NCBI RefSeq assembly: GCF_000283655.1
Contig: NC_016586.1
Location: 573,001-637,000, forward strand
Direction of reading: 5' to 3'
Length of the DNA: 64,000 nt
Source of the DNA: Azospirillum lipoferum 4B
GTDB lineage: Bacteria > Pseudomonadota > Alphaproteobacteria > Azospirillales > Azospirillaceae
Shown: in pieces, positions 1 to 64,000 of the stretch
Layout: each line of letters begins with the position of its first letter
Position numbering within the stretch: position 1 is the first letter of the stretch
Position numbers and translations under genes: made by a program
Notes under the pieces: generated by a model
The model's database searches: none
What the model was told of the DNA's origin: nothing
The model's input: the letters and a program-made list of their open reading frames with translations, nothing else

Positions 1-334
1 TATTGTTGAAAACATTTTTCAGTGCGGAAGTTGGTTACTCTGCGGCATTTTGATCCACGCTTTCAATATGCCTGCACTCTTGAAGTTATCTACGTTAACA
101 TACTAATATATCAACATCGGAGGAATGCCCCCGCGGAAGGACATGTCCAGTTGTCAGTAAGGGAAGAGCCCGGCAGACCGCCCGGAGTCCTTTATTGCCT
201 TCGGTTCAGACCATGGACCATGTCGAAAGCTCCCCTGCCGCACGGACCCGGGCACCTCCCGGGCTCATGCCGGCCGGCGTCACTGTCGCCTCCTCCGCAC
301 GGGCTGGAATTCTTTGCATAGACAGGACTTGACC
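1..334. other. Upstream region without a gene
   Basis: No convincing gene is seen. The first 130 bases are AT-richer than the rest of the window, as expected for a promoter zone, and the remainder leads into the chemoreceptor gene. Reading frames here have no recognisable product. An AGGA ribosome binding site at 324-327 supports the ATG at 335. What lies left of base 1 is unknown. Confidence 0.5.
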
Positions 335-2437
335 ATGATCACGCTCCTTCCGCGGCTGTCGATCCGCGCCACGCTTGGCCTTGTCGTCGCCGCGCTGGGC
401 CTGCTGCTGATCGCCACCAGCACCTACACGACGATCGACGTGGTGAACCGCACGCGCACCGCCGACAGGGTCGCCACGCTCAGCGAGACCAGCCGCGAGC
501 TGCTGCGCACGCTGCTGGCGATCCGGCTGGAGCGCGGGCTGGTCGGGCCGGCTCTGGGGGCCGAAGGGCAAGCCGGCGACACCGAACTGCGCGAGATCGC
601 CGCGAACCGCACAGTGGCGGAGGCCGGCTACGCCGCCATCGCCGCCAAGCTGGGCGGGCTCGACCTTCCCGGCCTGCCGGCCGCAATGGAAAAGCTGCGC
701 AGCGGTCACGACACGCTTTCCGCCCTGCGCCGGCAGGCCGACGACGCCCTCCGGCAGGGCAAGGCGGCGCGCGATCCGGCGGTGGCCGCAGCGTGGGCGA
801 CGGTCCCGGTCGCCTATCTCGACGCGCTGACCGCCGCCACCGACCTGCTGGACGCCTCGCTGAAGCTGGCCGACCCGATGGTCGATCACCTGCTGGGCAT
901 CAAGCGCGCTGCCTGGAACACCCGGCTGAATGCCGGCGGCATGGCGCTGCGCATCCAGACCGCGGTCGCGACCGGTCAGGCCTGGACCCCGGCAGACGCG
1001 CAGGCGGTGGCGGAGGCCATCGGCCGCACCACCCAGGCCTGGACCCTGGTGACGGAGGCCGCCGCCCGCCCCGACACGCCGGACGCCATCCGCAGTGCGG
1101 TCGAGAAGGCCAGGGTGAATTTCGAAGGCCCGCTGGTCGAACAGCGCAAGGCGGTGCTCGCCGCGCTCGCCGAAGGACGCAAGTCGCCGGTGGAGATCGG
1201 CACGATGCGCCAGCAGGACACCGCCAGCCAGGGCTATATCGTCGACGCCGCGCTGGCCGCGGTGGACCGGATGGTCGCCCGTGCCGATACGCAGGCGGCC
1301 CATGCCACGCGCGACGCCGTGGTTGCCGGCCTGCTGGTGGTGGCCGCCATCGTCCTGACCGTCGTCGGGTTGGTCGTCGCCAAGCGGCGGGTGAGCGACC
1401 CGATCCGCTCCATGACCGACGCGATGCGCCGTCTGGCCGACCGCGATCTGGCGGTTGCGATCCCCGGACTGGAGCGCAGCGACGAGATCGGCGGCATGGC
1501 CGCGGCCGTCACCGTGTTCCGCGACAGCATGATCACCGCCGACCGGCTCGCCGCCGAGCAGGCGCGCGAACAGGGCGCCAAGGAGAAGCGCGCGGCCCAT
1601 CTGGAAGCGCTGATGCGCGACTTCGACGCCAAGGCGATGCACATCGTGGAGACCGTCGCGTCCGCCGCCACCGAGATGCAGGGCACCGCCGGGGCCATGT
1701 CCACCACCGCTTCCCAAGCCAGCGAGCAGGCGACCGCCGTCGCCGCGGCGTCCGAACAGGCCTCCGCCAACGTCCAGACGGTGGCCTCGGCGACGGAGGA
1801 GCTGTCGGCCTCCATCCTGGAGATCGGCCGGCAGATCGCCGCCTCCACCCGCATCTCGGGCGAAGCGGTGACCCAGGCCGAACAGACCGACGCCACCATG
1901 CGCGTCCTGGTGGACGCGGCCGACCAGATCGGCCATGTGGTGGAGATGATCAACACCATCGCAGCGCAAACCAACCTGCTGGCTCTGAACGCCACCATCG
2001 AGGCCGCCCGCGCCGGCGAGGCCGGAAAGGGCTTCGCCGTCGTGGCCGGCGAGGTGAAGGCGCTGGCCAGCCAGACCGCCCGCGCCACCGACGAGATCCA
2101 GGCCAAGGTGCGGGAGATCCAGCTAGCCACCGGCGGCGCGCAGGAGGCGATCCAGGGCATCGGCCAGACCATCGGCCGCATCAGCGGGATCACCACCACC
2201 ATCGCCGCCGCCATCGAGGAGCAGGGCGCCGCCACCCGCGACATCGCCGGCAACGTGACGGAGGCCGCGCGCGGCACCAGCTCGGTGTCCTCCACCATCG
2301 TCGGCGTCAACCGGGCGGTGCTGGAAACCGGTTCCGCCGCGACCGAGGTGCTGGATGCCGCCAGCAGCCTCGCCCGCGAAGCGGAAACCCTGCGCGGCGA
2401 GGTCGCGTCCTTCATCACCGCGGTGCGCGCGGCGTAA
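335..2437 (+). CDS. Methyl-accepting chemotaxis protein
   Basis: Transmembrane chemoreceptor that would signal to CheA/CheW. The 700-residue product has an N-terminal membrane segment (about residues 12-32), a long helical periplasmic sensor part, a second membrane segment (about 326-350), a HAMP linker and a cytoplasmic signalling domain. The hairpin tip is plain: [16 protein letters not shown] around residue 546-562. The sensor region is helical and resembles no ligand-binding domain that I can name, so the stimulus is unknown. I chose ATG 335 because AGGA sits 7 bases upstream; an in-frame TTG at 314 is a weaker alternative. No chemotaxis genes lie next to it, so it is probably an orphan receptor. 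Its stop is 24 bases from the end of the convergent ROK gene. Confidence 0.95.
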
Positions 2438-2461
2438 CGCCCGGCGGTGTCAGGGCTGGCA

Positions 2462-3679
2462 TCAGGAGCGGCCGTTCCGCTCCCTGCCTGCCCCCGCCAG
2501 CATGGTTTCCTGCACCGCCATCACCGCCGCCCCGATCACCCCGGCGCTCTCCACCTCCGGCACATACTGGATGTTGAGATGCCGGGTGGAGAGGGCGAGC
2601 GAGCGCTGATAGACGCTCTGCCGGATCGAGGCCAACAGCAACGGGCCGATCCGGGCGACGCCGCCGCCGATGAAGATGTGCGACGGGTTGAAGAAATTGA
2701 CCACCGCGGCCAGCATCCGCCCGATATGGGCGCCGGCCTGCTGGACGATGGCATTGGCGGCAGCATCGCCCGCCCGGCTGGCGTTGCCGAGATCGACGGT
2801 GGTCAGCGCACCGTTTCGCTTCAGCAATTCCATCAGCCGCGGGCTTTCCCCGGCGCGGGCCGCCGCCTCCGCCATGCGGGCGATGGCCGGACCCGCCGCC
2901 ATCGCCTCGACACAGCCGGCATTGCCGCAATGGCAGATCGGCCCCTGCGGATCGACGCAGATATGCCCGACGTCGCCGGCCGACCCGTCGCGCCCGCGAT
3001 AGACCATGCCGTGGCAGATGATGCCGCAGCCGATGCCGGTGCCGATCTTGATGACCAGGAAGTTCTGAAGCTGGCCGCGCAGGCGCCAATGGGTGCCCAG
3101 CGCCATGATGTTCACGTCGTTGTCGACGAAGACCGGGGCGGCATACTCCTCCGCCAGACAATCGCGGATCGAGAAGCTCTCCCACCCCGGCAGCAGCGGC
3201 GGGTTGACCAGCATGCCGCTGTCGAAGGCGACCGGTCCCGGCACGCCGACCCCGATCCCCAGCAGCTGCGCAGCACCGATCCCGCAGCGCTCCCGCGCCT
3301 CGCGCAGCAGATCTCGCACGCGTGCGAACAGGGCGGCCGGACCGTCGCGGACCTCGGCCGGTTCCGACCGGTGGTCCAGCACCGTCATGTCCGGAGCCAG
3401 CAGGGCCACGTCGACGCTGGTGGCGCCGATGTCGATCCCCGCCAGCACCCCCATCCGGTGGCTCAGCCGCAGCACCTCCGCCCGCCGCCCGCCGGATGAG
3501 GGCTGCACCCCGCCCTCCTCGATCAGTTCGCGGGCGATCAGGCTGGATATCGCGAGGTTGGCCTTGCTCTTGGAGAAGTCGACGGAGGAGGCCAATTCGC
3601 CGCGCGACAGCCCGCCCGACCAGAACAGCCGCTCCAGCATGGCGCGCTCGCCATCCGACAGACGTTGCCAGTCAACCAT
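2462..3679 (-). CDS. ROK family transcriptional repressor
   Basis: Sugar-responsive regulator of the NagC/XylR/FrcR type, 405 residues. An N-terminal winged helix-turn-helix (about residues 10-60) is followed by a ROK sugar-kinase-like domain with GIDIGATS near residue 81 and DNDVN at 186-190. The ROK zinc site is intact: GH at 238-239 and C249, C251, C256 in the HCGNAGCVE motif. It is transcribed away from the sugar ABC operon that begins at 4036, with an inverted repeat between them, so the operon is its probable target. The effector is not readable from sequence. ROK regulators next to CUT2 sugar transporters, as in rhizobial fructose uptake, are an established arrangement. Confidence 0.92.
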   Translation of the reverse strand: MVDWQRLSDGERAMLERLFWSGGLSRGELASSVDFSKSKANLAISSLIARELIEEGGVQPSSGGRRAEVLRLSHRMGVLAGIDIGATSVDVALLAPDMTVLDHRSEPAEVRDGPAALFARVRDLLREARERCGIGAAQLLGIGVGVPGPVAFDSGMLVNPPLLPGWESFSIRDCLAEEYAAPVFVDNDVNIMALGTHWRLRGQLQNFLVIKIGTGIGCGIICHGMVYRGRDGSAGDVGHICVDPQGPICHCGNAGCVEAMAAGPAIARMAEAAARAGESPRLMELLKRNGALTTVDLGNASRAGDAAANAIVQQAGAHIGRMLAAVVNFFNPSHIFIGGGVARIGPLLLASIRQSVYQRSLALSTRHLNIQYVPEVESAGVIGAAVMAVQETMLAGAGRERNGRS

Positions 3680-3706
3680 GGAGGAATGCCTTTCCGAACT
3701 GGTCCC

Positions 3707-3809
3707 GCCCCCTCCCCATCCCTCCCCCGCTAACGCGGGAGAGGGTGCCTTGTGCGAAGCGGCGGTAGTTCCCTCTCCCGCGTTAGCGGGGGAGGGTTAG
3801 GGAGGGGGC
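3707..3809. repeat. GC-rich inverted repeat, long stem
   Basis: Two arms of about 39 bases (3707-3745 and 3771-3809) are almost perfect reverse complements, separated by a 25-base loop. Each contains the core CTCCCCCGCTAACGCGGGAG. The same family of C/T-rich inverted pairs occurs at 7564-7667, 9971-10090, 14481-14687 and 27465-27625. It lies between the ROK regulator and the sugar transporter, so it also shapes the shared upstream region. Confidence 0.85.
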
Positions 3810-4035
3810 ATCGTTAGCCGACGCTCCCCCACCCCTAGCACACCCACCCCACTTTTGCCAAATTATGTTCGAAGTCGTCCATTGTCTGTCCAAAGCATCA
3901 CGCTTACCATCCGCTCAACAGACGAAGCGGCGTCTTCCGGGACGACACGCTCCGCAATGGGAGAAACGTCATGGACGGCATCCGCCCTGCCGCAGCTTTG
4001 CGGCCGGTGGAATGGCCGTCAGGGGGTGCGGAGCC

Positions 4036-5538
4036 ATGAGCCTGCATGTCGCCTTCGACGGCATCACCAAGGAATTCGGAGCCGTGCGCGTCCTGCACGG
4101 CGTCAGCTTCGACCTGCATCCGGGCCGGGTGCATGGGCTGCTGGGCGAGAATGGCGCCGGCAAATCGACGCTGATGAAGATCCTCGCCGGCTATCACGCG
4201 CCGACCTCCGGCACGCTCAGCATCGATGGCGAAGCGGTGACGTTCAAAAGCTCCCGCGACGCCGAGAAGCGCGGGATCGTGCTGATCCACCAGGAACTCA
4301 GCCTCGCCGACGATCTCACCGTCGCCCAGAACATGTTCCTCGGCCACGAGATCAAGCGCGGCTGGCTGCTGGACGACCGCGCCATGCGCGACCGGGCGGC
4401 CCACGCCCTGCGTCAGGTCGGCTTCGACCTCGATCCCGACAGCAAGGTGCGCGACCTGATCGTCGCCGAAAAGCAGCTGGTGGAGATCGCCAAGGCACAG
4501 CTGCGCAACGCCCGCCTGCTGATCATGGACGAACCGACGGCCAGCCTGACCCCGTCCGAATGCGACCGGCTGTTCGGCCTGATCGCCCGGCTCAAGCAGG
4601 ACAGCGTCACCATCGTCTACATCTCCCACAAGCTGGACGAGGTGGAGCGCATCACCGACGAGGTGATCGTCATGCGCGACGGCCGCTTCGTCGCCCGTGC
4701 CCCCACGGCCGAGACGCCGCGCCAGCGCATGGCGACGCTGATGGTCGGGCGCGAACTGACCGACATGTTCCCCGACAAGCACATCCCGCCCATCGGCAAG
4801 CCGCTGATGGCGGTGCGCGGCCTGACCGTGCCCGGCTGGGCGGAGGATGTCAGCTTCGACCTTGCTCCCGGCGAGATCCTGGGCTTCGCGGGGCTTGTCG
4901 GCGCCGGCCGCACCGAACTGTTCGAAGGCATCCTGGGCCTGCGCCCGCGCAGCGCCGGAACCGTCGAGATCGAAGGCCGCCCGGTGTCCCTGCGAACCCC
5001 GCGCGAGGCGATGCGCAACGGCCTGACCTATCTCAGCGAGGATCGCAAGGGCAAGGGCCTGCACGTCAAGATGGGGTTGCGCGACAACCTGACCCTGATG
5101 ACGCTGCGCCACCACGCCCAGCCGTTGCTGTCGCCGGCATCGGAGGATCGGGCGTTGGAACACGCGGTCGCCAACTTCGGCATCCGCGGCGATCCGCAGG
5201 GGTTTGCGTCGTCGCTGTCCGGCGGCAACCAGCAGAAGCTGGCCATCGCCAAGTTCCTGGAGCCCGACCCCCGCGTCTTCGTGCTGGACGAGCCGACGCG
5301 CGGCGTCGATGTCGGCGCCAAGCGAGACATCTATTTCCTGATCGCGCGGCTGGCCGCCGAAGGGCGCGGCGTGATCGTGATCTCATCCGAACTGATCGAA
5401 CTGATCGGGCTCTGCCACCGGGTGATCGTGATGCGCGGGCGCCGGGTGACCGCGACCGTGCCCGCCGACCGGCTCAGCGAAGAGGAGTTGATTGCCCATG
5501 CCATCGGGACAGAGATCGGCACCCACGCCCGTCACTGA
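4036..5538 (+). CDS. Sugar ABC transporter, ATP-binding protein (CUT2/RbsA type)
   Basis: Energises uptake of a monosaccharide or cyclitol with the permease and binding protein that follow. It has 500 residues and two ATPase halves. The first half has a standard Walker A (GENGAGKST, residues 37-45) and Walker B ([10 protein letters not shown]). The second has the degenerate Walker A usual for RbsA/MglA proteins (GLVGAGRTE) but an intact signature SGGNQQK near residue 394 and [10 protein letters not shown]. The start at 4036 follows an AGGGGG/GGAG ribosome binding site; upstream in-frame ATGs lack conserved sequence. It overlaps the permease start by about 40 bases, indicating coupled translation. 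Confidence 0.95.
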
Positions 5539-6529
5539 CGTCCGGCGCGACGGTGCGGCGCCGCGCAAGGCGAGCCGCCGCTTCGATCCGCACCGCTTCG
5601 GCCCGGTCATCGGGCTGGTGCTGCTGCTGATCGTCGGCACGGCGCTGAACCCGGATTTCGCGACCTGGGACAACCTGATGAACGTGCTGACCCGCACGGC
5701 CTTCATCGGGATCATCTCCATCGGCATGTGCTTCGTCATCATCTCCGGCGGCATCGACCTGTCGGTGGGGTCGATGGCGGCGCTGATCGCCGGCGGCATG
5801 ATCCTGCTGATGAACGCGCTGGCCGCATCGGTCGCTTCGCCGGTCGCGGTGGTGGGGCTCGGCATGCTGTTCGCGCTGCTGCTGGGCGGCGGCTTCGGGC
5901 TGGCGCACGGCTATCTGATCACGCGCGGACGGATCGAGCCCTTCATCGTCACGCTGGGCACGCTGGGTATCTTCCGCGCCGTGCTGACCTGGCTGGCCGA
6001 TGGTGGCGCCATCACGCTGGACAACGATCTGTCGGAGGCCTACGGCCCGGTCTATTACGGCAGCCTGCTGGGCATTCCGGTGCCTGTCTGGGTCTTCCTC
6101 GCCGTGTCGGTGGCCGGTGCCGTCCTGCTGAACCGGACCGCCTTCGGCCGCTATGTCCAGGCCATCGGCTCCAACGAGCAGGTGGCCCGCTTCGCCGCGG
6201 TGGATGTCGACCGGGTGAAGCTGCTGACCTATGGACTGCTGGGCGTCTGCGTCGGCATCGCCACGGTGCTGTATGTGCCGCGCCTGGGATCCGCCTCCCC
6301 CACCACCGGCCTGTTGTGGGAACTGGAGGCCATCGCCGCGGTGATCGTCGGCGGCACCTCCTTCAAGGGGGGCGAGGGGCGGATCGCCGGCACGGTGATC
6401 GGTGCGGTGCTGCTGTCGGTCATCAGCAACATCCTGAACCTGACCAGCATCATCAGCGTCTATCTGAACGCGGCGGTCCAGGGCTGCGTCATCATCGCCG
6501 TCGCCTTCCTGCAGCGCCGGCGTCCCTGA
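5498..6529 (+). CDS. Sugar ABC transporter, permease (CUT2/RbsC type)
   Basis: Membrane component of the same importer, 343 residues, with about eight to ten hydrophobic segments. Family hallmarks are visible: the [18 protein letters not shown] stretch in the N-terminal third, and [20 protein letters not shown] near the C-terminus, the ABC permease loop that contacts the ATPase. ATG 5498 has AGGAG about ten bases upstream; a TTG at 5492 in frame is possible. The cytoplasmic N-terminus is rich in R and P. The next gene follows after 24 bases. Confidence 0.94.
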
Positions 6530-6553
6530 AAAACGATAAGGAGGAGAAACGTC

Positions 6554-7546
6554 ATGTCGGTAGTTGCGCGTTATTCCCGCCGTCTTGTCTTGGGCGCCGG
6601 TGTCGCCATGGCCGCGACGGTCGCCCTCGGCAGTGCCGTTGGCGGCATCGCTTTCGCGGCCGATGCGGTGAAGCTGGGCGTCAGCATCCCGGCCGCCACC
6701 CACGGCTTCACCGGCGGCATCGTCTGGTGGGCCAACCAGGCGAAGGCGGAGCTTGAGAAGGCCCATCCCAACCTGAAGATCACCGTCAAGACCGCCAGCG
6801 GCGCGCCGGAACAGGCGAACCAGCTTCAGGATCTGGTGACGGTGACCAAGATCGACTCGCTGGTCATCTTCCCCTTCGAATCCGCCGCCCTGACCCAGCC
6901 GGTGATGCAGGCGAAGAAGAAGAACGTCTACGTCACCGTCGTCGACCGCGGCCTGACGGATCCGAGCGCGCAGGATGCCTACATCGCCGGCGATAACACC
7001 GCCTTCGGCCGCATCCCGGCCGAATACATCGCGAAGAAGTACAACGGCAAGGCCAACATCGTGGCCCTGCGCGGCATCCCGACCACGCTCGACAACGAGC
7101 GGTGGGAGGCCTTCACCGCCGTGATGAAGCAGCATCCGGGCATCAAGATCCTGGACGCCAAATACGCCAACTGGAACCGTGACGACGCCTTCAAGGTGAC
7201 GCAGGACTTCCTGACCCGCTTCAAGGAGATCGACGTCATCTGGGCCGCCGACGACGACATGGCCTTCGGCGTGCTGAAGGCCATCGAGCAGGCCAAGCGC
7301 ACCGACATCAAGGAGGTGTTCGGCGGCGCCGGGTCCAAGACGATGGTGAAGACCATCATGGACGGCTCCAACCCGCTGCTGCACGCCGACGTGTCCTATT
7401 CGCCGAAGTTCATCTACGACGCCATCAAGATGACCGCGGAGGCGCGTCTGAAGGGCGACAAGCTGCCTGCGACCTACATCATCCCATCGTCGCTGATCAC
7501 CAAGGAGAATGCCAAGGAGTTCTACTTCGCGGATTCGCCGTACTGA
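6554..7546 (+). CDS. Sugar ABC transporter, periplasmic binding protein (RbsB-like)
   Basis: Periplasmic receptor for the importer, 330 residues. It begins with a signal peptide ending near residue 36 (GGIAFAADA), preceded by an RR pair. A Peripla_BP_4 type I fold follows, starting KLGVSIPAATHGFTGG; that opening resembles binding proteins for sugars such as fructose or inositol, but the ligand cannot be assigned. AAGGAGGAG just before the ATG at 6554 is a very strong ribosome binding site, consistent with high expression of a binding protein. It ends just before a long inverted repeat. Confidence 0.93.
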   Translation: MSVVARYSRRLVLGAGVAMAATVALGSAVGGIAFAADAVKLGVSIPAATHGFTGGIVWWANQAKAELEKAHPNLKITVKTASGAPEQANQLQDLVTVTKIDSLVIFPFESAALTQPVMQAKKKNVYVTVVDRGLTDPSAQDAYIAGDNTAFGRIPAEYIAKKYNGKANIVALRGIPTTLDNERWEAFTAVMKQHPGIKILDAKYANWNRDDAFKVTQDFLTRFKEIDVIWAADDDMAFGVLKAIEQAKRTDIKEVFGGAGSKTMVKTIMDGSNPLLHADVSYSPKFIYDAIKMTAEARLKGDKLPATYIIPSSLITKENAKEFYFADSPY

Positions 7547-7563
7547 GCGTCGGCGAAGTTAGA

Positions 7564-7667
7564 CCCCCACCCTAACCCTCCCCCGCTGGGCGGGGGAGGG
7601 AATTGGAGCTTTGTCGGCGTTCGGCGGCAGTCCCTCCCCCGCCCAGCGGGGGAGGTTAGGTGGGGGC
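7564..7667. repeat. GC-rich inverted repeat, long stem
   Basis: Arms at about 7564-7601 and 7631-7667 are reverse complements (core CCCTCCCCCGCTGGGCGGGG) around a loop of about 29 bases. It separates the binding-protein gene from the isomerase and could act as an attenuating or RNA-stabilising hairpin that favours binding-protein message. Confidence 0.85.
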
Positions 7668-7710
7668 AACCGCCAGCCGACACCTCCCGACAACCGGGGA
7701 GCCCAAACCC

Positions 7711-8778
7711 ATGAAGACCATCAAAGGCCCCGCGATCTTCCTCGCCCAGTTCGCGGGCGACGCCCCACCCTTCAACTCGCTGGACGCCATCGCCCGCTGG
7801 GCTGCCGGCCTCGGCTTCAAGGGCGTTCAGATCCCCAGCTGGGACCGCCGCCTGTTCGACCTGCAGAAGGCAGCCACCAGCCGGACCTATTGCGACGAGG
7901 TCAAGGGCACGCTCGCCGATGCCGGCGTCGAGTTGACCGAACTGTCCACCCACCTGCAAGGCCAGCTCGTCGCCGTCCATCCCGCCTACGATGCCCTCTA
8001 TGACGGCTTCGCCCCGGCGGAGGTCCATGGTCGTCCCGACGCGCGGCAGGCCTGGGCGGTGGAGCAACTGCACCTCGCCGCCAAGGCATCCGCCAATCTC
8101 GGCCTGACCGCCCACGCCACCTTTTCCGGCGCGCTGGCCTGGCCCTATCTCTACCCCTGGCCGCAGCGTCCGCCCGGCCTGATCGAGACCGCCTTCGACG
8201 AGTTGGGCCGGCGCTGGCGCCCGATCCTCGATGCCTTCGACGAGGCCGGCTGCGACCTCTGCTATGAAATCCATCCCGGCGAGGACCTGTTCGACGGCAC
8301 CACCTTCCAGATGTTCCTGGACCGGGTCGATGGGCACAAGCGCTGCAACATCCTGTTCGATCCCAGCCACTTCGTCCTGCAGCAGCTGGACTATCTCGGC
8401 TACATCGACGTCTTCCACGACCGCATCCGCATGTTCCACGTCAAGGATGCGGAGTTCAATCCCACCCCCTGGCAGGGCGTCTATTCCGGCTATGCGCCAT
8501 GGAAGGACCGGGCCGGCCGTTTCCGCTCGCTGGGCGACGGACAGGTCGATTTCCGCGGCATCTTCTCCAAACTGACCCAGTACGGCTTCGACGGCTGGGC
8601 GGTGCTGGAATGGGAATGCTGCATCAAGCATCCGGAGCAGGGAGCCGCCGAGGGCGCCCGCTTCATCCAGGACCACATCATCCGCGTCACCGACCGCGCC
8701 TTCGACGATTTCGCCGATGCCGGAACCGACGAGGCGGCCAACCGCCGAATTCTGGGTCTGGGGAAAGGGACATCATGA
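7711..8778 (+). CDS. Sugar phosphate isomerase/epimerase, TIM barrel (AP_endonuc_2)
   Basis: Predicted xylose-isomerase-like TIM-barrel enzyme of 355 residues that would isomerise or epimerise the imported sugar or a keto derivative. Metal-ligand positions expected for the fold are present: CYEIHPGEDLF, ILFDPSHFVLQ, RMFHVKDAEF and AVLEWECCIKHP. The start at 7711 (MKTIKGPAIF) follows GGGGA. It overlaps the next gene by ATGA at 8775-8778, so the two enzymes are co-translated. With the Gfo/Idh partner it recalls inositol- or hexose-degrading pairs, in which one enzyme oxidises and the other isomerises; the exact reaction is inferred, not shown. Confidence 0.9.
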   Translation: MKTIKGPAIFLAQFAGDAPPFNSLDAIARWAAGLGFKGVQIPSWDRRLFDLQKAATSRTYCDEVKGTLADAGVELTELSTHLQGQLVAVHPAYDALYDGFAPAEVHGRPDARQAWAVEQLHLAAKASANLGLTAHATFSGALAWPYLYPWPQRPPGLIETAFDELGRRWRPILDAFDEAGCDLCYEIHPGEDLFDGTTFQMFLDRVDGHKRCNILFDPSHFVLQQLDYLGYIDVFHDRIRMFHVKDAEFNPTPWQGVYSGYAPWKDRAGRFRSLGDGQVDFRGIFSKLTQYGFDGWAVLEWECCIKHPEQGAAEGARFIQDHIIRVTDRAFDDFADAGTDEAANRRILGLGKGTS

Positions 8779-9962
8779 GCGCGGATCAAGCACCCGCGGC
8801 CTCCAGACGCTTGCGGCTGGGCATGGTCGGCGGCGGCCAGGGCGCCTTCATCGGCGCGGTCCACCGCATCGCCGCCCGCATCGACGACCGCTATGAACTG
8901 GTCGCCGGCGCCCTGTCCTCCAATCCTGAGCGGGCGCGGGCCAGCGGGGCGGAGCTGTTCCTGGCGCCGGACCGCTGTTACGACGACTTCCGCAGGATGG
9001 CAGAGGCGGAGGCGGCGCGGCCCGACGGCATCGACGCGGTCGCCATCGTCACGCCCAACCACCTGCATTACCCCGCCGCCAAAGCGTTCCTGGAGGCCGG
9101 CATCCACGTCATCTGCGACAAGCCGCTGGTCCACACGGTGGAGGAGGCGGAGGAACTGGCGGCACTGGTGCGCCGACGCGACCTCGTCTTCGTGCTGACC
9201 CACAATTACAGCGGCTATCCGATGATCCGGCAGGCCCGCGCCATGGTCGCGGCCGGAACGCTGGGCAAGATCCGTGTGGTGCAGGTCGAATATGCCCAGG
9301 ACTGGCTGGCGACCGATCTGGAGGCCAGCGGGCAGAAGCAGGCCTCCTGGCGCACCGACCCGGCGCAAAGCGGCATCGCCGGCTGCATCGGCGACATCGG
9401 CACCCATGCCTTCCATCTGGCGGAGTTCGTGACCGGCCTCCGCTGCAGCGATCTCGCCGCCGACCTGACCGTCTTCGTGCCCAACCGGCGGCTGGACGAC
9501 AACGCCCACATCATGATGCGCTTCGACGGCGGCGCCCGCGGCATGCTGTGGGCGAGCCAGGTTTGCCCCGGCACCACCAACGGCCTGCGCCTGCGCGTCT
9601 TCGGCGAGTCCGGCGGGCTGGAATGGCAGCAGGAACAGCCCAACGAACTGCGCTTCACCCCGCTGGGCGAGCCGACCCGCACCCTGCTGCGTGCCGGTGC
9701 GGGAAGCCTGCCGGCCGCGACCGCCATCTCGCGCACACCCGCCGGCCATCCGGAGGGTTATCTGGAAGGTTTCGCCCAGATCTACCGCGACGCCGCCTAC
9801 CTCATCGCCGCCCGGCTGGACGGCCGCCCGGCCCCCGCCGATTTGCCGCTCCCGACAGTGGAGGACGGCGTGCGCGGCGTGCGCTTCATCCATGGCGCGG
9901 TGGAGTCCAGCCACCGAAATGCGGCGTGGGTTTCGTTGGCTGGCGGCGTGAGCCACCCATAA
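8775..9962 (+). CDS. Gfo/Idh/MocA family oxidoreductase
   Basis: NAD(P)-dependent dehydrogenase of 395 residues acting on a sugar or cyclitol. The Rossmann motif GMVGGGQGAFIGAV is near residue 15, and the family catalytic signature is visible in VICDKPLVHTVEEA (the EKP-like motif here reads DKP). The C-terminal half has GDIGTHAFHLAEF, with the conserved histidine. The start ATG overlaps the stop of the isomerase and is preceded by GGGAAAGGGA. It closes the transport and catabolism operon. Confidence 0.92.
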   Translation: MSADQAPAASRRLRLGMVGGGQGAFIGAVHRIAARIDDRYELVAGALSSNPERARASGAELFLAPDRCYDDFRRMAEAEAARPDGIDAVAIVTPNHLHYPAAKAFLEAGIHVICDKPLVHTVEEAEELAALVRRRDLVFVLTHNYSGYPMIRQARAMVAAGTLGKIRVVQVEYAQDWLATDLEASGQKQASWRTDPAQSGIAGCIGDIGTHAFHLAEFVTGLRCSDLAADLTVFVPNRRLDDNAHIMMRFDGGARGMLWASQVCPGTTNGLRLRVFGESGGLEWQQEQPNELRFTPLGEPTRTLLRAGAGSLPAATAISRTPAGHPEGYLEGFAQIYRDAAYLIAARLDGRPAPADLPLPTVEDGVRGVRFIHGAVESSHRNAAWVSLAGGVSHP

Positions 9963-9970
9963 CCCACCAA

Positions 9971-10090
9971 ATCCCCCTCTCCCCCCCGGGGAGAGGGTCG
10001 GGGTGAGGGGGATGCATCGCGTGGATTCCCGGTAAAGGGCTGCCACGCGCCCCCTCACCCTAACCCTCTCCCCGGGGGGGGAGAGGGGAT
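9971..10090. repeat. GC-rich inverted repeat pair
   Basis: Copies at 9971-10012 and 10051-10090 are reverse complements built on CCCTCTCCCC...GGGGAGAGGGT and the GGGGTGAGGGGG end. Same family as the other intergenic pairs in this window. It lies directly after the sugar operon and may end its transcription. Confidence 0.8.
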
Positions 10091-10240
10091 TTATGGCTTT
10101 TCGCTTTCCCGCGAGCGCAATGCGCAGAACCGGCAAAAGCCGTTCCGATGAGGCAATCACCCTCTCGGCCGTTTCCGTACCATCCGTTCATCAAGACAGC
10201 CGGCTCCGGTCCTGCCGGCCCGGCCCCGAACGGACTTCGC

Positions 10241-11236
10241 ATGACGACCCAGGAATTTCACCCCTCGCGCCGGACGGTCCTGTCCGGCAGCGCCGCCTTC
10301 GCCGTTGCGGGCAGCGGCCTGCTGACTGCGCTCCCCGGCTCCGCCGCCGCGGCCGAAAAGACGGCCATCCGCCAAGACCCGACCAAAGGAACCAAAGCCA
10401 TGCTCCAGGGCAGCTACGTCACCACCAAGGACGGCGTCCAGATCTACGTCAAGCAGTGGGGTCCGCAGACCGGTCAGCCGGTGGTCTTCAGCCATGGCTG
10501 GCCGCTCACCGGCGACGCCTTCGAAGACCAGATGATGTTCCTGGCCCAGCACGGCTATCGCACCATCGCCCATGACCGCCGCGGCCATGGCCGCTCGTCG
10601 CAGCCGGGCTTCGGCAACGATCTCGACCATTACGCCGACGATCTGGCGGCGGTGACCGAGGCGCTGGAGCTGAAGAGCGCCGTCCATGTCGGCCATTCCA
10701 CCGGCGGCGGCGAGGTCGCGCGCTACATCGGCCGCCACGGTGTGTCGCGCGTCGCCAAGGCCGTGCTGATCGGCGCCATCCCGCCGATCATGGTCAAGAC
10801 CGACTGGAACCCCGACGGCGTGCCGATGGAGGTGTTCGACGGCATCCGCGCCGGGGTGAAGGCCGACCGTTCGCAGTTCTTCAAGGACCTGACGATCCCC
10901 TTCTACGGCTACAACCGTCCGGGCGCCAAGGTTTCGCAGGGCGTCATCGACAGCTTCTGGATGCAGGGCATGATGGGCGGCCTGCTGGCCGAGTACGAGT
11001 GCGTCAAGGCGTTCTCCGAGACCGACCAGCGCGAAGACCTGAAGAAGATGATCGTCCCGACGCTGGTGATGCACGGCGACGACGACCAGATCGTCCCGAT
11101 CGCCACCTCCGCCCAGGCCGCCGTGGCACTTCTGCCGAAGGGCACGCTCAAGGTCGTCCCCGGTGCGCCGCACGGCATCTGCACCACGCACAAGGACATC
11201 GTGAACGAGGAACTGCTGGCCTTCATCCGCGCCTGA
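10241..11236 (+). CDS. Alpha/beta hydrolase, non-haem chloroperoxidase-like, Tat-exported
   Basis: Serine hydrolase of 331 residues. The first 38 residues form a twin-arginine signal ([13 protein letters not shown]10-R11) ending in AAAAEK, so export to the periplasm is predicted. The fold is clear: [11 protein letters not shown] (oxyanion region), nucleophile elbow GHSTGG with Ser153, acid in [10 protein letters not shown], His in [10 protein letters not shown]. Close relatives are annotated as non-haem chloroperoxidases or arylesterases, but the natural substrate is unknown. ATG 10241 is the only start that places the RR motif correctly. It is followed by an isochorismatase-like gene after a 159-base gap with inverted repeats. 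Confidence 0.9.
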
Positions 11237-11244
11237 ACGACGGT

Positions 11245-11326
11245 CGGGACATTGTGCCATTCATAGCAACAATCATGTTCTGAAAGGCACAATTGTCCCG
11301 ATCTCCCCGGTTGTGCCATTGTCCCT
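11245..11326. promoter_or_regulatory. Inverted repeat plus third copy of TTGTGCCATT-type element
   Basis: CGGGACATTGTGCC (11245-11258) is a near reverse complement of GGCACAATTGTCCCG (11286-11300), and a third half-site, GTTGTGCCATTGTCCC, lies at about 11310-11325. The arrangement could be a hairpin terminator of the hydrolase gene or tandem operator sites before the gene at 11396. No T-run follows, which favours an operator. Confidence 0.45.
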
Positions 11327-11395
11327 TCAGACGGCGCCGCCGACGGAAACGGCAGCCAACCCCCTGAAAATCCATACAGTTCGCAGGAAACGATC

Positions 11396-12082
11396 ATGAC
11401 CTTCCCGGCCAAGTCGCTCATCAACGCCGACGACACCGTTTTCCTCTTCATCGACCACCAGCCGCAGATGTCCTTCGGCGTCGTCAACATCGACCGCCAG
11501 CAACTGAAGAACAACACGATCGCGCTGGCGAAGACCGCCAAGCTGTTCGGCGCGCCGACCATCCTGACCGCGGTGGAGACCGAGAGCTTCTCCGGCTACA
11601 TCTGGCCGGAACTGATGGACGTGCTGAAGCAGGATCCCATCGAGCGCACCTCGATGAACAGCTGGGATTCGGAAGAACTGGTGGCCGCCATCAAGGCGAC
11701 CGGCAAGAAGAAGCTGGTCATTGCGGCATTGTGGACCGAGGCCTGCCTGCTGTTCCCGACGCTGTGCGCCATCGAGGAAGGCTTCGAGGTCTACATCGTC
11801 ACCGACGCCTCGGGCGGCACCTCGCAGGAGTCGCACGACGCCGCCATCCGCCGCATGGAGCAGGCCGGCGCCCATTCGATTACCTCGGTCAACGTCCTCC
11901 TGGAACTGCAGCGCGACTGGGCCAAGCGCGGCACCTATGACGGCGTGATGGCCATCGTCCGCGAGCATTTCGGCGCCTACGGCATGGGCGTCGACTATGC
12001 CTACACCATGGTCCATAAGGCCCCGCAGCGCGGCGAGTACCCGCACAAGGTGATCGGCGCCGCCACCCACGAACATGCGTAA
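11396..12082 (+). CDS. Isochorismatase-like cysteine hydrolase (YcaC type)
   Basis: Cytoplasmic hydrolase of 228 residues in the YcaC branch of the isochorismatase superfamily. The catalytic triad elements are visible: Asp in FLFIDHQPQM, Lys in the GKKKLVIAAL segment and Cys in WTEACLLFPT. It has no signal peptide, unlike the hydrolase before it. YcaC relatives are of uncertain substrate and often stress-induced. It is followed by a hairpin at 12106-12131, then the XapX gene. The repeated neighbourhood of hydrolase, YcaC, XapX and amidohydrolase suggests one physiological unit. Confidence 0.92.
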   Translation: MTFPAKSLINADDTVFLFIDHQPQMSFGVVNIDRQQLKNNTIALAKTAKLFGAPTILTAVETESFSGYIWPELMDVLKQDPIERTSMNSWDSEELVAAIKATGKKKLVIAALWTEACLLFPTLCAIEEGFEVYIVTDASGGTSQESHDAAIRRMEQAGAHSITSVNVLLELQRDWAKRGTYDGVMAIVREHFGAYGMGVDYAYTMVHKAPQRGEYPHKVIGAATHEHA

Positions 12083-12105
12083 CCGGCACGCCTGACCCCG
12101 CTCCC

Positions 12106-12131
12106 CGGTGCCCGGTTCCGGCCGGGCACCG
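12106..12131 (+). terminator. GC-rich hairpin after the isochorismatase-like gene
   Basis: CGGTGCCCGG (12106-12115) and CCGGGCACCG (12122-12131) form a perfect 10-bp stem with a 6-base loop. The downstream tract is only weakly T-rich, so this may be an attenuator or an RNA 3' stabiliser rather than a full terminator. Confidence 0.5.
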
Positions 12132-12175
12132 ATCCTCATTTGCAGACCAGCTTTCCAGACCGGGAGCCCGGACCC

Positions 12176-12463
12176 ATGATGCCCTATCTCCTATCGGCCG
12201 GCGCCGGCATCCTGGTCGGTGTCATCTATGCGCTGATCGGCGTCCGTTCGCCGGCGCCGCCGACCATCGCCCTGATTGGGCTGCTCGGCATGCTGGTCGG
12301 CGAACAGGTGGTGCCGGTCGTCAAGCGCCTGATCGCCGGCGAGCCGGTCGTCGCCTTCATCCAGACCGACTGCGCCCGCCATGTGCTGGGACCGCAGGCC
12401 GGTGCGGACAAGCCGACGCCCGTCACGACGGCCACCGACAGCGCGGATGGAGGAAAGGCGTGA
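12176..12463 (+). CDS. XapX domain (DUF1427) small membrane protein
   Basis: A 95-residue protein with two hydrophobic segments separated by VRSPAPPTIALIGLLGMLVG, the XapX signature, which contains the conserved R-SPAPP turn. The function of the family is unknown. The C-terminal 35 residues are polar and variable. ATG 12176 (or 12179) follows CGGGAG. Its stop overlaps the GTG start of the amidohydrolase (GTGA), so both are made together. Confidence 0.88.
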   Translation: MMPYLLSAGAGILVGVIYALIGVRSPAPPTIALIGLLGMLVGEQVVPVVKRLIAGEPVVAFIQTDCARHVLGPQAGADKPTPVTTATDSADGGKA

Positions 12464-14457
12464 CGCCTCCCTCTCCCTCCATGATCGGCCGCCGCAAGGC
12501 GATGGCGGGAACCGCCGCCGCGACCCTGCTCGCCACGCCGCTGATGTCCACCCTCGCGTCCAGAACCGGGAATGCCGCCATGCCCAACACCGCCACCACC
12601 GGCGACGTGATCCTCGTCAACGCCAAGGTCACGACGCTGGACCGCGCCAACCCGCAGGCCAGCGCCATCGCCATCCGCGACGGCCGCTTCCTTGCCGTCG
12701 GCACCGAGGCCGAGGTGCGCGCCGCGGCGCCGCAAGCGGCGGTGATCGACGCCAAGGGCCGGCGGGTGATCCCCGGGCTGATCGACAGCCACATGCACAT
12801 CATCCGGGGCGGCCTGAACTACAACATGGAGCTGCGCTGGGACGGCGTGCCGAGCCTTGCCGACGCCATGGCGATGCTGAAGCAGCAGGCGGCCATCACC
12901 CCGCCGCCGCAATGGGTCCGGGTGGTCGGCGGCTTCACCGAGCACCAGTTCGCCGAAAAGCGCCTGCCGACCATTGAGGAGTTGAACGCCGCCGCCCCCG
13001 ATACGCCGGTCTTCATCCTGCACCTCTACGACCGCGCTCTGCTGAACGCCGCGGCCCTGCGCGCCGTCGGCTATACCAGGGACACGCCCAACCCGCCGGG
13101 CGGCGAGATCGTGCGCGACGCCGCCGGCAACCCGACCGGCCTGCTGCTGGCCCAGCCCAACGCGACGATCCTCTATTCCACGCTGGCGAAGGGGCCGAAG
13201 CTGCCGCCCGAGTACCAGCTGAACTCCACCCGCCATTTCATGCGCGAGATGAACCGGCTGGGCGTGACCGGGGTGATCGATGCCGGCGGCGGCTTCCAGA
13301 ACTATCCCGACGATTACGCCATCATCGAAAAGCTGCATGCCGACGGCGAGCTGACCCTGCGCATCAGCTACAACCTGTTCACCCAGAAGCCGAAGGAGGA
13401 GCTTGCCGACTTCGCCGGCTGGGCGTCGAAGGTGAAGCCCGGTGACGGCGACGACAGCTACCGCCACAACGGCGCCGGAGAGATGCTGGTCTATTCCGCC
13501 GCCGATTTCGAGGATTTCCGCGTCGCCCGCCCCGACATGCCGCCTAACATGGAAGGCGACCTGGAGCCGGTGATCCGCCTGCTGGCCGAGAACCGCTGGC
13601 CCTGGCGTCTGCACGCCACCTACGACCAGACGATCAGCCGCGCGCTGGACGTGTTCGAGACGGTCAACCGCGACATCCCCTTCGACGGGCTGCACTGGTT
13701 CTTCGACCATGCCGAGACGATCAGCGACCGCAACATCGACCGCATCGCCGCACTCGGCGGCGGCATCGCGGTGCAGCACCGCATGGCCTATCAGGGCGAA
13801 TATTTCGTCGAGCGCTACGGCGCGAAGGCGGCGGAACGCACCCCGCCCATCGCCAGGATGATGGCGGCTGGCCTGCCGATCGGCGCCGGCACCGATGCCA
13901 CCCGCGTCGCCAGCTACAACCCGTGGGTCTCGCTGTCCTGGCTGGTCACGGGCAGGACGGTGGGCGGTCTCGGCCTCTATCCCCAGGCCAACCGGATGGA
14001 CCGCGAGACGGCGCTGCGGCTGTGGACGGAGGCCAACACCTGGTTCTCCAACGAGCAGGGCAAGAAGGGCCAGATCAAGGCCGGGCAGCTGGCCGACCTT
14101 GCCGTGCTGTCCGACGACTTCTTTTCGGTGCCGGAGGACCGCATCGCCCATCTGAACTCGGTCCTGACCATGCTCGGTGGCGCGGTGGTCCATGGCGAGG
14201 GCGACTACGGCCCGCTGGCACCGCAATTGCCCAAGCCGATGCCGGACTGGTCGCCGGTGCGCACCTTCGGCGGCTACTACAAGGCGGCCGACGGCGGTGC
14301 GGGTGACCAGCGCAAGGCATTGGCATCGGCCTGCGGCTGCGCCACCGGCTGCGGTGTCCACGGCCACGACCATGCCGCCGCCTACGCCGCCGACGTTCCG
14401 GCCGCCGACGTGCAGTCCTTCTGGGGTGCGCTCGGCTGCGGCTGCTGGGCGGTGTGA
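12460..14457 (+). CDS. Amidohydrolase, YtcJ-like, Tat signal and Cys/His-rich tail
   Basis: Predicted metal-dependent amidohydrolase of 665 residues. A twin-arginine signal lies at the start (GRRKAMAGTAAATLLATP, R11-R12). The metal site motif HMH is at 111-113 in PGLIDSHMHIIRGG, and GAGTDATRVASYNPW is the C-terminal active-site segment of the YtcJ branch. The last 45 residues are unusual: C625, C627, C631, H634, H636, H638, C660 and C662 form a metal-binding-like tail beyond the family core. The GTG start at 12460 overlaps the XapX stop and follows AGGAAAGG. The substrate is unknown. Confidence 0.9.
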   Translation: MTPPSPSMIGRRKAMAGTAAATLLATPLMSTLASRTGNAAMPNTATTGDVILVNAKVTTLDRANPQASAIAIRDGRFLAVGTEAEVRAAAPQAAVIDAKGRRVIPGLIDSHMHIIRGGLNYNMELRWDGVPSLADAMAMLKQQAAITPPPQWVRVVGGFTEHQFAEKRLPTIEELNAAAPDTPVFILHLYDRALLNAAALRAVGYTRDTPNPPGGEIVRDAAGNPTGLLLAQPNATILYSTLAKGPKLPPEYQLNSTRHFMREMNRLGVTGVIDAGGGFQNYPDDYAIIEKLHADGELTLRISYNLFTQKPKEELADFAGWASKVKPGDGDDSYRHNGAGEMLVYSAADFEDFRVARPDMPPNMEGDLEPVIRLLAENRWPWRLHATYDQTISRALDVFETVNRDIPFDGLHWFFDHAETISDRNIDRIAALGGGIAVQHRMAYQGEYFVERYGAKAAERTPPIARMMAAGLPIGAGTDATRVASYNPWVSLSWLVTGRTVGGLGLYPQANRMDRETALRLWTEANTWFSNEQGKKGQIKAGQLADLAVLSDDFFSVPEDRIAHLNSVLTMLGGAVVHGEGDYGPLAPQLPKPMPDWSPVRTFGGYYKAADGGAGDQRKALASACGCATGCGVHGHDHAAAYAADVPAADVQSFWGALGCGCWAV

Positions 14458-14480
14458 TCCCCCTCTCACCGTAAGCTGGT

Positions 14481-14687
14481 CCCCTCTCCCCCCGGGGAGA
14501 GGGTTAGGGTGAGGGGGATGCGCGGCGAGGATCTTCAAGAATCGCGCTCTCCGCACCCCACCAATTCCACTCGATGCACCCCCCTCACCCCGACCCTCTC
14601 CCCGCTTTCGGCGGACCTATGGTCCGCCTGTCGCGTCAGCGCAAACGAAGTTTGCGCGAGAGCGGGGGAGAGGGGGGATTTTCGCCC
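14481..14687. repeat. GC-rich inverted repeat pair with nested palindromes
   Basis: Left copy is at 14481-14519 (CCCCTCTCCCCCCGGGGAGA then GGGTTAGGGTGAGGGG) and the complementary copy at 14579-14687. The right copy is split by an insert holding two perfect palindromes, GGCGGACC-TAT-GGTCCGCC (14610-14628) and GCGCAAAC-GAA-GTTTGCGC (14639-14657). This looks like one palindromic unit nested in another. Confidence 0.8.
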
Positions 14688-14712
14688 CCCAAAAATCGAA
14701 ACGGTCCCCGCC

Positions 14713-15144
14713 ATGACCTTCCGCGATCTGGAACGACCCATCGACCGCCTCCTCGATTGGGACGGCACATGGTTCCTGGCCCGGCTGGCGCTGGTCGGGG
14801 CCTATCTGCTGGGCGGGCTGATGAAGCTGGCCGATTGGCCGGGCGCGGTGGCGGAGCAGGCGCATTTCGGCCTGCATCCGCCGGAGCTGTGGGCCGCCCT
14901 GACCATCCTGGTCGAATTGGTCGGGCCGCTGCTGATCCTGCTGGACCGGGCGCTGTGGCTGGGCGCCGGGGCACTCGGCGTGTTCACCGTGCTCGCCGCG
15001 CTGATCGCCAACGATTTCTGGACCATGGCCGGCCATGACCGCTTCATGGCGACCAATGCCTTCTTCGAGCATCTCGGGCTGGTCGGCGGCTTCGCGCTGG
15101 TCGCCATGCTGTCCCGGCTGCGCCGACGCTCCCGACGCTTCTGA
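14713..15144 (+). CDS. DoxX family membrane protein
   Basis: A 143-residue membrane protein with four hydrophobic segments; the GAYLLGGLMKLADWPGAV segment is typical of DoxX. Family members are linked to redox and thiol stress in other bacteria, but no activity is proven for this type. It ends with a basic tail. ATG 14713 is the first codon that gives a full DoxX protein. It converges with the FixJ-like gene, leaving 15 bases between the stops. Confidence 0.9.
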   Translation: MTFRDLERPIDRLLDWDGTWFLARLALVGAYLLGGLMKLADWPGAVAEQAHFGLHPPELWAALTILVELVGPLLILLDRALWLGAGALGVFTVLAALIANDFWTMAGHDRFMATNAFFEHLGLVGGFALVAMLSRLRRRSRRF

Positions 15145-15159
15145 GAAAGGCCCGCCCGC

Positions 15160-15801
15160 TCAGTGGACTCGGCCGGGCACCAGGCTGTCGACGATGCGCA
15201 CCAGTTCCACCACCGACCGCGCCTCCATCTTGCGCATGGCCTGACCGCGGTGCAGCTTCACCGTCGCTTCGCTGAGGCCGAGGTCGTCGGCGATCTGCTT
15301 GTTGCGCAGGCCGGACACCACCATCATCGTGATCTCGCGCTCGCGCGGGGTCAGCGTGTCGAAGCGGGCGCGCTGGGTGAGGAGGCCGCGTTCCTGGTCG
15401 CGCTGCTCGCCATGCCGGGCGATGGCGGCGTGGATGGCGTCCAGCAGTTCCTGGTGATGCACCGGCTTGGTCAGGAACTCGAAGGCCCCCGCCTTCATTG
15501 CGCGGACCGACATCGGCACGTCGGCATGCCCGCTGATGAAGATCACCGGCAGGCTGTTGCCGCAGCGCGCCAGCTCCGCCTGGAAATCCAGCCCGCTGCG
15601 CCCCGGCAGCCGCACGTCCAGCACCATGCAGCCGACATCGATGGCCGGGCACCGGTCGATGTATTGCTGCACCGACCCGAAGCTCTTCACCTCCAGCCCG
15701 ACGGACTCGAGCAGCCCTTCCAGCGCTTCGCGGACGGCTTCGTCGTCGTCGATGATCACCACGGTCACCACGGCCGCGGCGGTTTCGGCCTTGCCCCTCA
15801 T
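15160..15801 (-). CDS. FixJ/NarL-type response regulator
   Basis: A 213-residue regulator: receiver domain with acidic pocket DDD (18-20) and phosphoacceptor D62 in LDVRLPGRSG, switch residue in FISGHAD, K in TKPVHHQ, then a LuxR-type helix-turn-helix (LTPREREITMMVVSGLRNKQ). It is the last gene of the four-gene signalling set; its ATG shares a base with the TGA of the upstream kinase (TGATG at 15799-15803), so it is the likely partner of that kinase. Confidence 0.94.
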   Translation of the reverse strand: MRGKAETAAAVVTVVIIDDDEAVREALEGLLESVGLEVKSFGSVQQYIDRCPAIDVGCMVLDVRLPGRSGLDFQAELARCGNSLPVIFISGHADVPMSVRAMKAGAFEFLTKPVHHQELLDAIHAAIARHGEQRDQERGLLTQRARFDTLTPREREITMMVVSGLRNKQIADDLGLSEATVKLHRGQAMRKMEARSVVELVRIVDSLVPGRVH

Positions 15802-17312
15802 CACACCCCTCCGGCCGATACCGGCAGCACGAATTCGAACACGCTCCCGCAAGGGGTGCCCGGCGTGGCGGTCAGCCGTCCGCCATGCAGTTCCACGATC
15901 GACCGGCCGATCGACAGGCCCATGCCCAGCCCGTCCGGCTTGGTGGTGTAGAGGGCGCGGAAGATGGCGTCGACATCGGCGTCCGCGATGCCAACTCCAC
16001 TGTCCTCGACCCGGACCCGGATCCAGCCCTCCTCGCCGGCGGTGACGATGCGCAGGCGCCGTTCCGGCAACTCCGGGTCCGCCATCGCCTCGACCGCGTT
16101 CATCACCAGATTGAGGACCAGCTGCTGCAACTGCACGCGGTCGCCATGGACCCAGGGCGATCCGGCCTGGAGGTCGGTTTCCACGACAACGCGGGCGCGG
16201 CGCAACTCCGCCCGCACCAGGGCCAGCGTGTCGGCGACCAGCGCGCTCATGTCGACCCATCCCGGATCGGCCGGGGTCCGGCGCGCCAGCGCATGGATGC
16301 TGCGGACCACGTCGCCGGCCCGCTGGGCGTCGCGCACGATCCGCTCCACCACGACGCGGGTCTTGCCGGGGTCGGGATGAGGCTGCGACAGGTGCTGAAG
16401 GCAGGTGCCGGCGTTGGTGACGATGGCCATCAGCGGCTGGTTGACCTCATGGGCGACGGCGGCGGCCAGTTCCCCCATCATGGTCAGCCGGCCGATATGG
16501 GCGAGGTCGGCCTGGGCCTTGCGCAGGGCCTCGGCGATCTGGCGGCGCTGGGTCAGGTCGCTGAACACCAGGATGGAGCCGACCAGTTCCCCACGGTCGT
16601 CGATGATGGCGGAACAGCGCTCCTCAACCACGATCCCGGCCGAGGCAGGCTCTCCGCGCGGCAGCAGCCGCGACAGCCGGTCCGGCGGGGCGAAGGCGCC
16701 GCTGCGCAGGACGAGGGCGGAGAAATCCTCCAGCGATTCGTGCGTTTCCTCGTCCACCGCGACAAAGACGGTGGCGAGCGGCTGCCCGGCCGCCTCCATC
16801 GCCGTCCAGCCGGTCATCGTCTCCGCCACCCGGTTCATGAAATCGACGCGGCCCTGGGGATCGCACAGGATGACGCCGTCGCGGATGCTGGCGAGCGTGG
16901 CGGCATAGCGCCGCTCGCTCATCCGCAGCCGGGCGTCGCTGGCGTGCTTGTAGAGCGCCATCTGGATGACGGTGCGCATCTGCGGCTCTTCGAAGGGCTT
17001 CAGCAGATAGCCGAAGGGCTCCGTCAGGCTGGCGCGCTGCACCACCTCGTCATTGGCGTAGGCCGTGAGGAAGACGACGGGGATGCGCTGGGAGTCGCGG
17101 ATCCGGCGCGCCGCCTCGATCCCGTCCATCTCCCCTTCCAGGCGGATGTCCATCAGGACCAGATCGGGCCGGTGGCTGCCGGCCAGCCGGACCGCCTCCT
17201 CGCCGTTGGCCGACATGCCGACCACGACATGCCCCATCCGGGACAGTTGATGCTGAATATCGCGCGCGACGATACGGTCGTCTTCGACGATCAGGATCCG
17301 TGCCGCGATCAT
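15801..17312 (-). CDS. Receiver-PAS-histidine kinase hybrid
   Basis: 503-residue cytoplasmic kinase. It starts with a receiver domain (VEDDRIVARD; D in LVLMDIRLEG; LKPFEE), then a PAS domain (about residues 135-260), a HisKA domain with phospho-His in AAVAHEVNQPL, and a HATPase domain with NLVMNAVEAM and LGMGLSIGRSIVELHGG. There is no membrane segment, so input must come from the receiver and PAS parts. Its start overlaps the stop of the giant kinase (ATGA at 17309-17312). This suggests a phosphorelay in which the upstream kinase phosphorylates this receiver, and this kinase then acts on the FixJ-like protein; the order is inferred. Confidence 0.93.
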   Translation of the reverse strand: MIAARILIVEDDRIVARDIQHQLSRMGHVVVGMSANGEEAVRLAGSHRPDLVLMDIRLEGEMDGIEAARRIRDSQRIPVVFLTAYANDEVVQRASLTEPFGYLLKPFEEPQMRTVIQMALYKHASDARLRMSERRYAATLASIRDGVILCDPQGRVDFMNRVAETMTGWTAMEAAGQPLATVFVAVDEETHESLEDFSALVLRSGAFAPPDRLSRLLPRGEPASAGIVVEERCSAIIDDRGELVGSILVFSDLTQRRQIAEALRKAQADLAHIGRLTMMGELAAAVAHEVNQPLMAIVTNAGTCLQHLSQPHPDPGKTRVVVERIVRDAQRAGDVVRSIHALARRTPADPGWVDMSALVADTLALVRAELRRARVVVETDLQAGSPWVHGDRVQLQQLVLNLVMNAVEAMADPELPERRLRIVTAGEEGWIRVRVEDSGVGIADADVDAIFRALYTTKPDGLGMGLSIGRSIVELHGGRLTATPGTPCGSVFEFVLPVSAGGV

Positions 17313-20300
17313 TCACTTCCCCGGTTACGCCCCTTCAAAGGAAAGGTGACGATGAACTCCGTCCCTGTGCTGGAACTGTATTTCAAATTTCCGTGCAACT
17401 GACCGGTCAGGTCCGCGATCAGCTCAAAGCCGACCGTGTCCATCCTATCGGGATCGTACCCTGCGGGCAAGCCCACGCCGTCGTCACGAACGGATAGCCG
17501 GCAGTCCCGCCCGTCCGACGCCAGCCCCACGCTGAGCACCCCGCCCCGCCCGCCCGGAAAGGCGTGTTTCAGCGCGTTGGAGACCAGTTCGTTGACGATC
17601 AGGCCGCAGGGCACCGCCCGGTCGAGGTCGAGCTTCAGGTCGTCCATGTCGGTTTCCAGCCGCACCGCTCCGGCCTGCCGGGAATAGGCGCGCAGCAGAT
17701 GGGCGCACACCGAGTCCAGATGCTCGCGCATCGGCACGCGGGCGAAGTTGCCGAGCCGGTAGAGGTTCTCGTGCACCAGCGCCATCGACCGCACCCGGTC
17801 GCGGCTGTCGGCGAACAGGGCGGCGACCGCCTCGTCCTCGATGCGGCGGGCCTGGAGGTTGAGGAGGCTGGTGACCAGCTGAAGGTTGTTCTTCACCCGG
17901 TGATGGATTTCCTTCAGCAGCGCCTCCTTCTCCTCCAGCGTCGCGGTCTCCAGCGACGCCGCCGCCTGGGCGCCGAGCAGCGTCAGGATGTCGACCCGTT
18001 GCGGGGTGAAGGCATGGGTCGCCAGCGCGTTCTCCAGATGCAGCAGCCCGACGACGCGGCGGCGGCGGACCAGCGGCATGCACAGGATGGAGCGTGCCTC
18101 CGTCTCGCGCAGATAGGGATCGGCGGAAAAGGGACCGGGGGCGCGGGTGTCGTCGACGATCACCGCCTCCTGGTCGCGGATCGCGCCATGGACGATGACA
18201 TGGGGCAGCGGGATGCGGTCGGCATCCTCCTGCACCAGCCGCACCGACACGCCGTAGAGCCCGGTCGTCGCCTCCGCCTCCACCCGCAGCCGTTCGCCGC
18301 GGGCGAGGATCAGCATGCCGCGGCTGGCCCCGGCATGTTCCAGCACCAGGGTCAGCAGCGTGGTGGTGAGCTGCTCCACGCTCGCCTGGTCGGACACCGT
18401 GCGCAGCGTGCCGAGCAGGGCGGCCAGATCGATGCCGTCGAAGCCGCGCGGCGCCTCCGGCAATGCCGGCTCCGCCGCATCCAGGCCGAGAGAGGGATGG
18501 CGCCGGGCGAGCTGCGCGACCTTGGCCGTGGCCCCCCAGCGCGCATAGCAGCCGGCGGCGTCGCGGATGCAGGCGAGTTCCAGCGTCGGCACACCCAGCC
18601 GGCTATAGAGGCCGGCGGCGCATTCATGGGCCAGCGCCTCCACATGCGGCAGGGCGGTGCGCCGGGCCGCCTGGACCGCGCGGTCATAGCCGCGCATGGC
18701 ATCCTCCGTCCGGCCCTGCGTCCGGGCCGCCTCCGCCTCGGCCAGGGCGAAGCGGGCGTCGAAGCTGTCGGGGCTGTGGCCCGCCCAGTCGCGCAGCTGG
18801 TCGAGATGGCGGGCGAGCGCCGCGGCGTGGCGGGCGCGGTTGTCCGGCCGGACGTCGTCCATCGCCCCGGCCCGCGCCAGGGCGCCGTGGAAATGGAACT
18901 CCGCCATCTCCCAATGGCCGGAGGTGGTCCACAGCAGCCCCTCCGCCCGCTCCGCCGCTTCCACCGCCGCCGCCATTTCACCGGCGATGCAGCGGAGCTG
19001 GAGAGTGCGGATCCAGTGCCAGCAGGTGGCGATGTCCAGGCTGGGATTGGCCAGCAGCCGCGCCTCGAAGGCGGCATTGTCGAAGCCCTGCCCGTCGAAG
19101 CGGCCGATGGCGTCGGTCTGTCCGCGCAGGGCGTGCAACAGCTGCAGCTGGGTCGTCAGGATGTCGGCGCACAGCCCGAGCTTCACCTGCCGGACATAGG
19201 CGAGACGCGCCTCCGCCGTGCGCTGCACCGTCGCCAGCGCATCGCCCGAGGCCAGCATGCTGGTGACGAGCGTGACGCTGGTGAAGCCGCCATAGGTGAC
19301 GTCGCCGGCCTCCCGCGCCTCCTCGAAGGCGCGCAGCAGCAGGGCGCGCTCGCTGCGGATGTCGCGGGTCCAGGGGACGACATGATAGGCGAAGGTCATC
19401 AGCACCCGTGCCCGGTAGCGCGTCGGCCCCTGCCGCTCCGCCAGATCGTAGCCGAGCCGGCCGAACTCGTAGCCGGCGGCATAATCGCCGAAATAGGGGC
19501 CGGCCATCATGCCGAGATAGGCGAAGCCCAGGGCGGACGCGTCGCTGCGCCCGTTCCGCAGGGTCAGGTTCGCCATCCGGCACAGGATCAGGCAGACGAG
19601 GTTGCGGTCGCTGAAGAAGGCCGGCGGCAATGCCGCGGCCAGCACGTCCAGCGTCGCCCGGCTGTCGGGATGGGCAATGGCCGACATCGATGCCAGCGAC
19701 GCGATGGGCCGGTCGCCGATGGCCGCCCGCAGCCGACCATACTCCTCATGGGCCAATGTCGCCGGCGGATGGGCCCCCCAGTCGATGCCGACGCCCTTCA
19801 GATAGCTCAGACAGGCGGCGATGGCGCGGTCGCTGCGGTCGATGGCGGTGTAGACGGTGACGAGCAGCGCCGTGATGGCGGCGCAGTCGGCCAGGCATTC
19901 GGCCCGTCCGGCCAGGGCGCTCAGGCGCCGCTCCGCCTGCTGCAGGTCGCCGCAGAGGAACTCGCATTCCGCCTGCAGATGCTCCAGCGCGAAGGCCAGC
20001 CGGTGCCGCCGCTCGATTTCGCCGCCTTCCAGCAGACGCAGGCCGCCCAGCGCATAGGCCAGCGCCGAGCCGTGGGCGCTGGCGGCCTTGGCCTGATGAC
20101 CGGCGGCGAGATGGAGCATCGCCACCTCCGCCCGCTCCGGCCCGTCCTGGATCAGGGGAAGGCAGCGGTCATACTGGCCGACCAGCGTGAACAGCCGCTC
20201 CCCCGTCAAATCGGCTTCGAGTCCGCGATGCAGCGCGCGGGCGATGTCGAGATGGAGCGCACCGCGCGATTCCGCCGGCACCAGGGCATAGGCCCCTTCC

Positions 20301-22357
20301 TGCACCCGGTCGTGGAGGAAGCGGAAACCGTCCTCGCCGCGCAGGATCAACCCCTCGGCCAGCACCGGTTCCAGATGGCGCTCCGTCTCCTCCTCCGTCA
20401 GGCCGGCGGCGAAGGCCAGGGTGGACAGCCGGACGGCGGCGCCGAGCGCGGCATGGCGCGACAGCAGGTCGCGCGCCTGCGCCGGGAAGCGGCCCAGCCG
20501 TTCGGTCAGCAGCGTGGCGATGCCGCCATCCGACGGCGCCTGCTCCACCGCCGCCAGATCCCAGTCCCAGCGCCGGGCGTCACGGTCGAACCACAGGCGG
20601 CCGGAGCGTTCCAGCGCGGTCAGCAGCTGCACCGCGAAGAAGGCGTTGCCGCCGGTGCGCTCCTGCAGCAGGGCGGCGAGCGCCGCCACCTCGTCCGGCT
20701 TGCGCTCCAGGCTGTCGGCGATCATGCGGCGCAGATCGTCCGAGGACAACGGCCCCAGCGCGATTTCCTCGCAATCGATCGCTTCGCCGGCAGCACCGTC
20801 GCAGGCATCCCGGATGCGGCGCATCAGCGCCTCCAGCGGATGGCCGGCGCCGACCTCGTCGCTGCGGTAGGCGCCGATCAGCAGCAGATGGCCGATGCCG
20901 CCATCGGCGACCAGCCGGTCCAGCAGGTCCAGCGTCGCGCGATCCAGCCATTGCAGGTCGTCCAGGAACAGGGTCAGCGGGTGGTCGGGGCGGGCGAAGC
21001 TCTGCAGAACGCGCCGGAACAGCAGGTCGAAGCGGTTCTGCGCCTCCCGCGGCGGCAGGGGCGGCACGGCCGGCTGCTCGCCGATCAGCAGGGCAAGATT
21101 GGGGATCAGGGCGGTCATCAGCGCGCCGCCGTCGCCCACCGCCTCCGCCAGAGTGCGGCGCCACCGGTCGCGATGCAAAACCGGCAGCGCCAGGATGCGG
21201 GTGACCAACGCACGGAAGGCCTCGGCCAGGCTGGCATAGGGCAGGTCTCGCTTGCCCTGGTCGAACTTGCCGGCGGCGAACAGGCCGTAGGGCGGCACCA
21301 GTTGGTCCTCCAGCGCCCGGACGACCGCCGACTTGCCGACACCGGACCGTCCGGCGATCAGGACGACCCCCATCCGGCCGCGGGCGGCGACCTGATCGAA
21401 GGCAGCCTGAAGGACGGCGACCGGCTCGTCCCGCCCATAGAGGTCCGGCGGCGGAACCAGCCCCTCCGGCATGTCGCGCCGGCCGACCGGAAAGGCCGGG
21501 ATGCGGCCTTCGGCGTCCCAGGACCGAAGGGCATGGGTAAGGTCGCGCAAGAGGCCGTCGGCGGTCTGGTAGCGGTCCTCCGCCGTCTTGGCCAGCAGCC
21601 GCAACAGGATGTCGGCGATGGCCGCCGGCAGGTCGGGCGCATGGTGGGCCGGTGGGATCGGCGCGCGCGCGAGATGGCTGTGGACCCATTCCATCGCGTC
21701 GCGCGCGGCGAAGGGCAGCTCGCCGGTGAACAGTTCGTATAGCGTGACGCCCAGCGCATAGAGGTCGCTGCGGCGGTCGACCGGCCGGTTCATCCGCCCC
21801 GACTGCTCCGGCGCCATGTAGGGCAGCATCGCGTCCGGCCGCTCGGCGGCGGCATCGGGGGTGGGAACCGGCAAGGGGCTGGCCCGGCCGAAGCCGGTCA
21901 GGCGCACCGATCCGTCGTCGCCGACCAGCAGGTTGAAGGGCCGGAGGTCGCCATGCAGCAGCCCGCGGCGATGAAGCTGCGCCACCGCCCCGGCGATGCG
22001 GATCGCCAGCAGGAGCCGCTGACGGAACGGCATCGCCGGCACCGGCAGGGCCGACAGCGGTTGTCCGCCCGGATCGGCAAGGGTCAGCACCGGGACCATG
22101 CCATGCTGCAGCAGGTCGAGCGGCTTTACCGCCCAGGCCGGGTCCAGCCGGTGCGACAGCTCATGCTCCCGCCGCAGGCGGTCGAGCGCGGCGTCGGACC
22201 GCCCGCCCGGCTCCTTCGCAAGCGCCAGAGCCATGCGGACCAGGATCGGAAAGGGCTGGCCCGGCCGCATCACCCGCAGCAGCCGGCTTTCCCCATCACT
22301 GCCCAGGACATGGCCGCCGGAACCGGTCGCCGTCAGATGATCGAAACTGAGCTCCAT
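17309..22357 (-). CDS. Giant signalling protein: pseudokinase-AAA ATPase-TPR-GAF-histidine kinase
   Basis: 1682 residues. Residues 1-280 have a Ser/Thr kinase fold: HGDLRPFN at 135-142 and APE at 182-184, but the DFG motif reads GFG (155-157), the catalytic-loop Lys is Arg, and the glycine loop and VAIK lysine are not evident, so it looks like a pseudokinase. Residues 305-600 form an AAA_16 ATPase (YGRD, Walker A GRSGVGKS at 336-343, LFLDDLQWLD). A long helical TPR-like region follows (about 650-1270), then GAF (about 1280-1430), then a HisKA_2 domain with EIHHRVKNNLQ and a HATPase domain (NELVSNALKHAFPGG, DDGVGLPAG). This architecture is known in multisensor kinases. It overlaps the next gene by four bases. 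Confidence 0.93.
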   Translation of the reverse strand: MELSFDHLTATGSGGHVLGSDGESRLLRVMRPGQPFPILVRMALALAKEPGGRSDAALDRLRREHELSHRLDPAWAVKPLDLLQHGMVPVLTLADPGGQPLSALPVPAMPFRQRLLLAIRIAGAVAQLHRRGLLHGDLRPFNLLVGDDGSVRLTGFGRASPLPVPTPDAAAERPDAMLPYMAPEQSGRMNRPVDRRSDLYALGVTLYELFTGELPFAARDAMEWVHSHLARAPIPPAHHAPDLPAAIADILLRLLAKTAEDRYQTADGLLRDLTHALRSWDAEGRIPAFPVGRRDMPEGLVPPPDLYGRDEPVAVLQAAFDQVAARGRMGVVLIAGRSGVGKSAVVRALEDQLVPPYGLFAAGKFDQGKRDLPYASLAEAFRALVTRILALPVLHRDRWRRTLAEAVGDGGALMTALIPNLALLIGEQPAVPPLPPREAQNRFDLLFRRVLQSFARPDHPLTLFLDDLQWLDRATLDLLDRLVADGGIGHLLLIGAYRSDEVGAGHPLEALMRRIRDACDGAAGEAIDCEEIALGPLSSDDLRRMIADSLERKPDEVAALAALLQERTGGNAFFAVQLLTALERSGRLWFDRDARRWDWDLAAVEQAPSDGGIATLLTERLGRFPAQARDLLSRHAALGAAVRLSTLAFAAGLTEEETERHLEPVLAEGLILRGEDGFRFLHDRVQEGAYALVPAESRGALHLDIARALHRGLEADLTGERLFTLVGQYDRCLPLIQDGPERAEVAMLHLAAGHQAKAASAHGSALAYALGGLRLLEGGEIERRHRLAFALEHLQAECEFLCGDLQQAERRLSALAGRAECLADCAAITALLVTVYTAIDRSDRAIAACLSYLKGVGIDWGAHPPATLAHEEYGRLRAAIGDRPIASLASMSAIAHPDSRATLDVLAAALPPAFFSDRNLVCLILCRMANLTLRNGRSDASALGFAYLGMMAGPYFGDYAAGYEFGRLGYDLAERQGPTRYRARVLMTFAYHVVPWTRDIRSERALLLRAFEEAREAGDVTYGGFTSVTLVTSMLASGDALATVQRTAEARLAYVRQVKLGLCADILTTQLQLLHALRGQTDAIGRFDGQGFDNAAFEARLLANPSLDIATCWHWIRTLQLRCIAGEMAAAVEAAERAEGLLWTTSGHWEMAEFHFHGALARAGAMDDVRPDNRARHAAALARHLDQLRDWAGHSPDSFDARFALAEAEAARTQGRTEDAMRGYDRAVQAARRTALPHVEALAHECAAGLYSRLGVPTLELACIRDAAGCYARWGATAKVAQLARRHPSLGLDAAEPALPEAPRGFDGIDLAALLGTLRTVSDQASVEQLTTTLLTLVLEHAGASRGMLILARGERLRVEAEATTGLYGVSVRLVQEDADRIPLPHVIVHGAIRDQEAVIVDDTRAPGPFSADPYLRETEARSILCMPLVRRRRVVGLLHLENALATHAFTPQRVDILTLLGAQAAASLETATLEEKEALLKEIHHRVKNNLQLVTSLLNLQARRIEDEAVAALFADSRDRVRSMALVHENLYRLGNFARVPMREHLDSVCAHLLRAYSRQAGAVRLETDMDDLKLDLDRAVPCGLIVNELVSNALKHAFPGGRGGVLSVGLASDGRDCRLSVRDDGVGLPAGYDPDRMDTVGFELIADLTGQLHGNLKYSSSTGTEFIVTFPLKGRNRGSE

Positions 22358-22396
22358 GTACCGCCCTTTGCCGCCCGCAATCCCTGCCCTGCCGTC

Positions 22397-22771
22397 CTAT
22401 CCTGCCGCCATGGCGCTGTTCAGGGAAGCGATCAGGACATGGCCGTCGACCGGCTTGCCCAGCACGTCGCGGGCGCCGCCGCCAAGCGCACGATTCCGCG
22501 TGGTTTCGTCGGCGTAGGAGGTCATGAAGAGGATCGGCGGATGCCCGCCGCCGTCTGCGTTCAGCCGCTCCTGCAGTTCCAGCCCCGACAGACCGGGCAT
22601 GCGCACGTCCAGGATGATACAGGCGATGTCCGCCCGGTCCGCATGGGCCAGGAAATCCTCGGCCGAGACGAAGGGCCGGCAGCGGAAGCCGGCGGACCGC
22701 AGCAGGTCGTCCAACGCCTCGCGGATCGCCTCGTCGTCGTCGACCACAGCTATCAGGGGTGCATTGGACAC
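22397..22771 (-). CDS. Single-domain response regulator (receiver only)
   Basis: A 124-residue stand-alone receiver: DDD at 11-13, phosphoacceptor D55 in LDVRMPGLSG, T/S in MTSYAD, K106 in LGKPVDG. There is no output domain, so it would act as a phosphate carrier or as a CheY-like effector. I chose GTG 22771 because GAGG precedes it by about 8 bases and it starts right at the fold (VSNAPLIAVVDDDEA); the open frame continues upstream without family similarity. It lies 39 bases before the giant kinase gene and heads the four-gene signalling set. Confidence 0.88.
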   Translation of the reverse strand: MSNAPLIAVVDDDEAIREALDDLLRSAGFRCRPFVSAEDFLAHADRADIACIILDVRMPGLSGLELQERLNADGGGHPPILFMTSYADETTRNRALGGGARDVLGKPVDGHVLIASLNSAMAAG

Positions 22772-22935
22772 GTCGCGATGCCTCGACCGAATGAAGGGCG
22801 CCGGTCCTTGACGCCACGCGCATCCTATCCGGGCGGGGTGGACGCGGGATACCACACCTAGGTCTAGAAAGACGCTGGGGGCCGGAAGCAGGCCGGACAG
22901 GCCGCTCACCCCCGCCGCCCGGCGATCTTGCCGGC

Positions 22936-23451
22936 TCAGCCGCGGTCGGCGCGCGACAGGGCGTCCACGAAATGGCCCATCGCCAGCTTCATGTCGTTGA
23001 AGACCGTTCCCTGGGACACGCCGAGATGGGCGGCGATCTGCGGATAGGACATCCCCTCCACCCGGTTCAGCACCCAGACCCGGCGGGCGCGGTCCGGCAG
23101 AGCCTCCATCGCGCCCATGAACTGGGCCAGCCTTTCGCGGTGCAGAAGCCTGTCCTCCACCGACGGGGTGCCGCAGGCGACCTCCAGCGGATCGGTGGTG
23201 TCGGAAGCCGGCGCCTCGAACCGTTCCTGGGTGCGGCGGCGGCGGATCTGGTCGAGGGCGAGGTTGTGCACGGTGCGGTGAAGGAAGGCGCCGATATTGT
23301 CGATCGGGCCCTTCTGCTCCGCGTTGCAGGCCCTGAGATAGCTTTCCTGGATCACGTCCTCCGCCGTCGGCACGTCGCGCACGATGCGCAAGGCCCGGCC
23401 GAGCAGGGACTGGCGGTGATCCAGATAGATGGCGGTCAGACTTGCGGGCAT
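22936..23451 (-). CDS. fecI: ECF sigma factor, FecI type
   Basis: RNA polymerase sigma factor of the iron-starvation group, 171 residues. Region 2 has DVPTAEDVIQESYLRA and NIGAFLHRTVHNLALDQIRR; region 4 has ALPDRARRVWVLNRVEGMS and the recognition helix in AAHLGVSQGTVFNDMK. It is divergent from fecR (23680) instead of preceding it in one operon, which is less common for FecI/FecR pairs. The likely target is the promoter of the TonB receptor at 24835. Iron control is suggested by a Fur-like site at 23500-23518. Confidence 0.93.
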   Translation of the reverse strand: MPASLTAIYLDHRQSLLGRALRIVRDVPTAEDVIQESYLRACNAEQKGPIDNIGAFLHRTVHNLALDQIRRRRTQERFEAPASDTTDPLEVACGTPSVEDRLLHRERLAQFMGAMEALPDRARRVWVLNRVEGMSYPQIAAHLGVSQGTVFNDMKLAMGHFVDALSRADRG

Positions 23452-23499
23452 GGTCGGTCTATCCGTCGCACGGGCGCTTCTTCAGGGGCGTCAGAGACT

Positions 23500-23518
23500 G
23501 ATAATGATTCGCAGTTGT
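23500..23518. promoter_or_regulatory. Possible Fur-type iron box upstream of fecI
   Basis: GATAATGATTCGCAGTTGT begins with nine bases identical to the classical Fur box and matches 12 of its 19 positions. It lies 49-67 bases upstream of the fecI start, where a repressor would block transcription. Many alphaproteobacteria use RirA or Irr for iron instead of Fur, so the actual regulator is uncertain. Confidence 0.4.
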
Positions 23519-23679
23519 TGCTGTCAAGCCGGGCCTCGGATCGTCGGCGGGATGGTTCGACGATCCGCGCTTTCCCGTCCGCGAAGGGCTTCCGACAATC
23601 CCCGCGTAAATCCTACCGGCGCAATTTGTGGCCGCCCCGCACTTCGAACGTCTAAGATGCGGGGGCATGCTGAAAGAGG

Positions 23680-24684
23680 ATGGGCACGCGGGTGAGGCAG
23701 GACAGGTCCAGCGGAAAGAAGGCGGAACCCGGCTACCGCCATGCCGATCCGGTGACCGATGCGGCTCTCGACTGGTTCGTCCGGCTGCTCGACGCTCCGG
23801 CCGATCCGGCGACGCTGGCCGCCTATCGGGCATGGCGGCAGAGCGATCCGCGCCATGCACAGGCGTTCGACCGGCTGACCGAGGTCGGCGGCATGGCGGA
23901 GCTGCACAGCGCCACCCTGGCGCATGTGCCGGCGAACCCGGTGCCGATGCGGCGGCCGGGACACTCACGGCGCGCCTGGATGGGCGCGATTGCGGCGACG
24001 GGGCTGCTGGCCGTGGTCGGGACGCATCTCTATCCCGATCTGAAGACCCGGTGGAGCGCCGACCACCGCACCGCCGTCGGCGAACGGCGGGAGGTGGCGC
24101 TGCCGGACGGCTCCCGGCTGGTCCTGGACAGCGACAGCGCGGTGGCCCTGGCCTTCGGCGGGGAGGAACGCCGGGTGGCGCTGCTGCGCGGCCGGGCGTG
24201 GTTCGACGTGGTGCGGGACACCGCCCGCCCCTTCCGCGTGGTGGCCGGCTTCAGCACGGTCGAGGTGACGGGGACCGCCTTCAGCGTGCAGTCGGACGAC
24301 CGCGGCGACTCCGTCTTCCTGGAGCGCGGGCGGGTGACCGTCAGCCGGCTGGACGATCCCGGCCGGCCGGTGACGCTTGCCCCCGGCGACCGGCTGACCG
24401 CGACGGCACGCGGCCTGACCATGCAGCCCCGCCCCGATCCGGCCGAGGCGCTGTCCTGGCGCGACGGCCGCTATGCCTTCCACAACGAGCGCTTCGACAC
24501 CGTGGTGGAGACCCTGCGGCGCTATCACGCAGCACCGATCCTGCTGCTCGACGACCGCATCGCCATGACGCGCGTCAGCGGCAACTACCGGCTTGACGAT
24601 CCGGCCGGTGCGCTGGCGGCGCTGGCCGGGATGGTCGGCGCCCGGATCACCAGCCTGCCGGGCGGAATCCTCGTCCTGCGCTGA
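23680..24684 (+). CDS. fecR: FecR family anti-sigma/sigma regulator
   Basis: A 334-residue inner-membrane protein that would hold or activate the FecI-type sigma factor in response to the loaded receptor. The N-terminal cytoplasmic domain has ALDWFVRLLDAPADPATL and AYRAWRQSDPRHAQAFDRL (the DUF4880/FecR N motif), then a membrane segment (about residues 93-112), then a periplasmic FecR domain with GERREVALPDGSRLVLDSDS and VEVTGTAFSVQ, and an STN-like C-terminal end. It is followed after 150 bases by the receptor, whose STN domain is its expected partner. Confidence 0.93.
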   Translation: MGTRVRQDRSSGKKAEPGYRHADPVTDAALDWFVRLLDAPADPATLAAYRAWRQSDPRHAQAFDRLTEVGGMAELHSATLAHVPANPVPMRRPGHSRRAWMGAIAATGLLAVVGTHLYPDLKTRWSADHRTAVGERREVALPDGSRLVLDSDSAVALAFGGEERRVALLRGRAWFDVVRDTARPFRVVAGFSTVEVTGTAFSVQSDDRGDSVFLERGRVTVSRLDDPGRPVTLAPGDRLTATARGLTMQPRPDPAEALSWRDGRYAFHNERFDTVVETLRRYHAAPILLLDDRIAMTRVSGNYRLDDPAGALAALAGMVGARITSLPGGILVLR

Positions 24685-24834
24685 GACGGGCAGGCCCTGG
24701 CAGGGCAGGCATGAGAATCGCTCGCAACTTTTTTTGTGAGGGTCCGCGATCCCGTACGTCTGGCGAAAAGGGGGTTAGGCTTGTCTGCCTGCGATTGAGC
24801 CCCCTGCGCCAGCTTGAGACGGGAGTTGCAGGAA

Positions 24835-27132
24835 ATGGTCCGCCGTACGGCATCGACAGTCAAAATTGCAGATTTCAGCCGATCCCGGATCGCCGGGCAT
24901 TTGTTTGCCGCATTGATGACCTCCACGGCGCTCGGCGCGACGCTGACGGCACTTCCCGCCGCGGCGCAGCAGACGGCGCCGGCCGATGCGCCTGCGACCT
25001 TCTCGCTGCCGGCGCAGCCGCTGCGCAGCGCGCTCGACGCCTTCAGCCGGCAGACCGGCTGGCAGATCGGCTATCCCGGCACGCTGACCGACGGCCGCAA
25101 CTCCCGCCCGGTCAGCGGCTCCATGCCGCCGGCGAAGGCGCTCGAAACCCTGCTGGCCGGCACCGGCGTCACCTATCGCCTGACCGGCCCGGCCACCGCC
25201 ACGCTGGCCCCGGCCCCCGTCGCCTCGTCCGGCGACACGATGGCGCTGGGTCCGGTTTCGGTCTCCGCCGCCGCCCCGGCGCCGGGCGGCCCGGCGCAGA
25301 TCGTGATCGGCAAGGAGGAGCTGGACCGCAAGAACCCCAGCGACATCCGCGATGTCTTCGCCGGCGAGCCGGGCGTGCGCGTCGGCAGTTCGGTGCCGAT
25401 GTCGCAGAAGGTCTACGTCAACGGGGTGGAGGAGACCAACCTGTCCGTCAGCATCGACGGCAGCCGGCAGAACAACAAGGTCTTCCACCACAACGGCACC
25501 ACCCTGATCGACCCCGTCTTCCTGAAGACCGCCCGCGTCGATGCTGGCGTTGCGCCCGCCGATGCCGGGCCGGGCGCGCTGGCCGGCTCCATCGCCTACG
25601 AAACCAAGGACGCCCGCGACTTCCTGAGCGGCGACGGCATCGGCGCCTTCGTCAAGTCCAGCTTCGGCACCAACGGCTCCGTCTTCACCAACAGCGTCGC
25701 CGGCTATGGCCGCCACAAGGGGCTGGAGGGGCTGGGCTATTTCACCTACGGCAAGGGCGCCCGCTTCGAATCCGGCGACGGCAACAAGGTGGAAGGGACC
25801 AAGACCGACCTGAAGAGCGGGCTTGGCAAGGTCGCCTACGAGACCGACGCCGGCCACCGCTTCCAGGTCAGCTACGAGCGGGTCTATGACGACGCCCCGC
25901 GCCCGTTCCGCGCCAATGTCGGCTTCATTTCCGGCCGTCCGGCCTGGGAGCCGCGGGTGCGCGACTATACGCTGGACCGCCAGAACATCGTCTTCACCTA
26001 CACCGACAGCCTGCCGACCGACCTGTGGAACCCCAAGCTGGTGCTCGCCTACGGCCGCACCGACGTGGAGACCCCGATCTACACCCGTCCGGTCGGGAGC
26101 AGCACGGTCCCCGGCAGCTATCCCGGCAAGGGAGCCACCAGCTCGCTGAACGGCAAGCTGGAGAACGTCTTCAACGTCGGCATGGGCACCGTCACCGCCG
26201 GCAGCGACTTCTACGTCGACCGCGCCCACTATGAAGACCAGACGATGACGGCGCTGGAGAAGGCCCGCAACATCGGCGTCTATGGACAGGCGCGGCTGTC
26301 CCCGGTGGAGCGGGTTCGCCTGTCCTTCGGCATGCGCGCCGACCGGCAATGGTTCGAAGGCACCACCGGCCAGGATTGGACGAACGGCGGCGTCAGCCAC
26401 AATGTTTCGGGCGAATTCGACATCCTGCCCGAACATCTGACCGCCAAGGCCGGCTGGTCGCGCAGTTGGGGCGGCGTCCAGCTGGCCGAGAACTTCATCA
26501 TGAACCCGGTCTGGCGCTATGGCGCCGGTCCGCAGCCGGTGACCGCCAAAAACCTGACCGCCGGTCTGGTCGGCCGCTACCAGGGCTTCACCGCCGAGGG
26601 CCGCGTCTTCCGCACCGACCTGGACGACGTCCGCGCCGCGCGCTTCGCCGCCGGCAGCGGCACGCTGACCCGCGACGTGCGGTCGAAGGGCTACGAACTG
26701 GGCGTCGGCTATGCCTGGGATACCGGCTTCGTCCGCGCCAAATATGCCGACATCGACGTGACCATCGACGGTCTGCCCGCCGATTCCGACAGCGGCACCT
26801 ACATCGCCACCCCGATGGGCCGCGTCTACACCCTCGGCGGCGCCCACACGATCCCGAAATGGGAGCTGACCTTCGGTGCCGATGTCGAGATCGTGCTGGA
26901 CTACAACAAGGTCCAGGCCGGCCAGCGCCCGCTGAAGGGGTACGAGACCGTCAACCTCTTCGTCGAGCACAAGATCCCGCAATATTCCAACCTGACCCTG
27001 CGCGCCGACGTCCGCAACCTGTTCGACGAGACCTATGCCGACCGCGCCACCTACGGGCAGGAGTTCGGCACCGTCACCCCGCTCTACCAGCCGGGCCGGA
27101 CCTTCCTGCTGACCGCCTCGGCGAGCTTCTGA
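24835..27132 (+). CDS. TonB-dependent siderophore receptor with STN signalling domain
   Basis: Outer-membrane receptor of 765 residues. A signal peptide ends near AAAQQTAP; residues about 50-120 form an STN domain (FSLPAQPLRSALDAFSRQTG), which talks to FecR; then comes the plug (EELDRKNPSDIRDVFAGEPG, SVSIDGSRQNNKVF, GALAGSIAYET) and a 22-strand-type barrel ending in LLTASASF with terminal Phe. ATG 24835 is preceded by GGGAG; an upstream TTG at 24814 is less likely. Its place between fecI/fecR and the siderophore operon makes it the probable importer of the petrobactin-like product (inference). Confidence 0.92.
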   Translation: MVRRTASTVKIADFSRSRIAGHLFAALMTSTALGATLTALPAAAQQTAPADAPATFSLPAQPLRSALDAFSRQTGWQIGYPGTLTDGRNSRPVSGSMPPAKALETLLAGTGVTYRLTGPATATLAPAPVASSGDTMALGPVSVSAAAPAPGGPAQIVIGKEELDRKNPSDIRDVFAGEPGVRVGSSVPMSQKVYVNGVEETNLSVSIDGSRQNNKVFHHNGTTLIDPVFLKTARVDAGVAPADAGPGALAGSIAYETKDARDFLSGDGIGAFVKSSFGTNGSVFTNSVAGYGRHKGLEGLGYFTYGKGARFESGDGNKVEGTKTDLKSGLGKVAYETDAGHRFQVSYERVYDDAPRPFRANVGFISGRPAWEPRVRDYTLDRQNIVFTYTDSLPTDLWNPKLVLAYGRTDVETPIYTRPVGSSTVPGSYPGKGATSSLNGKLENVFNVGMGTVTAGSDFYVDRAHYEDQTMTALEKARNIGVYGQARLSPVERVRLSFGMRADRQWFEGTTGQDWTNGGVSHNVSGEFDILPEHLTAKAGWSRSWGGVQLAENFIMNPVWRYGAGPQPVTAKNLTAGLVGRYQGFTAEGRVFRTDLDDVRAARFAAGSGTLTRDVRSKGYELGVGYAWDTGFVRAKYADIDVTIDGLPADSDSGTYIATPMGRVYTLGGAHTIPKWELTFGADVEIVLDYNKVQAGQRPLKGYETVNLFVEHKIPQYSNLTLRADVRNLFDETYADRATYGQEFGTVTPLYQPGRTFLLTASASF

Positions 27133-27162
27133 CCTCCGTACCGCAACCGGGAGCCTCCCCGC

Positions 27163-27447
27163 ATGCTGCATTCGACCGCCCATTTCGAGACGGAGCACGG
27201 CAAGCGCTACGCCAGCCAGCTCTGCCGCCACTTCGCCCACAAGATCGAAACGGTGGAGACCGAAGAGGGCGGGGAGTGCCGGTTTTCCATCGGCACCGCC
27301 CGGCTGCGGGCGGCTCCCGACCGGCTGATCATCGAGGCCAGCGCCCCCACCGCGGAGGAACTGGCCGAGCTTCAGTCGGTGGTGGAGAGGCACCTGCTGC
27401 GCTTCGCCTTCCGCGAGGGCGACCGGCAGCTCGACTGGGCGGCTTAA
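27163..27447 (+). CDS. DUF2218 family protein
   Basis: A small soluble protein of 94 residues. The opening STAHFETEHGKRYASQLCRHF and the middle CRFSIGTARLRA match DUF2218, often found beside siderophore uptake or reductase genes in proteobacteria. Its function is unknown; an accessory role in iron or siderophore handling is inferred from neighbours only. It follows the receptor after 30 bases and probably shares its transcript. An inverted repeat separates it from the biosynthesis operon. Confidence 0.85.
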   Translation: MLHSTAHFETEHGKRYASQLCRHFAHKIETVETEEGGECRFSIGTARLRAAPDRLIIEASAPTAEELAELQSVVERHLLRFAFREGDRQLDWAA

Positions 27448-27464
27448 GGCCGCCCCGACAGGCG

Positions 27465-27625
27465 AATAGCCCCTCTCCCCTTGCGGGGCGAAACCGAAGG
27501 AGGCCAAAGGCCACCGCAGGTTCCGCGGTTGGGGTGAGGGGTGCAAATTTCCAGTCATTGAGGCCTTCTTGGCCTTCGGCCACCCCCTCATCCCAACCCT
27601 TCTCCCGCACAGGGGAGAAGGGCTA
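27465..27625. repeat. GC-rich inverted repeat pair
   Basis: C/T-rich and G/A-rich copies (about 27465-27545 and 27583-27625) carry the same words as the other intergenic pairs (CCCCTCTCCCC, GGGGTGAGGGG, CCCCTCATCCCAACCC). The left part includes an additional palindrome, GGAGGCCAAAGGCCACC. It fills most of the 275-base gap before the siderophore biosynthesis operon. Confidence 0.7.
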
Positions 27626-27722
27626 CCGAGACCGAAAGCGGCTGCCTCCTGCCGAGGTGTATCGGCCCGGAGCCTCCCCCACCGCCCACGCCTTGCCCGA
27701 AGCCCTTCAGGATCGGCAAACC

Positions 27723-29546
27723 ATGCGTTCCACCCAACAGATCGCCGAGCACGCGACCTTCCAGAATTTCGCCAACTGCTATTGGCGGGAGATCGACGCC
27801 GGCCGGACCACCCGGCACGGCACGGAGGCCGAGCCCGGCGTCGAATGCGTCGAATGGCTGCTGCCGTCGCAGCGGACAGCCCTGCGGGCGGAGATCGTCT
27901 CGCGCTCGCTGTGCGGCCCCTGCGGCTTCGGACGCATCTGGAAGCGCGCCCTTCCGGACGGCTCCGCCGATACCGCCTGGCAACCGACCGAACCCTTCAC
28001 CGCGCTCTGCTGTCTGGCCGGCGAGAGCTATCGCCGGATGGAGGGGAAAGGCGCCGGGGCCGACCTGCGCGGCAGCGAGCTGGAGCTGCTGCTGCGCGTC
28101 CTGCAAAGCTACCAGTCGGTCCAGCGCTACCTTGATGCCAGCCCGACAGCGGATCCGGCAACGGACGACGACGAGGACGAGTTCATCGCCGCCGAACAGT
28201 CGCTGGTCTTCGGCCACTGGCTGCACCCCACGCCCAAGAGCCTTCAGGGCATGACGCCGTGGCAGCAGCCGGTCTATGCGCCGGAACTGGGCGGACGCTT
28301 CCGGCTGCGCTGGTTCGCCGCCCCGGCGGCGCGGGTCAGCCACCGCTCTGCCATCCGCCAAACGGCGCCGGAAATGATCGCCGCCATTCTGGGCGACGCC
28401 ATCGCCCGGCTCGCCCCCCGCGAGGACGAGCTGCTGATTCCGATGCACCCGCTCCAGGCCGAGGCGCTGGCGTTGGACCCGGCGGTGCAGGCGATGCTGG
28501 AGCGCGGCACGCTGCGGGCGCTGGGCGACGCCGGGCCGCAATTCACCGCCACCTCGTCGGTGCGGACGGTCTACAGCCCGGACAGCCCGTGGATGCTGAA
28601 ATTCTCGCTGCCGGTGCGCATCACCAATTCCATCCGCGTCAACCGCCGACACGAGCTGGACGCCGGCGTCATCATGGCCAAGCTGATCGGCGCCATCGGA
28701 CGGGAGTCGGGCCGCGATATGGGTCCGCGCTTCGGCTTCGTGCTCGACCCCGCCTACATCACGCTGGAGTCGCCGGATGGCGGCGAGAGCGGGTTCGAGG
28801 TGATCCTGCGCGAGAACCCCTTCGCCGGAGGGCGCCAGCGCGGCGTCGCCACCATCGCGGCGCTGGCCGCCGATCCGCTTCCCGGCCGTCCATCCCGGCT
28901 GGAGCGGGTCGTCCGCCGCGTCGCGATGGAACGGAAAGGCGGCGTGGCGGAGGCGGCGCGGCGCTGGTTCGACGCCTATCTCGACTGCGCGCTCGATCCG
29001 GTGCTGCGCCTGTACGACACGCATGGCGTGGCGCTGGAGGCGCACCAGCAGAACGGGCTGCTCGAACTGCGGGACGGGATGCCCGCCCGCTTCCTCTACC
29101 GCGACAACCAGGGCTTCTATTTGTCGGCCGCCTGTCGCGACCGGCTGCGCCGGCTGATCCCGGAGGCTGACAACATCCACTCGCTCTATTACGAGGAGGG
29201 GGAGATCAACCGCCGCTTCTCCTACTACGTCATCGTCAACCAGATCTTCTCGGTGATCGCCCGCATGGGCAAGGACCGGCTGGCGGCGGAGGAGGACCTG
29301 CTGCGCATCCTGCGCGCCCGGCTGGAGCGGCTGGCCCTGTCGCTGACCCAGGCCGGACGGCGCTTCGCCGAAGGGGTGCTGGACAGCCCGACCATCGGGG
29401 CCAAGCTGAACCTGACGACCCGCCTGCTGAACATCGACGAGCTTCAGGCCGCCAACGAGGCCGATCTTTACGCCCAATGGCCAAACCCGCTGTGCCGAAC
29501 CGGCGCCGCGGCAGCCGAGCGGGGATTCCATGCCCTTTCCGCGTGA
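27723..29546 (+). CDS. asbA: Siderophore synthetase, IucA/IucC family (AsbA-like)
   Basis: NRPS-independent siderophore (NIS) synthetase of 607 residues. In petrobactin synthesis AsbA condenses citrate with spermidine. IucA/IucC motifs in order: SLVFGHWLHPTPKS, LIPMHPLQAEAL, TSSVRTVYSPDSPW, KFSLPVRITNSIR, EAHQQNGLLEL and the C-terminal FhuF-like part (RFLYRDNQGFYLS, VNQIFSVIARMG). ATG 27723 gives a full-length family member. It overlaps the next gene by 17 bases. Placed first in an operon whose later members match AsbB, AsbC, AsbD/E and AsbF, so AsbA is the natural assignment, although exact polyamine choice is unproven. Confidence 0.9.
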   Translation: MRSTQQIAEHATFQNFANCYWREIDAGRTTRHGTEAEPGVECVEWLLPSQRTALRAEIVSRSLCGPCGFGRIWKRALPDGSADTAWQPTEPFTALCCLAGESYRRMEGKGAGADLRGSELELLLRVLQSYQSVQRYLDASPTADPATDDDEDEFIAAEQSLVFGHWLHPTPKSLQGMTPWQQPVYAPELGGRFRLRWFAAPAARVSHRSAIRQTAPEMIAAILGDAIARLAPREDELLIPMHPLQAEALALDPAVQAMLERGTLRALGDAGPQFTATSSVRTVYSPDSPWMLKFSLPVRITNSIRVNRRHELDAGVIMAKLIGAIGRESGRDMGPRFGFVLDPAYITLESPDGGESGFEVILRENPFAGGRQRGVATIAALAADPLPGRPSRLERVVRRVAMERKGGVAEAARRWFDAYLDCALDPVLRLYDTHGVALEAHQQNGLLELRDGMPARFLYRDNQGFYLSAACRDRLRRLIPEADNIHSLYYEEGEINRRFSYYVIVNQIFSVIARMGKDRLAAEEDLLRILRARLERLALSLTQAGRRFAEGVLDSPTIGAKLNLTTRLLNIDELQAANEADLYAQWPNPLCRTGAAAAERGFHALSA

Positions 29547-31299
29547 CCTGCCCGGCCGCCCGGAGGAACGGCCAGCGGAACGTGTGGTCCGCCAGCTTGC
29601 CGCCGCCCTGCTGTTCGAGGGGATCGTCGAACCGGCGACCGACGGGGAAGAGGGGGAAGACCGCCGGTTCGTCTGGCGATCCAGCGGGCGGGAATTCCGC
29701 TGCCTCGCCTCCATCGGGCCATTCGGCCGCCCGCGCATCCGGACGGGATCGGTCGAGATGCGGGGCGAGGACGGCAACTGGCGCGCCGCCACGCTCGACC
29801 GGATGGTCGCCGGGCTGGACGCCCCGGAACCGCATCTGGCCGGCCTGCTGGCCGAGCTGGAGCGTACGGTGTCGCTCTGCCGCTGGAACGCCGCCAACCT
29901 GCCGGCCACCCCGCGCCGCGGCCTGCCCTTTCCCGATCTGGAATGCCGGCTGGAGGAGGGGCATCCCTATCATCCCTGCTTCAAGGCGCGGCTGGGCTTC
30001 GACGAGGCCGACCATGCCGCCTTCGGGCCGGAGGTCGGTCAGCGCTTCCAGCTGGTCTGGCTGCTGGTCGCCCGCTCCTGCCTGCATCTGGCGATCCCCG
30101 GCGCAATCCCCGGTGAGGAGGAGAAGTTTTGGCAGTCGGAACTCGGACCCGCCGCCTGGGCGGAGATCCAGCGGCGGCGGGAGGAGCTGAACCTGCCGGC
30201 GACCGACTATTGCCTGTTGCCGCTGCACCCCTGGCAATGGTGGGACCTGCGCGAGGGGGAGGGGGCGCCCTGGCTGCGGCCCTGGCTGGCCGACGGCCGC
30301 GCCGTCTGCCTGGGGCCGCTGGGCGACCATTACCGGGCGAGCCAGTCGGTCCGCACGGTGATGAACGCCGACGACCCGCGCAAGGCCGACGTGAAGCTGG
30401 CGCTGAACATCGTCAACACCGCCTCCCGCCGCATCATCGACCCGCATTCGGTCTGCACCGGCCCGGCCATCTCCGACTGGCTGAGCGCGGTGGTGGCGGG
30501 CGATGCCGACTTCCGCGACCGTTATCCGCTGACCCTGCTGCCGGAATATGCGGGAATCATCGCCGACCGCGATGGCCCGCTGGCCGGACAGATGGCGGCG
30601 CTGTGGCGGCGCAGCGTGCAGTCCACCCTGGGCGAGGGCGAGTCCGCCATCCCCTTCAACATGCTGATGGTGACGGAGGCCGACGGGTCCACCTTCGCCG
30701 CACCCTGGATCGAACGCTATGGGCTGCTGCCCTGGCTGGACCGGCTGCTGGAGGTGGCGGTTCTGCCGGTCTGGCATCTGCTGGTCCGCCACGGCATCGC
30801 GGTGGAAGCGCACGGCCAGAACATGGTGCTGGTCCACCGCGACGGCTGGCCGGTGCGGCTGATCCTGCGCGACTTCCACGACAGCGTGGAATACGCGCCG
30901 GACTTCGTGGCCGACCCCGGCCTGCTGCCGGATTTCCCCAACCTGCACCCGGCCTATCGCGACGCGCCGCCCGACCGCTATTACTGGGCCGGCGGGGTCG
31001 ACGCGCTGCGCGAGCTGGCGATGGACACGCTGTTCGTCTTCAATTTGACCGACGTGTCCGACCTGCTGGCCCTGAAGCACGGGCTGCCCGAGCCGGAGTT
31101 CTGGCGGCGGGTCCACGACCTGCTGGAGGCCCACGCCCGCCGCCACGGGCTGGAGGAGCGGCACCGCCGCGTCGGCCATGCCGCACCCGAGATCCTCACC
31201 GAATCCCTGCTGCGCGGAAAGCTGCTGCGCGCGCGGGAGGAGATTCACCACACCGTCCCCAACATCTTCGCGCGCTTCGCGCTTGAGGGCTCCCGATGA
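29530..31299 (+). CDS. asbB: Siderophore synthetase, IucA/IucC family (AsbB-like)
   Basis: Second NIS synthetase, 589 residues. AsbB adds the second polyamine arm or condenses dihydroxybenzoyl-spermidine with the citryl intermediate. Motifs: CLLPLHPWQWW, ASQSVRTVMNADDP, KLALNIVNTASRRI, VEAHGQNMVLVHRDG, RLILRDFHDSVEY. Its start lies inside the asbA 3' end and its stop overlaps the start of the AMP ligase (ATGA at 31296-31299), so all three are translationally coupled. Confidence 0.9.
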   Translation: MPFPRDLPGRPEERPAERVVRQLAAALLFEGIVEPATDGEEGEDRRFVWRSSGREFRCLASIGPFGRPRIRTGSVEMRGEDGNWRAATLDRMVAGLDAPEPHLAGLLAELERTVSLCRWNAANLPATPRRGLPFPDLECRLEEGHPYHPCFKARLGFDEADHAAFGPEVGQRFQLVWLLVARSCLHLAIPGAIPGEEEKFWQSELGPAAWAEIQRRREELNLPATDYCLLPLHPWQWWDLREGEGAPWLRPWLADGRAVCLGPLGDHYRASQSVRTVMNADDPRKADVKLALNIVNTASRRIIDPHSVCTGPAISDWLSAVVAGDADFRDRYPLTLLPEYAGIIADRDGPLAGQMAALWRRSVQSTLGEGESAIPFNMLMVTEADGSTFAAPWIERYGLLPWLDRLLEVAVLPVWHLLVRHGIAVEAHGQNMVLVHRDGWPVRLILRDFHDSVEYAPDFVADPGLLPDFPNLHPAYRDAPPDRYYWAGGVDALRELAMDTLFVFNLTDVSDLLALKHGLPEPEFWRRVHDLLEAHARRHGLEERHRRVGHAAPEILTESLLRGKLLRAREEIHHTVPNIFARFALEGSR

Positions 31300-32558
31300 T
31301 CCGCATCGACGACCGATCCTATTCGCAGGCCGAGCTGGAGTCGCTGACCGCCGCCCATGCCGGGCGGGCCCGCCTGTCCGACCGCCCCGGTGCCCGCTTC
31401 GCCGTCTGTTTCACCGACACCATCGACTGGCTCGCCCTGTTCTTCGCCATCCGGGCGGCGGGCGGCAGCCTGTTGCCGCTGCACCCCTCCACCCCGCTGG
31501 AGGCGGCGCGGCGGCTGGCGCGCGAAGCCGGCTGCCATGCGCTCTACCACAACAGCCTGACGGCGGAGGAGATCGCCCCCCTGCCGGCGGAGCCGGGGCC
31601 GGGCCAGCTCCTGCAGATGAGTTCCGGCACCACCGGCGCGCCCAAGCGCATCGCACGCAGCTGGTCGGAAATCGACCGCGAGATCGAGAGTTATGTCGGC
31701 TTCTTCACCGAGCCGGCCGGGATGACCCCGGTGATCGCCTGCCCGACCACCCATTCCTACGGGCTGATCTGCGGGTTGCTGGTCGGGCTGCGCCGCGGGG
31801 CGGAGCCGGTGATCCTCGACACCACCAACCCGAAATTCCTGCTGAAGGCGCTGCGGCAGATCGAGAAGCCTCTGCTCTACTCCTCCCCCGTCATCCTGCA
31901 CACGCTGGCCCGGCTGATGCCGGAGGGCGAGCGCATCCATGCGGCGATGACCTCCGGCACGCTGTTGCCGGAACCCTGGTTCGAGCGGATCCGCGGCAAG
32001 ACCACCCACATGTTCCAGCAATATGGCTGCTCGGAAGCCGGCTGCATCGCGATCAACCCGGACATGGCGGGCAGCGCCGAACTGGGCCGCGTGCTGCCCC
32101 ACCACAGCCTGTCCACCGGCACCGCGGATGCCCCGGCCGAGATCGTGCTGTCGGTTTCTGGCGATCAAGGCCCGGATGGCGAAATCCGCACCCGCGACCT
32201 GGGCTATCTGCGCGACGACGGCATGCTGATGTTCGTGTCGCGGCTGGACGACACCATCAACGTCGCCGGCCTCAACGTCTATCCGCAGGAGGTGGAGGAT
32301 GTGGCGATGGCGCTGCCCGGCGTCACCGACGCCGTCGCCTTCCGCCGCACCGACCGCTTCGCCGGCGAACGGGTCGCCCTGCTGTTCTCCGCCGCTGCCG
32401 AGGTGACGGACAACGCGCTGCGCGACTGGTGCCGGGAGAATCTGGCCGCCCACCAGCAGCCGGGCGAGCTGATCCGCGCCGACGCCCTGCCGCGCATGGC
32501 CAATGGCAAGATCAGCCGGCGCGAGGTCGCCGCCCGCTATGCGGAGGCCGCGGAATGA
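31296..32558 (+). CDS. asbC: 3,4-dihydroxybenzoate-AMP ligase (AsbC-like)
   Basis: Adenylating enzyme of 420 residues that would activate 3,4-dihydroxybenzoate and load it on the carrier domain encoded next. ANL superfamily motifs: P-loop MSSGTTGAPKRI around residue 110, QQYGCSEAGCI, RDLGYLRDDGM and the C-terminal GKISRREVA with the catalytic Lys. It is shorter than many acyl-CoA synthetases, as is AsbC. The stop overlaps the next start (ATGA at 32555-32558). Confidence 0.88.
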   Translation: MIRIDDRSYSQAELESLTAAHAGRARLSDRPGARFAVCFTDTIDWLALFFAIRAAGGSLLPLHPSTPLEAARRLAREAGCHALYHNSLTAEEIAPLPAEPGPGQLLQMSSGTTGAPKRIARSWSEIDREIESYVGFFTEPAGMTPVIACPTTHSYGLICGLLVGLRRGAEPVILDTTNPKFLLKALRQIEKPLLYSSPVILHTLARLMPEGERIHAAMTSGTLLPEPWFERIRGKTTHMFQQYGCSEAGCIAINPDMAGSAELGRVLPHHSLSTGTADAPAEIVLSVSGDQGPDGEIRTRDLGYLRDDGMLMFVSRLDDTINVAGLNVYPQEVEDVAMALPGVTDAVAFRRTDRFAGERVALLFSAAAEVTDNALRDWCRENLAAHQQPGELIRADALPRMANGKISRREVAARYAEAAE

Positions 32559-33850
32559 CATCGGCCATGACCGAAAATGAGGTTGTAGACGCGATTCATA
32601 CGGTCCTGCGCGACCATCTGCAGAACCGGCATCTCGACCGCTTCGGCCCGGACGCCCGGCTGAACGAGGATCTCTACCTCGATTCCGTGCTGATGATGGA
32701 GCTGTTCCTGCAGTTGGAGCTGTCCTTCGGGCTGGAGGCGCCGGACGAGCTGATCACCTCGCGCGATCTGGCGACGGTGGCCGACGTGGCCGGCCTGTTC
32801 GCCGGCACCCGCCCGGCCGCCGCCGCGGAGGAGCTTCCCCCCGGCAGCGTCCATGGCGAGGAGTATCAGGACCTCAAGATCCACTGCTTCGTCAGCTGCG
32901 TCTGCGATGCGCTGAAGCGGGCGGGGATCGACCATCGCCCCTTCTATTTCGGGGTGTGGGACGCCGGGTTCGAGGTCGGAGCCGACCGGGTGCTGCGCTA
33001 TCACGGGCCGACCGTCAGCCACGATTTCTTCCGCGACTGGTACCGCCGCCTCTACGGGGCGGAGGTGCGGCAATGGTACGACCATGGCCGCAGCAAGGAG
33101 GACAACCTCGCCCTGCTGGTCGATCTGGTGGAACGGCGGTCGGACAGCCTTTCCATCATGGCGATGATCGATCTGTTCCACCTGCCGGAGCGGGAGAACA
33201 AGTTCAACCAGAACCCCTTCCCGCATTACCTGATGCTGGAGACCGGCAGCGATCCGGCGGTCTTCATGGTCCGCGACCCCGATTTCCGCTGGGAAGGCGA
33301 GATCGCGCGGGACCGCATCGCCACCGCCTTCCTCCAGCCCAGCGTCGCCGGCGGCTATCTGTTCGACCGGCGCGAGCTGCGCCCTGCCCGGCCCGCCGAC
33401 ATCGCCGCCTATTTCGAAGCCTGCTTCCTGCCCGATGCCAACCCGCTGACCGCTGCGGTGCGCGGCATCCTGACGGCGCATCTGGACGGAACCGACGGGC
33501 TGTCGCCGGCCGGCCTTTCGCATGCGCTGCGCGAACTGCCGGTGTTCGCCATCCGCAAATACGCCTGCGAGCACGGCTTCGCCTTTTTCTGGCGGGCGCT
33601 GCGCCTGCCCGACGACAGCTTCCTCGCCCGCTGCGACGAGATCGAGGAGCTGTTCCAGGGCTTCAAGTCCCTGCAATACGGGATCCTCCGCCTCGCCCAG
33701 ACCGGCGACACCGGACTCGCCCCCGACCTGTTCGCGCGGCTCGACCTGCTGGACCGGCAGGAAACGGCCTTGAAGGGCGAGCTTGCCGCCGTCTTCCGGC
33801 AATGGCGCGCCGCCGCTATCCCCGCCCCCCTTTCCGCCGAGGTGGCGTGA
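32555..33850 (+). CDS. AsbD-AsbE fusion: aryl carrier protein plus condensing enzyme
   Basis: 431 residues combining two petrobactin functions. Residues 1-90 are an acyl/aryl carrier protein with the phosphopantetheine Ser at 44 in DLYLDSVLMMEL. A linker rich in Ala/Pro (about 88-102) leads to an AsbE-like domain (DUF6005 type), starting EEYQDLKIHCFVSCVCDALK, which would transfer the dihydroxybenzoyl group to spermidine or its citryl conjugate. In Bacillus anthracis these are separate genes asbD and asbE; here one frame runs through both with no stop or frameshift. Overlaps asbC by 4 bases and asbF by 1 base (TGATG). Confidence 0.85.
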   Translation: MTSAMTENEVVDAIHTVLRDHLQNRHLDRFGPDARLNEDLYLDSVLMMELFLQLELSFGLEAPDELITSRDLATVADVAGLFAGTRPAAAAEELPPGSVHGEEYQDLKIHCFVSCVCDALKRAGIDHRPFYFGVWDAGFEVGADRVLRYHGPTVSHDFFRDWYRRLYGAEVRQWYDHGRSKEDNLALLVDLVERRSDSLSIMAMIDLFHLPERENKFNQNPFPHYLMLETGSDPAVFMVRDPDFRWEGEIARDRIATAFLQPSVAGGYLFDRRELRPARPADIAAYFEACFLPDANPLTAAVRGILTAHLDGTDGLSPAGLSHALRELPVFAIRKYACEHGFAFFWRALRLPDDSFLARCDEIEELFQGFKSLQYGILRLAQTGDTGLAPDLFARLDLLDRQETALKGELAAVFRQWRAAAIPAPLSAEVA

Positions 33851-34716
33851 TGAGACTGTCGCTCTGCACCATCAGCTTCCGCCACCATCTGGTGTCGCTG
33901 GAGGATCTGGCCGTCTGGGCCGCCGGCAACGGCTTCCAGGGGATCGAGCTGTGGGGGGCACATGCCCGCAATATGGCGGCGGTGTCCGACCGCGGCGGCG
34001 ACTGGCTGGCGCAGTTCGGCCTGTCGGTGCCGATGGTCAGCGATTACCTGCCGCTGGACGGCGACCCCGACGCGCTGGTGCGCAAGACGCTGGACCTCTG
34101 CCGGCTGGCGCAGCGCTGGGGTGCGCCCAAGATCCGGACCTTCGCCGGCGGCACCGGCAGTGCCGAGACCTCGCCGGAGCGCAGGATCTTCATCGCGGAG
34201 CGGCTGCGAACGCTGTGCGGGCTGGCCGCCGACCATGGGCTATCGCTGCTGGTGGAGACCCACCCCGGCACGCTGGCCGACAACCTGACGGCCACCCGCG
34301 CGCTGATCGCCGCGGTCGGCCACCCGGCGCTGAAGGTCAATTTCGACGTGCTGCATGTCTGGGAGGGCGGCGACGATCCGGTGGCGGCCCGGCGGGCGCT
34401 GCGTCCGCATATCGGCCATTATCACCTGAAGAACATCCGCGACCGCGACGACCTGTCGGTGTTCGAGCCGGCCAATGTCTATGCCGCGGCCGGACGGCGC
34501 GACGGCATGGTGCCGCTGTTCGACGGGGTGGTGGATTATCGCCGCTTCCTCGCCGAGCTGGCGGACGATCCGGCGGCGGAAGGCTCGCTGGAGTGGTTCG
34601 GCGACGATTGCTATGCGGTGCTGCGCCGCGACCGCGACGATGTCGAGGCGGCCCTGGCCCCGATGGCGGGCGTCCTGCCCCGCCGTGTCGCCGGAACCCG
34701 GCACGGCGCAGCGTAG
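33850..34716 (+). CDS. asbF: 3-dehydroshikimate dehydratase (AsbF-like)
   Basis: TIM-barrel enzyme of 288 residues that turns 3-dehydroshikimate into 3,4-dihydroxybenzoate, the catecholate unit of petrobactin. Candidate metal ligands as in AsbF: Glu in LLVETHPGTL, Asp in KVNFDVLHVWEGG, His in GHYHLKNIRD and Glu in GSLEWFGDDC. The ATG overlaps the stop of the AsbD-E gene. Other members of this fold isomerise sugars, but the position at the end of an asb operon makes the dehydratase function far more likely. Confidence 0.88.
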   Translation: MRLSLCTISFRHHLVSLEDLAVWAAGNGFQGIELWGAHARNMAAVSDRGGDWLAQFGLSVPMVSDYLPLDGDPDALVRKTLDLCRLAQRWGAPKIRTFAGGTGSAETSPERRIFIAERLRTLCGLAADHGLSLLVETHPGTLADNLTATRALIAAVGHPALKVNFDVLHVWEGGDDPVAARRALRPHIGHYHLKNIRDRDDLSVFEPANVYAAAGRRDGMVPLFDGVVDYRRFLAELADDPAAEGSLEWFGDDCYAVLRRDRDDVEAALAPMAGVLPRRVAGTRHGAA

Positions 34717-35194
34717 CGCGCCGGCGGCGGTCCCGACCGGAACGGAAACGCACGGTGAAATGGCGCGGAGCGCGCGTGATTGCGGTCGGAAGCACCGTCC
34801 CGCTCGCCGCAGCCATCTGCTTCATCGCCAACGGACTCGTCGGGTTCTGGAAAAAATCGCCTTACCACCTTGGCCGGCGAAACACGGGAGCCACGCGGTT
34901 CCGGCAGCAAAAGAGCATGAGACCGGACACCCATATGGTCGTTGCCGCAGCCGGACGCTCAGTCCGGTCACTCATGACGGAATTGGATGCTCCCGGCAGA
35001 TCGGACATTTGCCGGCACCTCAAGGCCGGTCTCTTTCGAATGCGTGGTATCGAAGGAAACCAACGCACAAAGCAGGATTAAAGACTGCACTCAAATAGTA
35101 TTTTTTAGCATTAGCACCGAAGAACAGCCAATTTTTACCTGATTTTTCCTAATATATGCCCCGGCGACTCCGTCAATATCTATTGGTGGACGAG
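34717..35194. other. Intergenic region, AT-rich toward its right end
   Basis: No gene is recognised in these 478 bases. Open frames here have no family features. Bases 35085-35160 are clearly AT-rich for this genome (runs such as TATTTTTTAGC and CCTAATATATGCC), unlike the flanking coding DNA. This marks the border between the siderophore operon and the scar region with a gene fragment and an insertion sequence. Confidence 0.5.
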
Positions 35195-35757
35195 ATGTCA
35201 GTGCGGGTTGCGAGAAACAAATCTTTAACAGGCACTGTACCGGCCGGCCTGAATAGCATGGAAATCTGCGCCGCCATCGTCCGGCGGATCGGCCGGCCCC
35301 ATGAGGAGGCGACTGCCGCAGCCGGTCTCGTCGCCTTCGGCTGGCTTCCCATCGGCCACATCTATTCGGCCGGCGAGGGACACAACGACATGGCGATGGT
35401 CGTCCTCATGCTGCTGTGGCTGATGCGCCGTCCCTCCGGCGACCGTGCCGGCCCGCTGGCGCTGGCGGCGTCGGCCGCCTGCAAATACACCAGCGCCGTC
35501 CTGGTCTCCGTCGATCCGCTCTACAGGGTCGGCAAGTCCAGGCGCATGGATCTCAGGAGCTTCCTGGTTGCATATCTTCTGCGCGGAATTCCGGCAGCGG
35601 CCTTCTTCCTCGCCGTCCTGTTCCTCTTCTTCCGCTCTCCCACCTTCTTCCATGGAGCCCGCGGCATGTCGGGCTGGCAGCGGCTTCAACCGGTCGACGT
35701 CGTCCGCGTGGCGGAAGGGCATTGCCGGGACGCCTGGGCATCACCCGTCCGCACCGG
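35195..35757 (+). pseudogene. Fragment of a GT87-like polyprenol-mannosyltransferase
   Basis: A reading frame with the words GLVAFGWLPIGHIYSAGEGH followed by NDMAMVVLMLLWLMRR and ALAASAACKYTSAVLVS. The E-G-HND element followed by hydrophobic helices is the pattern of integral-membrane glycosyltransferases of the GT87/DUF2029 type. A complete member has about 400 residues; only some 170 remain, and N- and C-terminal parts are missing. The frame drifts into unrelated sequence after about 35700. I regard it as a decayed gene or a gene piece left by rearrangement. Confidence 0.45.
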
Positions 35758-35774
35758 TCATGAAGGAGCGCGAG

Positions 35775-36863
35775 ATGACTGCCGGCCCGGTCGAAACCCT
35801 CGTCATGACAAGCCGGCCCACGGTTCGGCCCGCCCCTGGACGTGAGCACATGCCGCGGCCGACCCCACCGGCGGCCAGAGACAGAAACCTGGACATCATC
35901 CGCGTCACCGCCCTGGTGTTCATGGTGGCGGCCCATTGGGGGCGCGCGATGCCGGACGCCTATCGTCTCGTCAACATCATGCAATTCGTCTTCGAACTGG
36001 CGCCGGTGCTGTTCTTCTTCGCCTTCGGAATGACGCTCGACCGCTTCCTGGCAAAGCCGCTCGGCCGGCGGATCGAGGACCATCTGAAGCTGTTCATCCT
36101 GGCGGCCATCCACAGCCTGTATCAACAGAACAATCCGTTCTCCAGCGACTTCTTCATGTTTCTCTTCGCCGCCCGGCTGCTGTTCGATATCGCCGCCAGG
36201 GTCGGCGCCGCCAACCGGATGCTTGTCGGCCTTTTCCTTCTGGCGCTCTGCGGCGCCTGGGTCGCCTTGCCGCTTCCCTTCGTCTACGGCCTGTTCGTGC
36301 CATCCTTTCCCGGCTGGTTCCCTGTCTTCCCCTGGATCCTCTTCGTCGTTGCAGGCCGGGTGTTCGCCCACCACCGGCACTCACATGGTACCGCCATCCT
36401 CGCCCTGCTGGGCGTCTCGGTGGCGTTGTTCGACATCCTGGTTCTCGGTCACGGGCTGTCGAAATGGCCGCTGTCGCCCGATTACGCCCTGCTCTTCGGC
36501 AGCGGCACTGCGGTGAGCATCCTCATCCTCGACCGCATCCGTTGGCCCGCCTTCCTGCCCTGGCGAACCGTGGAGTTGCTGTCCGGCAATCTGCTGCTGG
36601 CGACGGCGCTGCATTATATCGCCGTCCTCGGGGTAACGGCGGCGCATGGCGCATTGGCTCCGATCCTCGCCGGGTCCGTTCCCGCCGCGTACCTGCCGGC
36701 GGTGTTCACGCTGGACTATGTCCTGATGACCGGTATCGCTCTCCTCATCCTGATCGCGCTGATTCACGCGACCCTGGCGGCCGGTGCGTGGCTCGACGGC
36801 CGCGGCATACTCGGCATCGCCGACACCCTGTTGCAGGGCAACGAGTCCAGGTTAATGCGATGA
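35775..36863 (+). CDS. Integral-membrane acyltransferase-like protein, 3' end altered by an insertion sequence
   Basis: 362 residues, mostly hydrophobic, with about ten membrane segments. The opening ARDRNLDIIRVTALVFMVAA plus HWGRAMPD resembles membrane acyltransferases of the heparan-N-acetyltransferase (DUF1624)/acyltransferase-3 type. AAGGAG lies 6 bases before ATG 35775. The insertion sequence begins at base 36848, so the last four codons (R-L-M-R) and the stop are supplied by it; the native C-terminus is lost or shortened. Function, possibly polysaccharide decoration alongside the glycosyltransferase remnant, is inferred. Confidence 0.65.
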   Translation: MTAGPVETLVMTSRPTVRPAPGREHMPRPTPPAARDRNLDIIRVTALVFMVAAHWGRAMPDAYRLVNIMQFVFELAPVLFFFAFGMTLDRFLAKPLGRRIEDHLKLFILAAIHSLYQQNNPFSSDFFMFLFAARLLFDIAARVGAANRMLVGLFLLALCGAWVALPLPFVYGLFVPSFPGWFPVFPWILFVVAGRVFAHHRHSHGTAILALLGVSVALFDILVLGHGLSKWPLSPDYALLFGSGTAVSILILDRIRWPAFLPWRTVELLSGNLLLATALHYIAVLGVTAAHGALAPILAGSVPAAYLPAVFTLDYVLMTGIALLILIALIHATLAAGAWLDGRGILGIADTLLQGNESRLMR

Positions 36864-38089
36864 AGGTGTAAGCAGGTTTGCCAGGACGTTTGGGTCCCAG
36901 CCTGCGAGCTTTCTGGTTGATTTGATGGAGTGTTTTCCCTTTCCCACGCGGACGGCATTGATGGCGAAGTGGCGGACGACGGCCATGTTCCGGGCGCCGT
37001 GTCCTTTTCGCAGGCGGGATTGATCTTCGCGGAAGGTGACGTCGAGGACCCAGTGCAGGCAGTTTTCGATGCCCCAGTGCCCGCGCACAGCTTGTTCGAG
37101 GCGGTGGGAGGTGAGCGCGGCCGAACTGAGGAAGAGGCGCCGCATGGTGCTTACGCTGCCGGCCTTTTCGACGACGCTCTCGACCAGGGCGATGGTCTTG
37201 AGGTGAGGGAAGCGGGGTTCGTCGGGATAGCGCCGGTCGCCCGACAGCCAGTCGACCTCCTGGCTGACGGCATAGCGGCGGCTCTCGATCCGGCCATGGC
37301 CTTTGTCGACAGCGGTGTGCTCGGCGATCCGGGCCTCGGGATCATCGAAGTAACGGCCGATCTCGGCGAACAGGGTTGGTTGATTGGCCTTTACCGCCAG
37401 CAGATAGTCGCCCTTGCGCTCGGTGATGGCTGTGGCGATGGCGGGATTGCAGGCGATGGCGTCGATGGTGACCACCGCGCCGTTCAGATCCAGGCGCTCC
37501 AGGATCTCGGGGATCACCGCGCACTCGTTCTCCTTCTCGTCCACGGCTTCCTGGGCCAGCACCAGGCGTTCGGTGGTGGCCCAGGCAGACACCAGATGCA
37601 GCGCCTTGCGCCCGGCGGCCCGGTCATGGCTGCGCCGCGAGGTCTTGCCGTCGATGGCGATCAGCTTCGGCGCGTCCGGGCGCAACGCCAACGCCCAATC
37701 GGTAAAGCAGGCCTGGAACAGGTCCGGCCCAATCCGGTTCATCACCACCCGAAGCCAGTCCGCACACGGCGTGCCGAAGTGGAACTCCGAAAAGCGCCGC
37801 AGGAACTCCAGATGATTACGCCCCCACAGGGCGATCTCATCGTAGTCCTCACAGTCCGCTATGGTCGCGGCCACCACCAGAAACAGCACCTCCCGCAGCG
37901 GGTACCGGACTTCCGGAGCCTCGCGCGGGTCCTTAAGGACGGAAAAATGGTCAAGCAGGCTGCGCAGGCGCGACCGCTGGAACGTCTCGTCGAACTCCTC
38001 GGACATCCGAGCCTCCCTCTCGTCGGGTAGGCCCTCCATGAATCACACTCCCCACCAACAGGGAATCCTCATCGTCAATCGTTAACCTG
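36848..38089 (-). mobile_element. Complete ISAs1-family insertion sequence
   Basis: 1242 bases bounded by terminal inverted repeats CAGGTTAATG (36848-36857) and CGTTAACCTG (38080-38089), nine of ten matching. One transposase gene fills it, and its stop codon lies within the left repeat. No direct target duplication is evident: left flank GCAACGAGTC, right flank ACCCCGTGGC. This suggests either an old insertion or a later recombination that replaced one flank. Confidence 0.9.
36852..38039 (-). CDS. Transposase, ISAs1 family
   Basis: 395-residue DDE transposase. The N-terminal DDE_Tnp_1-associated domain is seen in LLDHFSVLKDPREAPEVRYP; the DDE core in KLIAIDGKTSRRSHD, GAVVTIDAIACNPAIA and HWGIENCLHWVLDVTFRED. 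The frame is intact from ATG to stop, so the enzyme may be active. The stop TAA overlaps the left inverted repeat. A 366-residue frame on the opposite strand is only its shadow. Confidence 0.95.
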   Translation of the reverse strand: MEGLPDEREARMSEEFDETFQRSRLRSLLDHFSVLKDPREAPEVRYPLREVLFLVVAATIADCEDYDEIALWGRNHLEFLRRFSEFHFGTPCADWLRVVMNRIGPDLFQACFTDWALALRPDAPKLIAIDGKTSRRSHDRAAGRKALHLVSAWATTERLVLAQEAVDEKENECAVIPEILERLDLNGAVVTIDAIACNPAIATAITERKGDYLLAVKANQPTLFAEIGRYFDDPEARIAEHTAVDKGHGRIESRRYAVSQEVDWLSGDRRYPDEPRFPHLKTIALVESVVEKAGSVSTMRRLFLSSAALTSHRLEQAVRGHWGIENCLHWVLDVTFREDQSRLRKGHGARNMAVVRHFAINAVRVGKGKHSIKSTRKLAGWDPNVLANLLTPSSH

Positions 38090-38372
38090 ACCCCGTGGCC
38101 CTGATAGCGACATCTGATGTCTTTACGTTTGCCGGTGGATATTCGGTGCGCTCGAATATCGGCCGATGGGCCAGTATTTTCGCCGTTTGCTGGCGACGGT
38201 CGGCAGACGGCGAAATGTACTGGAGCGGGTTGAGACGCCGGAGATGTAGCGGGTGTTGCCTAGGTGGAGGGGGCGGGGCGGGCGGGAGTGTCCAGGATTC
38301 ACCCTCCAAGCGCAAAAGCCTGCTCGTCCGTTCTCGGCCGCAAACACGACAATCTGGTCGTTCTGACTGATC

Positions 38373-38600
38373 TTATACCAGCGGCTCTTGATCCTGACCT
38401 GTCAGGATCAAGAGCTTCGGCGCCAGGGGCCGCCGCCGCGCCAGTCGGCGCGGATACCGGCGGTCATCATCAATGACCGCCGGTATTAATCCCCCCTCCC
38501 CGAAGCGCCAGATGGGCACGCCCATCTGGCGGGCCTTGTCGGCGAGGTTCTGGGCGAACCGCACCTGGCCGAGATCAGCGGCCAAGTGAGCGACGGCCAC
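38373..38600 (-). CDS. Unrecognised short frame, possibly a gene remnant
   Basis: A 75-residue frame. Its first half (AVAHLAADLGQVRFAQNLAD followed by KARQMGVPIWRFGEGG) reads like genuine protein, with helical composition. The second half is basic and is encoded by the palindromic DNA, so it is probably not native. The first palindrome also lies within the frame and encodes MGVPIW. I do not recognise the family. It may be the tail of a truncated gene that the repeats invaded. Confidence 0.25.
   Translation of the reverse strand: MAVAHLAADLGQVRFAQNLADKARQMGVPIWRFGEGGLIPAVIDDDRRYPRRLARRRPLAPKLLILTGQDQEPLV
38384..38415. repeat. Perfect palindrome, 15-bp arms
   Basis: GCTCTTGATCCTGAC and GTCAGGATCAAGAGC flank a two-base CT centre. 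It is preceded by ATACCAGCGG (38375-38384 region), the start of the REP-like motif seen intact at 38454-38486 and 58637-58669, so it may be a composite in which a second palindrome replaced the core. Confidence 0.85.
38436..38453. repeat. Short perfect palindrome
   Basis: CCGCGCC-AGTC-GGCGCGG, a 7-bp perfect stem with a four-base loop, sits between two larger palindromes. Confidence 0.6.
38454..38486. repeat. REP-like palindromic element
   Basis: ATACCGGCGGTCAT, loop CATCA, ATGACCGCCGGTAT: perfect 14-bp arms. 28 of 33 bases match the element at 58637-58669 when that is read on the minus strand, so this is a dispersed family. Confidence 0.85.
38506..38531. repeat. Perfect palindrome, 12-bp arms
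   Basis: CGCCAGATGGGC-AC-GCCCATCTGGCG. Another near-zero-loop palindrome, the fourth within about 150 bases. Loops this small are more typical of cruciform or protein-recognition DNA than of RNA hairpins. Confidence 0.8.
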
Positions 38601-38836
38601 CGCCTATCCAGAGCGGATAGGCAACGCCGGCGGCCGACGATGCGGTGCCGGCGCGATGCGTCGGTATCGAGGCCGCTGCGGCCGACAGTGGGATGGCGGC
38701 AAGTCTGCACATCGGGCATTTCCTTCACGCAAGGACCAGGGCCGGTCAGACCCTCATCCTGCCGTGACCGGCCCGGCGCCCGCTGTGGTCCAGGCCACAT
38801 TGTCGGGTTGAAAGGCTTCGCCCCGCCCTGGCCCGA

Positions 38837-39628
38837 TCAGGACCGCCTAACGCTGTCGGCCATTTTCTTGGCGACCACGAGCAGGTCGCTGTCAGACCGA
38901 CTGCCCGCAAGCGTGTATGCGGTGGCGCCGTTGCGCCAATAGACCAGCTGAAGCCCGCGCTCTTCGACGGCGTGCAGGCCCTTGTCGTCGATCGGATCCC
39001 CGGCGACGACCAAAAGCGTCAGCATCTCGCCATCCCGTTCGCGGTAGACGAACTGCAGGCCGACGCCGCTGTTCAACGGCACCAGGGTCGCCCGCAACAG
39101 CGTCAGCAGGTTCGGGTCCAAGGCCGGCAGCTTGACCGTGATTGGGCCAAGGCGGTGTGTGCTCCCCTCTGCCATCGCATTCAGATCCGCCAGGGACAGG
39201 TCCGAAAACGCCAGGCTTTGGCTGACGGCCGTTTCATGCATCTCGGCGGCTTCCTCCGCAAAGTCCGGCACGCTGTAGGAGGCCGTCTTCTGCTGGTGAT
39301 GGACCAGGGCCACGATGTTGGCGCCGCCCACCAGCAGCAGGATCGCCGCCGCGAGCGGACCGAAGCGCCGGATGAGGCGCTCCGTGCGCAAGCGGCCGTA
39401 CAGGCGCCCGGTCAGGCTTTCCGTGTGTCGGGGAGACTCGCCGGCCATCCGCGCAAAGCCTTGCCGCAGAGCTTCCCTCTGATGGAGATAGTCGTGCAGC
39501 CGGGCGGCGGCAGCCGGGTTGGAGGCGAGGAACGCCTCGAACGCCAACCGGCGCTCGGCATCGAGTTCGCCGTCGATATAGGCGTGCAGGTCGGCTTGGC
39601 ACTCACCGTTCATCCTGGTCCCCATCAT
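38837..39628 (-). CDS. Anti-sigma factor, membrane-bound
   Basis: 263-residue partner of the ECF sigma factor whose gene ends four bases upstream. An N-terminal cytoplasmic anti-sigma domain (CQADLHAYIDGELDAERRLA) lacks the Cys pair of zinc-type ZAS proteins. One membrane segment follows (about residues 92-111, PLAAAILLLVGGANIVALVH), then a periplasmic sensor part. ATG 39628 is used here; ATG 39613, preceded by GGGG, is an alternative. The signal that frees the sigma factor is unknown. Confidence 0.88.
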   Translation of the reverse strand: MMGTRMNGECQADLHAYIDGELDAERRLAFEAFLASNPAAAARLHDYLHQREALRQGFARMAGESPRHTESLTGRLYGRLRTERLIRRFGPLAAAILLLVGGANIVALVHHQQKTASYSVPDFAEEAAEMHETAVSQSLAFSDLSLADLNAMAEGSTHRLGPITVKLPALDPNLLTLLRATLVPLNSGVGLQFVYRERDGEMLTLLVVAGDPIDDKGLHAVEERGLQLVYWRNGATAYTLAGSRSDSDLLVVAKKMADSVRRS

Positions 39629-39631
39629 GGC

Positions 39632-40165
39632 TTACTTCACCACCCGCAAAGGCGCCGGCCTGCCGTCATCACCGCGGCCTCCCTCCCCACGCACATCGGC
39701 GCGCAGCGCCTCCCGCCCGCGCGCGAGGCGCGACATCAGCGTTCCAAGCGGAATGCTGAGAATCCCGGCGGCCTCCTGGTAGCTCATCCCGTCGACCGCG
39801 ACCAGTATGAGCGCCCGCCGCTGATCCTCGGGAAGCCGGGCGAAGGCCTCCATGGTGCGGGCGAGTTCGACCTGATCGGGCTGATTGGGCGCGATGTCGC
39901 TGCGGACGAGCGGCTCGATGGACGCCGCCGCACGGGTCCGCACCTGATCGCGGCGGCGGTCGCTGACATGGACATTGTGCAGGATGCCGAACAGCCAGGA
40001 GCGCAGGTTGGCCTCCGGCCGGTAGGTCCGGGCGCCGCCGATGGCCCGCACCAGCGTCTCCTGCACCAGATCTTCCGCGTCGTCCCGGTTGCGCACCAGG
40101 GTCATCGCGTAGCGGCGCAAGGTGCGGACGTGATCCGACAACTGGCTTCGCAGGCTCAACGTCAC
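39632..40165 (-). CDS. ECF sigma factor, RpoE type
   Basis: 177 residues. Region 2: RRYAMTLVRNRDDAEDLVQE and EANLRSWLFGILHNVHVSDR; region 4: LPEDQRRALILVAVDGMSYQ and AGILSIPLGTLMSRLARGRE. It is the usual alphaproteobacterial ECF form and has a cognate anti-sigma gene immediately downstream. Together with the two small membrane proteins upstream it may form a cell-envelope stress unit. Confidence 0.93.
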   Translation of the reverse strand: MTLSLRSQLSDHVRTLRRYAMTLVRNRDDAEDLVQETLVRAIGGARTYRPEANLRSWLFGILHNVHVSDRRRDQVRTRAAASIEPLVRSDIAPNQPDQVELARTMEAFARLPEDQRRALILVAVDGMSYQEAAGILSIPLGTLMSRLARGREALRADVRGEGGRGDDGRPAPLRVVK

Positions 40166-40246
40166 ATCGTCGCTCCATGGATGGGGCTGCTTCTATGTGT
40201 ACGCGAGGCAGGCCATATTAATCCCCCGGCCAATGCCAATTCGCAC

Positions 40247-40582
40247 TCACTGCGCGAACGGCACGAGAAGCAGCGCGGTGCCCGACACCAGCAGCGCCGA
40301 AAGGCTCCGCCGCGCGATGACGACGGAGGCCGTTCCCGGCTCCATCTCTTCCAGCCGCATGGCCAGCAGGCCGCCGAAGAAGCCGGACACGGAGGCGACC
40401 ACATGAACCAGTGCCAGCGCATTCAGGACCGGCAGGCCCAGCAGGAGCGCGACGACCACCAGCGTGGTTCCATAGAGAAGCGCCTGGATCAGGATCGGCG
40501 CCCAATGTTCGCGCGCGACATAGGCCTCGAAGCCCTCGGCGAAGAGGCCGGCGCGCTCGTCGGGATCGGTGTGAAGGCTCAT
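40247..40582 (-). CDS. Small membrane protein, unknown
   Basis: 111 residues, with a polar N-terminus (MSLHTDPDERAGLFAEGFEA) and three hydrophobic segments. I recognise no family. It is 15 bases downstream of another small membrane protein gene and about 80 bases upstream of the ECF sigma gene in the same direction, so co-transcription with them is plausible. Confidence 0.6.
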   Translation of the reverse strand: MSLHTDPDERAGLFAEGFEAYVAREHWAPILIQALLYGTTLVVVALLLGLPVLNALALVHVVASVSGFFGGLLAMRLEEMEPGTASVVIARRSLSALLVSGTALLLVPFAQ

Positions 40583-40597
40583 GATGTCCCTCCGCTG

Positions 40598-40816
40598 TCA
40601 AAGGTCCCCACCGTCGCGGCTCCGCGATGCACGGGTCGCAGTCGCCCGCGGAATGGCGCCGAACGACAGAAGCATCAGCAGGATCAGCGCGACCCCGATG
40701 GAATAGGGCGCCCAGGCCCCGAGCCGCTCGTCGGCAATCCAGTCCAGCGCCAGCAGGACGCCGATGGCGGCGATCACGCTGATGGCAAGGCCGGTGGCCC
40801 AGCGGGGATAGGTCAT
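40598..40816 (-). CDS. Small membrane protein, unknown
   Basis: 72 residues with two membrane segments (LAISVIAAIGVLLALDWIAD and YSIGVALILLMLLSFGAI) and a basic, polar tail. No family is recognised. It is first in the leftward series and begins about 180 bases from the Zur-like box. Confidence 0.6.
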   Translation of the reverse strand: MTYPRWATGLAISVIAAIGVLLALDWIADERLGAWAPYSIGVALILLMLLSFGAIPRATATRASRSRDGGDL

Positions 40817-40971
40817 GGTGGCCTCCGTGCCGATCGGTCGTTTCCTTGATTACGCGCGGGCGTCCGGAATAATCCGCCGAAGCCGCCGAAAATCGTGGGC
40901 GTCGGTCACAACGGATGCCGGGGCCCGGTTCCCGCCTCCGCGTCAAAGCCCCATCCATGCCAATCTTCTCC

Positions 40972-41000
40972 TTGCAGACTGCACGACGAGCAGATATGTT
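40972..41000 (+). promoter_or_regulatory. Sigma-70-type promoter overlapped by the Zur-like box
   Basis: TTGCAG (40972-40977), a 17-base spacer and TATGTT (40995-41000) match a housekeeping promoter moderately. The -10 element lies inside the 22-base palindrome, so a bound Zur protein would block RNA polymerase. Start of transcription would be near 41007, leaving a leader of about 530 bases that contains the cobalamin riboswitch. Confidence 0.55.
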
Positions 41001-41017
41001 ATGTTATAACATAACAT
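40996..41017. promoter_or_regulatory. Zur (zinc uptake regulator) box
   Basis: ATGTTATGTTATAACATA followed by ACAT is a perfect 22-base palindrome. Its core GTTATGTTATAACATAAC is the consensus for Zur operators in alphaproteobacteria. It is AT-pure DNA in a high-GC setting. The first gene it can control is the transport operon at 41535. Leftward control of the gene starting at 40816 is also possible. Related Fur-family regulators (Mur, Nur) have different operator sequences. Confidence 0.8.
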
Positions 41018-41204
41018 TATGGCCGATGACGATGACACGACCGCGCCCTCACCTGCGGAGACGCTCCCCGGACCTCTGCACCGCCCGGAACATGACCGAG
41101 ACCGATATCGACGCTGGAGCCGGCATCATGCCGCAAAGAGATTTCCCGCGGCCGTTCCGTTTCGAACCTTGACCTCCGCTGTCGGGTCGCTCATGAATGG
41201 CCCT

Positions 41205-41400
41205 GGTACTGGTTCTTCCGGCGGTCGCCGCCGGAAGCTAAGAGGGAATCCGGTGAGCCGCGTCGCGCGGCGAGACCGGAGCTGTCCCCGCAACTGTGAG
41301 CGGTGAGCCGTTCCGTCATTTCCTGCCACTGGCGCCCAACGGCGCTGGGAAGGCCGGACGGACCGGTGATGACCCGCAAGCCAGGAGACCTGCCAGCGCC
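41205..41400 (+). ncRNA. Cobalamin riboswitch
   Basis: The leader holds the conserved core elements in order: AAGAGGGAATCCGGTGAG, GGAGCTGTCCCCGCAACTGT, GCTGGGAAGGCCGG, GATGACCCGCAAG, and the B12 box AGCCAGGAGACCTGCC (41379-41394). It precedes a BtuFCD-like transporter, a CbiX-like protein and a TonB receptor, classical targets of this RNA. With adenosylcobalamin bound it should reduce expression. The expression platform lies between about 41400 and the start codon at 41535. Confidence 0.96.
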
Positions 41401-41534
41401 AAAACGAAACGTCCTCGGGCGGGGTGTCCCGGTGGAACGCTTGCCGACGCACGTCCGGACTTCGCGCCGGATTGGCCGCGTGTTCAGCAATGCGTCCGCC
41501 TCGACCATCCCGCCTGCAACGGCAGGATGCACGG

Positions 41535-42374
41535 ATGACGCCAGCACCTTCTCCCACCAGGGCACCCCGCCCCCGCCAGACCTCCGCCGTCGTGGTGGAG
41601 GGGCTGAGCTGCGAGCTGGCCGGCCGCAAGGTCCTGTCCGACATCGGCTTTTCCGTTGCGGAAGGGGCAATTCTCGGCATTCTCGGCCCGAACGGCTCGG
41701 GCAAGACCACACTGCTGCGCTGCATCGCCGGCCTGCAGGCACCCTCGGCCGGGCGGATCCGCATCGACGGTGCAGATCCGCGCGCCCTGCGCCCGGCTGA
41801 ACTGGCGCGCCGCTTGGCGCTCCAGGCGCAGGACTCGGCTGCGGCGCTCGGTTTCACCGTACGCGACGTGGTCGGCATGGGGCGGCTGGTCCACCGCCGC
41901 TCGGTCTTCTCGGCAAGCGGGGCGGAGGATCGCGCCATCGTCGAGGATGCGCTGGCCCGGCTGGAGCTGGAGACGCTGGCTGAACGGCCGGTCGAACAGC
42001 TGTCGGGCGGCGAGCGGCAGCGGGTGATGATCGCCCGCGCCCTGGCGCAACGCCCGCGCATCCTGCTGCTGGACGAGCCGACCAACCATCTGGACATCCA
42101 GCACCGCTTCGCAATCCTCGATCTGGTGCGTTCGCTGGGCATCACCGTGGTGATGACGCTGCACGACATCGAACTGGCGGCACGCTGGTGCGACCGCCTG
42201 CTGCTGCTGAAGGACGGCCGCCTGCAGGCCGACGCCGCGCCGGAAGAGGCGCTGACGGCGGAACGGCTCACCTCCGTCTACCGGGTCGCCGCCGCCGTGG
42301 ATCGCCGCCCATGCGACGGCCGGCTGCGCATCGACCTGTCGCCGCTGGCCCCGAACCGACTGGACATTGCATGA
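41535..42374 (+). CDS. ABC transporter ATP-binding protein (BtuD/FecE type)
   Basis: 279 residues. It has Walker A (LGPNGSGKTTLL), signature (LSGGERQRVMIARAL), Walker B (ILLLDEPTNHLD) and H-loop (MTLHDIELAARW) of metallo-chelate importers. The first gene after the cobalamin riboswitch, so a role in uptake of corrinoid or metal chelate is expected. An AGGA precedes ATG 41535. Stop overlaps the next start (ATGA at 42371-42374). Confidence 0.92.
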   Translation: MTPAPSPTRAPRPRQTSAVVVEGLSCELAGRKVLSDIGFSVAEGAILGILGPNGSGKTTLLRCIAGLQAPSAGRIRIDGADPRALRPAELARRLALQAQDSAAALGFTVRDVVGMGRLVHRRSVFSASGAEDRAIVEDALARLELETLAERPVEQLSGGERQRVMIARALAQRPRILLLDEPTNHLDIQHRFAILDLVRSLGITVVMTLHDIELAARWCDRLLLLKDGRLQADAAPEEALTAERLTSVYRVAAAVDRRPCDGRLRIDLSPLAPNRLDIA

Positions 42375-43357
42375 TCCCGTCCCTGTTCCGCCCCATTGTC
42401 CGCGGTGCCCTGCTCGCCGCCGGGCTTGCATTGACCCCCGCTCCCGCCCTTGCGCAGAGCTATCCAGTTGAGGTGGCCAACTGCTTCGAGACCGCCCGCT
42501 TCACCGGCCCTCCCAAGCGGCCGATGGTCCATGACGTCAACATGACGCAGACCATGCTGGATCTTGGGCTGGCCGACCGGCTGGTCGCGGTTTCCGGCAT
42601 CGCCGGGGCCGAACGCCACCTGATCGCACCGCCCGGCATTGTTGCCGCCCTGCCCCAGCTGCCCGACCGCGCCCCGACGCTGGAAGCGGTGCTGTCCGCC
42701 GACCCGGATTTCCTGTTCGCCGGCTGGAGCTATGGCTTCAACGAGGCGCGCGGCCTCACCCCCGCCCGTCTCGCCGAGATGGGCGTCGCGACCTACACGC
42801 TGCGGGAAAGCTGCATCCGCATCGGCCCGCGCGAACCGATCGGCATGGAGACGCTCTACGCCGACCTGCTGGCGCTGGGCCGGATCTTCGGCATCGCCGA
42901 CCGGGCGGAGGCCATGGTCGCCGACTTCCGCCGCCGCGTCGCCGCCGTGACCCGGCTGACCGGCACTGCCGCCCAGCGGCCGCGCGTCATGTATTGCGAC
43001 GATTGCCACACCGATGCCGCCCCGCTGTCGGTTGGGCGCGAGGGCATGACCAGCCTGCTGATGGAGCTGGCCGGCGGCCGCAACATCTTCGACGACATCG
43101 CCAACAGCTATGTCCGGGTCAGTTGGGAGGAGATGGCGCGGCGCGATCCGCAATGGATCATCGTCAGCGACCACCGCATCCCGGCCGAAGCCGCCATCCG
43201 CTACCTGCTGTCGGCCCCGCAGCTGGCCGACGTCGAGGCGGTGCGCAAGCGGCAGTTCATCGTCCTGACCTATGCCGAACAGACCCCCTCGACGCGCAAC
43301 GTCGATGCGCTGGAGCGGATGGCGCGGACGCTGCACCCGGAGCTGTTCACGCCATGA
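42371..43357 (+). CDS. Periplasmic binding protein, BtuF/FepB type
   Basis: 328 residues. A signal peptide ends near ALAQSYPVEV. The two-lobe, helix-backbone fold is shown by VANCFETARF, LGLADRLVAVSGI, SADPDFLFAGWSYGF and LLMELAGGRNIFDDI. A CDDCHTD segment in the second lobe is unusual for the family and could bind a metal. The ligand (cobalamin, cobinamide or another metal chelate) cannot be fixed from sequence. Stop overlaps the permease start (ATGA at 43354). Confidence 0.9.
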   Translation: MIPSLFRPIVRGALLAAGLALTPAPALAQSYPVEVANCFETARFTGPPKRPMVHDVNMTQTMLDLGLADRLVAVSGIAGAERHLIAPPGIVAALPQLPDRAPTLEAVLSADPDFLFAGWSYGFNEARGLTPARLAEMGVATYTLRESCIRIGPREPIGMETLYADLLALGRIFGIADRAEAMVADFRRRVAAVTRLTGTAAQRPRVMYCDDCHTDAAPLSVGREGMTSLLMELAGGRNIFDDIANSYVRVSWEEMARRDPQWIIVSDHRIPAEAAIRYLLSAPQLADVEAVRKRQFIVLTYAEQTPSTRNVDALERMARTLHPELFTP

Positions 43358-44382
43358 ACCGCGCCCGCGCGCTGCGTCTGTGCCTGGTGCTGTCCGCCGC
43401 CCTGATCCTGTCGCTGTTCGCCGCGGTCGGCTTCGGCGCCGCCCGCATCCCCACGACCACCGTCTGGTCGGTCGTCTCGCACGAGCTTTGGCCGACGGTG
43501 TTCCCGGCGGACGGCATCGGCCGGGCGGAGCGCAACATCGTCTGGGAATTGCGGCTGCCCCGTGTTCTGCTGGGCGTGCTGGCCGGCGCCGGACTGGCCG
43601 CGGTGGGGGCGGTGTTGCAGGTGGTGACGCGCAACCCGCTGGCCGACCCCTATCTGTTCGGCGTGTCGGCCGGCGCGTCGGTCGGCGCGGTGAGCGTCAT
43701 CCTGTTCGCCGGCGTGGTGGCCGGAACGCTGAGCCTGCCGGCCGCCGCCTTTCTCGGCGCGCTCGCCGCGATGCTTGCCGTCTTTGCCGCCGCGCGCGGG
43801 CGCGACGGCAGCGTGACCAGCGAGCGGCTGGTGCTGACCGGCGTCGCGGTCGCCTTCATCCTGCACGCCGTCACCAACGCCCTGATCGTCGCGACGGCTG
43901 ACCGCAGCGCCGACGCCGCGCTGTTCTGGATGATGGGCGGCTTCGGCACCGCGCGCTGGAGCGTCCTGCCGGCACCGGCGCTGCTGACGTTGTGCGGGCT
44001 CGGCTGGCTGTGGCTGCGGGCGGAGACGGTGAACACGCTGGCGCTCGGCGACGATGCCGCCCGCTCGCTCGGCACCGATCCGCAGCGGCTGCGGCTGGAG
44101 CTGTTCGTCGTCACCGCGCTGATGACCGGCGCGCTGGTGTCGGCCTGCGGCGGCATCGGCTTCGTCGGGCTGGTGCTGCCCCACATCGCGCGCCTGCTGG
44201 TGGGCGGGCATCTGCGGATGCTGCTGCCGGTGGCCGCCCTCGGCGGGGCCTTGCTGCTGCTGTGGGTGGATGTCGCCGCCCGCACCCTGTTCGCCCCGCG
44301 CGAGATCCCCGTCGGCGTGGCCACGGCCCTGGTCGGCGGCGCCTTCTTCCTGTGGCTCATGCGCCGCCGCGCGGCGGCCTGA
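43354..44382 (+). CDS. ABC transporter permease, BtuC/FecCD type
   Basis: 342 residues with about ten membrane segments. FecCD motifs: ELRLPRVLLGVLAGAGLAAV, NPLADPYLFGVSAGASVG and GGIGFVGLVLPHIARLLVGG. Partner of the ATPase and binding protein. Long basic C-terminus (WLMRRRAAA). Expression is coupled to the upstream gene by the four-base overlap. Confidence 0.93.
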   Translation: MNRARALRLCLVLSAALILSLFAAVGFGAARIPTTTVWSVVSHELWPTVFPADGIGRAERNIVWELRLPRVLLGVLAGAGLAAVGAVLQVVTRNPLADPYLFGVSAGASVGAVSVILFAGVVAGTLSLPAAAFLGALAAMLAVFAAARGRDGSVTSERLVLTGVAVAFILHAVTNALIVATADRSADAALFWMMGGFGTARWSVLPAPALLTLCGLGWLWLRAETVNTLALGDDAARSLGTDPQRLRLELFVVTALMTGALVSACGGIGFVGLVLPHIARLLVGGHLRMLLPVAALGGALLLLWVDVAARTLFAPREIPVGVATALVGGAFFLWLMRRRAAA

Positions 44383-44398
44383 CGAAAGCCGGAATGCG

Positions 44399-45184
44399 AT
44401 GACCACCCCCCTTCGATCGCCGCCGCGCGCCATCGTGCTCTACGGACGCGCCTCCTTCGACCATGGGCAGAACCTGAAGGCGCTGGCCGCGGCACTGACC
44501 GCCCTTCAGGCCGCACGCGGCGTTCCCGTGACGGTGGCGACCGCCTATGCCGATCTGTCCGGCCCGGCCCTGCCCGCCGTGCTGGCGGAGCTGGAACGCG
44601 CCGGCATCGAAGAGGCGCTGGTGATCCCCAGCATGGTGCCGGCCGACCCCAGCCTGTCGGCCTGGCTGCCGGGCGCACTCAGCCAGTGGGCCTCGACACG
44701 CGATTCACGAATGACGGTGCGGCTGGCGCCTGCAGTGGAAAGCGCATTGGACCTGCCGGCAGCCCTCGACCGCATCGCCGGCGGCCCGACGGACAGCCTG
44801 GACGATGTGCGCAGCGTCGAGCCCAGCCTGGGCAAGCCCGGCTGGTCGGAGATCCCCGAACATCGGCGGCAGCTGTTCTTCTGCACCGGCGCGCGCTGCC
44901 TGCATCGCGGCGCCGATGCGCTGTACCAGCATCTGCGCGCCGCCATGAAGCCCCATCGCGCGCTGAATGCCGGTCCCCGCCGGGTGATGTGCGCGCGGAC
45001 CAGCTGCCTCTATCCCTGCAACCGCGGGCCCTTGCTGGTGATCCAGCCGGACGCGGTCTGGTACGGCGGGCTGACGCCGGAGCGGATCGACCGCATCGTC
45101 GAGCGGCATCTGCTGGCCGACAGCCCGAGCGCCACGGACATCCTGCACCGCAACCGGCCGGCGGAGGACGCCCCGATGGGCTGA
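44399..45184 (+). CDS. CbiX-like domain fused to a 2Fe-2S ferredoxin-like domain
   Basis: 261 residues. Residues 10-125 have the chelatase (CbiX/HemH-like) fold: IVLYGRASFDHG, EELERAGI-like helices, ALVIPSMVPADPS. The two His residues that bind the metal in characterised CbiX enzymes are not found at the matching positions (YGRAS and IPSMVPAD instead). Residues 155-215 form a thioredoxin-like 2Fe-2S domain with C162, C167, C198, C203 and C207. This fusion is seen with cobalamin-riboswitch operons in alphaproteobacteria; a redox or cobalt-handling role is inferred, chelatase activity is doubtful. Confidence 0.8.
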   Translation: MTTPLRSPPRAIVLYGRASFDHGQNLKALAAALTALQAARGVPVTVATAYADLSGPALPAVLAELERAGIEEALVIPSMVPADPSLSAWLPGALSQWASTRDSRMTVRLAPAVESALDLPAALDRIAGGPTDSLDDVRSVEPSLGKPGWSEIPEHRRQLFFCTGARCLHRGADALYQHLRAAMKPHRALNAGPRRVMCARTSCLYPCNRGPLLVIQPDAVWYGGLTPERIDRIVERHLLADSPSATDILHRNRPAEDAPMG

Positions 45185-45311
45185 CGCCGCCGCACCGCCC
45201 GGTAAATCCCGGAACGCTTTCCCAACAAGACCAGAGCCGACCGCCCCCGCGAAGACCGCCTTCGCGGAACGCATTTCCATGCCCTTTCCAAGTCAAACTG
45301 GAGGATCATCG

Positions 45312-47471
45312 ATGCCGCCTGCCCGTTCCCGCCGCCATCGCCGCCGCCCGGCCCCGCTGGCGACGCTGTTCCTGGTCGCCGCCACCGTCGCACCGGCGGC
45401 CGCAAATGCCGAGGACAGCGACGCGCCGCTCACCTTGTCCCCGGTCACGGTGACCGGGCGTTCGGCAGATGCGGCCCCCGCCGGGCTGGCGCTCGACCGG
45501 CCGAACAGCGGCGGCAGCCGGCTGGACCTGACCCCGCTGGAGACCCCGGCCAGCATCGAGGTGATCTCCGGCCGGACCGTCCGCGAGCGCAGCCAGACCA
45601 GCGTGACCGAGGCCGTCACCCAGAACGCCACCGGCTTCACCACGCTGGCGGCACCCGGCAATGGGGGGTCATCGCTGGCGACGCGCGGCTTCGCCGGCCA
45701 TGGTTCGGTAATGCAGCTCTATGACGGCACGCGGCTCTATGTCGGGTCGGGAACCGTCACCTTCCCGTTCGACACATGGTCGACGGAGCGGATCGAGGTG
45801 CTGCGCGGCCCCGCCTCCGTCCTCTATGGCGAGGGGGCCATCGGCGGCGTCGTCAATGTGGTGCCCAAGCGGCCGACGACGGAGTTCCGCAACGAGGCGA
45901 TGGCCGCCGTCGGCACCGACGGCACCCGGCGCGCCGCCATCGGCAGCGGCGGTCCGGTCAGCGAGAAGCTGTCCTACCGGCTGGACGTCAGCGGCAACCG
46001 CTCCGACGGCTGGGTAGACCGCGGCGACACCAGGAATCTCGCGGTATCGGGGGCCGTGAAGCTGCAGGCGACGCCGGACCTCGCCGTCACCCTGTCCAAC
46101 GATTACGGCGACCAGCAGCCGCAGGAGTATTTCGGGACGCCGCTGATCGCCGGCAGTCTCGACCGCGCGCTGCGGCACCGCAACTTCAACGTCGCCGACA
46201 GCGAAATCCGCTATCGCGACAACTGGACCCAGCTGAAGGCAGAATGGGCGGTATCCGACGCGCTGACCCTGCGCAACACCGCCTATCACCTGACCAGCCA
46301 CCGCCATTGGAAGGACGTGGAAAGCTATGCCTGGAACGCCGCCAGCCGGCGGGTGATGCGCGACAGCTACATCGAGATCTACCACGACCAGCGGCAGGTG
46401 GGCGACCGTTTCGACGCGACGTGGCGCAGCAGCCTCTTCGGCATGAAGAACGAGATGGTCGGCGGCTTCGACCTGAACCGGATCGAGTTCAAGCACACCA
46501 ACAACTCGCCCTATGGCGGCTCCAGCACGGTCGATCCGTTCGACCCGGCGCCCGGCCTGTTCCTCAACAGCGCCGGAACCACCCCGCGCAGCCGGTCGCG
46601 CACCCGCCAATATTCCCTGTTCGCCGAGGACCGGCTGTCGCTGACGCCGCAGCTGTCGCTGGTCGGCGGCATCCGCTATGACGCGCCGACGGTGGAGCGC
46701 TGGGATCTGGTGACGGGAACCAGCTACACAAAGGACTTCCGCGCCACCAGCTGGCGGACCGGCGCGGTGTACGAGGTGGTGCCCGGCCTCGCTTTCTACG
46801 GCCAATACGCCACCGCGGTCGATCCTGTCGGGAATCTGATCTCGCTGTCGCCGACGCAGAAGGATTTCGACCTGTCCACCGGCCGGCAGGTCGAGATCGG
46901 CGTCAAGCAGTCCTTCCTGGAGGGGCGCGGCGAGTGGACGCTGGCCGCCTATCGCATCGTCAAGGACAAGCTGCTCACCACCGATCCCAACCGGCCCGGC
47001 GTGACGATGCAGGTCGGCCGGCAATCGTCGCGGGGGCTGGAGGCGTCCCTGTCGCTCGGCCTGTGGGAGGGGGTGCGGGTGGACGTCAACGGCGCGCTGC
47101 TGCGGGCCAAATATGACGACTTCACCCAGTCCGTTTCGGGCCGCGCGGTGTCCTATGCCGGCAATGTGCCTACCGGCGTGCCGGAACGCACCGCCAATGT
47201 CTGGGCCAACTGGGCCTTCCTGCCGGATTGGGAGGTTCGGGCCGGCCTGCAATATGTCGGCAAGACCTATGCCGACGCCGCCAACAGCAGCGTCCGGCCC
47301 GCCTACACCGTGGTCAATGCCGGGCTGGACTACCGGCCGACCGGCAACACCAAGCTGAGCCTGCGCGCCTTCAACCTGTTCGACGAGGTCTATGCCGTGG
47401 CAGGCAGTGCTAACAGCTGGGTGCTCGGCCGCCCGCGCTCGGCCGAACTCGCCTTCTCGATGACCTTCTGA
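45312..47471 (+). CDS. TonB-dependent receptor for metal chelate or corrinoid
   Basis: 719 residues. Signal peptide ends near ANAEDSD; TonB box-like TLSPVTVTG; plug with TPASIEVISGRTVRER, GGSSLATRGFAGHG, RIEVLRGPASVLYGEGAIGG; a long barrel ends in AELAFSMTF with a terminal Phe. No STN domain, so it does not signal to a sigma factor. ATG 45312 has GGAGG at about 45300. It resembles siderophore receptors (FhuE/FcuA branch) more than BtuB, which leaves the ligand open. Last gene of the riboswitch operon. Confidence 0.9.
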   Translation: MPPARSRRHRRRPAPLATLFLVAATVAPAAANAEDSDAPLTLSPVTVTGRSADAAPAGLALDRPNSGGSRLDLTPLETPASIEVISGRTVRERSQTSVTEAVTQNATGFTTLAAPGNGGSSLATRGFAGHGSVMQLYDGTRLYVGSGTVTFPFDTWSTERIEVLRGPASVLYGEGAIGGVVNVVPKRPTTEFRNEAMAAVGTDGTRRAAIGSGGPVSEKLSYRLDVSGNRSDGWVDRGDTRNLAVSGAVKLQATPDLAVTLSNDYGDQQPQEYFGTPLIAGSLDRALRHRNFNVADSEIRYRDNWTQLKAEWAVSDALTLRNTAYHLTSHRHWKDVESYAWNAASRRVMRDSYIEIYHDQRQVGDRFDATWRSSLFGMKNEMVGGFDLNRIEFKHTNNSPYGGSSTVDPFDPAPGLFLNSAGTTPRSRSRTRQYSLFAEDRLSLTPQLSLVGGIRYDAPTVERWDLVTGTSYTKDFRATSWRTGAVYEVVPGLAFYGQYATAVDPVGNLISLSPTQKDFDLSTGRQVEIGVKQSFLEGRGEWTLAAYRIVKDKLLTTDPNRPGVTMQVGRQSSRGLEASLSLGLWEGVRVDVNGALLRAKYDDFTQSVSGRAVSYAGNVPTGVPERTANVWANWAFLPDWEVRAGLQYVGKTYADAANSSVRPAYTVVNAGLDYRPTGNTKLSLRAFNLFDEVYAVAGSANSWVLGRPRSAELAFSMTF

Positions 47472-47487
47472 CCTCGGGCGCCGGCCG

Positions 47488-48141
47488 TCACTCCTCCAGG
47501 GTCAGCATTTCCGCCTTGCGGACGAGGTCGGCGACCGAGCGGACCAGCATCTTCCGCATCACCTTGCCGCGGTGGAGCTTCACCGTCACCTCGCTGATGC
47601 CGAGGTCGCCGGCGATCTGCTTGTTCAGCCGGCCCTTGACCACCGCGGCCATCACCTCGCGCTCCCGCGGGGTCAGGGTCGCGGCCTGCGCCTCGACCGT
47701 CATGGCGGCGGTCCGCTCGCGCCGCCGGGCGCGGTCGCGGGCGATGGCGGCCTCCACCGCGTCCAGCATGTCCTGGTCGCGGAAGGGCTTGATCAGGAAA
47801 TCCGCGGCTCCCGCCTTCATCGCCCGTACCGACATCGGCACGTCGGCGAAGCCGGTCATGAAAACGATGGGCAGCGCGATGCCCAGGCTTTTCAATCTCG
47901 TCTGGAATTCCAACCCGCCCAGGCCGGGAAGCCGCACGTCGAGAATCAGGCAGCCCGGCCGGTCGGGAGCCGCCGCCGCCAGCAGTTCGGCGGTGCTGCC
48001 GAAGGCGCGGCTTTCGATGCCGACCGACCGCAGCAGGTCGACCACCGCCTCCCTCATGCCGTCATCGTCGTCTACGACGAGAACCAGCGGATCGTCCGTG
48101 GCCGATGACGGCGGCTGTTGCGCGGCGGGGGGCGGCGGCAT
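47488..48141 (-). CDS. FixJ/NarL-type response regulator
   Basis: 217 residues: DDDD (24-27), phosphoacceptor D68 in LILDVRLPGLGG, MTGFAD, K in IKPFRDQ, then LuxR-type helix-turn-helix (LTPREREVMAAVVKGRLNKQ). Located 5 bases downstream of a sensor kinase gene in the same direction, its probable partner. It is convergent with the TonB receptor, with a 16-base gap. Confidence 0.94.
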   Translation of the reverse strand: MPPPPAAQQPPSSATDDPLVLVVDDDDGMREAVVDLLRSVGIESRAFGSTAELLAAAAPDRPGCLILDVRLPGLGGLEFQTRLKSLGIALPIVFMTGFADVPMSVRAMKAGAADFLIKPFRDQDMLDAVEAAIARDRARRRERTAAMTVEAQAATLTPREREVMAAVVKGRLNKQIAGDLGISEVTVKLHRGKVMRKMLVRSVADLVRKAEMLTLEE

Positions 48142-48146
48142 GGCGG

Positions 48147-49829
48147 TCAGTCCTCTCGTACCGGCGCCAGCGGCGCGATTGGCGATGAAGGCGCCGGCGA
48201 TGGAATTGGCGGCGATGGGGTGGATGGCGCGGGCGCCGCCGCGGGAATGGTGAACTCGAACACCGCGCCGCCCTCCGGATGGTTGTGGACGCTCAGCGTG
48301 CCGCCGCAGGACTCGACGGTGGAGCGGCAGATCGCCAGCCCCATGCCCATGCCGTCCGGCCGGGTGGTGAAGAAGGGATCGAACAGGCGGGTGCGGCTGC
48401 CCTCGTCGATGCCCCGGCCACGGTCGCGCACGGAGACCCGCACCTGCGCCATGCCCTGGATGTCCTCGGGGCTGTTGTCGACGGTCACGATCAGGTCACG
48501 CCGAAGGCTGCCGGCTTCCGCCATGGCGTGCAGGCCGTTGGTGACGAGGTTGATCAGCACCTGCTGCAGGCCGACCCGGCTTCCCCGCACCGGCGGAACA
48601 TCGGATGCGAAATCGGTGACCAGGACGGCAGCGGCGGCAGCCAGTTCTCGCTCCAGCAGTTGCGCCACCTCCTCCACCAGCTGGCGCAGGTCGATGGTTT
48701 CGTCACGGCGGGCGTCCTTGACCAGCATGCCGCGCGTCCGCTGCACGATCTCGGCGGCCCGCTTGCCGTCGCGGATCATGCGGTCCACCGCCTTGGCGGC
48801 GGTGTCGATGTCGGGCGGGTCGCGGCGCAGCCAGCGCAGGCAGGCCTGCGCGTTCAGAACGATGGCGCCCAGCGGCTGGTTCAGCTCATGGGCGATGGAG
48901 GCGGACAAGGCCCCCAACGTGGCGGCGCGCGCGGCGCGGGCGAGTTCGGCCTGGGCGGCCAGCAGCGCCTCCTGCGTGCGTTCGCGCTGGGTGATGTCGA
49001 CGATGCCGACCACGACCTGATCGAAGCCGATCCCGTCGTCCGGGAAGCTGATGCCGAGCAGCACCGTCAGGACGCGCCCGTCGGCGGCGATCAACTGCGC
49101 CCGCCCTTCGAACCGGTCGCGCCCTTCCCAAAGAGCCAGAAGCACCTGCGGCATCGCCGGGTCGTCTTCGGGAAGGAAACGCTCGAGCGGCCCCAGCACC
49201 TGCGCCCGGCCGGCTGCACCCAGCAGTTCGAGGGTGGCGTCGTTGACGTTGGTGGTGACGATCAGCGCGCCAATCTCCCGCGACCAGCCGGGATGGGCCT
49301 GCACATGGGCGGCGAGGTCCGTCACGCCGCCGGCCCGCAGGGCGTCGAGAGCTGCGGTCACAGCGGTGAAATCCTGCTCCCAGAGGGAAACGCGCGTCTG
49401 CTCGAACATGGCGCGGTAGCGCTTTTCGCTGCGCGCCAGCGCCCCATTGGCCCGGACAAGAAGCGCGCGCGAGTCGTGGTCCCGCACCAGCAGCGCACCG
49501 GTGATCAGGATGGCCGAGAGGGACACGCCGCAGCGCAGAACCGCCGACAGGTCCATGTCGTGCCGGTGCGACAGCAGGAAGGACAGCACCGCCAGCGATC
49601 CGCAGCCGGCCGCCACCCGCAGGATGCCCCGGCGCGACAGCATGGTTGCCGCCAGGAGGAGCACCAGGACATAGAGGACGGCGATGGCGCTCTCGATGTC
49701 GGTGAAGGTGTCGACGACGAACACCGCAAACGTCAGCGGAATCGCAAGGATGCCGAGCCGGCGCTCGGTCGGCCGACCGGCCATGGGCGAACCGCCCGGC
49801 ACGACGCCCGCCCCTCCGCTCGCTCCCAT
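48147..49829 (-). CDS. Membrane-bound PAS sensor histidine kinase
   Basis: 560 residues. Three or four membrane segments at the N-terminus (about residues 25-110), a PAS region, HisKA with phospho-His in SIAHELNQPLGAIVLN, HATPase with NLVTNGLHAM and GMGMGLAICRSTVESCGG. The Pro-rich C-terminal tail (STPSPPIPSPAPSSPIAPL) is odd. I start it at ATG 49829 because GGAGG lies 7 bases upstream and because the frame upstream overlaps the AraC gene. It pairs with the FixJ-type regulator. Confidence 0.92.
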   Translation of the reverse strand: MGASGGAGVVPGGSPMAGRPTERRLGILAIPLTFAVFVVDTFTDIESAIAVLYVLVLLLAATMLSRRGILRVAAGCGSLAVLSFLLSHRHDMDLSAVLRCGVSLSAILITGALLVRDHDSRALLVRANGALARSEKRYRAMFEQTRVSLWEQDFTAVTAALDALRAGGVTDLAAHVQAHPGWSREIGALIVTTNVNDATLELLGAAGRAQVLGPLERFLPEDDPAMPQVLLALWEGRDRFEGRAQLIAADGRVLTVLLGISFPDDGIGFDQVVVGIVDITQRERTQEALLAAQAELARAARAATLGALSASIAHELNQPLGAIVLNAQACLRWLRRDPPDIDTAAKAVDRMIRDGKRAAEIVQRTRGMLVKDARRDETIDLRQLVEEVAQLLERELAAAAAVLVTDFASDVPPVRGSRVGLQQVLINLVTNGLHAMAEAGSLRRDLIVTVDNSPEDIQGMAQVRVSVRDRGRGIDEGSRTRLFDPFFTTRPDGMGMGLAICRSTVESCGGTLSVHNHPEGGAVFEFTIPAAAPAPSTPSPPIPSPAPSSPIAPLAPVRED

Positions 49830-49875
49830 CCGTCCGCCTCCAGCCCCCACGCCGTGCCGTTCCGTTTCCGGCAGC

Positions 49876-50862
49876 CTAAATTCGGGCGGCGACCGCTTCT
49901 TGAAGGATCTGCCGATGGGTTGACGGTTCTGAACCTGCCGCCGCCTTGACCCGCCTTGCCGGCGTCGCCGCATTGCGCTGCTGCCAGGCACGGGGAGAGA
50001 CGCCGACAAGGCGGCTGAAGGTGCGGGTGAAATGGCTCTGGTCGGCGAAGCCGCAGGCCAGCGCCACGCCGGCCAGCGTCTGGGACCCGTCGCGCATCAG
50101 CGTCTTGGCATGCTCGATCCGCCGCTGCAGCAGCCACTGGTAGGGGGTGGTGTTGGCGGTGCGGCGGAAGGCGCGGACGAAATGGCCGACCGACAGCCGG
50201 CATTCGGCGGCGAGGTCGGCCAGCCGGATTTCCCCGTCCAGGTTGGCGGCGATCATCTCCTTCACCCGCTTTTCCTGCCAGGGCGCCAGCGCTCCGCCGC
50301 TCCTGACCTCGTTGGTCCGGCCATAGGCGGTGACCAGATGGGTCGCCAGCGCCGAGCAGAGATGATCGTGGTACAGCAGGCTGATCCGCTCCGGAAAGGC
50401 CAGCGCCGGCAGCATGGCGGAGGCCAGCGCCGTAACGGTCGGGTCCTTCACCGGGCGGCTCGGCTCGATCGCCAGATCCTGCAGCCGGCTGCCGCGGACA
50501 TCCGGACAGACGCTTTCCAGCAGCGAGCGGGGAAGATGGAAGGTCAACGTGTCGAAGGCCGAATGCATGTGGCAATCGATGGTGCGGCGGTAATCGTGGA
50601 TGGTGGTCAGCCCCGCGATGTTGGCGGGCTTTTCCACCAGCACGCCGTCGACCCAGACGTCGGACCGGAAGTTCGACAGGTGATGGCTGACCAGGAACGC
50701 ATCCTCGGGCTCGGGACTGCCGAAGCGGCCGATGCCGCCGCTCTGGCAACGGACCCGCGCGACCCCCACCGTTCCGCGGGGCGACCGAAGGACCAGCACG
50801 TCGGGCTTTTCCGGCATCGGGACGTAGCGCAGGTGGAGATTGCTCTGAAAGGCCGCGGCCAT
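49876..50862 (-). CDS. AraC family transcriptional regulator
   Basis: 328 residues. An N-terminal ligand-binding region is followed by two helix-turn-helix motifs in the C-terminal third (IRLADLAAECRLSVGHFVRA and VALACGFADQSHFTRTFSRL). GGAGA precedes the ATG at 50862 by 7 bases. The upstream region has an inverted repeat that may be its operator. A relation to the kinase downstream is possible because the gap is only 46 bases. Confidence 0.9.
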   Translation of the reverse strand: MAAAFQSNLHLRYVPMPEKPDVLVLRSPRGTVGVARVRCQSGGIGRFGSPEPEDAFLVSHHLSNFRSDVWVDGVLVEKPANIAGLTTIHDYRRTIDCHMHSAFDTLTFHLPRSLLESVCPDVRGSRLQDLAIEPSRPVKDPTVTALASAMLPALAFPERISLLYHDHLCSALATHLVTAYGRTNEVRSGGALAPWQEKRVKEMIAANLDGEIRLADLAAECRLSVGHFVRAFRRTANTTPYQWLLQRRIEHAKTLMRDGSQTLAGVALACGFADQSHFTRTFSRLVGVSPRAWQQRNAATPARRVKAAAGSEPSTHRQILQEAVAARI

Positions 50863-51028
50863 GGGTGTCTCCGTGGGCTTGCGTGCAGACTGCCGCTTCC
50901 GTCATCCGGAAGACCGGCGGGCGAGCCATGTCGGAACGGCCGGCTTGGCCCCCCGACTTGCCTGCACACAGGGTAGGCGCGGCCACATGCCGCACACCAC
51001 TAGACACAGATAAACCGCGGCAGTGTTT

Positions 51029-51067
51029 AGGTAGAACCTCCCTAGACCTTGGTTTAGGTTCTTACCT
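51029..51067. promoter_or_regulatory. Inverted/direct repeat, possible operator of the AraC gene
   Basis: AGGTAGAACCT (51029-51039) and AGGTTCTTACCT (51056-51067) form an imperfect inverted repeat; TTTAGGT occurs in both halves as a direct repeat 26 bases apart. Such spaced sites about 170-200 bases upstream of an AraC gene fit autoregulation, but the distance is also consistent with an unrelated protein. Confidence 0.4.
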
Positions 51068-51262
51068 GTCGGAGTAAACCATTCACGCGCACGACGCTAA
51101 ATTAGCAAAAAACGGGTTAGCTTCGTCAAGCGCCCACCCAAGGCGCGCCGGCTGGGGGCCGACATGTGCGGCAGATACCCCGCCGCTTCCCGACCGGCCG
51201 CGGAGTCCTCGCGGGCGTGGAGGACGGCCGACGGCTGCGGAGGTCGCTCTGCAGGACGATCA

Positions 51263-51303
51263 GCAAAAACGCCGCGCCCGTCCGGGATGGTCGGACGGGC
51301 GTG
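51263..51303 (-). terminator. Rho-independent terminator after the HPF/RaiA gene
   Basis: On the minus strand, CGCCCGTCCG and CGGACGGGCG (51275-51284 and 51292-51301) form a perfect 10-bp GC stem, followed by GGCGTTTTTG. It lies 40 bases past the stop codon, a textbook intrinsic terminator. Confidence 0.85.
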
Positions 51304-51342
51304 GCGCTCAGCGGATGGACGCGGATAGGCCGGACGGGGCGC

Positions 51343-51711
51343 TTACGACAGCGCGGCGTCGGGCGCCGGAGTGTGGGACTTCACCTCGTGCCGGTGCCGC
51401 TCGGCGAAGCGTTCCAGGACACGGCGGGCGGCGTCGAAGGCATCGCGGATGGCCGCATCGGCGGTCTCGTGGCCATGGCCGCCGGATTTGTCGCTGTGGA
51501 CGACCAGTTCCTCTCCGGGGACGGTCATGGCGATCTGGACGGTGAACTGCTTGCCCTGATGCTGGTGGCGGTGGGGAACCTCGAAGACCACGCGCTTGGC
51601 CAGGATGCGGCCGAAGAAGCGGTCGAGCTTTTCGGCATGCTCGCGGATCAGATGCTCCAGGGCGGGAGACGGGTCGATGTTGCGGAAGGCGATCTGCAAC
51701 GGTTGACGCAT
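51343..51711 (-). CDS. Ribosome hibernation/stabilisation protein, HPF/RaiA family
   Basis: 122-residue protein with HPF/RaiA features: PLQIAFRNIDPSPALEHLIR, KRVVFEVPHRHQHQGKQFTV and a long C-terminal helix, AAIRDAFDAARRVLERFAERH. It would bind the 30S decoding site and slow translation in stationary phase. ATG 51711 is preceded by AAGGAG with proper spacing; ATG 51717 is too close to it. Single gene with its own terminator. Confidence 0.8.
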   Translation of the reverse strand: MRQPLQIAFRNIDPSPALEHLIREHAEKLDRFFGRILAKRVVFEVPHRHQHQGKQFTVQIAMTVPGEELVVHSDKSGGHGHETADAAIRDAFDAARRVLERFAERHRHEVKSHTPAPDAALS

Positions 51712-51908
51712 ATCCATACTCCTTGTTCGGCGCGCGGAATGGGCCTGAACGGCCGCTCTTCCGCGGGGCCCGGCGCGACCCCCGGTGCCGCTGAAGGGGC
51801 TCGGGGGTGGCGGGGACTTGATGGGGTCAGGATCGCACATCTGCAAAATCACGCATTAATCTGTGTCAATGCGGCCTTCGGTTGCCGGATGTAGACTCCC
51901 GCCCGTTT

Positions 51909-52997
51909 TCAGGCCAGGCCGATCGCATGGATCAGGCCCAGGCTGACCGCGCCCAGCATGAGAAGGCAGAGGACGACCGCCGCGGTCACCCGCCCACCCG
52001 CCCGCGCCACCGTCCGCACATCGACCCCCAGCCCGAGCGCCGCCATCGACACCACGGTCAGCAGCGTCGCCGCATGCCCCATCGGCATCAGGGCTGCCTG
52101 CGGAATGAGGTCGAGGGAGCGCAGGGCGATCATCGCCAGGAAGCCCTGGATGAACCACGGCACCAGATGATGGACCGGCGGCGTTGCAAGACGGCGGGCG
52201 TCGGACGCATTCCTGTCGAACCTCGGCGCCAGCAGCGACAGAATCAGGCAGACCGGCCCAAGCATCAGCACGCGCACCAGCTTCACCAGCGTGCCGACCT
52301 GAACCGCCGTGGTGCCCAGCGGGGCGGCGGCGGCGATCACCTGCGGCACGGCATAGACCGTCAGCCCCGCCAGCGCGCCATACTGCACGCCGCTCAGCTT
52401 CAGCCCCAGGCCGATCACGGGCAGGGCCAGCACGACGGCCACCCCCAACACGGCGGTGAAGGCGATGGAGGCGGCGACGTCCTCGCTGTCCGCATCGATC
52501 ACCGGCGCCACCGCGGCGATGGCCGAATTGCCGCAGATGGCGTTGCCGCAGGCGACCAGCAGAGCCATGCGCGGCGGCAGGCCGAGCAGCCGCCCGATCC
52601 CGAACCCCGCCGCCACCGTGACCAGAACCACCGCGGCGATGCCCAGCAGAAGGGCCGGCCCCGCCGACAGGATGGTGGCGGCGCTGACCGTGGCGCCGAG
52701 CAGCACGACCGCCACCTCCAGCAGGATCTTGGCGGAAAAGGCGATGCCCGGCCGCCAGAACGCGGACGGAGTCCACATCGTTCGCAGCGCGGTGCCGATC
52801 AGGATCGCCAGCACCAGCGCCTCGATCCACGGTTCGCCGAACAGCCGCGCCTCCCCCCAGACGGCGGCGAAGGCCAGCGCCATCACCGCGGCGCACAGGG
52901 CGATGCCGGGCAGAGCGGTGCGGATATGGGCAAGGACGAGGGTAAGGACGGGGCGTCCCGGCACCGGCCTTGCGGGTGCTGCGGCGTCAGGGGGCAT
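51909..52997 (-). CDS. YeiH/UPF0324 family membrane protein (putative sulfate exporter)
   Basis: 362 residues with about ten membrane segments. Hallmark ACGNAICGNSAIAAVAPVID, typical of the YeiH family, in which the double GN(A/S) helps form the pore; also GVDVRTVARAGGR near the C-terminus. Members are proposed to export sulfite or sulfate, with no firm proof. The ATG at 52997 follows GGAGA. It is the same direction as the helicase but with a 116-base gap. Confidence 0.88.
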   Translation of the reverse strand: MPPDAAAPARPVPGRPVLTLVLAHIRTALPGIALCAAVMALAFAAVWGEARLFGEPWIEALVLAILIGTALRTMWTPSAFWRPGIAFSAKILLEVAVVLLGATVSAATILSAGPALLLGIAAVVLVTVAAGFGIGRLLGLPPRMALLVACGNAICGNSAIAAVAPVIDADSEDVAASIAFTAVLGVAVVLALPVIGLGLKLSGVQYGALAGLTVYAVPQVIAAAAPLGTTAVQVGTLVKLVRVLMLGPVCLILSLLAPRFDRNASDARRLATPPVHHLVPWFIQGFLAMIALRSLDLIPQAALMPMGHAATLLTVVSMAALGLGVDVRTVARAGGRVTAAVVLCLLMLGAVSLGLIHAIGLA

Positions 52998-53113
52998 GAC
53001 AGGGGTCTCCAAAGGCGGTGCGGCGGGAGGCGGTGCCGCTCCGATGCAGGGACTATGGAGACCGTGATCGATCACATCCAACGCAAAGAACTGATGCGTT
53101 CGATCACTTGAAT

Positions 53114-54331
53114 TTATCGAGCGTCCGCTCGGTCCGGCAGGCAGTCGTCGAAATCCGGCAGTTGCCAGGGGCCGCCGAGCGCGGCGTTGCGCAGCAGAAG
53201 CACCAGTTCGTCGCGCGAACGGGTGACGGCGGTGTAGAGCCAGCGCCAGCGGTGTTCCCGGAAGGCGGCGGAATCGTCCACCACTGTGACCGACGGGAAT
53301 TCCGACCCCTGGGCGGCATGACAGGTGATCAGCCACGCCCAATCGTAGAGCTGGATGTCCTTGCCCACCCGCGGCTGGACCATGCCCTCGGTGTAGTGGG
53401 CCTGGAACATCCAGGGATGGACCATCAGCTTGCCGCGTGACCGCACCTCGTCCTCCATCTGCACGCCGAGCGACCACAGGCCGGCGTCGCGGCCCTGGGC
53501 CTCGGTCGCCGGGCGGGTCAGCGTGCCGATCATGCCGTTGTAGAGCCCCTCGTCCTTCTGGTTGCGCCGGCAGATGACGCGCTCCCCCGTCTGCGGCATC
53601 ACCGACTCGTGGCCGAGAAGCGAGCGCATCCGCTTGGTGTAGGTGGTGCGGACACGGTGGGTGCCGCAGATCGCCTGTGACGAGGGCCGCATCACCAGGG
53701 ACTGGGTGCTGCGCTCCAAAGGCAGGACATGGACCTTGCCGACGGCGCCGAAGCGGCGCGGCATCTCCTGCCGGCGCAGCAGGTGGGCGAGCCGGATGAC
53801 CGGGCTTTCCCGCGCGGTGCGGTGCGGCTCGGTCAGGCGAAAATCGGGCTCGCCGCTGGTGAACAGGCCCTGGCCGGAGACCGGCGGCAGCTGATAGTCG
53901 TCGGCGATCACCAGGATCTTCTTTTCCGTCCGCAGAAGGTCGCGGGCCACGTCGTCGCCGATCATCGACCCCTCGTCGCAGACGATCAGGTCGGCGTCGG
54001 CAAGCGGGCCGTCGCTGCGGCGGGCGAAGAACAGCTCGCCGGTGTCGCCGTCCTTGCGCGGGGCGTAGAGCAGCGAGTGCAGGGTCGCCGCACCTTCGAT
54101 GCCCTTCTGGCGCAGGACCTGCGCGGCCTTGCCGGTCGGCGCGCCGACCACATAATCGGTCAGCCGACGGCGTTCCTGCAGATGCTCCAGCACGAAGGCG
54201 GTGGTCTTGCTCTTCCCCGTTCCCGCCTCTCCGGCAAGCCAGAAGACCTGCGGCGCCTGGTCGTCCGTGTACCATGCATCGATCGCCTGGATCGCGCGGT
54301 GCTGCTCGTCGGTCGGCGTATCGGATTGCAT
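53114..54331 (-). CDS. RecD-like ATP-dependent DNA helicase
   Basis: 405 residues, superfamily 1. Motifs: Walker A in LAGEAGTGKSKTT, DEGSMI (Walker B), ADDYQLPPV (motif III), HAAQGSEF and YTAVTRSRDELVLL (motif V/VI). It is shorter than RecD2 and lacks its N-terminal HhH segments, closer to Dda-like phage-type helicases. ATG 54331 (MQSDTPTDEQHRAIQAIDAW) gives the family start; upstream frame has no similarity. Diverges from the MBL gene. Confidence 0.88.
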   Translation of the reverse strand: MQSDTPTDEQHRAIQAIDAWYTDDQAPQVFWLAGEAGTGKSKTTAFVLEHLQERRRLTDYVVGAPTGKAAQVLRQKGIEGAATLHSLLYAPRKDGDTGELFFARRSDGPLADADLIVCDEGSMIGDDVARDLLRTEKKILVIADDYQLPPVSGQGLFTSGEPDFRLTEPHRTARESPVIRLAHLLRRQEMPRRFGAVGKVHVLPLERSTQSLVMRPSSQAICGTHRVRTTYTKRMRSLLGHESVMPQTGERVICRRNQKDEGLYNGMIGTLTRPATEAQGRDAGLWSLGVQMEDEVRSRGKLMVHPWMFQAHYTEGMVQPRVGKDIQLYDWAWLITCHAAQGSEFPSVTVVDDSAAFREHRWRWLYTAVTRSRDELVLLLRNAALGGPWQLPDFDDCLPDRADAR

Positions 54332-54509
54332 CGGGCCCAAACCAGGATCAAACCATGAATCAACGCAGCACAGTAGCCTGCCCACCCGCCCGCGGTCCAG
54401 TGGCGATCCGCCTCGATGCCGATTTGCAGCCCCTCCCCTTTCAAGCGTGAGCCCGACTGCGCACATGGTGTGTTCAGCCCTCGCCGCCACTGAAGAGGAT
54501 CCGTCCCGC

Positions 54510-55484
54510 ATGCGCAATCCCTACTGGCAAGGACCCGTCTCCTCGAACTTCGATGGGGTGCGCTTCTTCAATCCGGGAGAGCCGGACACCGACCGCTCGC
54601 TGCGCCAGCTGCTGCGCTGGCAGTTCGGCCGTCGGAAGGTCGAATGGCCGGGCGAGGTGCCGGTCACCCCCGCCGTACCGGAACCGGAGGTCGACGCGCT
54701 GCGCGTGACGGTGGTGGGGCATGCGACCGCGCTGATCCAGGCACCGGGGCTGAACATCCTGACCGATCCGGTCTGGTCGGAGCGGGCAAGCCCGGTGCGG
54801 TTCGCCGGGCCGAAGCGGGCGACGGCGCCGGGCATCCGGTTCGACGACCTGCCGAGGATCGACGCCGTCCTGCTGTCGCACAACCACTACGATCATCTGG
54901 ATATCGACACCCTGCGGCGGCTCCACGAACGCGACGCGCCGCTGGTCGTCACGCCGCTCGGCAACGACGCCATTCTACGCAAGCATATGCCCGGTATGAG
55001 GACGGCGGCGGGCGACTGGTGGAGCCGGTTCGAGCTTGCGGCGGGGACGGAGGTCCACATCGTGCCGGCAAACCACTGGTCGTCGCGGACGGTGCGCGAC
55101 CGGCGGATGGCTCTGTGGGGCGGCTTCTTCCTGCGCATGCCGGCCGGCACGCTCTATTTCGCCGGCGACACCGGCTATGGCACCGGCGCGGCCTTCAAGG
55201 CGATCCACCGGCGGCTCGGAGGCTGCGACCTCGCGCTGATCCCCATCGGCGCTTACGAGCCGCGCTGGTTCATGTCCGCCCAGCATTGCGACCCGGAGGA
55301 AGCGGTGCGGATCATGCTGGATGTCGGGGCGCGGAAGGCCGTCGGCATCCATTGGGGCACCTTCGCCCTGACCGACGAGGCGCGCGAGGAGCCGCCCGAA
55401 CGGCTGCGCGCCACGCTGGCCGCCCATGGCATAGACTCCGGCCGGTTCGAAGCGGCCTTCCCCGGAATGGTGGTGAGCGCCTGA
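54510..55484 (+). CDS. MBL-fold metallo-hydrolase (UlaG/NAPE-PLD-like)
   Basis: 324 residues. Metal motif HNHYDHLD in VLLSHNHYDHLDIDT, then FAGDTGYGTGAAF, and HWGTF near the C-terminus. The family includes lipid phosphodiesterases and lactonases; this one has no signal peptide but opens with WQGPVSSNFDGVRFFNP, typical of the NAPE-PLD-like group. The substrate is unknown. GAAGAGGA precedes ATG 54510. Confidence 0.9.
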   Translation: MRNPYWQGPVSSNFDGVRFFNPGEPDTDRSLRQLLRWQFGRRKVEWPGEVPVTPAVPEPEVDALRVTVVGHATALIQAPGLNILTDPVWSERASPVRFAGPKRATAPGIRFDDLPRIDAVLLSHNHYDHLDIDTLRRLHERDAPLVVTPLGNDAILRKHMPGMRTAAGDWWSRFELAAGTEVHIVPANHWSSRTVRDRRMALWGGFFLRMPAGTLYFAGDTGYGTGAAFKAIHRRLGGCDLALIPIGAYEPRWFMSAQHCDPEEAVRIMLDVGARKAVGIHWGTFALTDEAREEPPERLRATLAAHGIDSGRFEAAFPGMVVSA

Positions 55485-55509
55485 CGGGCCGGCGCTCACC
55501 CGTTACCGA

Positions 55510-56496
55510 TCAAGCGGGAGTCGGCGCCTGTTCCGGCAATACGCCCGACGCCTTCAGCTCCCGCCAGAAATCGGCGGGGATCGGCTGGGCCATCAGCTGG
55601 ACGTTCTCCTGCACCCGCGCCGGGTTCTTGGTGCCGGGAATGACCGAGGCGACGACCGGATGGGCGGCGCAGAACTGCAGGGCCGCCGCGCGCAGGTCGA
55701 CGCCATGGCGGCCGGCGATCTCCGCCAGCCGGTCGCGGGCGGCGATCTTGTCGGATGACGCCTCCTGATACTCGAAGGTGTTGCCGCCGGCGATGAGGCC
55801 GGAGTTGTAGGGACCGCCGACCACCACATGCACGCCGCGCTCCGCACAGCGCGGGAACAATTCACCCAGCGCCGGCTGGTTCAGCAGGCTGTAGCGGCCG
55901 GCCAGCAGAAAGACGTCCGGGTCGGCGCGCTCCAGCGCCATGACGCAGGGTTCCACCCGGTTGACGCCCAGGCCCCAGGCGCGGATCACCCCCTCCTCGC
56001 GCAATTGCGTGAGCGCCACGGCGGCCCCCTTCATGGCGGTGTCGAACACCTCAAGCCAGCGGTCGCCATGGGCGTCCTCGGCGCAGTCGTGGATATAGGC
56101 GATGTCGATGCGCGCCATGCCCAGCCGCTGCAGGCTGTCCTCGATGGACCGGCGGACGCCGTCGGCGGTGTAATCGTAATCGACGCGGAACGGCAGGCCC
56201 TTCACGAAGGGGCCATGGCGTCCGCCCTTGCTCTCGTCGGCGCGGAGCAGGCGCCCGACCTTGGTGGACAGCACGAACCGGTCGCGCGGGCGGTTGCGCA
56301 GCACATGGCCGAACCGGTGTTCCGAAATGCCGGGGCCATATTCGGGGGCGGTGTCGAAATAGCGGATACCGGCGTCCCAGGCGGCGTCGAGCGTGGCTTC
56401 GGCAATGTCGTCCGCCACCTCCTCGAACATGTTGCCCAGGGGAGCGCCGCCGAAGCCGAGCGGGCCGGGCGGAGCGAAATGCGCGCTGTCTGGCAT
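55510..56496 (-). CDS. Aldo/keto reductase, sugar dehydrogenase type
   Basis: 328 residues. Starts LGFGGAPLGNMFEEV, catalytic Asp and Tyr in IRYFDTAPEYGPGIS, Lys in VLSTKVGRLLRA, and the C-terminal IPGTKNPARVQENVQL for NADP binding. The pattern fits D-threo-aldose 1-dehydrogenase/fucose dehydrogenase-like members. ATG 56496 (MPDSAHFAPPG) gives the standard start. Convergent with the MBL gene. Confidence 0.9.
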   Translation of the reverse strand: MPDSAHFAPPGPLGFGGAPLGNMFEEVADDIAEATLDAAWDAGIRYFDTAPEYGPGISEHRFGHVLRNRPRDRFVLSTKVGRLLRADESKGGRHGPFVKGLPFRVDYDYTADGVRRSIEDSLQRLGMARIDIAYIHDCAEDAHGDRWLEVFDTAMKGAAVALTQLREEGVIRAWGLGVNRVEPCVMALERADPDVFLLAGRYSLLNQPALGELFPRCAERGVHVVVGGPYNSGLIAGGNTFEYQEASSDKIAARDRLAEIAGRHGVDLRAAALQFCAAHPVVASVIPGTKNPARVQENVQLMAQPIPADFWRELKASGVLPEQAPTPA

Positions 56497-56602
56497 GGGG
56501 ACCCTCATCCTTTCCGGCACCCTCGCCGCCGGGGCAGGGTACCGATTCCTTCGGTTGCCCACCGTCAACACCGGCATTCGCCATGCCGTTCCGAACCCGG
56601 AG

Positions 56603-58489
56603 TCAGGCGGCGGAGGCTTGGCGGTCGCGGCCGGCGCTCTTGGCAACGTAGAGCGCGCGGTCGGCCGCCGCCAGCAGGTCGTCCAGCCTGCAACGCCGCC
56701 CGGACACGCTGATGCCGATGCTGACGGTGACGGTCAGCTCCCGCCTGCTCCCCGGCACCGGCACCCGCACCCCGCGGACATCCGCCAGCAGCCGTTCGGC
56801 CACATGCTCGGCACCGCTGACGTCGGTCCCCGGCAGGATGATGGCGAACTCCTCGCCCCCCAGGCGCCCCAGCAGGTCGCCGCTGCGCACCGCCGATCCG
56901 AGGATGCCGGCGAGAGCGCGCAGCACGTCGTCGCCGGCCTGATGACCGAAACCGTCATTGATCGCCTTGAAATGGTCGGCGTCGATCATCAGCACGCTGA
57001 CCGGGCTGCCCAGGCGCCAACCGGCCTCCAGCAGGGCGCTGCCGCGCTCCATGAAGGCGCGCCGGTTCAGAAGGCCGGTCAGGGCGTCGAGATTCGCCAG
57101 TTCCCACAGCCTCTCCTCCTGCAGCTTGCGCTCGCGGATGTCGCGCAGGACGCCGACATGGATCGCCTCCCCGTCGCTATCCGAGCGTCCCAGGGTCAGT
57201 TCGACCGGGAATTCGACGCCGCTGCGGTGCCGGGCGACCAGCTCGTGGCCGGAGCCCTGCCTCGACCAGCCATGGGTGTCGAAGCAGCCGGACCCGGACA
57301 GGGCGGCTGGGTCGTTCGACAGCCCCGGCAGGATCATGTCGACGTTCCGGCCGATCACATCGTCGGCCGGATAGCCGAACAGGGCGGTCGCCGCCGGATT
57401 GAGGAACTGCACCGTGCCGTTTCCGTCCATCACCAGCATCGCATCGCGTGCCGTCGCCAGGAAGGTGGTCAGCCGCTGTTCGCTGCACCGCAGGGCGGCC
57501 GTACGCTCCGCCACCCGCTGCTCCAGCCGGGCGTTCGCCTCGGCCAGATCCTGCATGGCGCGCCGCCGCCGGGCGACCTGCCGGTAGAGGATCGCGGACA
57601 GAACCGCTCCGCCGCCGCTGAGCACGACATCCAGGGCGAAGTAGGCCGGCAACCGGCTGAGCCAGTCTGCAATCGCGTCCGGCGTGCGGATCGCAGCGGC
57701 CGCGATCATGCCGTAGCGGGGGCTGATCTCATAGGCGCCGGGTCCGACCACATCCGGCATCACTGAAACGCGCCGGGATGCTGCGACGGCGCCGGGTGCC
57801 GGCGATTGCTGAAGGAAAAGGGGCCAATCGGCGGCAGGCTGGCCCAGGCAATCGGATTTGGGAAGGCATCCGAACACATAGCCGGATGGGGACAGGATGG
57901 CCGCCTGCATGCCATTCGGAAGCGCCGAGGCGTGCAGGGTGGCGAAGAAGACCTCCGGATCGATGGCGGCCGCGATGATCCCGATCAGCCTGCCGAAGCG
58001 GTCTTCGATGCGCCGGCTCACCGGAACGACCCATTCGCCGCTGATACGGCTGATGACGGGCCTGCCGATGAACAGGATGTCGGCATTGCCCGAAAGATGG
58101 TGGTGAACGTAATCCCGGTCGGACAGATCGATGCGAGCAGGGGAGCTGCTCCGGGAATCGTAGCGCAGGTGCCCCTCCGCCGAGACGACGAACATGCTGC
58201 GGAGGATGGGCGTGATCCGGTGCTGATGAACGAGCAGCCGGTGAATGTCCACGTCCTCGAGCCCGGCGATCCGCTCCGACGCGCGCATGAACTCCGACAC
58301 CATGTACATGCTGCGATTGACGATCTCCAGCACCTCGTCCATGTGCTTGGCGTTGTTGGCGGTGGCAAGGGCGGCGACATCCACCATGGAGCGCAGGGCG
58401 GCCTCGCGCTCCGCCGCCAGCAGAGCGCCAAGCACCCCGTTGAGCAGGCCGATCAGTCCGATGGTCGCGAGGACCCATGCGCGCTTCAT
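56603..58489 (-). CDS. Diguanylate cyclase with periplasmic sensor and PAS
   Basis: 628 residues. Two membrane segments (about 5-25 and 280-300) flank a Cache/CHASE-like sensor (DLSDRDYVHHHLSGNADILF; GRPVISRISGEWVVPVSRRI, typical dCACHE). A coiled segment and PAS domain follow, then a GGDEF domain with LLGRLGGEEFAIILPG; the product is cyclic di-GMP. An RxxD inhibitory site (RSGD) sits five residues before GGEEF, so product feedback is expected. ATG 58489 gives the signal anchor; longer frames have no similarity. No EAL domain is present. Confidence 0.92.
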   Translation of the reverse strand: MKRAWVLATIGLIGLLNGVLGALLAAEREAALRSMVDVAALATANNAKHMDEVLEIVNRSMYMVSEFMRASERIAGLEDVDIHRLLVHQHRITPILRSMFVVSAEGHLRYDSRSSSPARIDLSDRDYVHHHLSGNADILFIGRPVISRISGEWVVPVSRRIEDRFGRLIGIIAAAIDPEVFFATLHASALPNGMQAAILSPSGYVFGCLPKSDCLGQPAADWPLFLQQSPAPGAVAASRRVSVMPDVVGPGAYEISPRYGMIAAAAIRTPDAIADWLSRLPAYFALDVVLSGGGAVLSAILYRQVARRRRAMQDLAEANARLEQRVAERTAALRCSEQRLTTFLATARDAMLVMDGNGTVQFLNPAATALFGYPADDVIGRNVDMILPGLSNDPAALSGSGCFDTHGWSRQGSGHELVARHRSGVEFPVELTLGRSDSDGEAIHVGVLRDIRERKLQEERLWELANLDALTGLLNRRAFMERGSALLEAGWRLGSPVSVLMIDADHFKAINDGFGHQAGDDVLRALAGILGSAVRSGDLLGRLGGEEFAIILPGTDVSGAEHVAERLLADVRGVRVPVPGSRRELTVTVSIGISVSGRRCRLDDLLAAADRALYVAKSAGRDRQASAA

Positions 58490-58636
58490 GTCCACACACG
58501 CCACAGTGCCGATGATTGCCAGCATCCTTCCCAAAGCGCCAGCCGCGCAATTGGGACCCACCGCGGTTGCGGACGCGCGGCACGCCATGCCGGCTGCCGT
58601 CGACCCATTCGTGGGCGGAGTGCGGAAATCCTGGCT

Positions 58637-58669
58637 ATGCCAGCGGTTGTTGATGATGACCGCTGGTAT
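58637..58669. repeat. REP-like palindromic element
   Basis: CCAGCGGT (58640-58647) and ACCGCTGG (58659-58666) form the arms around TGTTGATGATG. Read on the minus strand it starts ATACCAGCGGTCATCATCAA, matching the element at 38454-38486. It lies right at the stop codon of the Lrp gene and may serve as a transcript 3' end. Confidence 0.8.
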
Positions 58670-59154
58670 CAGACGTCCACCTCCAGGGTGACCTTCACCG
58701 GGTCGAGCACCACCAGGGTCTGGAAGGACTGCACCAGTTCGTTGTCGGCGAACAGGCGGCGCGACAGGACCTCGTAGCTCGCCATGTCCGGGACCAGCAG
58801 GATCAGGATGAAGCTGGCCTTGCCGGTGACCAGATAACACTGCTGCACCTCCGGCGCCTCGCGGAACAGGCGCTTGGCGGCGGCGATCACGGGGGAGCGG
58901 TCGTTGACCGTCTGGACCTCCACCACCACGGTCACGCCCTGGCCGACGCTGGCCGGATCGATCACCGCGATGTTGCGGCGGATGATGCCGGCCGCCTCCA
59001 TCCGGGCGATGCGGCGCTGCACCGCCGGGGCGGAGAGATTGACCGCCTCCCCGATGGCCCGCTGCGAGGTCTTGTTGTCGCGTTGGAGGATGCGCAGGAT
59101 CGCGCGGTCCTGGTCGTCGAGCTGATCCGGCGGCCGAGCGGTTGTTGAGCGCAT
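58669..59154 (-). CDS. Lrp/AsnC family transcriptional regulator
   Basis: 161 residues. Helix-turn-helix (LDDQDRAILRILQRDNKTSQ and NLSAPAVQRRIARMEAAGII), then a RAM ligand domain with VTVVVEVQTV, VQQCYLVTGKASFILILLVP. Lrp regulators beside EamA-type exporters often sense an amino acid. Divergent from the exporter gene, with 126 bases between, so it probably controls it. A start at 59181 is possible. Confidence 0.93.
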   Translation of the reverse strand: MRSTTARPPDQLDDQDRAILRILQRDNKTSQRAIGEAVNLSAPAVQRRIARMEAAGIIRRNIAVIDPASVGQGVTVVVEVQTVNDRSPVIAAAKRLFREAPEVQQCYLVTGKASFILILLVPDMASYEVLSRRLFADNELVQSFQTLVVLDPVKVTLEVDV

Positions 59155-59278
59155 GGGGGCTCTTGCGAAATAACGATGCATCGATAGGGCGAAACTTAAG
59201 CGCTCAACGCCGCAACGTCACAGTATCTTTTCGTCCGGACCCAACCTCAATCCCAGCCCCAATCCGGAGCCCCCGAGC

Positions 59279-60163
59279 GTGGCGAACGCCTCCACCGATC
59301 CGACGACTGCCGGCAGGACGGAGCCTGCGGTGCTTCCCCTGCTTCTCCTGCTGGCCTCGCTGCTGTCGCAATATGTCGGCGCCGCATCGGCCAAGTCGCT
59401 GTTCCCGCTGGTGGGGGCGGAGGGCGTCACGGCGTTGCGGGTCGGGCTGTCGGCGCTGATGCTGGCGGCGATCCTGCGGCCCTGGCGCAGCCGTCCCGGC
59501 CGGGGGGATTTGCGCAACCTGCTGGTCTACGGCACGACGCTGGGGGCGATGAACCTGTCGATCTACCGCGCGATGGAGCTGATTCCCATCGGCATCGCCA
59601 TCGCCATCGAAGTGACCGGGCCGCTGGCGGTGGCGCTGCTCGGCTCCCGCCGGCTGAAGGATTTCCTGTGGATCGCCTGCGCCACGGCCGGGCTCGCCCT
59701 GCTGCTGCCCTTGCAACAGGCGGCGACCGCGCTCGACCCGCTCGGCGTCGTCTATGCGGCGGCGGCGGCGCTGTGCTGGGCGCTCTACATCGTGTTCGGC
59801 AAGCGCGCGTCTTCCCTGCCCGGCGGACAGGCGGTGGCCTGGGGCATGCTGGTCGCCGCGAGCTTCACGGTGCCGCTGGGGGTCGCCCATGCCAGCAGCG
59901 GATTGCTGGTCCCGTCCGTGCTGGCGGTCGGCTTCGCGGTGGCGGCGCTATCCAGCATGCTGCCCTACACGCTGGAGATGATGGCGCTGCGCCGCCTGCC
60001 CGGTCCGGTGTTCGGCCTCGCCGTCAGCGCGTCGCCGGCGGTGGCGGCGCTGATCGGCTTCCTGATGCTGGGCGAACGGCTGAGCTGGGTGCAGTGGGTG
60101 GCCATCGCCTGCATCATGTGCGCATCGGCCGGCAGCGCGCTGGGCAAGGCCAAATCGGGCTGA
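59279..60163 (+). CDS. EamA/DMT family exporter (RhtA-like)
   Basis: 294 residues with ten membrane segments and two EamA repeats. Family words: SQYVGAASAKSLFPLVGAEG, LSIYRAMELIPIGIAIAIEV, TGPLAVALLGSRR, and a second half with FGLAVSASPAVAALIGFLML. This resembles RhtA, which exports threonine and homoserine; the real substrate is unknown. A GTG start at 59279 is used. Divergent Lrp gene supports amino-acid export. Confidence 0.9.
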   Translation: MANASTDPTTAGRTEPAVLPLLLLLASLLSQYVGAASAKSLFPLVGAEGVTALRVGLSALMLAAILRPWRSRPGRGDLRNLLVYGTTLGAMNLSIYRAMELIPIGIAIAIEVTGPLAVALLGSRRLKDFLWIACATAGLALLLPLQQAATALDPLGVVYAAAAALCWALYIVFGKRASSLPGGQAVAWGMLVAASFTVPLGVAHASSGLLVPSVLAVGFAVAALSSMLPYTLEMMALRRLPGPVFGLAVSASPAVAALIGFLMLGERLSWVQWVAIACIMCASAGSALGKAKSG

Positions 60164-60178
60164 TCGGCGTCCTGCGGC

Positions 60179-60946
60179 TCAGGCCGGTACGATGCGGACA
60201 CCCGCTGCGGCGAGCCGCCCTGCCCGCTGGTCGTCGAGGCCGCGGTCGCAGCACAGGATGTCGAAGCTGTCGAGCTTGGCGAAGAAGGCCGGCTTCACCT
60301 GATCGAACTTGCTTGTGTCGATCACCAGCGCCTTGGTCACGGCGTTGGCGATGGCGGTCTGCTTGATCTCCACCTCGTGGAAGTTGGAGCAGCTGATCCC
60401 CAGCGCCTCATGCACGCCGCCGGCCGAGATGAAGGCGGTGTTGATGCCGATGCCACGCAGCATCTCCAGCGACTCGGGGCTGGAGAAGGACGCCGACGAG
60501 GCGTGGTAGAGGCCGCCCAGCATGACCACCCGCACGCCCGGCTTGCGGCAGACGATCTCCGCGATGTTCATGGCGTAGCAGACCACGGTGATCTGGCTGT
60601 CGGCCGGGATGCGGCTGGCGAGGTGGGTGGTGGTGGTGCCGCAGTCGATGAAGACCGTCTCGCCCGGTTTCAGCAGGGTCGCCGCCGCCTCGCAGGCTGC
60701 CCGCTTCATCTCGATATGGGCGTCGCGCTCCCGGTCCAGCATGTAGCCCATGCCGCCGCTGCTCTCCAGCCCGCCGGCGATGTAACCGCCGAGATAGGCG
60801 AAGCGCCCGCCGCAGGACGCGATGTCGCGGCGCACCGTCATCTCGGAAACGCCCAGCAGCCGGGCCGCGTCCTTCAGCCGAAGATAGCCGCCGGCATCCA
60901 GCGCGGTCTGTAACCGGTCGAGGCGATCGGCCCTTCTCATCGACAT
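60179..60946 (-). CDS. DeoR family transcriptional regulator
   Basis: 255 residues. N-terminal DeoR helix-turn-helix (YLRLKDAARLLGVSEMTVRR) and C-terminal sensor domain (TVFIDCGTTTTHLASRIP, VVMLGGLYH, FISAGGV, VIDTSKFDQVKPAFFA). It is divergent from deoC, with 265 bases between; the tract ATGTTAGGATGTTAACA near 61118 could be its site. The start is either 60946 or 60940. Confidence 0.92.
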   Translation of the reverse strand: MSMRRADRLDRLQTALDAGGYLRLKDAARLLGVSEMTVRRDIASCGGRFAYLGGYIAGGLESSGGMGYMLDRERDAHIEMKRAACEAAATLLKPGETVFIDCGTTTTHLASRIPADSQITVVCYAMNIAEIVCRKPGVRVVMLGGLYHASSASFSSPESLEMLRGIGINTAFISAGGVHEALGISCSNFHEVEIKQTAIANAVTKALVIDTSKFDQVKPAFFAKLDSFDILCCDRGLDDQRAGRLAAAGVRIVPA

Positions 60947-61076
60947 ATCCGCATCCCGTAGCGCTTCCGCCCAGCGTAGGCACGGCCGCAGCCTACAATC
61001 CAGACGGGTTAATCCCAATGGCGCGATGCCTGGAACGGCATGGCCGTAGTCAAACTCACAAACGCATGCATTGATC

Positions 61077-61135
61077 TTGACACACTGCGCGACAGCGTGA
61101 AACTATCCTTTCAGAAAATGTTAGGATGTTAACAC
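61077..61135 (+). promoter_or_regulatory. Possible promoter and operator for the deoC operon
   Basis: TTGACA at 61077-61082 is followed by an A/T-rich stretch (AAACTATCC near 61100) with a loose -10. Downstream, ATGTTAGGATGTTAACA (about 61118-61134) has two ATGTTA repeats and ends in a palindromic GTTAAC. This could be the DeoR regulator site. Confidence 0.35.
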
Positions 61136-61211
61136 CGGAACCTGCGGCGTTGGCATCCCGGCGACAATCGAGGAGAGGCCCGGCGAAAAGGGTCTCCCCG
61201 GGAGGACCAAG

Positions 61212-61883
61212 ATGCCCGTTCCCAGCGTTCCGACGGAGTCGGCCGGTCTGGCTCCGTTCATCGACCACACCATCCTGCGCCCGGACGCCCAGCCCGCCGA
61301 TGTCGAGCGGCTGTGCGACGAGGCGCGCGCGCATGCCTTCAAGGCGGTCTGCGTCAACCCGATCTTCATCCCGCTGGTGGCGGAGCGGCTGGCCGGATCG
61401 CCGGTGGCGCCCTGCGCCGTGATCTGCTTCCCCTTCGGCGCCGATCCTACGGCGATCAAGGCCGACGAGGCGGAATGGGTGGTCCGCCACGGCGCCCGCG
61501 AGGTCGACATGGTGATCCCCATCGGCCTGCTGAAGGCCGGCAGGACCGCCGAGGTCCGCGACGACATCGCCGCGGTCAAGCGCGCCTGCGGCGACGCCCT
61601 GCTGAAGGTCATCATCGAGACCTGCCTGCTCACCGACGACGAGAAAGTGCTGGCCTGCCGCCTGTCGCAGGAGGCCGGGGCCGATTTCGTCAAGACCTCC
61701 ACCGGCTTCGCCGGGGGCGGTGCCACCGTCGAGGATGTGGCGCTGATGCGCCGCACCGTCGGCGACGGCATGGGCGTCAAGGCGTCGGGCGGCGTGCGGA
61801 CGACCGAGGATGCCCGCCGCATGATCGCGGCCGGCGCCTCGCGCATCGGCGCCAGCGCCAGCGTGGCCATCGTCGGCGGCTGA
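61212..61883 (+). CDS. deoC: Deoxyribose-phosphate aldolase
   Basis: 223 residues; retro-aldol cleavage of 2-deoxyribose 5-phosphate or a related sugar phosphate. Core motifs: [46 protein letters not shown], schiff-base Lys in [14 protein letters not shown], and [13 protein letters not shown]. The DEOC family members next to sugar ABC genes are often used for an LsrF-like or rhamnose-like pathway. Followed by a 183-base gap. Confidence 0.93.
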
Positions 61884-62066
61884 CGCCGCCGGCCCACGCT
61901 GCACAGCGTGCCGGTCGGGCGGGTGTTCCGTCCGTCCCAGCCGGCACGGCATCACCAGAAACGGAACGCGGAAAGGGGTGGCCAACACCCCGGCGCCGCC
62001 GGTGGGGTGTGGCTTTCCGCCCTCCATCTTGCGGCGCATAACGCCTGCCATGGGAGTCACGCCAAC

Positions 62067-63113
62067 ATGAAGAAGTTGCTGTCTTCGCTCATCGTCGCCG
62101 CGTCGCTGGTCGCCGGGCCGGCGATGGCCGCCGATCCGGTTCCGACCCCGGATGCCGTCAAGACGCTGAAGTCCGACGCCACCAAGAAGAAATACTCCAT
62201 CGCCACCGTGGTGAAGGTGGACGGCATCGCCTGGTTCGACCGCATGCGCGATGGCGTGAAGCAGTTTGCCGGCGACACCGGCCACGACACCTGGATGGTG
62301 GGGCCGAGCCAGGCCGACGCGGCGGCACAGGTCCAGCTGGTCGAGAACCTGATCGCCCAGGGCGTGGACGCCATCGCCATCGTCCCCTTCTCCGTCGAGG
62401 CGGTGGAACCGGTGCTGAAGAAGGCGCGCGACCGCGGCATCGTGGTGATCGCGCATGAGGCGTCGAACATCCAGAACGCCGACTATGTGCTGGAGGCCTT
62501 CGACAACTTCGCCTATGGCGCCAAGCTGATGGAAGTGCTGGGCAAGGCGATGGGCGGCGAGGGCAAATATGTCTGCACCGTCGGCAGCCTGACCTCCAAA
62601 TCGCAGAACGAATGGATCGACGGCGCCATCGCCTACCAGAAGCAGAATTTCCCCAAGATGCAGATGGTGACCAACCGTCTGGAGACCTATGACGACGCCA
62701 ACACCGACTACAACAAGCTGAAGGAAGTCCTGACCACCTATCCGGACCTGAAGGGCATCATCGGCGGCCCGATGCCGACCTCGGCCGGCGCCGGGCGTCT
62801 GGTGGCCGAACGCGGTCTGAAGAACAAGCTGTTCTTCTCCGGCACCGGTCTGGTTTCGGTGGCCGGCCAGTATCTGGCCCAGGGCGACATCCAGTACATC
62901 CAGTTCTGGGATCCCGCGGTCGCCGGCTATGCCATGAACATGATGGCGGTAATGGCGCTGGACGGGAAGAAGGACCAGATCAAGGCCGGCCTGAACCTGG
63001 GCCTGCCGGGCTACACCGCCCTGACCACGCCGCAGGGCGCCAAGGCCAACCTGCTGTACGGCCAGGGCTGGGTGGGCGTGACCAAGGAAAACATGAACGC
63101 CTACGACTTCTGA
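62067..63113 (+). CDS. Sugar/autoinducer-2-type ABC binding protein
   Basis: 348 residues. Signal peptide KKLLSSLIVAASLVAGPAMA, then a type I periplasmic fold starting YSIATVVKVDGIAWFDRMRDG. QADAAAQVQLVENLIAQGVD is typical of LsrB/RhaS binding proteins; LsrB binds autoinducer-2 and RhaS binds rhamnose. The ligand is not fixed. Pairs with the ATPase that follows and the aldolase before. Confidence 0.9.
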   Translation: MKKLLSSLIVAASLVAGPAMAADPVPTPDAVKTLKSDATKKKYSIATVVKVDGIAWFDRMRDGVKQFAGDTGHDTWMVGPSQADAAAQVQLVENLIAQGVDAIAIVPFSVEAVEPVLKKARDRGIVVIAHEASNIQNADYVLEAFDNFAYGAKLMEVLGKAMGGEGKYVCTVGSLTSKSQNEWIDGAIAYQKQNFPKMQMVTNRLETYDDANTDYNKLKEVLTTYPDLKGIIGGPMPTSAGAGRLVAERGLKNKLFFSGTGLVSVAGQYLAQGDIQYIQFWDPAVAGYAMNMMAVMALDGKKDQIKAGLNLGLPGYTALTTPQGAKANLLYGQGWVGVTKENMNAYDF

Positions 63114-63124
63114 TGACCTGAAGG

Positions 63125-63160
63125 CGGACGCCGGCGGTCCATAAAGGCTGCCGGCGTCCG
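63125..63160 (+). terminator. Hairpin between binding protein and ATPase genes
   Basis: CGGACGCCGGC (63125-63135) and GCCGGCGTCCG (63150-63160) form a perfect 11-bp stem with a 14-base loop. It lies 12 bases after the stop of the binding-protein gene and is followed only by TGTCTTCATCC, so partial termination or mRNA stabilisation is likely. Confidence 0.6.
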
Positions 63161-63198
63161 TGTCTTCATCCTTATCCTCGAACCGCCGGGCGGAAGAC

Positions 63199-64000
63199 AT
63201 GTCAGACGGTTTCATCGAACTCCGCGGCATCCGGAAGGTATTTTCCGGCGTCGTCGCGCTGGACGCCATGTCCCTGGTCATCAAGCCCGGCGAGATCCAT
63301 TGCCTGGCCGGAGAGAACGGGTCGGGCAAATCCACAGTCATCAAGATCATGTCCGGCGTCTACCAGCCGGACGGCGGCGAAATCCTGATCGACGGCAAGC
63401 CGGTGCCGGGCATGACGCCGATCGGCGCCATCGCCCACGGCGTCCAGGTCATCTACCAGGACTTCTCCCTGTTCGGGAACCTGACCGTCGCCGAGAATCT
63501 GGCGATGAACGTCCATTTGGGCGAAAAGCGGCGCCTGATGAACTGGCGGCGCACCCGCGCCATCGCCCGCGAGGCGGTCGACCGGCTCGGCGTCGAACTG
63601 GATTTGGATGCGGAGGTCGCCTCGCTGCCGACCGCCGGCAAGCAGCTGGTCGCCATCGCCCGCGCCCTGATGTCCGACGCCCGCCTGATCATCATGGACG
63701 AGCCGACCACCGCCCTGACCCGCAAGGAGGTCGAGACACTGTTCCGCATCGTCCGCGACATCCAGGCGCGCGGCATCGCCATCCTGTTCGTCAGCCACAA
63801 GATGCGCGAGATGCTGGAGATCAGCGAGCGCATCACCGTGATCCGCAACGGCCGCAAGGTGGCGGAGGGGCCGACCGGCGACTTCGACGAGGCGTCGATC
63901 ACCCGCCACATGACCGGCAGCGACATCCTCAACAAACCCTATGTCTGGACCCCGCCCCCCGGCCCGCCGCCGGTGCCGCGTCTGGAGATCCGCGGCCTGA
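63199..64000 (+). CDS. Sugar ABC transporter ATP-binding protein, partial (RbsA/LsrA type)
   Basis: The gene starts at ATG 63199 (MSDGFIELRGIRKVFSGVVA) after CGGAAG and stays open to the window edge, so only the first 267 codons are seen. The first ATPase half is complete: Walker A GENGSGKST, Walker B LIIMDEPTTAL, H-loop FVSHKMREM; the signature region is the degenerate LPTAGKQLVAIARAL. The second half begins at the edge (PRLEIRGL). It is the ATPase of the importer of the binding protein upstream. Confidence 0.92.
   Translation, partial: MSDGFIELRGIRKVFSGVVALDAMSLVIKPGEIHCLAGENGSGKSTVIKIMSGVYQPDGGEILIDGKPVPGMTPIGAIAHGVQVIYQDFSLFGNLTVAENLAMNVHLGEKRRLMNWRRTRAIAREAVDRLGVELDLDAEVASLPTAGKQLVAIARALMSDARLIIMDEPTTALTRKEVETLFRIVRDIQARGIAILFVSHKMREMLEISERITVIRNGRKVAEGPTGDFDEASITRHMTGSDILNKPYVWTPPPGPPPVPRLEIRGL

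What the first reader, a model, noticed from the sequence alone, without database searches (positions are those of the whole stretch)
40972..41535. Zur box and cobalamin riboswitch stacked upstream of one transport operon
Seen: a perfect 22-base palindrome with the core GTTATGTTATAACATAAC overlaps the -10 of a promoter; a full cobalamin riboswitch follows in the leader; then come ATPase, binding protein, permease, CbiX-like/2Fe-2S protein and TonB receptor. Known: such a palindrome is the alphaproteobacterial Zur operator, and the riboswitch senses cobalamin. Inference: the operon is expressed only when both zinc and cobalamin are low, linking zinc starvation to corrinoid or cobalt supply, perhaps because Co can replace Zn or because the cargo is a shared metallophore.
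Basis: partly seen in the sequence, partly recalled or inferred. Interest (0 to 1): 0.82.

Follow-up and report, generated by a model that had tools for sequence, protein, structure and literature searches.

The report
Zinc-and-B12-controlled probable cobalt importer
A nutrient-import operon in a soil bacterium carries both a zinc-repressor site and a vitamin B12-sensing RNA switch in its leader, a pairing that recurs in other bacteria and suggests that the cell imports cobalt, the metal of B12, partly to make up for missing zinc.

Summary
A 22-bp perfect palindrome (40996-41017), a cobalamin riboswitch (41193-41411) and an ABC/TonB operon are there. A motif model trained only on znu and azt zinc-transporter promoters of relatives scores the site above every training site. 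Zur-like genes were found in 5 of 5 genus genomes tested. The box precedes the riboswitch in 8 of 11 operons of the genus and in Telmatospirillum, and is conserved while its flanks are not. Two relatives carry a second box and zinc ABC genes beside this operon.

The inferred AND logic is doubtful: a second promoter-like element (TTGACC, 41169) sits at the riboswitch's 5' end in 11 of 11 genus operons, including the three without a box. Elsewhere the pairing recurs with the opposite order, through zigA, or with either element alone (63 loci).

Best reading: a cobalt (chelate) importer serving two cobalt demands, B12 synthesis and replacement of zinc. A similarly organised P. aeruginosa system, PA2911-PA2914, is Zur-regulated and proposed to import pyochelin-cobalt; I did not compare its sequence. 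Cobalamin cargo remains a serious rival. Binding, transcription and cargo are untested here. The 'CbiX-like' label is weak, and both chelatase histidines seem absent.

The parts
40972..41000 (+). Distal promoter-like element P1: TTGCAG (40972-40977), 17 bp, TATGTT (40995-41000)
   Evidence: coordinates; TTGC lies exactly 26 bp before the 18-mer box in 7 of 8 genus loci with a box, not in G056; no consensus promoter found by scan
40996..41017 (.). Zur-type operator, 22-bp perfect palindrome holding two overlapping GTTA-N5-TAAC sites 5 bp apart (40998-41010, 41003-41015)
   Evidence: matrix trained on znu/azt sites gives 48.6, the 20 training sites 35.9-44.8
41169..41198 (+). Proximal promoter-like element P2: TTGACC (41169-41174), 17-18 bp, ATGAAT (41193-41198)
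   Evidence: TTGACC in 11 of 11 genus loci, with or without a Zur box, and TTGACA in Telmatospirillum; the -10-like part varies in G003, G005 and G012; not found by consensus scan
41193..41411 (+). Cobalamin riboswitch aptamer RF00174, with L5 sequence CCCCGC inside GTCCCCGC at 41284
41416..41431 (+). Expression-platform hairpin CGGGCGGGGTGTCCCG; its loop GCGGGG can pair with L5 CCCCGC (kissing loop; translational control inferred, no terminator found)
   Evidence: assignment of the kissing loop is from recalled knowledge of the class
41535..42374 (+). ABC transporter ATPase (BtuD/FecE-like); an in-frame GTG at 41424 would extend it
42371..43357 (+). Substrate-binding protein, PF01497 (Peripla_BP_2)
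43354..44382 (+). FecCD/BtuC-type permease
44399..45184 (+). Protein with weak CbiX-like N-terminal half and thioredoxin-like 2Fe-2S ferredoxin C-terminal half
45279..47471 (+). TonB-dependent receptor of the siderophore type (TIGR01783, 275.7 bits over the 223.5 cut-off)

Best explanation
The operon encodes an outer- and inner-membrane importer for cobalt, most likely as a metal chelate. Its leader sums two signals of cobalt demand. A distal promoter (P1) is shut by zinc-loaded Zur bound across its -10 and start region and opens in zinc starvation, when cobalt can stand in for zinc. A proximal promoter (P2), not covered by the operator, supplies basal transcription. Both transcripts pass the cobalamin riboswitch, which blocks expression (probably translation, through the L5-L13 kissing loop) when adenosylcobalamin, and so cellular cobalt, is sufficient. 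Output is about (P2 + P1 when zinc is low) x (B12 low), not a strict AND. Shown by sequence: operator, riboswitch, operon, conservation, recurrence of the pairing in other lineages. Inferred: Zur binding, promoter activity, mode of riboswitch control, cobalt as cargo.
For: Operator identity: the motif with up to 2 mismatches gives 27 distinct sites in 22 of 25 genus genomes: 14 at znuA/znuCB, 6 at azt-type zinc ABC loci, 4 at this operon, 2 elsewhere, 1 not inspected (gene names mostly by eye, 5 proteins Pfam-checked). Matrix trained on the zinc sites only: window 48.6; in the 362,516 bases scanned (stretches fetched round such sites, plus the window) all hits above 33 are the zinc, operon and two 'elsewhere' sites. 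Zur-like genes in 5 of 5 genomes. Box identity 0.91 against 0.27-0.52 in flanks. Linkage: second box and azt-type zinc ABC directly after the TonB receptor in G003 and G005; in Shinella aztABC/aztD-Fur-zigA-riboswitch-DUF1636-ABC, then a Ni/Co transporter gene. Recurrence: 19 of 63 loci have both elements, 15 box-first and 4 riboswitch-first. Precedent: PA2911-PA2914 Zur-regulated, proposed pyochelin-cobalt importer (abstracts and passages).
Against: No experiment on this locus. The promoter-like elements are below the consensus threshold. I could not compare PA2911-PA2914 sequences: a published primer matched 0 of 398 genomes of the one genus searched. The closest solved TonB receptor is a Bordetella copper receptor, not a cobalt one. 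A characterised riboswitch-controlled Btu-like system (Anabaena) takes up cobalamin. Of 63 loci, 25 have the riboswitch without a box, 4 have the box only in front of a zigA-type gene, 10 have neither at my thresholds; 3 of 11 genus operons lack the box. A riboswitch veto is odd if cobalt is needed to replace zinc in a B12-replete cell.
Confidence: 0.5

Rival explanations
1. Cargo is cobalamin or another corrinoid. Zinc starvation raises the need for B12 because B12-dependent enzymes (for example MetH) spare zinc-rich ones (MetE; recalled), so Zur and the riboswitch both control a B12 importer.
For: BtuC-like permease (221 bits, below the 334 cut-off); cobalamin riboswitch; Anabaena riboswitch-controlled TonB/BtuFCD system with a ferredoxin-like gene takes up cobalamin; Pederick et al. 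raised cobalamin import for PA2911-PA2914; a zinc-requiring cobalamin-independent methionine synthase is up in the Caulobacter zur mutant.
Against: The receptor is far from BtuB (TIGR01779 95.1 bits, cut-off 599.7; solved BtuB chains 32-35 bits against about 135 for CntO/FoxA and 376 for a copper receptor). Relatives under a Zur-type box with no riboswitch exist (5 of 63).
Confidence: 0.3
2. Cargo is a zinc chelate (zincophore); cobalt or B12 control is secondary, because the same chelator also carries cobalt.
For: Zur box and azt linkage; CntO, the metal-pseudopaline receptor, is among the closer solved receptors.
Against: The riboswitch is present in 48 of 63 loci (B12-box pattern), which a pure zinc system would not need. 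In the P. aeruginosa system cobalt fell in a PA2914 mutant, while zinc did not differ when PA2914 was lost from the znuA zrmB strain (passage).
Confidence: 0.12
3. The palindrome is a functional Zur site but P1 contributes little to this operon (it serves a small RNA or an unannotated reading frame), or it is a relic.
For: 65-525 bp separate box and riboswitch in the nine loci measured (177 bp in the window), with P2 in between.
Against: The box stays with the operon while left neighbours change (by eye), TTGC spacing is fixed at 26 bp in 7 of 8 loci, and the start codon of the 41019-41306 frame is not shared by the other loci (by eye).
Confidence: 0.08

Closest known systems
Pseudomonas aeruginosa PA2911-PA2914 (Zur-regulated TonB receptor + ABC importer, proposed pyochelin-cobalt import; Pederick 2015 PMC4542158, Secli 2024 PMC11481552)
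   Same: Gene make-up (TonB receptor, ATPase, binding protein, B12-type permease), Zur control, link to zinc starvation
   Different: The word riboswitch does not occur in the main text of the three papers searched; no CbiX-like/2Fe-2S gene named in the passages seen; sequence identity to the window not tested
Anabaena Btu-like system alr4027-btuD (PMC10878165)
   Same: Cobalamin riboswitch, TonB receptor, ferredoxin-like gene, BtuFCD-type ABC
   Different: 'Zur' does not occur in that paper's main text; shown to take up cobalamin; sequences not compared
Alphaproteobacterial Zur operators at znu/azt/zigA
   Same: Same palindrome and overlapping GTTA-N5-TAAC units
   Different: Here it precedes a cobalamin riboswitch
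Bordetella BfrG/CrtA copper TonB receptor (entries 9RVQ/9RVX deposited with PMC12914433)
   Same: Closest solved receptor, 376 bits
   Different: Copper-repressed operon with a PepSY protein; no ABC importer or riboswitch named in the passages seen

Membership tests
Zur operator | Palindrome matching the zinc-regulon motif of the same genus | tested here: met
Zur operator | Zur encoded in the same genome | tested here: inconclusive
   Own genome not held. In relatives: a FUR-family member of the Zur kind in 5 of 5 genomes (L134-L138); for the two scanned the NCBIfam Zur model is the top hit but below its cut-off, 111 and 104 of 167 bits; L137's best solved matches are 7dh7, named only 'fur family' (Xanthomonas Zur by recall), then E. 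coli-type Zur 4mtd
Zur operator | Zinc-dependent binding and repression | not testable with these tools
   Needs gel shift and reporter
Cobalamin riboswitch RF00174 | Covariance score over gathering threshold | tested here: met
   123.7 against 31.5 bits
Cobalamin riboswitch RF00174 | Response to adenosylcobalamin | not testable with these tools
   None
BtuB/BtuCDF B12 importer | Receptor and ABC parts over equivalog cut-offs | tested here: not met
   TIGR01779 95.1 of 599.7; BtuC 221 of 334; BtuD 129.7 of 281; BtuF 24.4 of 234
CbiX cobaltochelatase | CbiX domain over cut-off and catalytic histidines | tested here: not met
   18.3 of 22 bits; invariant YGR in 9 of 9 members where CbiX has HGS (recalled), and Ser where 3lyh has His; that two histidines are catalytic is from passages, their places from recall
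F420-0 ABC transporter (TIGR03868/03869/03873) | Scores over curated cut-offs | tested here: not met
   129 of 392, 262 of 437, 260 of 372 bits, though they are the top NCBIfam hits of the three ABC parts
PA2911-PA2914-type Zur-regulated cobalt chelate importer | TonB receptor + ABC genes under a Zur-type box | tested here: met
PA2911-PA2914-type Zur-regulated cobalt chelate importer | Sequence orthology to PA2911-PA2914 | tested here: inconclusive
   The P. aeruginosa locus was not reached (0 of 398 genomes)
PA2911-PA2914-type Zur-regulated cobalt chelate importer | Cobalt uptake | not testable with these tools
   None

The most novel reading that the evidence does not exclude
Bacteria repeatedly wire one cobalt importer to two unrelated sensors: the protein Zur for zinc lack and a cobalamin RNA switch standing in as a cobalt-sufficiency gauge. 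Lineages choose the logic by order: operator before the switch (zinc induction subject to a B12 veto, with a basal bypass promoter) or after it (zinc induction escapes the B12 veto). Cobalt-for-zinc substitution would then be a widespread, regulated programme and not a Pseudomonas peculiarity.
Probability: 0.42. Interest if true: 0.76.

Novelty: new variant of a known kind. Interest (0 to 1): 0.62.

Why it matters
Zur control of a probable cobalt importer has been reported in one pathogen as unexpected. Finding the same wiring, stacked with a B12 riboswitch, in soil Azospirillum and again in other parts of the importer family would suggest that cobalt supply is a general part of the zinc-starvation response, and gives a natural series of leaders (Zur box only, riboswitch only, both in either order) for testing how two metal signals are combined on one transcript.

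Tried and rejected
Strict AND logic: rejected as unproven because of the conserved P2 element. F420-0 and B12-importer equivalogs: below cut-offs. Chance palindrome: rejected. Box serving the left neighbour: left neighbours change while box and operon stay (by eye). A published PA2911 primer was used to look for the P. aeruginosa locus in 398 genomes of one unnamed genus: 0 matches. Literature searches for the combination: in an open-licence library only. I saw listings (one search listed 20 of 105 papers) and, for nine papers, abstracts or passages; the five 'Zur' places in PMC7689651 were not among the passages shown. I saw no report of a Zur box stacked with a cobalamin riboswitch in what I read, and claim no more than that.

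Limits of the counts. The 63-locus table is not a random sample. It used a B12-box pattern and an 18-mer score of at least 15 of 18 within 1.3 kb of the first operon gene found. All 19 loci with both elements have an Rfam-confirmed riboswitch, and the 5 box-only loci have no Rfam riboswitch; 10 of the 48 riboswitch calls (L036, L182, L185, L187, L192, L196, L197, L198, L200, L202) and 9 of the 10 'neither' labels rest on the pattern alone. The tenth, L033, is labelled 'neither' although Rfam finds riboswitches at 2554-2776 and 8129-8341. L188, L189 and L191 are labelled 'neither' although they have a palindrome 17 of 21 like the gamma-type Zur motif (motif recalled). L035, L037-L053 and L057 were not in the table. 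L031's box is weak (17.6). Enrichment of boxes near the operon in 32 loci: with a 700-bp limit 7 hits near and 9 far; I then moved the limit to 1 kb after seeing five hits at 794-948 bp, which gives 12 near and 4 far, Fisher 3e-11; the limit is post hoc and related genomes are not independent. The tree is a quick one with long branches; the fewest changes were 11 for box and 8 for both, with no shuffle control printed. The matrix background is sequence fetched round such sites, so it is a small and chosen background.

Full report
What is there. The window comes from Azospirillum or close kin: the nearest named permease is 97% identical, in Azospirillum sp. B21. The palindrome ATGTTATGTTATAACATAACAT lies at 40996-41017 and is the only perfect palindrome of 18 bp or more in the window; the 18-mer has a single match with up to three mismatches in the window and none in 100 shuffles. 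It consists of two overlapping GTTA-N5-TAAC units 5 bp apart, the unit that a Caulobacter Zur paper calls conserved in Zur sites of many proteobacteria (PMC4176598, passages). It covers a -10-like TATGTT spaced 17 bp from TTGCAG. A cobalamin riboswitch (123.7 bits) follows at 41193-41411, then ATPase, binding protein, permease, 2Fe-2S protein and TonB receptor.

Is it a Zur box. In 41 relatives the motif with up to two mismatches occurs in 24, against 2 for the pattern read backwards. In the 25 genus genomes of that set there are 27 distinct sites in 22 genomes: 14 between znuA and znuCB, 6 before azt-type zinc ABC genes, 4 at this operon, 2 elsewhere (L103, L104) and one not inspected (gene names mostly read by eye; Pfam confirmed ZnuA in L105, ZnuA-type and DUF1826 proteins in L094, DUF1826 and an ABC-3 permease in L102). 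A matrix trained only on these 20 znu/azt sites gives the window site 48.6, above all training sites (35.9-44.8); in the 362,516 bases scanned, which were fetched round such sites or are the window, everything above 33 is a zinc site, an operon site or L103/L104. Each of five genomes tested has a FUR-family gene of the Zur kind (L134-L138); in the two scanned the NCBIfam Zur model is the top hit but below its cut-off; the one compared with solved structures matches 7dh7 (named 'fur family', Zur by recall) and the zinc uptake regulator 4mtd best; a COG0523-like GTPase follows in the three read by eye.

Does it belong to this operon. The operon occurs in 10 of 45 genus genomes and in none of 37 other genomes of the family (E up to 1e-50). 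Seven of those 10 have the box before the riboswitch, plus the window and, outside the order, Telmatospirillum J64-1; three (G012, G019, G058) do not, and in G019 and G058 a cobN-like gene lies upstream. Pairwise identity over eight genus loci is 0.91 in the box against 0.27-0.52 in the flanks, and TTGC lies exactly 26 bp before it in 7 of 8. In G003 and G005 a second box, a DUF1826-type gene (Pfam-checked in G003) and an azt-type zinc ABC transporter (AztA 54-56% identical to Shinella's) follow the TonB receptor directly.

The missing element. TTGACC followed after 17-18 bp by ATGAAT or a variant sits at the riboswitch's 5' end in all 11 genus loci, including those without a box, and TTGACA in Telmatospirillum. 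The five leaders of genus g314 with both elements likewise show, by eye, TTGACA before the box and TTGCGA-N17-TA at the riboswitch. If these are promoters, the operon is transcribed without P1, and zinc status adjusts rather than gates it. The promoter scan found neither element by consensus, so this rests on conservation.

Recurrence. Binding-protein relatives were found in 9 of 385 class genomes (E up to 1e-50) and 35 of 398 phylum genomes (E up to 1e-45). Over the 63 loci examined (tree): both elements 19 (15 box-first, 4 riboswitch-first), riboswitch only 25, riboswitch preceded by a box and a zigA-type gene 4 (L203 and L204 by tblastn; L215 annotated; L217 by eye), box only 5, neither 10 at these thresholds. 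Riboswitches of all 19 'both' loci are Rfam-confirmed, and the five box-only loci have none; ten riboswitch-only calls rest on the B12-box pattern alone. The box-bearing loci fall in separate parts of the tree; the fewest changes are 11 for box and 8 for both, without a shuffle control. In Shinella the ABC genes follow aztABC/aztD, a Fur-family gene and zigA, and a nickel/cobalt transporter gene comes next on the other strand.

Cargo. A similarly organised operon, P. aeruginosa PA2911-PA2914, has a Zur site and is up in a znuA mutant (PMC4542158, abstract and passages); it is proposed to import pyochelin-cobalt on mutant, feeding and metal-content data (PMC11481552, abstract and passages), and cobalt relieves zinc starvation and can act on Zur (PMC13083405, abstract and passages). 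'Riboswitch' does not occur in the main text of those three. The window receptor is of the siderophore type: a Bordetella copper receptor (375.6 bits), then CntO/FoxA (about 135), BtuB far lower. Cobalt is the one substance that both signals readily point to. Against it, an Anabaena riboswitch-controlled Btu-like system takes up cobalamin (PMC10878165, passages), so the cargo is inferred, not shown.

The 2Fe-2S protein. The C-terminal ferredoxin domain is firm. The CbiX half is below threshold (E 0.003), with a weak match to a solved CbiX (E 4e-4 by profile, 0.11 alone), and the histidine positions carry Tyr and Ser; it is unlikely to be a chelatase. G005 gave no strong match to it and none was seen in its operon.

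Verdict. The logic is better described as a Zur-inducible promoter added upstream of a riboswitch that already has its own promoter-like element. The linkage of zinc starvation to cobalt or corrinoid supply is supported by comparative data and one studied parallel, and unproven at this locus.

Noticed in passing
window 38837-40165 (-): ECF sigma factor gene followed by a putative anti-sigma gene (zf-HC2 match just under its cut-off) left of the operon.
   Followed up: no
window 36852-38039 (-): Transposase-like open frame (looks like the ISAs1 type, by recall; not searched) near the operon, which is patchy in the genus.
   Followed up: no
L055 4886-9617 and 16362-16844 (A. brasilense Sp7): A cobN-like gene, ExbB and DUF2149 genes precede the riboswitch where the Zur box is missing, and nikR follows the receptor; P. 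aeruginosa PA1922-PA1925 (cobN-like, ExbD) is also Zur-regulated in the literature.
   Followed up: partly
L104 7490-7507: A strong Zur-type box just before a family-5 solute-binding protein gene, with FecCD-type permease and ATPase genes nearby on the other strand: a candidate further zinc or metallophore system in Azospirillum G010.
   Followed up: no
L103 3602-3619: A strong Zur-type box beside phage-like genes (by eye) in G012; possibly chance.
   Followed up: no
L147 12840-13019: A second, weak cobalamin riboswitch match (37.5 bits) upstream of the Zur-type box, so the box lies between two riboswitch matches.
   Followed up: no
L134-L137, just before the start codon of the Zur-like gene: A degenerate box (ATGTTATAAAGTAAC) at the start of the Zur-like gene in four of five genomes, suggesting autoregulation.
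   Followed up: no
window 42371-43357: The binding protein has a YCxxC motif (CDDCHT here) shared by 11 of 15 aligned relatives and missing in L035, L036, L037 and L041; two other cysteines (C38, C148) are invariant in 15 of 15.
   Followed up: no
window 41424: A GTG inside the L13 hairpin opens a frame continuous with the ATPase; the VSRWNAC start is shared by several relatives, perhaps only because the RNA is conserved there.
   Followed up: partly
L089 4422-4554 (-): TPP riboswitch in the neighbourhood of the operon in G001.
   Followed up: no
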